From an uncultured Bacteroidales bacterium (GTDB lineage Bacteria > Bacteroidota > Bacteroidia > Bacteroidales > Bacteroidaceae): a stretch of DNA of 32,025 nt. Location of the stretch: NCBI GenBank assembly GCA_902774275.1, contig CACYHN010000035.1, positions 1-32,025 on the forward strand, written 5' to 3'. Both the position numbers and the translations under genes were made by a program. The notes under the pieces are model-generated. The model saw only the letters and a list, made by a program, of their open reading frames with translations. It searched no databases and was not told the origin of the DNA. Of this stretch, positions 1 through 32,025 are shown one piece after another; the first letter of the stretch is position 1; each line of letters starts with the position of its first letter.

Positions 1-33
1 GCCTTTATATTTTTGATTTAATAATACTAACAG

Positions 34-156
34 TTACATACCTGACCGGTCAAAAGGTATAACCATCGGAACCTGATTATTATTCTGGTTCTGATTATTC
101 TGCTGCTGGTTATTATTCAGCTGAACAGTGGTTATATATTTAAAACCGATAAACAT
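34..156 (-). CDS. Asn/Gln-rich leader peptide (40 aa) of a gene beyond the left edge
   Basis: The ORF reads ATG at 156 to TAA at 34. Residues 12-28 are Asn or Gln at 16 of 17 positions (only Leu13 differs), then Val-Pro. The segment NNNQVP is also found in the leader ORF upstream of glmS (8532-8645), where the 19-nt DNA cggaacctgattattattc is identical (67-85 versus 8568-8586). A TATCTTTG box (187-194) lies about 30 nt upstream on the same strand. About 28 nt after the stop the window ends in AAGGC, the same bases that begin the terminator stem in the glmS leader at a similar distance (34 nt). Known: runs of one amino acid in short leader ORFs mark ribosome-mediated attenuators such as the his and phe leaders. 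Inference: this is a Gln- or Asn-sensing attenuator for an unseen leftward gene, probably in glutamine or nitrogen metabolism. An alternative TTG start lies upstream. Confidence 0.6.
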   Translation of the reverse strand: MFIGFKYITTVQLNNNQQQNNQNQNNNQVPMVIPFDRSGM

Positions 157-186
157 GAAATTCTGTTTTGTTCTTGATTTCGAGGG

Positions 187-194
187 CAAAGATA
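187..194 (-). promoter_or_regulatory. Bacteroidetes -7 box (TATCTTTG) for the left leader
   Basis: The minus strand reads TATCTTTG, matching the Bacteroidetes -7 consensus TAnnTTTG. It lies about 30 nt upstream of the Asn/Gln-rich leader ORF. No -33 TTTG is found at the usual 19-nt spacing; a TTTTTG sits about 24 nt upstream, so the assignment rests on the -7 box and context. Confidence 0.5.
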
Positions 195-315
195 CGTACT
201 ATTTTGATACGTTGTTCTCAAAAACAATAAAAAAATTACTTTTTTCTATCAAATTTCCAAAAATCCCAACATTTAGAAAGTATATCTTGCAAATTTGCAG
301 CATCTTGCCAAAAAC

Positions 316-358
316 GTGAAATTGGGGACTGTCCCCAATTTCATGTCCCCAATTTCAC
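316..358. repeat. REP-like palindrome with GGGGACTGTCCCC
   Basis: A 14-nt arm (316-329, gtgaaattggggac) is exactly repeated in inverted orientation at 345-358. A third partial arm (331-342) can pair instead, giving two alternative hairpins. The centre GGGGAC-T-GTCCCC resembles the palindrome at 6569-6597. Such GGGGACnGTCCCC palindromes recall REP elements mobilised by REP-associated (IS200-like) tyrosine transposases; no such transposase is in the window. It lies about 55 bp upstream of the CotH-type gene, in the divergent intergenic region. The rest of 1-413 apart from the left leader shows only AT-rich DNA with a weak TATCTTGC (283-290). Confidence 0.55.
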
Positions 359-413
359 ATTTTCTCAAAAAACCATTACTTTTACATCCTGTCAAATGGC
401 TATTAACCTTACT

Positions 414-3400
414 ATGAAACTATCATATTACTTTTCAATTATAGTGGTGCTGGCCGTAGCGGCAGTAATACCTGCGGATGCTCAGATTACCATAAATGAG
501 GTGCTGGCATCAAACGGCAACATCAATACGGATCCTGATTACGGTGCAAATGCCGACTGGATAGAGCTGTACAATGCTGGGCAAGCCGATGTGGACCTGA
601 GCGGCTGGTCAGTTACAGACAATCAGAACAAACCACAGAAATACATTCTACCTGACAATACATCTATCAAAGCCGGAGGTTACCTGCTGATATGGTGTGA
701 TGATAAGGGCACAGGCCTTCACGCTCCTTTCAAACTGAGTGCCGACGGTGAGGAGGTGGGTCTTTTTGATGCGGATGGAAATATGGTTGACAGCATGACT
801 TTCGGCCCGCAATATGGCGATATAAGTTATGGCCGTTCCAAAGACAATCCGGGCATGAATCTCTTCTTTATGACCCCCACTCCAGGTGCCGCCAATACCA
901 CCCAGGGCTATACCGGCAGATCCAACCAACCGGTTATACTGACACAGGGCGGAGCTTATGCAGGATCTGTTACTGTTACCATAACCAATGATCAGGGCGG
1001 CACGGTTTATTATACCACCGATGGTTCAGAGCCTACAGAGAAGTCAAACGTCTATTCCGCCCCGCTTACGTTCACCAAGACTACGGTGCTGAGGGCACGC
1101 ATACTGGAGACCGGCAAGATGCCCGGTCTGACCAAAACCATGACCTATTTCCTTAACAATGAGTTCACGGGGCACAGCCTGCCTGTGGTATCGCTGGCAA
1201 CAGAAAGCAGCAATTTCTGGGATTCCGAGCATGGAATATACGGATATACCGACAAGCATAATGAGAAGGCCGATTTTGAGGTTCCGGTAAACATAGAGCT
1301 CTATGAGAACAACGGCAGTGACAGGGCTGCATTCAACGAGCCGGCAGGCGTAAAGATAAACGGCCTCTATGCTTGGCAGATACCGCAGAAGATGCTTGGA
1401 GTATATTTCAGGAAGAAATACGGCGAGGGCAAGCTGTCATACCAGCTGTTCCATGACGATGAACGCACCACGTTTGATGACTTTGCGCTGCGTGCATCGG
1501 GCAATGACTGGAACTACACCATGTTCCGTGACGGCCTGCTTCAGCAGGCTTGCCGCAGGGGCGGACTCAATCTTGCACTGCAGGCGTTCCGTCCATCGGT
1601 GGTATATCTTAACGGAGAATTCCTGGGAATTCATAATATACGCGAAAAAGTCAACGAGGAGTATATAGAGACCCGCTACGGGCTTGAGTCCGGCACATTT
1701 GACATGATTGAAGGTGACCAGAACATTGAGGCCGGCGATATAGTGGAGTGGAACCACTACAAGGAACTTTGGCAGAAAGACCTGAGCGTGCAGTCCAATT
1801 ATGACGCTCTGGCCGCCATAATGGACGTTGAGAACTATACCGACTTCATGGTGGCACAGATCTGGAGTCACAACACATCGGTCAACCACAACCCCATGGC
1901 CTGGAAGCCAAAGGGCGAAGGTGTGTGGCGTTGGATATTCACTGACGGCGACCGAGGTTTCAACAAATATGCCGATGACTATGCCGACTGGTATGCTGAA
2001 AAGGCCAACATGCCTTTCGGCTCAATGCTCAAGAATGAAGGTTACCGCAAATATTTCTGCAAGCGTGCCGCCGACCTCCTGTTCACGGCGTTCAATCCGG
2101 AGGAGATACAGCGCCAGGTAACAGAGCACGCCAAGGATATAGAACCTCTTATGGAACAACAGGTTCAGAGGTGGCTGGGCACCACCAGCTCCTACAGTGG
2201 CAATGCCCTGACATCGACCAGACAGTGGCGCAGCCGTATAAGCTATCTGCGGGATTTCTGCAACGGCCGCCCGATAGTGCTGCTTTGGGACTTCTATGAG
2301 AACTACGGCACAGGCGCGCCCGCCCTACTCACTCTTACCGGCAAATCCGGTTTTGAGTTTAACGGTCTCTCCATTGACAAGAACAAGTGGAGCGGATCAT
2401 ACCCTACCGATATGGAAATAACCCTTACTGCCGGAGAGCGCGTGGGTTATACGTTCAAGGGGTGGCGTGAGAATGCCGTAAAGAAGCTGATATCCACCGG
2501 CAGTCAATGGAAATATCTTGATAACGGAAGCACTCCCTTTGCATGGTATTCAACTACATTTGATGACTCAGGATGGAAATCGGGGGCATCACCTCTGGGA
2601 TATGACACTGATAACAAGATGACAGGCCTGATAAAGACAACCGTGAACTACGGCTCTAGCAATTCCAAGTATGTCATTACATATTTCCGCCGTAAATTCA
2701 CCATTGAGGATGATCCCTCATCTTACCTTCAGATAAAGCTCCGCCTTCTGCGCGATGACGGCGCGGTTGTATTTATAAACGGCAAGGAAATCATACGTAG
2801 CAACCTCAGAGAGAACTATGAATCAAATCCGCTGGCTGACAATTACGCCATCCCCAAGCGTGCTGCCATAAGATATCTCACTTATGATATCGATCCATCA
2901 TGCCTGCATCAGGGAGAAAACACCATAGCGGTAGAGGTTCACCAGACATCAAGGAGCAGCTCAGATATCATAATGGACGTTGAGCTTCTGGCTGTGCTCA
3001 ACCAGACGGCATCACAAGATAGGTTAAGTGGGCAGACCAGCCCTACAATCAAGCTGTCAATCGATTCTGATATAGCAGTAGAGGCTATGTATGAGCCAGA
3101 CGGACTTAGCATGCTCCCTGATACCATATTCTCCGATATGACCCTGCTCAAGTCCAAGTCACCTTATTATACTGCGGGCGATGTCACTGTAGCCAAAGGC
3201 GCGCGTCTGACCATTGAGCCGGGTGTAGAGATAAGGTTTGCACCCAATTCCTGCATGATTGTGCACGGAGGCCTTAGCGCTCAGGGTACAAGTTCGGACA
3301 GCATACGATTTGTGCTCAATCCACAATATGCCGGGCAGGCCTGGGGTGCGCTCTGCTTTATAAACAGCGATTCCAGATCAACACTCAGTTATGCAACCAT

Positions 3401-4757
3401 GCTCGATGCCAGTCAGGGGCCGCGTCTCTACAACTGTGTTGCAGCCATATCGGCATACAACTGTCCGCAACTGACGCTTGACCACCTGAACATAACCGAT
3501 GTGACGAGCAATCCCATATCGGCCCGTTACAGTGACGTGACGCTCACTAACAGCGTGATACACAGTCGCGTTACAGGTGACCTGATAAACCTCAAGTACG
3601 GCACGGGACGTGTAGAACATTGCACGTTCATTGGCAATGACAAGGTTGACACTGATGCTATTGACTTTGACGGCATAGACGGTGGAGTGATCAAGGATGT
3701 TGTGGCTCACCATTTCCTTGGCGACAACAGTGACGCAGTGGATATTGGCGAGCAGGCCCAGAACGTGGTCATTGACAGCATGATGGCATACAATATAACC
3801 GACAAGGGCATTAGCGTGGGCCAGCGCTCAACCGTAAAGGTGAGCAACTCAACATTCATTCAGACCAACATGGGCATTGCTGTGAAGGACTCATGTCATG
3901 CCGATGTGGACAAATGCACATTCTTTGCAGTAGCAACTCCGGTGGCCTGCTATGAGAAGGTTGATGGTCGTCTGGGCGGAAATGCCGTGGTAACTGAATG
4001 CATACTCTCCAACAGTTATGACCGGACATATGAGTGCGACGCCAAATCCAGCATCGTGTTCAGCGGATCGCTCTCTGACGGTGACACGCTCTCCGCGGGC
4101 AACCTGTACGGTGATCCGCAGTTTACATCGGCCACGGAGTTCCTGTTAACGCCTGCCGACCTTAAGATTGGCTCTTTCTACATGCCTGAGACCCCGCAGA
4201 TGGAGCCAGTGATAAGTGAAATATGTTACCATCCCATGCTTGAAACCGAGTCAGAGTACATAAGGATTTACAATCCTGCCGATACTCCTTTTGACATAAG
4301 CGGATACATTCTTAGTCAGGCCTTTGACTTCACATTCCCTGAAGGAAGCCTGATTCCGGCACATGGAAGCGTCTATGTTGCGGCCGATACCTCCAAGTTC
4401 ACACCTGAAGTCAATGATGTTCAGGTATGGCAGTGGACTGATGGAAAGCTTTCCAACAAGGGTGAATCAGTGCGTCTTAGCAATGCGGCGGGTATTGTCG
4501 TTGACCAGGTGAGCTACATGAGCGTGGCTCCATGGCCTGTATCAGAACAATCAGGCACAACGGTACTGCTACTTACTGATCTGTATGTCGACAACCACAT
4601 GGCGGTCAACTGGACCCTTAAACAGTATCCCAATAATGTGGAGCTGATACCTGCCACACCGGGTACATATTTGATTCATGACATAGGTGGCCGTGTAATA
4701 GAGGGCCTGCCCCGTGGCTTTGTGATAATCAACGGCAAACTATACTACTACGAATAG
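414..4757 (+). CDS. Secreted CotH-family protein with lamin-tail and beta-helix domains
   Basis: A giant exported protein of 1447 aa when started at ATG 414, chosen because it gives a clean signal peptide (MKLSYYF, then a hydrophobic stretch ending in ADAQ). ATG 396 would add six residues. Order of domains: lamin-tail domain (about 25-135, with ITINEVLASN and WIELYN); chitobiase C-terminal-like domain (about 150-225, YYTTDGSEPT); CotH region (about 240-600, with NIREKVNEEY and TDGDRG recalling the metal-binding Asp pair of CotH kinases); a jelly-roll-like region around 690-870 (TYFRRKF, DDGAVVFINGKE); a parallel beta-helix region (about 900-1200); a second lamin-tail domain (about 1255-1370); and a C-terminal tail DIGGRVIEGLPRGF resembling Bacteroidetes surface or secretion tails. 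CotH proteins phosphorylate spore-coat or other proteins; the substrate here is unknown. It is convergent with pyrG. Confidence 0.85.
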   Translation: MKLSYYFSIIVVLAVAAVIPADAQITINEVLASNGNINTDPDYGANADWIELYNAGQADVDLSGWSVTDNQNKPQKYILPDNTSIKAGGYLLIWCDDKGTGLHAPFKLSADGEEVGLFDADGNMVDSMTFGPQYGDISYGRSKDNPGMNLFFMTPTPGAANTTQGYTGRSNQPVILTQGGAYAGSVTVTITNDQGGTVYYTTDGSEPTEKSNVYSAPLTFTKTTVLRARILETGKMPGLTKTMTYFLNNEFTGHSLPVVSLATESSNFWDSEHGIYGYTDKHNEKADFEVPVNIELYENNGSDRAAFNEPAGVKINGLYAWQIPQKMLGVYFRKKYGEGKLSYQLFHDDERTTFDDFALRASGNDWNYTMFRDGLLQQACRRGGLNLALQAFRPSVVYLNGEFLGIHNIREKVNEEYIETRYGLESGTFDMIEGDQNIEAGDIVEWNHYKELWQKDLSVQSNYDALAAIMDVENYTDFMVAQIWSHNTSVNHNPMAWKPKGEGVWRWIFTDGDRGFNKYADDYADWYAEKANMPFGSMLKNEGYRKYFCKRAADLLFTAFNPEEIQRQVTEHAKDIEPLMEQQVQRWLGTTSSYSGNALTSTRQWRSRISYLRDFCNGRPIVLLWDFYENYGTGAPALLTLTGKSGFEFNGLSIDKNKWSGSYPTDMEITLTAGERVGYTFKGWRENAVKKLISTGSQWKYLDNGSTPFAWYSTTFDDSGWKSGASPLGYDTDNKMTGLIKTTVNYGSSNSKYVITYFRRKFTIEDDPSSYLQIKLRLLRDDGAVVFINGKEIIRSNLRENYESNPLADNYAIPKRAAIRYLTYDIDPSCLHQGENTIAVEVHQTSRSSSDIIMDVELLAVLNQTASQDRLSGQTSPTIKLSIDSDIAVEAMYEPDGLSMLPDTIFSDMTLLKSKSPYYTAGDVTVAKGARLTIEPGVEIRFAPNSCMIVHGGLSAQGTSSDSIRFVLNPQYAGQAWGALCFINSDSRSTLSYATMLDASQGPRLYNCVAAISAYNCPQLTLDHLNITDVTSNPISARYSDVTLTNSVIHSRVTGDLINLKYGTGRVEHCTFIGNDKVDTDAIDFDGIDGGVIKDVVAHHFLGDNSDAVDIGEQAQNVVIDSMMAYNITDKGISVGQRSTVKVSNSTFIQTNMGIAVKDSCHADVDKCTFFAVATPVACYEKVDGRLGGNAVVTECILSNSYDRTYECDAKSSIVFSGSLSDGDTLSAGNLYGDPQFTSATEFLLTPADLKIGSFYMPETPQMEPVISEICYHPMLETESEYIRIYNPADTPFDISGYILSQAFDFTFPEGSLIPAHGSVYVAADTSKFTPEVNDVQVWQWTDGKLSNKGESVRLSNAAGIVVDQVSYMSVAPWPVSEQSGTTVLLLTDLYVDNHMAVNWTLKQYPNNVELIPATPGTYLIHDIGGRVIEGLPRGFVIINGKLYYYE

Positions 4758-4779
4758 TTGAATTACTGCAAATTGCTAC

Positions 4780-6601
<1,822 letters not shown>

Positions 6602-8446
6602 TTATTCTACTGTTACTGATTTGGCCAGGTTACGCGGCTGATCCACGTCACGTCCCTTGGCTATGGCTACATGATATGCCAGAAGCTGCAGCGGGATGAC
6701 TGAAAGCAGCGGTACAAGGCACTCCTCTGTGGCTGGTATCTCAAAATAGAGGTCTGACAGGGCACGCACATCCTTATCACCCTCTGTTACAATGCTTATC
6801 ACCCTACCCTTACGGGCTTTTACCTCCTGGATATTGCTCAGGATCTTGTCATAGTTGCCGCAGCGCGGGGCTATGGCAACCACAGGCATCTCCTCATCAA
6901 TCAAAGCGATAGGTCCGTGCTTCATCTCGGCAGCAGGATAACCCTCTGCATGGATATATGATATCTCCTTGAGCTTCAGAGCACCCTCAAGTGCCACCGG
7001 ATAGTTGTAGCCGCGACCCAGGTAAATAAAGTTGTGCGCGTATGTGAATGTCTTGGCTATCTCTGAAATCTGCTGGTTGTGCTTAAGGATAGTAGCAATC
7101 TTATCAGGTATGGTCTGCAATTCACGAATGATACGCAGGCTGTACTCATCGGTTACGGTACCCTTCTCCTTTGCTATGCTCAGAGCGAGCAGCAGCAGGG
7201 TCTCAACCTGTGCGGTGAATGCCTTGGTTGATGCCACACCTATCTCAGGGCCGGCATGCGTATAACAACCTGTATCCGCAGCACGTGCTATGGATGAGCC
7301 CACCACGTTACATATTCCGAACAGGAATGCTCCCGATGCCTTTGCCAGCTGCATGGCTGCCAGAGTATCGGCCGTCTCACCGGACTGCGAGATAGCTATA
7401 ACCACATCATCGGGATAGATTACCGGATTGCGGTAACGGAACTCCGATGAGTACTCTACCTCCACTGGTATGCGGGTAAGGTCCTCAATCAGATACTTGC
7501 CTATAAGGCCGGCATGCCATGAGGTTCCGCATGCGCAGATAATGATGCGACGGGCTTTAAGCAGCCTCTCCTTATGGTCAATAACACCTGAGAGCTTGAC
7601 AAGTCCAAGATCAGTATTCAATCGGCCGTTCATGACCGTACGGCAGGTATCGGGCTGCTCATGAATCTCCTTAAGCATAAAGTGCGGGAAACCACCCTTC
7701 TCTATCTGGCTCAGGTTGAGCTCCAGTTTCTTGATCACCGGAGTCTGCTCAATGCTACGCAGGTCTGTTATCTTAAGCTCCTTGCCGCGCTCTATGAAAG
7801 CTATCTGCTCCTCACCCAGATAGACTACGCGGTCAGTGTATTCTACTATCGGAGTGGCATCGGACCCTATCAGAAACTCATCATCACCTACACCTATTAT
7901 AAGAGGACTACCCTTGCGGGCGGCAATCATACGGTCTGGGTGTGTCTTGTCCACGATTACAATGGCATACGCACCTATCACGCTGTTCAGGGCCAGAGGA
8001 ACAGCCTCCTCAAGTGTGATGGAGTGGCTGTCCATGATATACTGGATTAGCTGTATGATAACCTCAGTATCTGTCTCACTCTTAAAATGATAGCCCTGAT
8101 TCTGAAGCTCTTTCTTAAGTGAACGGAAGTTCTCGATAATACCGTTATGTATGAGCGCCAGGTTACCTGATTCTGAGAAGTGCGGATGCGCATTCACATC
8201 ATTAGGCTCACCATGTGTGGCCCAGCGTGTATGTGCTATTCCTACTGTCCCGCTCAGGTCCTTGCCCTGGACAGTGCGGTCCAGATCTGCCACCTTACCT
8301 TTTGTCTTATATATTACCAGCTCGCCGCTGTCATTGATAAGTGCCACACCTGCACTGTCGTAACCACGATATTCAAGCCTCGATAGTCCTTTGATCAGAA
8401 TTGGATAAGCCTCACGCTTTCCGATGTAACCTACTATTCCACACAT
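6602..8446 (-). CDS. glmS: Glutamine--fructose-6-phosphate aminotransferase (isomerising)
   Basis: GlmS makes glucosamine-6-phosphate from fructose-6-phosphate and glutamine, the entry step to UDP-GlcNAc, peptidoglycan and LPS. The start is fixed at ATG 8446 because the mature enzyme needs Cys1 (MCGIVGYIG) as the N-terminal nucleophile; an in-frame ATG 18 codons upstream would bury it. The product is 614 aa (E. coli 609). The class II amidotransferase domain contains HTRWATHGEP and the HNGIIEN segment. Two SIS isomerase domains follow (about 290-430 and 460-600, with SQSGETADT and HGPIALID), and the C-terminus DQPRNLAKSVTVE is typical. It is first in a glmS-pyrG pair, preceded by a terminator hairpin ending about 14 nt before the start and a Gln/Asn-rich leader ORF. 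No glmS ribozyme-like sequence was recognised upstream. Confidence 0.97.
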   Translation of the reverse strand: MCGIVGYIGKREAYPILIKGLSRLEYRGYDSAGVALINDSGELVIYKTKGKVADLDRTVQGKDLSGTVGIAHTRWATHGEPNDVNAHPHFSESGNLALIHNGIIENFRSLKKELQNQGYHFKSETDTEVIIQLIQYIMDSHSITLEEAVPLALNSVIGAYAIVIVDKTHPDRMIAARKGSPLIIGVGDDEFLIGSDATPIVEYTDRVVYLGEEQIAFIERGKELKITDLRSIEQTPVIKKLELNLSQIEKGGFPHFMLKEIHEQPDTCRTVMNGRLNTDLGLVKLSGVIDHKERLLKARRIIICACGTSWHAGLIGKYLIEDLTRIPVEVEYSSEFRYRNPVIYPDDVVIAISQSGETADTLAAMQLAKASGAFLFGICNVVGSSIARAADTGCYTHAGPEIGVASTKAFTAQVETLLLLALSIAKEKGTVTDEYSLRIIRELQTIPDKIATILKHNQQISEIAKTFTYAHNFIYLGRGYNYPVALEGALKLKEISYIHAEGYPAAEMKHGPIALIDEEMPVVAIAPRCGNYDKILSNIQEVKARKGRVISIVTEGDKDVRALSDLYFEIPATEECLVPLLSVIPLQLLAYHVAIAKGRDVDQPRNLAKSVTVE

Positions 8447-8459
8447 AATATAAAACCTT

Positions 8460-8498
8460 AAAAAAAGAGGAAGGCTGGTCCTGCTTGAACCAGCCTTC
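8460..8498 (-). terminator. Intrinsic terminator/attenuator in the glmS leader
   Basis: On the minus strand the DNA reads GAAGGCTGGT, a 9-nt loop, ACCAGCCTTC, then CTC and seven T residues: a 10-bp stem followed by a U-tract. It lies between the leader ORF stop (8532) and the glmS ATG (8446), so full-strength termination would block glmS. This position is that of an attenuator rather than an end-of-operon terminator. Five bases near the end of the leader ORF (ACCAG within CACCAGTC) could pair with CTGGT in the terminator's first arm, a possible but weak antiterminator. Confidence 0.75.
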
Positions 8499-8531
8499 AC
8501 TCAATTTATCTAAATATTTCCTTTCTCTCCG

Positions 8532-8645
8532 TCATATTATCCGACTGGTGAAACAACACGGAGCTACCGGAACCTGATTATTATTCAGATTCTGCTTGTC
8601 ATTCATCTGATTGGAAAGACAATTATATGTAACTTTTCCCTCCAT
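8532..8645 (-). CDS. Asn/Gln-rich leader peptide of glmS-pyrG (37 aa)
   Basis: The ORF runs from ATG 8645 to TGA 8532. A purine-rich stretch follows the start, and no ordinary Shine-Dalgarno is obvious. Residues 12-24 hold nine Asn/Gln of thirteen, ending in NNNQVP, the same hexapeptide as in the leader at 34-156. It starts about 20 nt after the -7 box of a consensus promoter and ends 34 nt before an intrinsic terminator that precedes glmS. Known: GlmS and PyrG both take ammonia from glutamine. Inference: ribosome movement through the Gln/Asn codons controls the terminator, linking glmS-pyrG expression to glutamine (or asparagine) charging. The rest of the peptide (VAPCCFTSRII) matches no protein I know. 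Confidence 0.6.
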   Translation of the reverse strand: MEGKVTYNCLSNQMNDKQNLNNNQVPVAPCCFTSRII

Positions 8646-8664
8646 TATTGTTTCAAACTGTCGG

Positions 8665-8697
8665 CAAAAATACGGAAATAATTTCAAAATGCAAAAA
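8665..8697 (-). promoter_or_regulatory. Consensus Bacteroidetes promoter for glmS-pyrG
   Basis: The minus strand has TTTTTG (8697-8692), a 19-nt spacer and TATTTTTG (8672-8665). This matches the sigma-ABfr consensus TTTG-N19-TAnnTTTG. Transcription would start near 8658, giving a leader RNA of roughly 210 nt before glmS that contains the leader ORF and the terminator. Confidence 0.75.
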
Positions 8698-8728
8698 CCG
8701 AGCATAAAAAAATGTGCATTGTTTAAAG

Positions 8729-8785
8729 AAAACTTTTTGGGGTATCAGTATCTGAAACTACGATACCGATACCCCAAAAAGTTTT
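8729..8785. terminator. Long hairpin terminator related to the palindromic elements
   Basis: Arms 8729-8752 and 8762-8785 form a 24-bp stem with one mismatch and the loop TGAAACTAC. On the minus strand the stem ends in TTTTCTTT, so it can terminate the GH43-like gene that stops at 8804. The 15-mer GTATCTGAAACTACG is identical in the palindromic element at 4780-4956, and the GGGTAT/GTATC pattern of the arms is also alike, which suggests common descent or a common target. Confidence 0.65.
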
Positions 8786-8803
8786 GCTCACTTAGGAGCA
8801 GTA

Positions 8804-10945
8804 TCATTTCTCTACAACAATTTTGATGCGGGCTTTTTCCTTGCCGGGGATAACCTGCATTTGGAGTGTGCCGGTAATGTTGGTTCCCTCACCCAGCAAT
8901 GTAAGCTTGGCAGTAACGGTTGGCTTGGGATTGGCCTGAGTTGAGATGACATCGGCATCAGTAAGCTGACCTGCCCACAGGACAGGTCCGTATGAGTGGC
9001 TCAGCGTCCAGTTGCCGGCATCTATATCTTCAAACCAGTACTCTTTTACATTCTCCTTGAGCATGATGTACTTGGTATCGGCAGTCTGGCGATAGCCGGC
9101 ATTTCCTCCGCCGCCCATACCGCCGCCACGCTTGGCAATCTGCAACTCTGCACCAAGTCCGATGGTCTCACGCGGGTTCTCATTATACTTAGGCAGTCCG
9201 CTTGTAAATGACTCAACCTCAAAGTAATAGTTTGGCGCAGTGTTCAGAGAATGCATGTAGAGTTCGTTCTTGCCATAGACTATGTAGCTGTTGTACAGTT
9301 TCTTCTTCTCAATACCGTAACGAACGATATAGCCGTCGGCACCTGCCACGGGCTCCCAGATCACATTGGCCTCACGACGGTCCTCAGGATTGCGTACGGC
9401 CATGAACTTCTTCACCTTCTGGGTCTTCATGTTAGGTGTGGTACCGAATACACGCAGATCCTTGATTGAGAACTTGGCACCATCATACGTAGCCACATTG
9501 ACAACCTTGACATAACGTGCACTTACAGGTTTTTCCAGTTCAATGTACTCATGCTTGAGTTCCATCTTGTTCTGGGGCTTGCTGATAATCTTTGTCCAGC
9601 TGGAGTTATTATCCGATACAAACACCTCATAGCACTGATAGAGCTGTTCGGCCTGAGCCTGCTGCGTTCTGCCGCCGCCCATACCGCCGAATCCACCCAT
9701 GCCACCACCGGCACGTGCCGCACCTATGTGATCCCAGTTGAGCTGTATGGCGTTGATGGTAGCCTTGTCACCCAGGTCAACGGTAAAGAACTCGCCTGCA
9801 TCACCGGTTGCAGCTACCCAGCAGGTCTTGAAATCCTCATCAAGAGCCTGCGAAGGTTTGTAGTTCTCAAATGTTGATGAAACAATGGCTTTCTTGTTTA
9901 CTGACAGCAGTTTCCAGTTCACGTAGTTATCTACTCCACCCACCTTGCGCTCATCAGGATAATACTGCGGATAGTCACCAAGAGCAGTGTTGGAATACAT
10001 CACGCCCTGCTTATCAACTGCTGTGGGATATATGGCCAGCTCTGAGCCGCGGCCACCCTCACCATACTGTGCGGGGATCATGCAGATGGTCCAAAGGTTA
10101 CCTTTCTTGTCATGGAAAGTGCTGCCGTGTCCGGCACCTACCTGGAATCCGCTGGTCTTGAAGGTAAGTGGGTTATGCTCACTATAAGTAAACGGGCCCA
10201 TCGGACTATCAGACACATATATACCGTGTGAATATGAGATAAACTCTAGACCGATGGCTGCGTACTGCAGATAGTACTTGCCGTTATGTTTGATCATGTA
10301 GGGACCCTCTATCCAAGGTAGCTCCTCGGGGCCGTAATCGCGGCGGCCGTTGAATATGGAGTAGATTACATCCTCAGGCTTGCGCACCTCAAATCCGTGG
10401 TTCTTGATGTCACTCCAGAACAGGGGTTTGGGCTCACCCTTCTCCTTGAAGGTCTCCTTATCCAGCTCTACTACCTGGAAAGGCATAATCTGTGACCAGC
10501 CAAAATACATATACAGGCGACCGTCATCATCCACAAACATATTGGCATCACCATAGCGGTCACTGCTGAGTTCACCTATCTTCTCCCACTCGCCCTTGCG
10601 CGGGTCTATGGCACGATAGACGTTACGGTTGTTCATGGAGCAGCCTATCAGCTTGCCGTCCATCTCCACCACTGATACCACACCGGCTGGATATCCGGGA
10701 GCATCCACGTATGTCCAGTTGCGGAAATCGGGAGAATACCAGTATCCGCGCCTGTGCGAAACGAACAGGAAATAATCATCCTCAAAGATGATGACCACGG
10801 GCTCACCGCCGCGCACGGCTCGTTCATTACCCACCACCACGTCTAGCGGATTGGCGAATGTGTGACGCGTCTGGGCACTCACAGCTACTGAAGCAGCGAA
10901 TATAGCCGCACACGCCAAGGTTTTCTTGACAAGGTTAGTTTTCAT
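8804..10945 (-). CDS. Secreted GH43-like glycosidase with discoidin and Fn3 domains
   Basis: A 713-aa exported protein: signal peptide (MKTNLVKKT, hydrophobic stretch, SAQ at about 25), then a five-bladed propeller of the GH43 type (about 30-340). Signature pieces are RGGEPVVIIFEDDYFLF, YGDANMFVDDDGRLYMYFG (central Asp) and WIEGPYMIKHNGKYYLQYA (probable acid Glu). GH43 enzymes remove arabinose or xylose from plant polysaccharides; the substrate is not readable here, and the usual N-terminal catalytic Asp is not obvious. An F5/8-type C (discoidin) domain (about 355-505) and an Fn3 domain (about 515-600) follow. Two Gly/Met-rich inserts interrupt the protein, one inside the discoidin domain (DNA about 9670-9715) and one after the Fn3 (about 9101-9130). 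The gap to the upstream BspA-like gene is 56 bp; a TATCTTGC at 10970-10977 could be a weak -7 box. The hairpin at 8729-8785 lies downstream. Confidence 0.8.
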   Translation of the reverse strand: MKTNLVKKTLACAAIFAASVAVSAQTRHTFANPLDVVVGNERAVRGGEPVVIIFEDDYFLFVSHRRGYWYSPDFRNWTYVDAPGYPAGVVSVVEMDGKLIGCSMNNRNVYRAIDPRKGEWEKIGELSSDRYGDANMFVDDDGRLYMYFGWSQIMPFQVVELDKETFKEKGEPKPLFWSDIKNHGFEVRKPEDVIYSIFNGRRDYGPEELPWIEGPYMIKHNGKYYLQYAAIGLEFISYSHGIYVSDSPMGPFTYSEHNPLTFKTSGFQVGAGHGSTFHDKKGNLWTICMIPAQYGEGGRGSELAIYPTAVDKQGVMYSNTALGDYPQYYPDERKVGGVDNYVNWKLLSVNKKAIVSSTFENYKPSQALDEDFKTCWVAATGDAGEFFTVDLGDKATINAIQLNWDHIGAARAGGGMGGFGGMGGGRTQQAQAEQLYQCYEVFVSDNNSSWTKIISKPQNKMELKHEYIELEKPVSARYVKVVNVATYDGAKFSIKDLRVFGTTPNMKTQKVKKFMAVRNPEDRREANVIWEPVAGADGYIVRYGIEKKKLYNSYIVYGKNELYMHSLNTAPNYYFEVESFTSGLPKYNENPRETIGLGAELQIAKRGGGMGGGGNAGYRQTADTKYIMLKENVKEYWFEDIDAGNWTLSHSYGPVLWAGQLTDADVISTQANPKPTVTAKLTLLGEGTNITGTLQMQVIPGKEKARIKIVVEK

Positions 10946-11001
10946 AAGGTTACAGTAATTAAGACCTTGGCAAGATAGGAATATTTATTTAGAATATCCC
11001 T

Positions 11002-14000
11002 TTATTCAAGATATATTTTTCTTGATGTACCGTCATTGAACAATATTATGTTCAATCCTGATTGAGGCTGTTCAAATCGGGAGCCTTTCATGTCATAGTA
11101 CCATATAGGCGCGGAATCATGAGACAGTTTCATATCGCCCGTTGACGTGGTATTTGTCTCAAGAATCATACTGAAATCCTTCCATCCTTCAGCTTCACTG
11201 TAAATACAGGAACATCCTAACGGTACATATAATATACTCTCTTCAGGTATCTCGCCTCCGTGGAAAACAGGAGGATTTGATGCAAGTACATAGACCTTCT
11301 CCAATGAGATGCAACCACTGAATACACAGTTTCCGATGCTGTCAGCTGTCTTAGGAATGGTTATTGTGGTTAAATCAGAACAACCGCTGAACGCATATTC
11401 CCCTATTACCTTAACTGATTTAAGGTTCTCTACAGAAAGCAGATAGGAACAACCAGTGAATGCATAACCTCCAATGTTACTCACGGATTCAGGTATGATT
11501 ATTGATTCCAGACCGGAACAGCCGTAGAAAGCACCGTCTTCAATACTGATCACCGTCTCCGGAATAACTGTGTTCATACAACCGTATAACAGAGTATCCG
11601 TAAGAGTTCCTATAACAGCGTTACATCCTTTCCTGCTGTCATATACAGGATTGTCTTTATCAACTTTAATTGAGGTCAGGCCGGAACACTTCCAGAAAGC
11701 CGAGACTCCTATGCTGATAACAGACTTTGGAATGAATAGAGAGTCCAGACCTGAACAGCCATAGAAACCATAATCCCCTATGCTCACCACTGATTCCGGA
11801 ATGATTATCATTGAATCCAAACCATAGCAACCGAAGAATGCGCCATCGCCGATACTGGTCACAGACTCCGGAATAAAGGTTTTCATACAACCGTACAGCA
11901 GTGTGTCACCCACAGTCTTTATTATCGCGTTACAATTATTCCTGCTGTCATATACGGGATTATCCTTATGTACTGATATAGAATCTACACTTGAACAGCC
12001 CCAGAAGGCACCCGGCCCAATGTTGGTCACGGATTTCGGGATGATTATTGACCTTATGTCTGCGCAGCCGTAAAAAGCAGAGTCGCCAATGCTCACCACT
12101 GATTCCGGGATGTTTATTGAGTCCAGACCTGAACAAGCATAAAATGCACAATCCGGAATGCTGTCCATTGTCTCCGGAATGATTATTGTCTTAAAGCCTG
12201 AGCAGCCATAGAATGCATAACGTCCTATGCTCTGCAAAGCCTTGGGAAGAACCATTGTATCCAGACCTGTACAGCCATAGAAAGCATAATCTCCAATACT
12301 AACCACAGTTTCCGGGATTTTTATTGTATCCAAGCCGTAACAACCATAGAAAGCATAACCTCCTATACTGTCCACTGACTCAGGAATGGTTATCGACTTC
12401 AAACCGGAGCAATGGGCAAAAGCATTGATTCCGATACCGGTGACAGTCTCGGGGATGGCCATCGTATCCAATCCGGAGCATCCATAAAAAGCGTAATCAC
12501 CTATGCTTGTCAATGATTCCGGGATGGTTATTGAGGTCAAACCGTGACAGTCATAAAACATATATCGCCCTATACTCTTCACAGACTCTGGGATGGTTAT
12601 CGAGACCAGACTGCTGTCACAGCAAAAAACATACTCTCCAATGCTATCCACTGACTGGGGTATGTTTATTGACTCCAGACTGATGCAACCATAAAAAGCA
12701 TAACTACCAATGCTCTTAACTGATTCCGGGATGATCACTGTAGTTAAACCGGAACAGTCATAAAAAGCATACCCTCTAATGCTGTCCACAGACGCGGGTA
12801 TGGTTATTGACTCCAAGCCGGTACAGCCGTAAAAGGCATAATAACCTATACTCTTAACTGACTCCGGGATTATTATTGAGGTCAATTCGTCGCATCCCCA
12901 GAAGGCACAATCTCCAATGGCGTCAACTGATGAAGGAATGGTTATAGAGTTCAAAGCAACACACTTATAGAAAGCGCCGTCTCCGATTCTTTTAACTGAG
13001 TTAGGTATGGTTATTGACTTCAAGCCAGAGCAATCATAAAATACATAATTCCCGAGGACGCGTACTGATCCCGGAATATTTATTGAAGTCAAACCCTGAC
13101 AACGGCCAAAAGCATAATCGCCGATGCTATCCACTGATGAGGGAATGGTTATGGACTTAAGACCGGAGCAATCATAAAATGCATACTCTCCAATGCTATC
13201 CACTGATGAGGGGATGGTTATTGACTTAAGACCGGTGCAACCGCAGAAAGCAAAACCTCCAATGCCTGTCACTGAAGTTGGGATATTTATCGAGCTCAAG
13301 CCGGAGCAATAGCTGAAAACACTGTTTCCGATATTCTTCACTGACTCGGGGATAGCTATGGTATCCAGACCGGTACAATAGCTGAACGCATAATCTCCGA
13401 TAACTTTCAATGAATTAGGTAATAATAACGTATCAAGACCAATACAATCACGGAAAGCATAATGTCCGATGCTTTCAACAGATCCAGGGATGGTTATTGA
13501 CTTCAAACCTATACAGCCACTGAAAGAGCCGTTGCCTATGCTCTTCACTGACTCTGGTATGGTTATTGACTTAAGACCTGTACAGCCGCTGAAAATATAA
13601 CCTCCAATGCTGGTTACTGACTGGGGAATGACTATCGTATCCAAACCGGTACAACCGGAAAAAGCAGACTCTCCTATTGCAGTCACTGATCCGGGTATAA
13701 TTATTGACTTCAAACCGGTACAATTGCTGAAAGCATTGCTTCCTATGTTGGTAACAGTATTGTGAATGGTTATTGACTCCAAACCGGTACAGCCAAATAA
13801 GAGACCGTTTCCAATGTTTTTCACTGAATTTGGTATGACTATTGATTTCAAATTGATACAATCGGAAAACGCGCCATCACCTATTTCTGTCACCGATGCA
13901 GGAATGGCTATTGACTTCAAACCGGTACTGCCATAGAAAGCATAATTCAGAATACCCGTAACATCATATTCAACACTTTCATACAAAACCTTGGAAGGTA

Positions 14001-14154
14001 TTGTCAACGTACTATCAGAAGGAATGCTTGCAGTTTTTACACTTACTTTAGTTCCGACTGTTTTAGTGTACTCTATTCCTTCAACTTCAAAAGCAAATGC
14101 TGACGATACAACAGTTGTCAGCAGGACAACACTTAGAATAAATTTTTTATTCAT
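11002..14154 (-). CDS. BspA-type leucine-rich repeat surface protein, 36 repeats
   Basis: Start ATG 14154 is preferred because it gives the signal peptide MNKKFILSVVLL...SSAFA; ATG 14163 adds three residues. The 1050-aa product is almost entirely TpLRR (LRR_5) repeats of 23 residues, consensus SIGxYAFYGCSGLxSIxIPESV. I count 36 units (AF-x2-C-x-GL). Two longer insertions carry DNPVYDSR and an LLYGCM segment, after units 29 and 32, and are near-duplicates of each other. The C-terminus (YYDMKGSRFEQPQSGLNII) resembles the sorting tails of Bacteroidetes secreted proteins. Family members bind fibronectin, fibrinogen or host cells, or other bacteria; the ligand here is unknown. At DNA level this is a 69-bp tandem repeat tract, prone to copy-number change. 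It is transcribed divergently from the GtrA gene. Confidence 0.93.
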   Translation of the reverse strand: MNKKFILSVVLLTTVVSSAFAFEVEGIEYTKTVGTKVSVKTASIPSDSTLTIPSKVLYESVEYDVTGILNYAFYGSTGLKSIAIPASVTEIGDGAFSDCINLKSIVIPNSVKNIGNGLLFGCTGLESITIHNTVTNIGSNAFSNCTGLKSIIIPGSVTAIGESAFSGCTGLDTIVIPQSVTSIGGYIFSGCTGLKSITIPESVKSIGNGSFSGCIGLKSITIPGSVESIGHYAFRDCIGLDTLLLPNSLKVIGDYAFSYCTGLDTIAIPESVKNIGNSVFSYCSGLSSINIPTSVTGIGGFAFCGCTGLKSITIPSSVDSIGEYAFYDCSGLKSITIPSSVDSIGDYAFGRCQGLTSINIPGSVRVLGNYVFYDCSGLKSITIPNSVKRIGDGAFYKCVALNSITIPSSVDAIGDCAFWGCDELTSIIIPESVKSIGYYAFYGCTGLESITIPASVDSIRGYAFYDCSGLTTVIIPESVKSIGSYAFYGCISLESINIPQSVDSIGEYVFCCDSSLVSITIPESVKSIGRYMFYDCHGLTSITIPESLTSIGDYAFYGCSGLDTMAIPETVTGIGINAFAHCSGLKSITIPESVDSIGGYAFYGCYGLDTIKIPETVVSIGDYAFYGCTGLDTMVLPKALQSIGRYAFYGCSGFKTIIIPETMDSIPDCAFYACSGLDSINIPESVVSIGDSAFYGCADIRSIIIPKSVTNIGPGAFWGCSSVDSISVHKDNPVYDSRNNCNAIIKTVGDTLLYGCMKTFIPESVTSIGDGAFFGCYGLDSMIIIPESVVSIGDYGFYGCSGLDSLFIPKSVISIGVSAFWKCSGLTSIKVDKDNPVYDSRKGCNAVIGTLTDTLLYGCMNTVIPETVISIEDGAFYGCSGLESIIIPESVSNIGGYAFTGCSYLLSVENLKSVKVIGEYAFSGCSDLTTITIPKTADSIGNCVFSGCISLEKVYVLASNPPVFHGGEIPEESILYVPLGCSCIYSEAEGWKDFSMILETNTTSTGDMKLSHDSAPIWYYDMKGSRFEQPQSGLNIILFNDGTSRKIYLE

Positions 14155-14211
14155 AGGCAACATTTCAAGAACGAATCTGATGTTTAAAATTATTAGTTAA
14201 AAATAAATGTG

Positions 14212-14219
14212 CAAAGGTA
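14212..14219 (-). promoter_or_regulatory. -7 box (TACCTTTG) for the BspA-like gene
   Basis: The minus strand reads TACCTTTG, matching TAnnTTTG, 57 nt upstream of ATG 14154. A TTG lies 21 nt further upstream, slightly longer than the usual 19-nt spacing. It overlaps the divergent promoter region of the GtrA gene. Confidence 0.6.
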
Positions 14220-14232
14220 CATTAAATCTGTT

Positions 14233-14240
14233 TATTTTTG
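14233..14240 (+). promoter_or_regulatory. -7 box (TATTTTTG) for the GtrA gene
   Basis: The plus strand reads TATTTTTG nine nt before ATG 14249. If it is used, the transcript from 14249 would be nearly leaderless, or translation begins at ATG 14294. No good -33 box is visible. It lies back to back with the BspA promoter. Confidence 0.45.
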
Positions 14241-14248
14241 CAAGCGGA

Positions 14249-14650
14249 ATGAAAAGAAAAAGACAACTTATCAAAAAGAATAGCAAGCAGATAATGCAGT
14301 TCGTGAGGTTCTGCATAGTAGGAACCTTGGCTGCAGGTATCCACTACGGCATATATTACGTACTGCTGAGGCTTGGAGCAGGGCACAACCTGGCATACGC
14401 CACCGGATACATAATCTCATTCATCTGCAATTTTATAGCCACCAGCTACTTTACATTCCGCTCATCACCCTCCTGGGGCCGTTTTGTGGGATTTGCCGGC
14501 AGTCACGCCGTCAATTTCCTGCTGCACATGGTACTGCTCAATGTATTCCTGTGGATGGGTATGCATGAACTCATTGCGCCAATAGCAGTGATGCTGGTAG
14601 CCATGCTGGTTCAATACACCATTCTGAACTTTGTGTTCAAAAAGAGATAA
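14249..14650 (+). CDS. GtrA-like small membrane protein
   Basis: A GtrA/DPMS-like integral membrane protein of 133 aa with four predicted transmembrane segments: around FCIVGTLAAGIHYGIYY, then AYATGYIISFICNF, FAGSHAVNFLLHMVLL and LIAPIAVMLVAMLVQYTI. The motif QFVRFCIVG opens the domain as usual. GtrA proteins are thought to help move polyprenyl-phosphate sugars across the inner membrane, partnering GtrB-type glycosyltransferases; such a GT2 is encoded at 15516. The start could be ATG 14249 (basic N-terminus MKRKRQL) or ATG 14294. An upstream ATG at 14207 would precede the likely promoter. It heads a gene run towards 20628, with a 53-bp gap before the deacetylase. Confidence 0.85.
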   Translation: MKRKRQLIKKNSKQIMQFVRFCIVGTLAAGIHYGIYYVLLRLGAGHNLAYATGYIISFICNFIATSYFTFRSSPSWGRFVGFAGSHAVNFLLHMVLLNVFLWMGMHELIAPIAVMLVAMLVQYTILNFVFKKR

Positions 14651-14685
14651 GCCAACTAAAAGCATTATCCTCTCTTGTTTTTTTA

Positions 14686-14693
14686 TATCTTTG
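14686..14693 (+). promoter_or_regulatory. -7 box (TATCTTTG) before the deacetylase gene
   Basis: TATCTTTG matches the Bacteroidetes -7 consensus and lies 10 nt before ATG 14704, implying a leaderless or nearly leaderless transcript. No -33 element is seen at 19 nt. It would give the run from 14704 to 20628 its own promoter within the GtrA-deacetylase gap. Confidence 0.55.
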
Positions 14694-14703
14694 CTTTCCG
14701 ATT

Positions 14704-15519
14704 ATGGTGGCACTGAGTTTTGATACAGAGGAATTCGATGTACCCCGTGAGCATGGCGTGGAATGGGATACGCTGAAAGGGGGCATGGAGGTTTCAGTAT
14801 ATGGAACGAACCGCATACTGGACTGCCTTAAGGAGTGCGGTGTCAAAGCAACATTTTTCTGCACATCAAATTTTGCACAGAATGCCCCTGAGACCATCCG
14901 GCGCATTATGGATGAAGGGCATGAGATTGCCGCCCACGGATGTGACCACTGGGAACCCAAGCCTACGGATCTGGCAGACAGCAAGCGAATACTTGAACAG
15001 CAGACAGGGCTGGTTGTCAAAGGATACCGTCAACCCAGAATGTTCCCGCTTGATCTTGCAGAACTGAAAAGGAACGGCTACGTATATAACGCCTCGCTCA
15101 ACCCCTGTTTCATTCCGGGCCGGTATATGCATCTGTCAACTCCAAGAACCTGTTTTATAGAAGATGGCATTGTGCAGATTCCTGCATCAGTTTCACCACT
15201 ACTCAGGCTCCCCATGTTCTGGCTGGCGCTTCATAATTTTCCACTCTGGTACTACAAGCGTCTGGCCAGACGTATAATCCACCATGACGGCTATTTCAAC
15301 ACCTATTTCCATCCGTGGGAATTCTACCAATTATGTGATCACCCGGAATTCAGGTTGCCGTACATCATACGTCATAACTCCGGAGATAAAATGTATGACA
15401 GGTTACGTCAAGTCATAACCTGTCTTAAGGACAACGGTGCCGTTTTCTGCACTTACAGCCAGCTGGCCCATACATATGAGAACGGAACCCTTAAAACCAA
15501 ACCTATCGTCAAGTCATGA
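14704..15519 (+). CDS. Polysaccharide deacetylase family protein
   Basis: A 271-aa NodB-homology protein. It begins directly with the first motif (MVALSFDTEEFDVP, the catalytic and metal Asp pair region). The second motif GHEIAAHGCDHWEP (about 78-91) supplies the metal-binding His residues, RQPRMFP (about 112-118) matches the third motif, and FHPWEF (about 202-207) the late His motif. Members remove N- or O-acetyl groups from cell-surface glycans, using a divalent metal. No signal peptide is present, so it may act in the cytosol on lipid-linked or nucleotide-linked sugars, in line with the neighbouring GtrA, GT2 and GT87-like genes. Its stop overlaps the GT2 start (ATGA), showing translational coupling. 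The substrate cannot be read from the sequence. Confidence 0.88.
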   Translation: MVALSFDTEEFDVPREHGVEWDTLKGGMEVSVYGTNRILDCLKECGVKATFFCTSNFAQNAPETIRRIMDEGHEIAAHGCDHWEPKPTDLADSKRILEQQTGLVVKGYRQPRMFPLDLAELKRNGYVYNASLNPCFIPGRYMHLSTPRTCFIEDGIVQIPASVSPLLRLPMFWLALHNFPLWYYKRLARRIIHHDGYFNTYFHPWEFYQLCDHPEFRLPYIIRHNSGDKMYDRLRQVITCLKDNGAVFCTYSQLAHTYENGTLKTKPIVKS

Positions 15520-16469
15520 AGAAAGTCACTATTCTGGTTCCGTGCCACAATGAGGAGGAGTCACTGCCGCTGCTCTACGAAACTGTCACCGGTCTGATGG
15601 ATAATGAACCCAAGTGGAAAGAATATAACTGGGAACTGCTTCTGGTTGATGACGGCAGTATAGACGGAACAGTTCAGATAATGAAGTCCCTGTATGAGAA
15701 AGACAAGAGAATCAGTTACATAGAACTCTCCCGTAACTTCGGCAAGGAGAATGCAATGTTTGCCGGTCTCAACTATGCCCAGGGTGATTGCGTAGTCATA
15801 ATGGATGCTGATCTGCAACATCCGCCTCATGTAATCACAGAGATGCTCGCCAAATGGGAAGAAGGATATGAGGATGTATATGGCAAGCGAATAACACGTG
15901 GCAAGGAGAGCTGGATGAGAAAGCATATGTCACTTCTCTATTACAAGTTACTTCAAAAGTTCGTCCGATACGAGATGCTTCCCAACGTGGGTGATTTCAG
16001 ATTGTTGGACAGGAAATGCGTTGATTCACTTAAAGAGATGAAAGAGACAGAACGCTACACCAAAGGTTTGTTCTGTTTTATGGGATTCAAGAAGATTGGC
16101 GTTGAATTTGAGACCCAAGACCGTGTGGCAGGGCACTCTTCATGGAGCACCCGGCAATTGTTCGGGCTGGCCATTGAAGGTCTGGTATCATTCACAACCA
16201 TTCCTCTTAAGATAGCCACCATGCTGGGAATACTTGTCTCACTAGGTTCATTCATATATATGATATGTGTGTTCATCAAGACGCTGGTATGGGGTGAAGT
16301 TGTTCGCGGCTATCCCACTCTACTCATTATCATCTTGTTCCTGAGTGGCATACAACTACTAACTGTAGGCATATTGGGTGAATACATAGGCAGAATATAT
16401 ACTGAGACAAAGAGAAGACCGGCATATATTGTCAGAGAGTACAGAAAATCAGAATCAGGAAATGACTAA
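15516..16469 (+). CDS. GtrB/DPM1-like glycosyltransferase family 2
   Basis: A 317-aa membrane-anchored GT2. The GT-A fold runs about 1-225: ILVPCHNEEESLPLLYETV at the N-terminus, VDDGSIDGT near residues 46-54, and the metal-binding DADLQHPP near 98-105. Two transmembrane segments follow (about 230-255 and 266-290), and the tail RRPAYIVREY is typical of GtrB/ArnC-like enzymes. These transfer a sugar from a nucleotide to polyprenyl phosphate at the inner face of the membrane; GtrA (14249) would flip the product. It overlaps the deacetylase by 4 nt and the next gene by 8 nt, consistent with one pathway modifying a surface glycan or lipid A. The sugar is not predictable from sequence alone. Confidence 0.92.
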   Translation: MKKVTILVPCHNEEESLPLLYETVTGLMDNEPKWKEYNWELLLVDDGSIDGTVQIMKSLYEKDKRISYIELSRNFGKENAMFAGLNYAQGDCVVIMDADLQHPPHVITEMLAKWEEGYEDVYGKRITRGKESWMRKHMSLLYYKLLQKFVRYEMLPNVGDFRLLDRKCVDSLKEMKETERYTKGLFCFMGFKKIGVEFETQDRVAGHSSWSTRQLFGLAIEGLVSFTTIPLKIATMLGILVSLGSFIYMICVFIKTLVWGEVVRGYPTLLIIILFLSGIQLLTVGILGEYIGRIYTETKRRPAYIVREYRKSESGND

Positions 16470-17607
16470 GAGTACCACCAACAGTTTCAGATCCTTCTTT
16501 ACCAATCCAAGAAACGTATATCTCATAGGATTGGTGTTAGGTATGGCCGCTACATGTATTGAGTTGGCCAGGGGGCGCGCCGAGAATCTGGTTGATTTCC
16601 GCGATGCCACCCAACTGTTCTGGCAGCATATATCGGCCTACACTCAGGAATTCACCAATCAGCACGGCCGATTCTTCATCTACTCACCGGTGTTCAATGT
16701 GCTGTTTACCCCATTTGCATTCCTGCCACGTTGGATGAGCGGTATCCTTTGGAACTTCATGAACTATACACTGCTCTTCCTGGCTATCAGAAACCTGCCA
16801 GGACGCCTTAAGGACAAATCCGCACAAATCGCTCTGTATCTTACACTTATCATCGTAGAGAGCCTATTCTGTTTCCAGTATAACGTGGTTGTGTGCTACA
16901 TTTTCCTTTGGGCATTCATACTGCTTGAAAAGGACAAGCCGTTCTGGGCTGTGCTGCTCATTATGATTTCAGCTACCACTAAGATTTACGGAATAGTTGA
17001 GTTGGGACTCCTGTTATGCTATCCTAAGTTCTGGCGCAATGTTGGTTATGCAGTGTTGTGCGGCCTGGGACTGCTCCTGCTGCCGGTATTGCAAACCGGT
17101 TTTGACGGACTGATTCCATGGTATATGGACTGGTTCAACGCATTGGGTAGTCATCACGACACAACAGGAACATATCCTTCAATAGTATTTGCAATACCAG
17201 GCGTGCTACCCTACATGCGCATCTTCCAGGCATCGGTCATGGTATTGCTAATTGCAATGTTCTTTGCGCTTAAGAACCGCTGGAATGAACTTGATTTCCG
17301 CGTGCAGGTATTGGGAGTACTCATGGGCTATATAATCCTGTTCAGTGAGGCATCTGAGCCGCATACATACGTTATAGCCCTATCTGGATACATGATGTGC
17401 TGGTACACCTGGAAGAGGCATACTCTGTTTGATACAATCATGTTCTGGATTGTATTCGTACTGTTCAGCATCATCCCTACCGATGTGCTTTGCCCTTCCA
17501 GCGTTCACAGACTGATAAACAACACACTGTTTTTCAATGTGTACAGTTATACAATAGTTTGGATTACAATGATTTGGAGAACAATTAAAAACAAACAGTC
17601 ATTATGA
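16462..17607 (+). CDS. GT87-like (DUF2029) integral membrane glycosyltransferase
   Basis: A 381-aa polytopic membrane protein with about nine or ten hydrophobic segments, of the GT-C fold GT87/DUF2029 type. Visible pieces are an N-terminal TM (VYLIGLVLGMAATCIEL), then VDFRDATQLFW and the loop HGRFFIYSPVFNVLFTPFAFLP, which matches the conserved F-x-Y-x-P-x(3)-L region of the family. Such enzymes use polyprenyl-phosphate sugars on the periplasmic side. It fits as the consumer of the lipid-linked sugar made by GT2 (15516) and flipped by GtrA. ATG 16462 is preferred because it overlaps the previous stop by 8 nt; ATG 16429 would overlap by 41 nt and add 11 polar residues. Its stop overlaps the next start (ATGA). 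Confidence 0.8.
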   Translation: MTKSTTNSFRSFFTNPRNVYLIGLVLGMAATCIELARGRAENLVDFRDATQLFWQHISAYTQEFTNQHGRFFIYSPVFNVLFTPFAFLPRWMSGILWNFMNYTLLFLAIRNLPGRLKDKSAQIALYLTLIIVESLFCFQYNVVVCYIFLWAFILLEKDKPFWAVLLIMISATTKIYGIVELGLLLCYPKFWRNVGYAVLCGLGLLLLPVLQTGFDGLIPWYMDWFNALGSHHDTTGTYPSIVFAIPGVLPYMRIFQASVMVLLIAMFFALKNRWNELDFRVQVLGVLMGYIILFSEASEPHTYVIALSGYMMCWYTWKRHTLFDTIMFWIVFVLFSIIPTDVLCPSSVHRLINNTLFFNVYSYTIVWITMIWRTIKNKQSL

Positions 17608-18287
17608 AAAGTTCAGGTAATTTTTTGGGATTGCTGGCACTTGGTGTCTGCATTATCCTGTCTGTGAACAAATTCACAGGAACCAAGCGCGTTGTAAACG
17701 TTAAAGGTCTTGCCACACAGGAGGTTATGGCCGACCATGTTATCTGGCCTCTGGTTATCCAGGACGTTGACAATGACCTGGTCAAGCTCTACTCTTCAAT
17801 GGACAACAAGTCAAAGGAGATAGTAAAGTTCCTCAAGGAAGGAGGAATCCAGGAGAGTGAGATCAGCATAGCCGCTCCCACCGTTTATGACCGTAACGCC
17901 AACCGTTACTCCAATGAGTACATTGCATACCGCTATCAGATGCAGCAGGTTGTAACCGTCAGTTCAAACAATGTCGAACTTGTGCGTCAGCTTATCCTCA
18001 AGCAGGGAGACCTGCTCAAGAAAGGCATCGCCATAAGCGGCAATGACTACGAGCACCAGACACAGTATGACTTCAACGGTCTGAATGAGCTCAAGCCGCA
18101 GATGGTTGAGGTAGCTACCCGTAATGCACGTGAGGTTGCCCAGAAGTTTGCCGATGATTCCGGCTCCAAATTGGGTAAGATCCAGACTGCATCACAGGGC
18201 CAGTTCTCTATCTATGACCGTGACTCTAATACTCCTTGGATAAAGAACGTAAGAGTGGTTACATCAGTTACTTACTATCTCAAGTAA
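17604..18287 (+). CDS. SIMPL (DUF541) domain protein
   Basis: A 227-aa protein with an N-terminal signal anchor (GNFLGLLALGVCIILSV) followed by a SIMPL/DUF541 domain (about 30-225). Characteristic features are RVVNVKGLATQEVMAD at the domain start, the segment around IAAPTVYDRNANRYS, and the repeated NAREVAQKFADDSG-KLGKI motif near the C-terminus, as in the E. coli YggE and BP26 families. Members are periplasmic and form ring-like assemblies, with a loosely defined role in envelope or oxidative stress. It overlaps the GT87-like gene by 4 nt and shares one base with the rsmG start (TAATG). Its biochemical role here is unknown. Confidence 0.88.
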   Translation: MKSSGNFLGLLALGVCIILSVNKFTGTKRVVNVKGLATQEVMADHVIWPLVIQDVDNDLVKLYSSMDNKSKEIVKFLKEGGIQESEISIAAPTVYDRNANRYSNEYIAYRYQMQQVVTVSSNNVELVRQLILKQGDLLKKGIAISGNDYEHQTQYDFNGLNELKPQMVEVATRNAREVAQKFADDSGSKLGKIQTASQGQFSIYDRDSNTPWIKNVRVVTSVTYYLK

Positions 18288-18910
18288 TGGATCTGATAAG
18301 GAAATATTTCACGGACCTGACGAGCCTTCAGTACGAGCAACTGGAGGCTCTCGGTCCGCTTTATACAGACTGGAACAGCAAGATAAACGTCATATCCCGT
18401 AAGGATATTGACAATCTGTATGAGCATCATATCCTTCATTCACTGGCCATTGCCAAGGTGATAAATTTTGCTGATGGCACGCGTCTGACTGATGTGGGCA
18501 CCGGAGGCGGATTACCCGGCATACCTTTAGCCATTCTGTTCCCGGAGTGTAGTTTTACGCTGATAGACAGCATAGGCAAAAAGGTGCGTGTAGCGCAGGA
18601 TATCGCTACGCAGATAGGACTAAAGAACGTAATATGCCGCCACGAGCGTGCAGAGGATGACAAGGACAAGTATGAGTTCATACTGTCACGCGGTGTCATG
18701 CCCCTGCCAGACCTCTGCTCTGTGGCCGGCCGCCTGCTCGACCGCAAGACACAGCGCAACGCCTACCCCAACGGCGTCATCTGCCTCAAAGGCGGTGATT
18801 TAGGCGCAGAGACAGCCAAATTCAGGAAAGTGGCAGAGATTACAGATATAAGCAAATACTTTACTGAGGAGTTCTTCAAGGACAAGAAAACCGTTTACGT
18901 GCAGATATGA
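18287..18910 (+). CDS. rsmG: 16S rRNA (guanine(527)-N7)-methyltransferase
   Basis: RsmG (GidB) methylates N7 of G527 in 16S rRNA with S-adenosylmethionine; its loss gives low-level streptomycin resistance in other bacteria. The 207-aa product has the conserved YTDWNSKINVISRKD (about 25-39), the SAM-binding loop DVGTGGGLPGIPLA (about 71-84), LIDSIGKKVRV (about 95-105) and SRGVMPLPDL near 145. The start at ATG 18287 is chosen because it gives the standard N-terminus and shares one base with the stop of the SIMPL gene; an in-frame ATG at 18236 would extend it by 17 unlikely residues. It overlaps the MBL gene by 4 nt (ATGA). Confidence 0.95.
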   Translation: MDLIRKYFTDLTSLQYEQLEALGPLYTDWNSKINVISRKDIDNLYEHHILHSLAIAKVINFADGTRLTDVGTGGGLPGIPLAILFPECSFTLIDSIGKKVRVAQDIATQIGLKNVICRHERAEDDKDKYEFILSRGVMPLPDLCSVAGRLLDRKTQRNAYPNGVICLKGGDLGAETAKFRKVAEITDISKYFTEEFFKDKKTVYVQI

Positions 18911-19542
18911 TGCAGGTCAAATGCTTTGAGTTCAACTTCCTGCCGGTCAACACCTACGTCATATGGGATGAGACCAATGAGGCTGCTATCATTGACCCGG
19001 GCTGTTACTTTCCGGGTGAGACCGATAAGCTGGCTGCATTCATACGCGATAACAATCTGCAGGTAAAGCTTCTGCTCAATACACATCTGCATTTTGACCA
19101 CGTCTTTGGCAACTCCTTTGTAGAGGATACATACGGCATAAAGGCAAAGGCCAATGATCTGGATATGCCTTGGATCACGACCATTGATGCCCGGATGGCG
19201 GTATTCGGCATCAAATATAACGGACATGTCAATCCCATAGAGCCGGAGAACGTGCTCAATGAGGGTGATACGGTCAGTTTCGGGCATACCACACTGCATG
19301 TGCTGCATATTCCCGGACACTCTCCCGGAAGTCTGGTATTCTGGAACAAGGAGCAGAAATGCATATTTACGGGCGATGTGATTTTCCAAGGCAGCTACGG
19401 CCGTACCGATTTCCCTGACGGTGACCATGAGGCACTGATGACAGGAATCCGCACCAAGCTGCTCACCATGCCAGAGGAGACAATAGCATATACGGGGCAC
19501 GGTCCAGCCACGACTATAAAACACGAACAATTATTTTACTGA
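18907..19542 (+). CDS. MBL-fold metallo-hydrolase (glyoxalase II-like)
   Basis: A 211-aa cytosolic metallo-beta-lactamase-fold hydrolase. The metal ligands are all visible: THLHFDH (HxHxDH, about 59-65), HIPGHSPGS (about 136-144), FTGDVIF (about 156-162, bridging Asp) and GHGP (about 198-201). Small stand-alone proteins of this type include hydroxyacylglutathione hydrolase-like and persulfide or thioester hydrolases; Bacteroidales copies are commonly annotated only as MBL-fold. ATG 18907 overlaps the rsmG stop (ATGA), and ATG 18910 is an immediate alternative. A 3-nt gap separates it from the DUF1573 gene. The specific substrate is unknown. Confidence 0.92.
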   Translation: MMQVKCFEFNFLPVNTYVIWDETNEAAIIDPGCYFPGETDKLAAFIRDNNLQVKLLLNTHLHFDHVFGNSFVEDTYGIKAKANDLDMPWITTIDARMAVFGIKYNGHVNPIEPENVLNEGDTVSFGHTTLHVLHIPGHSPGSLVFWNKEQKCIFTGDVIFQGSYGRTDFPDGDHEALMTGIRTKLLTMPEETIAYTGHGPATTIKHEQLFY

Positions 19543-19545
19543 TAT

Positions 19546-20628
19546 ATGAAAGCTAAAACCTTACTAACCACAATATTGCTTACGATATGTAGTATAACCT
19601 GGGCCCAGGATGAACCCACATCGGCAATGGTGTTTGAAACCTATGAGTGGGATTTCGGCACTATTGAAGAGGCTGACGGTCCTGTTTCTCACACCTTCAG
19701 GTTTGCCAACATATCAAACAATCCCATTCAGATAGACAACATTGCCACCAGTTGCGGTTGTACCACTGTGCAATACTCTACAGAACCCATACACGGAGGA
19801 GATTACGGCGAGCTCACCGTAGTGTTCGACCCCGCACGCACTCAAGGACGCGTATTCCGCGAGGTTGAGATATTCACCAAGGACCGCCGCAATTACGCCA
19901 GTCTATCCATATTTGCCGATGTAAACCCCATCCCCATGGGACTTGAGCAAATCTACCCTCACCTGCTGGCCGGAACCATAAAAACCAATTCCAAGCAATG
20001 TACCTTTGGTTATATAAACCAGGGGGAGAGTGTAACAAAGGTAGTACGTATAGCAAATGTTGGTGACAAACCGGTAAAACTATCCGCAGAAACCACAGGT
20101 AACCGCTACGGAATGAGCGTAGAATGCCCTGAAAGCATCGGCCCACAAGAGGTTGTAAGCATACGTGTCACTTATGATATCCCTAAAGGAAAAAACCACT
20201 TTGGAATGGCTCGTGACACTATATGGGTAGTGGCTGATGGCGCGAAGAGTCAGGTGCCGATTGCCGTAAACGCTATTCGCGTAGAAAAGTTCTCCACCGA
20301 CCAGAATAAGCCCAAGCCTGTAATAAGGATTGAACCCACCTACGTGGATTTTGGCGAGAAAGCACCGGGAAAGATCTACAAGAAGAAAATCATAATAGAG
20401 AATACCGGTAATGCCGACCTGATATTCCGCAACGTAGAGCCAATGGAAGGTACTGCAATCAGTATTGAGAGCGGTCAGGTCATAAAACCCGGCAAAAATT
20501 TGATAGTAACCGTATCCGTAATCAACTCCCGTGAGCCCCACACCACCACTATGGGCTCCATCAACCTCACCACCAACGACCCCACCCGGCCGTTCCGTGA
20601 GCTCCGCCTCCAAGTAGATACCAAGTGA
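19546..20628 (+). CDS. Secreted DUF1573 domain protein
   Basis: A 360-aa exported protein with a signal peptide (MKAKTLLTTILLTICSITWAQ) and immunoglobulin-like DUF1573 repeats. The first is the clearest (about 28-125: TYEWDFGTIEEADGPVSHTFRF, then the hallmark TSCGCTT). The second (about 150-235) and third (about 260-355, YVDFGEKAPGKIYKKKI) are more diverged and lack the CGC motif. DUF1573 proteins are widespread in Bacteroidetes, and their function is not established. It is last in the coupled run that starts at 14704. Its TGA is directly followed by the TGA (as TCA) of the phosphatase on the other strand, with no terminator space between them. Confidence 0.9.
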   Translation: MKAKTLLTTILLTICSITWAQDEPTSAMVFETYEWDFGTIEEADGPVSHTFRFANISNNPIQIDNIATSCGCTTVQYSTEPIHGGDYGELTVVFDPARTQGRVFREVEIFTKDRRNYASLSIFADVNPIPMGLEQIYPHLLAGTIKTNSKQCTFGYINQGESVTKVVRIANVGDKPVKLSAETTGNRYGMSVECPESIGPQEVVSIRVTYDIPKGKNHFGMARDTIWVVADGAKSQVPIAVNAIRVEKFSTDQNKPKPVIRIEPTYVDFGEKAPGKIYKKKIIIENTGNADLIFRNVEPMEGTAISIESGQVIKPGKNLIVTVSVINSREPHTTTMGSINLTTNDPTRPFRELRLQVDTK

Positions 20629-22017
20629 TCAATTGGTGGCCGTGTTGATTTCCTGGCGGAAGCTGCGGCGGCTTGAAGAGGATTCCTCAACCGGAGTATC
20701 ATCGTTGGCCTTGAACTCCTCCCAGTACTTAATCTTGGCCAGATAGAAATTCTTAACATCCTCCCAGCGGTAGTACGGACGCTGCTCATTGCCTTTGGCA
20801 TCCTTGTAGAACGGAACAGACTCAGGCAGTGTGGCCTCCTCCTCATTGAGCAGGAACTTTACAATCACCTCACCCTTCTTATTGCGGAAGAACACCCACT
20901 GCACATTACCGCCCATATAGGCGTAATTGTAGGCGGCCCAATGATCAGCCACACTCTCCAGATCATCAGTACTGTAACCGGAATCATTCAAATCAAGCAA
21001 TGAGAAGAATGACATGAGAGTAACCTCATGACCGTAACGTAACATTACGCTTACCCCATTACCCGCCAGAGCAGCATCGGCAAAATCAATGAAGTTCTGC
21101 AGGGTAACACAATGACCGTAAGGCACTACATTATCTGTAAGCGGTGTGTATCCGGCCTGAGAGTACCAGCGCATATTGTTCATAAGGAACAGGTCATACC
21201 ACTCATCGTATGTGAAAACGTCATTCAGGTCAACGCCGGGATCAGAACCCTGAACGTATGACGCCATATCATAAAGCGATGAATACAGGCTGCTGCTCTG
21301 GTCACGCCCTCCTGCGGTCTTAATGTACTCGGGATCCTTGAACAGAGCCTTCATAAGGCGCTCCGGATGAGTGTGACGCTGGTTGAACTCCTGAACAGCC
21401 GCATTGATCTTACGCTTATGGGCCGATACGGCCTTATCCTCGGTGTACATCCACGGCTCATCGTGGTTACTGGAGTCATAGTCAAACTTTATCTTGGGGC
21501 GCATGCGCAGAATCTGCATCAGAGCAGAATACTCACTCACCAGCACGCGATGCGATGTGGTGGAACGGGCCATTATGGTCTTGTCATTGGTGAACAGTTC
21601 CGGGTAGTTCTCTACCATACGGCGGGCTATGTCACGATGCTGCTGCATGCCTTTAGGGGTAAGGTCACCGGCACGCTGGTCAGCCTCGGCGCGTATTATC
21701 TCCACGCGGCGGAGCACGTCCTTGCCGAAAGCGGTCAATGCTCCGGCGTCATCGGCCTCTTTAAGGATATTGTATGGACGATCGTAATTAGATGCATTGT
21801 CCAAGAAGCGGGAACCGTGACGCCCAAAGTGTGTAAGATATACTGGTTTGAACCCCTTGGGAGCCGGTGTGAGAGGTTCCGTTGGAGCCTCATACGCATA
21901 CACTGAACCTGCAAACTTCTTCAGGTTCTCAGCATTCATCTGGTCCTTTTTAATAATCTTGGCGCCTGCACTTAGCGCTAAGGCTAAGGCAGCGATAAAC
22001 AAAGTGAATCTTCTCAT
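20629..22017 (-). CDS. Secreted histidine acid phosphatase (MINPP/phytase-like)
   Basis: A 462-aa exported protein: signal peptide MRRFTLFIAALALALSAGA, then a histidine-phosphatase branch 2 fold. The catalytic motif is THFGRHGSR (about 63-71), which holds the phosphohistidine His. The late proton-donor motif appears as RYGHEVTL (about 326-333), where HE resembles the HAE version of multiple inositol polyphosphate phosphatases rather than the HD of classical acid phosphatases. Such enzymes cleave phosphate from phytate or other organic phosphates in the periplasm or in vesicles. An upstream TACCTTTA on the minus strand (22034-22041) may be its -7 box. The gene converges with DUF1573 with zero intergenic bases and diverges from the MgtC-like gene. 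Confidence 0.85.
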   Translation of the reverse strand: MRRFTLFIAALALALSAGAKIIKKDQMNAENLKKFAGSVYAYEAPTEPLTPAPKGFKPVYLTHFGRHGSRFLDNASNYDRPYNILKEADDAGALTAFGKDVLRRVEIIRAEADQRAGDLTPKGMQQHRDIARRMVENYPELFTNDKTIMARSTTSHRVLVSEYSALMQILRMRPKIKFDYDSSNHDEPWMYTEDKAVSAHKRKINAAVQEFNQRHTHPERLMKALFKDPEYIKTAGGRDQSSSLYSSLYDMASYVQGSDPGVDLNDVFTYDEWYDLFLMNNMRWYSQAGYTPLTDNVVPYGHCVTLQNFIDFADAALAGNGVSVMLRYGHEVTLMSFFSLLDLNDSGYSTDDLESVADHWAAYNYAYMGGNVQWVFFRNKKGEVIVKFLLNEEEATLPESVPFYKDAKGNEQRPYYRWEDVKNFYLAKIKYWEEFKANDDTPVEESSSSRRSFRQEINTATN

Positions 22018-22061
22018 AAGACATTATTTTCCGTAAAGGTAATCAATTCTCAATTAATTTC

Positions 22062-22069
22062 TATCTTTG
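22062..22069 (+). promoter_or_regulatory. -7 box (TATCTTTG) for the MgtC-like gene
   Basis: TATCTTTG matches TAnnTTTG, 22 nt upstream of ATG 22092. No TTTG occurs at 19-nt spacing. It sits in the 74-bp divergent region shared with the phosphatase gene. Confidence 0.6.
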
Positions 22070-22091
22070 TTTGTCCTAAAGACTAATCATC

Positions 22092-22592
22092 ATGCTTACA
22101 GAGAATATAGCCATAACAAGAATTCTTATCAGTGCCCTGCTTGGTTGCGCCATAGGTGTGGAACGCTACATACACAAACATCCAGCCGGAGTTAGGACAT
22201 TCATGCTTATCTGCATAGCGTCAACCCTTGCCACATTGGCTTCAATATGGATCTGCCAGACCAATCTGAACCTGATAAACGGTGACCCGGGACGTATTGC
22301 AGCCCAAGTGGTGACCGGAATCGGATTCATTGGCGCCGGCCTGATCATCAAGAACAAGTACGATGTATCCGGTCTGACCACCGCAGCCAGCATATTCTGC
22401 ACAAGTATAATAGGAATAGCAGTAGGCGTAGGGCTTATTTGGGTATCAGTCCTTGTAACGGTTATCGCTATTATGGTGTTGGCATCATCTTTCCTCTTTC
22501 ATGACGGTAACTCACGCCAACTGGCTATGGAGCAGGAGGCAAAAGAAGAAAAAGAGAAAGCTGAAAAAGAAAAAGCCGCGAAGGCTGAATAA
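22092..22592 (+). CDS. MgtC/SapB family membrane protein
   Basis: A 166-aa inner-membrane protein with the MgtC/SapB domain (about 8-130). It shows the hallmark LLGCAIGVERYIHKHPAGVRTFMLICI (about 17-43) with the conserved E-R and RT motif, then GRIAAQVVTGIGFIGAGLI (about 66-84) and GLTTAASIFCTSIIGIAVG (about 92-110). MgtC proteins affect magnesium and phosphate homeostasis and membrane ATPase activity; in many bacteria the exact role is uncertain. The C-terminal tail (about 140-166) is a highly charged Glu/Lys/Ala stretch, probably a cytosolic helix and not part of the core family. A 30-bp gap separates it from the GH51 pseudogene. Confidence 0.92.
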   Translation: MLTENIAITRILISALLGCAIGVERYIHKHPAGVRTFMLICIASTLATLASIWICQTNLNLINGDPGRIAAQVVTGIGFIGAGLIIKNKYDVSGLTTAASIFCTSIIGIAVGVGLIWVSVLVTVIAIMVLASSFLFHDGNSRQLAMEQEAKEEKEKAEKEKAAKAE

Positions 22593-22622
22593 ACAGATTT
22601 AATCCTAAACTTAATAATTATA

Positions 22623-25540
22623 ATGAAGTACAAATTACTGACTATCATTGCGTCAGTGCTTTTTGCGCTGCCGCTCCAGGCTCAGCAGCCTGACCCCAAT
22701 TTCTTTATCTACCTATGCTTTGGCCAGTCCAATATGGAGGCCGGTGCCACTCCTGCCGATCAGGACAAGGATTGGAATGACCCAAGGTTCCAGTTCGTAT
22801 CGGCCGTGGATATGCCGCGCTACAACCGCAAAATGGGTGAATGGTACACCGCGACACCCCCTATCTGCCGTCAGAGCAACAACATGGGCCCGGTTGATTT
22901 CTTTGGGCGCAAGATGATTGAGGAACTACCCGAACAGTACCGAGTAGGTGTTATCAACGTCTCTGTTGCCGGCGCAAAACTGGAACTCTGGGACAAAGAT
23001 GCCTGCGAGGAGTATCTTGCAATGGAGGCCGCTGACCCCAGCCGCAACTGGCTTGTAAACATGGCTAAGGAGTATGATATGAACTGCTACCAGCGTATAG
23101 TCGATATGGCAAAAATCGCTCAGAAGAGCGGTGTCATAAAGGGTATGCTGGTACATCAGGGAGAATCCAACCCCGATGATGACCAGTGGTGCGCACGACT
23201 CAAGAAGATACATGATGACCTGTGCGCCGACCTGGGTCTGAACCCCGACGATATACCTCTGCTGGCCGGTGAGCTAAAACAGGCCGAGCAGGGCGGTGTT
23301 TGCGCCGCGTTCAACGAGGTTGTACTGGCTAACCTGCCCAAGGTGATGAAGAACGGATACGTAATCTCATCACTTGGCTGCGAGAGCACCGGTGACCAGT
23401 TCCATTTCAGCACTGAGGGTATGCGCCTTATGGGCTACCGTATGGCCGAGAAGATGCTCCAACTGCAGGGATTCAAGCCCGTTCAGGAGCGCTCAGTTAC
23501 CCTGAATCTCAAGAAGAAAGGTCTTGGCATCGAGGTAAGCCCCACCCTGGCAGGTATATTCTTTGAGGATATCAACCAGTCACTTGACGGCGGTATCTGC
23601 GCACAGCTTATCCAGAACCACTCGTTTCAGGCATACAATGTGCCCGATGCACCCGTACGCGACAAGGATAAGGAGTTCTCATACTCAGACACCGTATTCT
23701 TTGGCTGGACAGTAATAAAGAAAGACGGCGCACAGGGCCAGGCACATGCAGTAGCAGACAAGCCGCTTGTAAAGGACCTTAAACGTTACTATGATTTTGA
23801 TCCTAACGATAAGTATGACGATGAGCTGCGCTATGCACAGTACAGTGTAAAGTTTGACATTGAGGATGCCGGTCAGGGATTCGGCATAGCCGCCAACGGC
23901 TACGGCACTGCCCCCAATGACCGCCGCGGTTACTACTCAAACAACACCCAGAAGGCCTCCATTCCAGCAGTGCAGGGTGTAAGTTATGACCTTACACTCT
24001 ATCTTGCCGGTCAGTCATATCCCGGTACTATTACCGTGCAACTGGAAGATGAAAACGGCAAGGCTAACTCAAACGCAATAACGATATCACGTTTGACCAA
24101 TGACTGGAAAAAATATACAGGTCAGCTCAAGGCCGAGCGCTCGGTTGAAAGCCGCCTGTCTATTATTGCCGATAAGGCCGGAACATTCTGGCTTGACTAC
24201 GTTACACTGCTGCCCGAGGCTTCACAGCTCTGGCAGGAGGGCAAGTACGGTCCGTTCCGCAAGGACCTGATGCAGGCTCTGGCCGACCTTCACCCCACAT
24301 TCATGCGCTTTCCCGGCGGATGCGCCAGTGAGGGCACCAACTACTTCGGTCAGCCGTTCTGGAAGAAGTTACCTGCCAGTTTGCAGGACACCAGTACATT
24401 GCACCATTGGAGACCGAGGCTGACCGCAAACGTTTCCATGACATTTTTGTAAACGATGCCCTGGATTTCATTGAGTTCTGCAACGGAGGCACCAATACCA
24501 AGTGGGGTAAGATGCGTGCCGACATGGGACATCCCGAGCCCTTCAATCTCAAGTACTTAGGCATAGGCAACGAGAACAAGGGACCTGAGTTCTGGGAGCG
24601 TTTTGATATAATATATAAAGAGGTGCAGGCCAAGTACCCTGATATCATCATCGTCTCAACCGCAGGCTCTGCCGCCGACGGTCCGGAGTTCAATGCCAAC
24701 ATGCATGAGATAGACACCAAGTATCAGAACACCGTGGTCGATGAGCACTACTACCGCAACAACCAGTGGTTCTACACCAACGGTGACCGCTACAATGCCG
24801 ATAAGGTTCGCGGTGCCGACGGTCTGACCTATGACCGTAAGCGCCCCACCCGCGTATTCGTAGGCGAGTTCGCCAACAACAACAGCAACAATGATTACGC
24901 ATCGGCCATGGCCGAGGCGGCATACTGGACCAGCTTAGAGCGCAACAGCGATATGGTTGTTATGGCAGCCTATGCTCCCCTGCTCTGCAAGAAGGGCTAC
25001 AACAAGTGGAACTCAAACCTCATCTGGTTTGATAACCGCGGTCTGTGGCGTACCACCAACTACTACTATCAGGCCCTCTTCAGTGAGGCCGGAAACCGTG
25101 CCTTCCATATGACCGATGTCATGAACGGTGCCGAGGCAGACAAGAGCATCTACACATCACCCACCGTTAACACCGAGACCGGTGAGATTTACATCAAGTT
25201 TGTGAACTCCGAGGCTACCGATAAGGAACTGACCATCAACATGGGCAAGGGCCAGAACAAGAAGGCCTACACAGCAACCGTTGATTTCATCTCCTCACAT
25301 GACACCAAGATCAAGAATCAGGGAGACCTGAACAGCTTTGCAGGTGCACAGCCCCAGGCTCAGGCAGTTACCGGCGGCCGTCCAGGCCCGTTCGGAGGAT
25401 TCGGAGGCAACCGTAACCGCGTAAGTTACACCGAGGCTGTTGTACCTCACACAAAGGATTACGGAACCATCAAGAAGCAGTTCACTCTTACTCTTCCTGA
25501 GAACTCGATTGGCATCATCAAACTCGTTCCCGTCAAGTAA
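22623..25540 (+). pseudogene. Broken sialate O-acetylesterase-GH51 arabinofuranosidase fusion
   Basis: Two reading frames together encode one secreted enzyme. Frame 1 (22623-24452) has a signal peptide (ALPLQAQ), an SGNH acetylesterase domain (CFGQSNM near 30-36, HQGESN near 179-184, HFSTEG near 260), a carbohydrate-binding-like region and the start of GH51 (LAGIFFEDINQS; RFPGGCASEG near 563). After FWKK (24357-24368) the frame changes. The second frame resumes at VTCQFAGQYIAPLETEADRKR (from 24368) and runs to 25540 with GIGNENKG (acid/base Glu), DEHYY and VFVGEFA (probable nucleophile region). By family memory roughly 45-50 residues that should join these points are missing, so an internal deletion of 3n+1 nt is inferred; frame 1 ends in nonsense at 24452. 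The C-terminus has a Gly-rich GPFGGFGGNRNR stretch. It could instead be an assembly error. Confidence 0.8.
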
Positions 25541-25576
25541 ATTGAGAATTGAAAATTGAAAATTGAGAATTGAAAA
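25541..25576. repeat. Short AATTGAGAATTGAAA tandem repeat
   Basis: Directly after the GH51 stop the sequence repeats attgagaattgaaaattgaaaattgagaattgaaaa, roughly four copies of a 9-10 nt unit. It leads into the terminator stem. No function is evident; it is probably a spacer expanded by slippage. Confidence 0.5.
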
Positions 25577-25606
25577 CCTTGCGAATCGCAAGGTTTTCTT
25601 TTTTTT
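25572..25606 (+). terminator. Intrinsic terminator after the GH51 gene
   Basis: A 12-bp perfect stem (25572-25583 with 25587-25598, GAAAACCTTGCG) with the 3-nt loop aat is followed by eight T residues. It is a textbook rho-independent terminator in the plus direction, 31 nt after the stop at 25540. Confidence 0.9.
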
Positions 25607-25616
25607 CCAAGTGAGC

Positions 25617-25786
25617 GGAAAAAGAGTATAGGGGGCTATTGGAGTCTCGCACCCACGCGCGACTAGTGGGAGGGGCCCGCGACAAAAAATATCTATTCTG
25701 GAACGTTGAGTTTACTCAGTAGTTTCGGAATAGATATTTTTTGTTGTGGGAGGGCATTCTCCAATAGCCCCCTATACTCTTTTTCC
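25617..25786. repeat. Large palindromic intergenic element, copy 2
   Basis: Outer arms 25617-25644 and 25759-25786 are a perfect 28-bp inverted repeat. An inner stem (about 25682-25704 with 25721-25743) has two mismatches and a loop with GAGTTTACTC; read on the minus strand this is TGAGTAAACTC, as in the element at 4780-4956. On that strand the two elements also share CCCTCCCA before the inner stem, CYGAAA and TTCCAG at its top, and a GCGWGGGTG-like block after it, while stem sequences differ. It is 170 bp, close to the 177 bp of the other copy, and also lies between convergent genes. The independent terminator just upstream makes a simple terminator role for this copy redundant on the plus strand. 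Confidence 0.6.
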
Positions 25787-25794
25787 CCTAAAAA

Positions 25795-27018
25795 TCACTC
25801 CGAAAGCATCTCAGAGAGAGCAATGACCTGTTTATTGAGTTCATACAATTCCTCTGAGAACTCGCTGTAGGTGCGTGGATTGTCCAGTTCCTTGAGCAGG
25901 GCGGCATGGGCACGGCGGAAAGACTGTAGCATGGTTACACATTGGGAACGCATGTTGCGGGCAGTCTCAATACGGATTCGGTTATTCAAATAGAGCTTGT
26001 CAAACTCAAGCGCCGGAACAGCTCCGGATAATTGCAAGGAGTTGATGTAGGCACGATAATTGTTCTCCAAACCTTTCTGTTCATTCTCAATCAGTTCCTT
26101 GAAATCCGCTGACTTAAGTCCAGATATTAAGGAATTGCAGCATATTTCAACCAGAGAGTCCCCCTGCTCTACTATTGACTTGACCAGACGGTACTGACGG
26201 CGCTTGCCATATTGTTCTGCAAGATAGCCGGTGGTTTTACCTATCTGCTTGGCAATTCCTGGCTCATAGAGAGTACCCCACTCCAGCTTATTATATGCTA
26301 TAGCAAGCGAATCCATATTGCGTCCTATACCTCGCAGTTCTGTGCCGTTCTGTTTCCATCGGGTCTCACTGCTTACAGAACGCAAGGCTCTAACGTAACT
26401 CTCCAGGATGCTTATGCATACATCGGCCTTATCAGCAAGCCTTGACTGTTCACTGACAGCATCAGCCAGCCCGTTGAGTTCTTGGATACGGGACTCTGTA
26501 CCCTGAAGGGACGCGGCATAAATCAGGCCACGCTCCATACGAACCTCATCAAGCAGACGCATCACGCTACCCGGTCCGGTAACAGCTGAGTCACTCACAA
26601 CCGCAAGTGAGTTGACACGCTTGAGTTGCGCCTTGCTCATTGATGAACATCCGCTCAGATACACCAGCATAAACAACATGGTACACCACAAAGCGATGGC
26701 CTTGAGCACCTTGACGCACTCTTTGATAACGCTCTCGGTAATATCCAATGATTTGGGGATTTTGTTGAGTTTGGTAACCAATGCCCTGATGCTCTTTGCC
26801 TTGAGCCTGATATCATCAGCGTTTTTGGTAAACCGTTCCACCAGGCCGGTCTCAACATCTACTATAGCCCTGCGTTCAGCCTCACGTAGAGTAACGCATG
26901 CCTGTTCCATAATCTCTCTGTCCTTTGGGGACAACTCCGGATTCATACGTCCGGCATCTGCTTTGGAGAGAGCCGCAGCAATCTCATCCAAGTGCAAACA
27001 AGTCTTCTCTTTTTTCAT
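25795..27018 (-). CDS. Unrecognised helical protein with internal lipobox-like segment
   Basis: A 407-aa protein I do not recognise. Residues 1-103 are charged and helical with no signal peptide. Residues 105-122 are strongly hydrophobic and end in LSGC (121-124), which looks like a lipoprotein signal peptide and lipobox. Residues 125-407 are long amphipathic helices, probably coiled coil. Two readings are possible: a membrane protein with a cytosolic N-terminal domain and an external helical domain, or a lipoprotein translated from an internal start such as GTG at 26709 (VLKAIALWC...), with the upstream 103 codons being a fused or separate unit. A TATGTTTG box (27037-27044) precedes ATG 27018, supporting the long form. 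It converges with the GH51 pseudogene and lies downstream of the outer-membrane barrel gene, separated by a terminator. Confidence 0.6.
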   Translation of the reverse strand: MKKEKTCLHLDEIAAALSKADAGRMNPELSPKDREIMEQACVTLREAERRAIVDVETGLVERFTKNADDIRLKAKSIRALVTKLNKIPKSLDITESVIKECVKVLKAIALWCTMLFMLVYLSGCSSMSKAQLKRVNSLAVVSDSAVTGPGSVMRLLDEVRMERGLIYAASLQGTESRIQELNGLADAVSEQSRLADKADVCISILESYVRALRSVSSETRWKQNGTELRGIGRNMDSLAIAYNKLEWGTLYEPGIAKQIGKTTGYLAEQYGKRRQYRLVKSIVEQGDSLVEICCNSLISGLKSADFKELIENEQKGLENNYRAYINSLQLSGAVPALEFDKLYLNNRIRIETARNMRSQCVTMLQSFRRAHAALLKELDNPRTYSEFSEELYELNKQVIALSEMLSE

Positions 27019-27036
27019 ATTATCAGATATTTACTG

Positions 27037-27044
27037 CAAACATA
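27037..27044 (-). promoter_or_regulatory. -7 box (TATGTTTG) for the helical protein
   Basis: The minus strand reads TATGTTTG, matching TAnnTTTG, about 18 nt before ATG 27018. No clear -33 box is visible, because the upstream bases belong to a terminator stem. Confidence 0.5.
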
Positions 27045-27045
27045 T

Positions 27046-27085
27046 AAAAAATCAGGAAACCCTGTAAAGGATCTCCTGATTTTTT
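27046..27085 (-). terminator. Bidirectional-looking terminator after the barrel gene
   Basis: A 12-bp perfect stem (AAAAAATCAGGA, 27046-27057 with 27074-27085) and a 16-nt loop. On the minus strand it ends in a TTTTTT tract and lies 24 nt after the stop of the barrel gene (27109), so it separates that gene from the helical-protein gene. Confidence 0.8.
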
Positions 27086-27108
27086 AAGTATTTGGTATTG
27101 GGGGATGA

Positions 27109-30100
27109 TCAGAACATCATGCCGCCGCCGAAGCCGCCCATGCCGCCGCCGAAGCCGCCCATGCCGCCGCCAAAGCCGCCCATGCCACCGCCGAAGCCGC
27201 CCATGCCGCCACGGCCACGAAGCTGCTGACGTGAGTTACGGTCACCCATAAGTGTCAAACGGTATGTCAGAGTTGCCATAAAGTAACTGGTAATGTTCTT
27301 GGACTGTGACTGTGATACTGAAGTTGCGCCTACACTGTAGTTCATGTTACTGCGCTGATGCAGAAGGTCATAAGCTGCAATTGACAGACTGGCCTTATTA
27401 CCTTTGAGGAATGAGAATGACACTGAAGCATTCCAGATCAGCTCATCGGTATTGGCATCGCCATCATAACCGCGACGACTGTTCATATTGAGGTCAGAGC
27501 CCAAACGCATGTTACGCCAAGGTATGTATGCCATAAAACTTGCACCATATGAGAAATCATAAGTATCCTTAATACTCTGAGCAGCCTGATCATTCTCTGA
27601 ATGGCGGTATGAAAGTGAACCATCCAATGATGCAGTCAGATAATCATCACGATACTCAAATGAGAGGTTCTCTCTGGCAGTGATTGAATTTGAGTTACTG
27701 CGACGCTCATTAGGATCTGAAGCGCCATGCAATACCTGATTGTCTGATATTGCTACAGCCTCATCTTTAGAAGAAGCGGTAGATGTCAAACCTTCCTGAT
27801 GAGTGTAACCTCCTTGTGTTGACGTTGTGAATGAGTAACGATCATCAGGAAATGTAAAGCTTGTATTCAAACCTAAATTACCACTCCAATTAGACCAGAA
27901 TCCATCCAGGTTGAACGGCTGGCTCATCTGGGCACCATATTTATCATTAATGATTGTGGTCTTGGTCGTTACACCGCGAAGCGTATTTTGAAGAGATGCA
28001 TTGACATTGAAATTACCCATTGTTACCGGATTGTACTTCTGATAAGTAATGTTCAAATTGTTGGTATAGTAAGGAACCAGTGAAGGATTACCTTTTGTTA
28101 TTCTAGTGAGTGATCTGTCATCAGTAATAGGAAGCAACTGGGACATCTGAGGCTGGCTTGAACGGCCTCTGTACTGGATGTTGAACTGCTCCTGACGGGT
28201 TATCCTATAACGGAACTGGAGAGTAGGCTGGAAATTGGTTACCCAACGTTCAAGTGTGGTGTCTATTCCCATTCCGTTGTAAGGCTGCTTTGTATACTGA
28301 GGCATCAATGTAATACCGACTGTGAAGTTGTATGTCTGGTCTGTAGCATTCTTACGGAACTGAAGCTGGATGTTCTGGTCATAGTTGTAGTTGAATGACT
28401 TTGTGGATTGACGGTCATCCCTGGTAACGCTATCCTTATCAAAAGCCCAGTTTATATCATCAAAAGGATCAGTGAAATTGCCCCAATATGCATCATATGC
28501 TTTGGCCAAATTATAGGTTGAACGGTCCTCATTACGCTCACTGTAGCTGAACTGATAACTGAACTGCAAATAAGTACCCGTTGCAATAGGTTCAGAATAG
28601 GTCATCTGGGCGCTAAATGAATTCTGATCTGACGGAGAAGTGGTATAACGGTTTCTTATTTCCGTATTTTTGACAGATGTATTGGTAAATGATGATGTAG
28701 TGTTGTCTTCATGTGAAAGCTGCTCATTCTCACTTCTCTGGATATTATAGTTACCTGACAGGGATATGTTACGGCCACGGTTACCGAACCTACGTACAAA
28801 CTGTGCATTACCACTGGTTGAGTAACTCTCGGTCTCACTTGATGATGAACTCAAAACCTTATTCTGAAGAGCCTGATTGTAGTAATAATAAAGAGAATCC
28901 AAGAAAGTGCCATCAGGATCTACATCCGGATAATCACTGTACGGATAATTGCTTTTGGTGTACATTGATAACGAATCACCATTCAGAGGATCATCGGTGA
29001 ACTGATACGGATCTTTCACAAACTGATATCTCTTGTTAGCATTCCAACTGTCAGATTTGCTGTAAGAGAACTGCGGAGTAAAAAGCAGACTGGTATAGTT
29101 GTCCTTGTTCCACTCAATACGCATCTGGCCGCTAAGGCTGTTGCTTCCGCTTCCGTTTCCGCCAGCCTGGTTTGAGAAAGTCTGGAAATCCTTACGGCTG
29201 AAGTCCTTGGTATAGTTCTTGGATTCATTGGTGTTGTCACTGTGGCTCCAGTTAACGCTACCACCCACCTCCCATAGGTAGTTGTCTGAAGAAACTTCTC
29301 TACCTAAGTTCATAGCAAAGTTGGCACCACCATTGAAGCTTGTGCTGACGCCACCGCCGCCCATGCCGCCGCCCATGCCGCCGAAGCCGCCACCGAAGCC
29401 GATACCGCCGCCCATGCGCATCATGCCCATGCCGCCGCCCATGCCGCTCATACCACCGGATGACTGGCTAGCAGATCCCGTAATGGTAAATTGTTTATCT
29501 TCATCAAAACGGTTGACTGAAGCCTGGATACGGTATAGATTTGCAACATCATAGCCTTCTTTTTCAAGAGGAGCACCCCAACCTACCTGAAGGTTACCGA
29601 ACCAACCCTTGGCCATACCCTTCTTAACCTGGAGGTCAAGCACTGTTTCCTCATTACCGTCCTCAATACCGGTCTGACGGGCCAGATCACTCTGCTTCTC
29701 ATATGACTTGACTCTCTCAATCATATCAGCTGTAAGCTGTGTCAAAGCCATAGTCTTGTCATTGTCAAAGAATTCCTTACCGTTTACAAGAATTCTTGAT
29801 ACGCTCTTACCGTTAACTGTGATATCGCCGTCACTGCCTATCTGTACGCCGGGAAGCTTACGGATAAGATCCTCTACTGATGAACCCTCAGGCAGCTTGA
29901 AAGCAGCACTGTTGAACATTACAGTATCATTGATCAACTGTACTTTCTGCACAACTGCTGAAATGGCAACCTCATCAAGCATCTGACCACCTCTCAGGGT
30001 AATCTTGCCAAGGTCTGTCATAGCAGTACCTGAACGGAGAGTGAAATTCTTAACGGCATCATCATAACCCACATATGTAACACGGGCACGATAATTACCA

Positions 30101-30321
30101 GCCTTAAGATTGTTGACTACGAAAGAACCGTCATCCTCAGTTGAGGCACCGCCGATGAAGGTGGAGTCTGAACCGGAAATCTGATAAATCTGCACGTTGG
30201 CAGGAAACAAAGGTTCAGCCGAATCATAATCATAGACTAAACCTTTTACTGAAAGATTCTGTGCTATCAGCACTGAAGCTGATGTCACAAGAAATGCGAA
30301 CAAAGTGGCAATTCTTTTCAT
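27109..30321 (-). CDS. TonB-receptor-like outer-membrane beta-barrel protein with Gly/Met repeats
   Basis: A 1070-aa outer-membrane protein: signal peptide (MKRIATLFAFLVTSASVLIAQ); a carboxypeptidase-regulatory-like domain (about 22-110, SVKGLVYDYDSAEPL); a plug-like domain (about 112-235, SSVEDLIRKLPGVQIGSDGDITVNG and ILVNGKEFFDN); then a long beta-barrel (OMP_b-brl_3 type) to about 1025. It resembles SusC/TonB-dependent receptors, but no SusD partner is adjacent and no clear TonB box was seen, so the cargo is unknown. Two Gly/Met-rich low-complexity tracts stand out: about residues 285-325 (DNA 29350-29457) and the C-terminal end (DNA 27118-27215), which repeats MGGFGGG four times and ends MMF. 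A normal barrel ends in an aromatic strand, so this tail is unusual. Start ATG 30321 gives the signal peptide. Confidence 0.88.
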   Translation of the reverse strand: MKRIATLFAFLVTSASVLIAQNLSVKGLVYDYDSAEPLFPANVQIYQISGSDSTFIGGASTEDDGSFVVNNLKAGNYRARVTYVGYDDAVKNFTLRSGTAMTDLGKITLRGGQMLDEVAISAVVQKVQLINDTVMFNSAAFKLPEGSSVEDLIRKLPGVQIGSDGDITVNGKSVSRILVNGKEFFDNDKTMALTQLTADMIERVKSYEKQSDLARQTGIEDGNEETVLDLQVKKGMAKGWFGNLQVGWGAPLEKEGYDVANLYRIQASVNRFDEDKQFTITGSASQSSGGMSGMGGGMGMMRMGGGIGFGGGFGGMGGGMGGGGVSTSFNGGANFAMNLGREVSSDNYLWEVGGSVNWSHSDNTNESKNYTKDFSRKDFQTFSNQAGGNGSGSNSLSGQMRIEWNKDNYTSLLFTPQFSYSKSDSWNANKRYQFVKDPYQFTDDPLNGDSLSMYTKSNYPYSDYPDVDPDGTFLDSLYYYYNQALQNKVLSSSSSETESYSTSGNAQFVRRFGNRGRNISLSGNYNIQRSENEQLSHEDNTTSSFTNTSVKNTEIRNRYTTSPSDQNSFSAQMTYSEPIATGTYLQFSYQFSYSERNEDRSTYNLAKAYDAYWGNFTDPFDDINWAFDKDSVTRDDRQSTKSFNYNYDQNIQLQFRKNATDQTYNFTVGITLMPQYTKQPYNGMGIDTTLERWVTNFQPTLQFRYRITRQEQFNIQYRGRSSQPQMSQLLPITDDRSLTRITKGNPSLVPYYTNNLNITYQKYNPVTMGNFNVNASLQNTLRGVTTKTTIINDKYGAQMSQPFNLDGFWSNWSGNLGLNTSFTFPDDRYSFTTSTQGGYTHQEGLTSTASSKDEAVAISDNQVLHGASDPNERRSNSNSITARENLSFEYRDDYLTASLDGSLSYRHSENDQAAQSIKDTYDFSYGASFMAYIPWRNMRLGSDLNMNSRRGYDGDANTDELIWNASVSFSFLKGNKASLSIAAYDLLHQRSNMNYSVGATSVSQSQSKNITSYFMATLTYRLTLMGDRNSRQQLRGRGGMGGFGGGMGGFGGGMGGFGGGMGGFGGGMMF

Positions 30322-30443
30322 TTGAGTTATTTTTGATTGTTTAGTTGTTGCAATAAATAGAAAAATACACCTTTACTATAACGATTCATGCCATTGGTTA
30401 AATGTCAAAATTGTGAAAATTGCTTTTTCTTGAAAATTTGATG

Positions 30444-30482
30444 AAAAAAGCCCGTTTTGGTTTAATCAGAGCAGGCTTTTTT
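30444..30482 (+). promoter_or_regulatory. Terminator-like hairpin upstream of the esterase gene
   Basis: AAAAAAGCC (30444-30452) and GGCTTTTTT (30474-30482) form a 9-bp stem with a 21-nt loop, ending in a T-tract on both strands. It lies in the 218-bp divergent region between the barrel gene and the esterase; a TACCTTCG resembling a -7 box follows at 30485-30492. It may insulate the esterase promoter from read-through. The rest of the region shows nothing recognisable. Confidence 0.4.
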
Positions 30483-30539
30483 CTTACCTTCGCGTTAAGA
30501 ATCCGTTTAAGAATTCAACCCCCTAAAAATATTATGATT

Positions 30540-31343
30540 ATGAAAACAAGAATCTTTGGGACAATAATAATTCTCACCTCTCTATTTTGGACCGTGTCAT
30601 GCGTGCAGACATTGGAGAAATCAGAATTCAAGGAATTTGAATTAACTGATTCTGAGGGAAATACAAGAAAAGGAGGCATATATCTGCCCCAGGGAATGGA
30701 TTCCAAATCTACCTATCCCGTAATATTTATGGAGGATGGCCTTGTTTTCAAGGAATGTGAGTTCAAGCATATGATTGATTCCCTGATAGATTACGGAATC
30801 ATTAATCCGGTAATAGTAGCATGTTCATTCGAAAACAAGATGACAATTCCCGGATACACAATATCATACCGTAATGCAGAATTTGTAGAGACGATAGCCA
30901 AGACCGACAGCAAACTTGCCAATCTGTTTGACGTACACTACAACTATTTCAAGGATAAATTTATACCATATATCAATAAGAATTACCCCGTATCACAGGA
31001 AAAAACAGACCGGATCTTCTTTGGAACATCCAATAGCGCGGATTTTGGAATAACATTAGGTATGCGTGACGGGGATATGTTCTCTGAGTTATGGTGCTAT
31101 TCACCTGTTTATTCAGATGTTTCTGAATATGAAAGGCTGGATGCTCCTGTAGATTTCCGTATATGCTGGGGTGCCAAGGAGGAGGTAGGAATGTTTGATT
31201 ATTTCCCTTCACTGCTAAAAGATATCCGCAAGCGTGGCGGCAATGTTGAATCATGGGTATTCAACGATGGGCACGACCGCGATTGGTGGAAATACTGGTT
31301 CAGTGAGGAACTGAAGCGAAAATTCCCTTATAAAGCTAATTAG
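30540..31343 (+). CDS. Lipoprotein alpha/beta-hydrolase (esterase D/Fes-like)
   Basis: A 267-aa predicted lipoprotein. ATG 30540 is chosen because it yields MKTRIFGTIIILTSLFWTVSC, a signal peptide with the lipid-attachment Cys at about 21; upstream in-frame ATGs (30420, 30534) lie before or just at the probable promoter region or add a basic extension. It matches the putative-esterase family (PF00756): an IYLPQGM start strand, YPVIFMEDG, a probable nucleophile elbow FFGTSNSADFG (about 160-170) and a late NDGHDRDWW with the probable catalytic His (about 246-254). The elbow is GTSNS rather than GxSxG, which may change activity. Enzymes of this fold include feruloyl and acetyl-xylan esterases. 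It lies 37 bp upstream of the GH127 gene, so it may remove side-chain esters from the same arabinose-containing glycans. Confidence 0.78.
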   Translation: MKTRIFGTIIILTSLFWTVSCVQTLEKSEFKEFELTDSEGNTRKGGIYLPQGMDSKSTYPVIFMEDGLVFKECEFKHMIDSLIDYGIINPVIVACSFENKMTIPGYTISYRNAEFVETIAKTDSKLANLFDVHYNYFKDKFIPYINKNYPVSQEKTDRIFFGTSNSADFGITLGMRDGDMFSELWCYSPVYSDVSEYERLDAPVDFRICWGAKEEVGMFDYFPSLLKDIRKRGGNVESWVFNDGHDRDWWKYWFSEELKRKFPYKAN

Positions 31344-31380
31344 CCAACAAATAATTATCAACAAATACTAACCAAAAACA

Positions 31381-32025
31381 ATGAAACGAACAGCAATCAC
31401 CATTGCATTGTTCATGACCGTAGCATTCGCTTCGGCCCAGGACAAACTGTATCACAACACTTTCAATCTGAATCAGGTAGAGCTGCTTGAAGGCCCGTTC
31501 AAGCACGCCATGGACCTTAACGTGAAGGTTCTCCTGGAGTATGACACCGACCGCCTGCTGGCTCCGTTCCTCCATGAGGCCGGATTGCCCAAGAAGGCGG
31601 AGTATTTTCCCAACTGGGCCGGTCTGGACGGTCATGTGGGCGGACATTACGTATCGGCCTTAGCCATACACTACGCCGCTACCGGCAACAAGGAGTGCTA
31701 TGACCGCCTGGTCTATATGATTGATGAGCTGGAGCGCTGCCAGATAGCCAACGGTAATGGTTATATAGGCGGTGTACCCAACAGCAAGGAACTTTGGGGA
31801 AACCTTAAGAAGGGAGACTTCGGTCTGTTCCGCGGCGCATGGGTGCCATGGTATAATGTACATAAGATGTACGCGGGCCTGCGCGACGCGTGGCAGTATG
31901 CCGGCATTGAGAAGGCCAAGGATATTTTCATAAAGTTCTGCGACTGGGGTCTGGACGAAATAGCCGATCTGGACGATAACCAGATGGAGCAGATGACCGG
32001 CACCGAGTTCGGCGGCATGAACGAG
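31381..32025 (+). CDS. GH127 beta-L-arabinofuranosidase (N-terminal part)
   Basis: The gene is open to the right edge; the first 215 codons are visible. Signal peptide MKRTAITIALFMTVAFASAQ, then the DUF1680/GH127 N-terminus: FNLNQVELLEGPFKHAMDLN, YDTDRLLAPF, GHVGGHYVSALAIHYAATGN, YIGGVPNSKELW, WVPWYNVHKMYAGL and, at the edge, GTEFGGMNE, corresponding to the conserved EHGGMNE-type active-site region of the family. GH127 enzymes release beta-L-arabinofuranose, for example from hydroxyproline-rich plant glycoproteins. Start ATG 31381 gives the signal peptide. It follows the esterase by 37 bp with no promoter in between, so the two probably form an operon; with the GH51 and GH43-like genes it points to arabinose-glycan degradation. 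Confidence 0.92.
   Translation, partial: MKRTAITIALFMTVAFASAQDKLYHNTFNLNQVELLEGPFKHAMDLNVKVLLEYDTDRLLAPFLHEAGLPKKAEYFPNWAGLDGHVGGHYVSALAIHYAATGNKECYDRLVYMIDELERCQIANGNGYIGGVPNSKELWGNLKKGDFGLFRGAWVPWYNVHKMYAGLRDAWQYAGIEKAKDIFIKFCDWGLDEIADLDDNQMEQMTGTEFGGMNE

Follow-up and report, generated by a model that had tools for sequence, protein, structure and literature searches.

Genes and leader features at the glmS–pyrG locus

The window, that is, the whole 32,025-nt stretch of Bacteroidales DNA analysed here, carries glmS and pyrG in tandem on its minus strand, preceded by a promoter, a short Asn/Gln-rich ORF and an intrinsic terminator (Table 1). Both genes were identified by NCBIfam equivalog profiles at scores well over cut-off, confirming the gene order claimed in an earlier, sequence-only reading. 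The promoter that this reading described as TTTG-N19-TAnnTTTG, a form which we take to be the Bacteroidetes-type consensus, is present on the minus strand at 8695–8665, and the 37-residue ORF with nine Asn/Gln in 13 residues was likewise recovered on re-reading (8645–8532, minus). An in-frame ATG further upstream would give a 57-residue version, but it lies 5′ of the expected transcription start.

Table 1. Features of the glmS–pyrG leader region and of a second leader in the window.
Feature	Position	Strand	Basis
Promoter, Bacteroidetes type (presumed)	TTTG 8695–8692, 19 nt, TATTTTTG (TAnnTTTG) 8672–8665	-	read from sequence
Leader ORF, 37 codons + stop, Asn/Gln-rich	8532..8645; ATG 8645–8643, TGA 8534–8532	-	peptide MEGKVTYNCLSNQMNDKQNLNNNQVPVAPCCFTSRII
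Control-codon run NQMNDKQNLNNNQ, N/Q = 9/13	8574..8612	-	residue count
Putative antiterminator strand (segment 2) ACCAGTC, within ORF end	8543..8549	-	complementarity to terminator 5′ arm
Intrinsic terminator hairpin (segments 3 + 4)	8470..8498; segment 3 core GGCTGGT 8495–8489	-	predicted stem-loop
Seven-T run 3′ of hairpin	8460..8466	-	read from sequence
glmS, glutamine--fructose-6-phosphate transaminase	6602..8446	-	NCBIfam TIGR01135, E 2.4e-249
pyrG, CTP synthase (glutamine hydrolysing)	4946..6556	-	NCBIfam TIGR00337, E 1.3e-232
Second leader ORF, glnK type, MFIGFKYITTVQLNNNQQQNNQNQNNNQVPMVIPFDRSGM	34..156	-	covariance-model match G000:C35:1-93, E 1.2e-15

With regard to the terminator, the seven T residues agree with the earlier description, whereas the stem, given there as 10 bp, comprises 12 pairs, seven of them G-C, followed by CTCTTTTTTT. 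Similarly, the 5-bp ACCAG/CTGGT pairing, the only antiterminator then found, is present but extends to 7 bp between segments 2 and 3 (ACCAGTC with GGCTGGT).

The leader ORF contains 10 Asn/Gln in 37 residues (binomial p = 0.0012 against the 9.25% N+Q background of 13 window ORFs), nine of which fall at residues 12–24. No 13-residue stretch in the proteins of these ORFs exceeds six N/Q. Since one of their 37-residue stretches reaches 11 N/Q, the window leader alone is not extreme at full length; it is the recurrence of such leaders, not the composition of this ORF, that raises it above chance. The second leader ORF in the window has its terminator cut off by the contig end, and its downstream gene lies beyond the contig; glnK was not found elsewhere in the genome of the window (78% complete). 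In the same genome, carAB stands behind an aminotransferase ORF.

Recurrence of Asn/Gln leaders before nitrogen genes

Within the genus, an Asn/Gln-rich leader ORF followed by a terminator precedes five kinds of gene, namely glnK(-amtB), asnB, glmS, stand-alone pyrG and one purF. An automatic leader criterion detected leaders in 56 of the 112 upstream regions of glnK, asnB, glmS, pyrG and purF genes, in none of 160 other ORFs from the loci retrieved (one of which has an N/Q-rich ORF without a hairpin), and upstream of none of the 80 glmS genes taken from named records. Across 57 leaders, each ORF contains 8–19 N/Q, with Asn as well as Gln codons in use. TAnnTTTG occurs no more than 75 nt from the leader ATG in 52 of the 57, compared with 7% in shuffles; further upstream, at the spacing scanned, 35 of these 52 leaders also have a TTG box, a feature found in only 3/20 glnK leaders.

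For glmS, on whose conservation the sequence-only reading had staked its proposal, the leader ORF, its Asn/Gln codons and the terminator are kept in 13 of the 24 loci of the genus, with a weak T run in 7/13. Four glmS loci keep the hairpin and have no Asn/Gln ORF, one further locus holds a truncated ORF remnant, and glmS standing behind another gene has no leader. The glnK leader is directly upstream in 20 of 21 scored loci and, counting L234, in 21 of 22; in G015, the remaining glnK genome, a small gene stands between the leader and glnK. For asnB, a leader ORF lies directly upstream in 18 of the 20 scored loci, one of the 18 being disrupted; the reading frame is broken in L204 and L205, and L199 has no leader. 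None of 17 pyrG genes directly behind glmS or purF has a leader of its own, while five of the six located elsewhere do (the exception is L244). The 20 purF genes that immediately follow glmS or a carB-like end all lack a leader. The single leader-bearing purF (G014) stands behind neither, as do two other purF genes that have no leader.

Coding constraint on the leader ORFs

The leader ORFs appear to be under coding constraint, as judged from their substitution patterns. The pN/pS ratio is 0.23 for glmS, in line with the synonymous bias that the earlier reading had proposed to look for, 0.44 for glnK and 0.65 for asnB, and length differences of 3, 9 and 18 nt in the glmS leader DNA preserve the frame. 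Changes in asnB leaders are distributed over the three codon positions as 550/514/531, with no third-position bias.

Terminator and candidate antiterminator

In a 20-leader alignment, the terminator helix is 99.4% paired and its covariation exceeds that of all 500 shuffles. The antiterminator, which had remained unclear in the sequence-only reading, can now be recognised in all leader classes as a possible helix of 6–8 bp between the leader end and the terminator 5′ arm (23 of 23 chosen representatives). Segment 2 ends 8–14 nt before the end of the ORF in well-scored rows, L204 excepted, and its CCAG motif is retained across classes though read in different frames. When aligned, 83.8% of antiterminator cells pair, compared with 12–41% when the strands are slid; 497 of 500 shuffles covary as highly, and in a second test 474 of 2000 did so, i.e. 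covariation of this helix is not significant. For individual leaders, the helix gave p = 0.004–0.131 in well-scored rows.

Folding of the nascent RNA predicted the antiterminator for the asnB, glnK and purF leaders and for two of the three pyrG leaders shown. In glmS leaders, with a ribosome placed at the final N/Q codon, it reached a mean probability of 0.08 and was not the predicted fold; with the ribosome three codons further, it was predicted in L001 and L020, not in L008. Under equilibrium folding, the terminator is favoured in spite of a stalled ribosome (class means 0.96–1.00), and a switch of this kind must therefore be kinetic.

Distribution beyond the genus

Asn/Gln leaders were also found in genera g15, g22 and g30 of the family, so that the conservation beyond close strains sought by the earlier reading extends to other nitrogen operons in the same genus and in three further genera. 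A family survey of one genome from each of 29 other genera (glnK in 16, asnB in 16; 31 gene starts scored) detected an N/Q-rich ORF in two genera only, g22 and g15, in both cases ahead of glnK; L342 (g22) fell short on the hairpin component of the automatic criterion. The surveyed g30 genome is without a leader, yet other g30 genomes have leaders. With a family-level covariance model, matches passing E 0.01 were obtained in at least 199 of 399 genomes, in many of them as weak hits to the terminator only. The 22 matches inspected comprised 16 N/Q leaders, two gltB leaders with fewer N/Q, one of glnN type, one trp leader and two plain terminators.

In an order-level search of a 393-genome sample, which included the genome of the window and other family members, the best score outside the family was 41.5 bits. 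A script check of 19 order-level loci (L384 belonging to the family itself) revealed no leader-like ORF, the top N/Q fraction being 0.28 in an 18-residue ORF. Because nothing alike was found outside the family, the leader type does not seem to be general in Bacteroidales.

Several further candidates were considered. Upstream of glnN (GSIII, Pfam) in L141, L158 and L161 there is a leader and a terminator with CCAGCC/GGCTGG; as regulon members these were set aside, as the peptide is not clearly N/Q-rich, and L159 showed none. L328, from a g30 genome, has an N/Q-type leader upstream of a GSIII-like ORF. L168, L169 and L172 were rejected as chance matches among the blastn matches inspected. Pattern scans, of the window's own genome with two mismatches and of the genus with a Lys-tolerant codon pattern, were noisy; no further regulon member was recognised in the former, or among the matches listed in the latter.

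A proposed attenuation mechanism and its alternatives

The anatomy, conservation, recurrence before these genes, complementarity and spacing described above, all read from sequence, are consistent with ribosome-mediated transcription attenuation in response to the level of charged Gln/Asn tRNA, the element being one of a regulon. On computational grounds, we assign this reading a probability of about 0.8. The attenuator first suggested for glmS–pyrG thus gains support, although it is not peculiar to this operon, being one of several leaders.

We postulate that the leader is translated, that ribosomes stall on it, that transcription terminates and that the response runs in the following direction. 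With ample Gln/Asn, the ribosome would pass the Asn/Gln codons, reach the stop codon and cover the CCAG strand just 5′ of it, upon which the terminator would fold and transcription would halt before the gene. With Gln/Asn in short supply, the ribosome would stall within the Asn/Gln run, which ends about 10–27 nt (mostly 21–24) upstream of the CCAG strand, leaving segment 2 free. Pairing of free segment 2 with segment 3, the CTGG strand, as this is transcribed would keep the terminator from forming in time, and read-through would allow transcription of glmS–pyrG and likewise of glnK-amtB, asnB, pyrG and purF.

Alternatively, function could reside in the hairpin, with the ORF being incidental; the glmS level would then be set by constant partial termination, or by a stem-loop close to the start codon that dampens translation. 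The four ORF-less glmS hairpins, the truncated remnant and the weak T runs fit this view; it is nevertheless unlikely given the coding constraint on the glmS ORF, the similar ORFs directly before most glnK and asnB genes, and the retention of segment 2 as RNA across reading frames. That same RNA-level conservation would suit a riboswitch for a small molecule (glutamine, ammonium, 2-oxoglutarate) or the target of a regulatory protein, and glutamine riboswitches are known in other bacteria. We regard this as quite improbable, since no Rfam model, those for the glutamine riboswitch, T-box and glmS ribozyme included, matches the window at the gathering threshold, the interval between segment 2 and the terminator varies in length and letters, and glmS leader changes are mostly synonymous.

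Two further possibilities place the function in the translated product or in translation itself. A trans-acting small protein, or an arrest peptide stalling by its sequence rather than at Asn/Gln codons, is suggested by NCLSNQMNDKQN-like and C(F/S/T)(T/S)SR-like stretches common to most glmS and several pyrG leaders. The arrest-peptide option was abandoned because the classes have dissimilar C-terminal sequences (CCFTSRII, FDQRES, FDRSGM, SSSRTIW). The CCAG region is also read in differing frames, and the common trait is N/Q-richness, which leaves a peptide-based function even more improbable than a riboswitch. The slightest chance is given to a general sensor of translation speed, responding for example to antibiotics. 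The excerpted text of one study describes an E. coli uORF that senses ribosome-targeting drugs (PMC12121999), but here the downstream genes identified by profile are Gln, Asn or ammonium genes, matching the codons.

Relation to known systems and significance

Leader-peptide attenuators are textbook elements for single biosynthetic operons. The leaders described here resemble the trp, his, phe and ilv type in having a promoter, a short ORF with the relevant codons, a terminator with a candidate alternative antiterminator, and a biosynthetic operon downstream. In contrast to that type, they use Gln and Asn codons, form one family serving several operons, occur in a Bacteroidota host, and have segment 2 inside the ORF end, repeated as the terminator 3′ arm. 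Glutamine riboswitches (glnA RNA and the downstream-peptide motif) would likewise link glutamine to nitrogen genes, but are aptamer-based. The glmS ribozyme and the GlmYZ sRNA, by which glmS is controlled in other phyla, also act after initiation, by different mechanisms. The sequence-only reading named no earlier description of a Gln/Asn leader for Bacteroidales; a literature search similarly revealed no precedent, the excerpted texts on leader-peptide attenuation (including PMC4833913, PMC1183508 and PMC2965389) mentioning leaders for neither Gln nor Asn.

Ammonium uptake and the synthesis of asparagine, amino sugars, CTP and purines thus seem to be coupled to Gln/Asn supply by a single leader family, whose presumed attenuators stand at operon heads while operons rearrange. 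To our knowledge, nitrogen control in Bacteroidota is poorly known. We consider it an even chance that dispersed related attenuators, not a DNA-binding regulator, serve these bacteria as their global nitrogen control, with mixed Asn/Gln codons reporting both amide amino acids and copies heading glutamine operons (glnK-amtB, asnB, glmS, pyrG, purF, perhaps gltB and glnN). Such an arrangement could explain strong nitrogen responses without a transcription factor, as in rumen Prevotella: according to the excerpted text of one report, the Prevotella ruminicola 23 genes that change most with ammonium supply include amtB, glnK and asnB, and glnN, gltBD and pyrG also appear on the ammonium-responsive list (PMC5552732).

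Within the same family, a Trp leader in genus g23 (L341; MNMNKNTYWWWRY...) has the same layout of ORF and terminator and is matched by the same model, at an E-value of only 2.4e-6. It differs in its Trp codons, its Trp-type gene and its unrelated sequence; the downstream gene has a Pfam PALP match and was assigned to TrpB by eye.

The leader ahead of glmS and its conservation

In the window, glmS and, behind it, pyrG are preceded by a promoter, a short Asn/Gln-rich ORF and an intrinsic terminator, which together form a candidate ribosome-mediated attenuator. The promoter, the 37-residue ORF and both genes (identified by NCBIfam) were found as the sequence-only reading had described them, and its 10-bp terminator is present but pairs over 12 bp. 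The leader peptide, MEGKVTYNCLSNQMNDKQNLNNNQVPVAPCCFTSRII, contains ten Asn/Gln residues, nine of them within 13 residues; the p value is 0.0012 against the 9.25% Asn plus Gln background of 13 window ORFs. The proteins of these ORFs reach at most six per 13 residues, and 11 in one 37-residue stretch; the unusual part is therefore the 13-residue core, not the full ORF length. An Rfam scan of the window matched no family. REP-like inverted repeats with GGGGAC/GTCCCC cores also occur in the window, and another, different GGGGAC inverted repeat precedes pyrG in two further loci (L236 and L242).

Features located in the window and in three further loci
Feature	Position	Strand	Remarks
Promoter	TTTG 8695-8692, 19 nt, TATTTTTG 8672-8665	minus	upstream of glmS
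Leader ORF, 37 codons	8645-8532	minus	upstream of glmS
Terminator hairpin, 12 pairs	8498-8470	minus	followed by CTCTTTTTTT
Second Asn/Gln leader, glnK type	34-156	minus	cut by contig end; its gene off contig
REP-like inverted repeat	6569-6597		between glmS and pyrG
REP-like inverted repeat	319-341
ORF	22623-24452	plus	acetylesterase (SASA) domain
ORF	24407-25540	plus	later part of arabinofuranosidase
GSIII leader and terminator	L141 2299-2690; L158 7164-7519; L161 6548-6938

Full-length glmS was recovered from 24 of the 37 genus genomes, many being incomplete and some copies perhaps missed. ORF and hairpin occur together at 13 loci (L001-L005, L008, L010-L013, L015, L016, L020); at four (L014, L018, L019, L021) the hairpin stands alone, the Asn/Gln ORF and the antiterminator strand in its end (segment 2) being gone, and L022 retains the hairpin with a truncated remnant ORF. 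The remaining six (L006, L007, L009, L017, L023, L024) have neither, glmS lying directly behind another gene. Across the 13 leader ORFs pN/pS is 0.23, and the indels, of 3, 9 and 18 nt, all preserve the frame. No such ORF was found at 80 glmS loci of named records, which are at most 78% identical and by title Bacteroidota, bar one Chlorobiota, a few with upstream stretches below 420 nt. Conservation upstream of glmS, by which the sequence-only reading proposed to judge the leader, was seen at these 13 loci of the genus and not among these records.

Leaders at other nitrogen genes

A search of the genus with the leader DNA returned further copies of its Asn/Gln core; apart from three chance exceptions, the matches read lay before pyrG, asnB, glnK or purF, or ran off a contig end. 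Loci of these four genes were then collected without regard to leader presence, with glmS, asnB, amt, purF and pyrG identified by NCBIfam, and P-II and GSIII by Pfam. Typical peptides are MFIGFKNITTVQLNNNQQQNNQNQNNNQVPMVIPFDRSGM (glnK), MAKGLVFVTNNNQNNNQNQNNNQVLMITSFGQRES (asnB) and MENKVTYNCLSNQMNDKQNPNNQVLNNTVCSTSRTDC (pyrG). A leader was found at 20 of 21 scored glnK loci, with L234 found later as an addition; in genome G015 (L233) it precedes a 232-residue ORF and then glnK. The 18 of 20 scored asnB loci with a leader include the frame-disrupted L204, the other two being disrupted (L205) or without one (L199); L212, behind an amtB-like end, was left unscored. At pyrG and purF the counts were 5 of 24 and 1 of 23. 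By coordinates, none of 17 pyrG directly behind glmS or purF has its own leader, and five of six elsewhere do (exception L244), L256-L259 being unplaced and outside these counts. Similarly, 20 of the 23 purF lie directly behind glmS or a carB-like end, all without a leader; among the other three, that of genome G014 has one and L283 and L284 have none. In genome G036, glmS-purF-pyrG, glnK-amtB, asnB and GSIII form a single cluster. In L141, L158 and L161 the GSIII gene after asnB has a different leader (MKVLIEYGFRYALEVGFNPKRN...LSPAGE*-like) and its own terminator.

As a control for chance, an automatic criterion was applied (an ORF of 20-65 codons with at least eight and at least 22% Asn/Gln, then a hairpin with a T-rich tail). 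It was passed by 56 of 112 upstream regions of the five genes: 12 of 24 for glmS, including that of the window, with L005 below the cut, and the same counts as above for asnB, glnK, pyrG and purF. Among other ORFs from the fetched genus loci, 160 with 200 aa or more were scored and none passed, one having an Asn/Gln-rich ORF and no hairpin; nor did any of the 80 named-record glmS pass. Judged on sequence, the Asn/Gln leaders ahead of glmS, glnK, asnB, pyrG and purF constitute a putative regulon.

Candidate antiterminator pairing and predicted RNA folds

The terminator 5' arm (segment 3, CTGG core) is complementary to segment 2 (CCAG), and the 3' arm carries this motif again, often altered. In a scripted search the best helix fell here, with 6-9 bp, for 51 of the 57 leaders; in the six where it chose another site (L020, L219-L223), the same helix was read by eye. 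A contiguous helix of 6-8 bp is present in all 23 chosen representatives, which span four genera and eight types of gene downstream (row L328 being the leader before a GSIII-like ORF). The spacer between the Asn/Gln run and segment 2 measures 20-21 nt in 17 of 18 asnB leaders (31 in L204), 21 nt in the 15 well-scored glnK leaders, 24 nt in 10 of 13 at glmS, 10-27 nt at pyrG and 18 nt at purF; with L204 excepted, 8-14 nt separate segment 2 from the end of the ORF. The motif is retained across different reading frames, aCC AGt in glmS and pyrG versus gaC CAG in asnB and glnK, with the alignment shifted by two columns, and the frame also differs between g22 and g15, two other genera of the family. 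Terminator covariation was reached by none of 500 shuffles. That of the antiterminator overall was not above shuffles, a single compensatory change being observed (GGCCAG/CTGGTC in asnB versus GGCCGG/CCGGTC in purF).

With a ribosome placed on the last Asn/Gln codon and the RNA 3' end in the terminator loop, mean segment 2-segment 3 pairing probability was 1.00 for glnK and the purF leader, 0.88 for asnB (minimum 0.00) and 0.08 for glmS. In glmS a local hairpin competes with the antiterminator; when the ribosome was moved on by three codons, L001 and L020 folded best into the antiterminator and L008 did not. Among the pyrG leaders, L237 and L253 gave the antiterminator as best fold, and L255 did so only for a ribosome placed further along. 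A ribosome at the stop codon leaves the terminator to form (class means 0.97-1.00). In full-length RNA at equilibrium the terminator is also favoured (0.96-1.00); any switching would therefore have to be kinetic, like that of classical attenuators.

When Gln and Asn are sufficient, the ribosome would arrive at the stop codon and mask segment 2, and the terminator would fold; under shortage it would stall within the Asn/Gln run, segment 2 would capture segment 3 and transcription would continue. Combining Asn codons (AAT, AAC) with Gln codons (CAG, one CAA) would let a leader respond to shortage of either amino acid. AsnB makes Asn from Gln, and induction by shortage makes good sense for glnK-amtB and asnB. 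The enzymes of glmS, pyrG and purF all use up glutamine, and for them a raised enzyme level when substrate is scarce is no more than plausible.

Distribution and published context

A covariance model from 20 leaders was run against 399 family genomes in 30 genera; among the matches listed, strong ones fell in the genus, g30, g22 and g15. The 22 inspected matches included Asn/Gln leaders before glnK (g30, g22, g15) and before asnB and a GSIII-like ORF (g30). Such leaders also precede, as first gene, an ORF of ~240 residues (L324, L327 and L329 in g22; L330 in G015), which by eye we take to be porin-like; L324, the one searched, gave no Pfam match. At gltB (Pfam) in g22 (L334, L336), the leaders have fewer Asn/Gln and an 8-bp ACCAGTCC/GGACTGGT pairing. 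The same sequence-heavy model found nothing convincing outside the family in a 393-genome order sample, and the leader system looks lineage-restricted. Elsewhere in the family, a trpB-like gene (Pfam PALP; L341, G162:C8, genus g23) has upstream of it a tryptophan-rich leader (MNMNKNTYWWWRY...) with a terminator, an arrangement resembling a classical attenuator.

Among the open-access papers listed by literature searches, no Gln or Asn leader-peptide attenuator was recognised. 5' UTRs of Bacteroides thetaiotaomicron are reported to contain leader-like sORFs (PMC7366714) and Flavobacterium to offer clues of leader peptide attenuation ahead of amino-acid operons (PMC9723704); the main text of a terminator survey contains none of glutamine, asparagine or Bacteroid- (PMC2965389). 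In Prevotella ruminicola 23, ammonium supply alters the expression of glnK, amtB, asnB, glnN and gltBD by 27- to 69-fold, and pyrG also belongs to the genes that respond; passages of that paper differ as to which condition, limiting or non-limiting ammonium, gives the higher expression (PMC5552732).

Elsewhere in the window, the acetylesterase and arabinofuranosidase ORFs overlap in different frames and may be a single gene broken by a frameshift.
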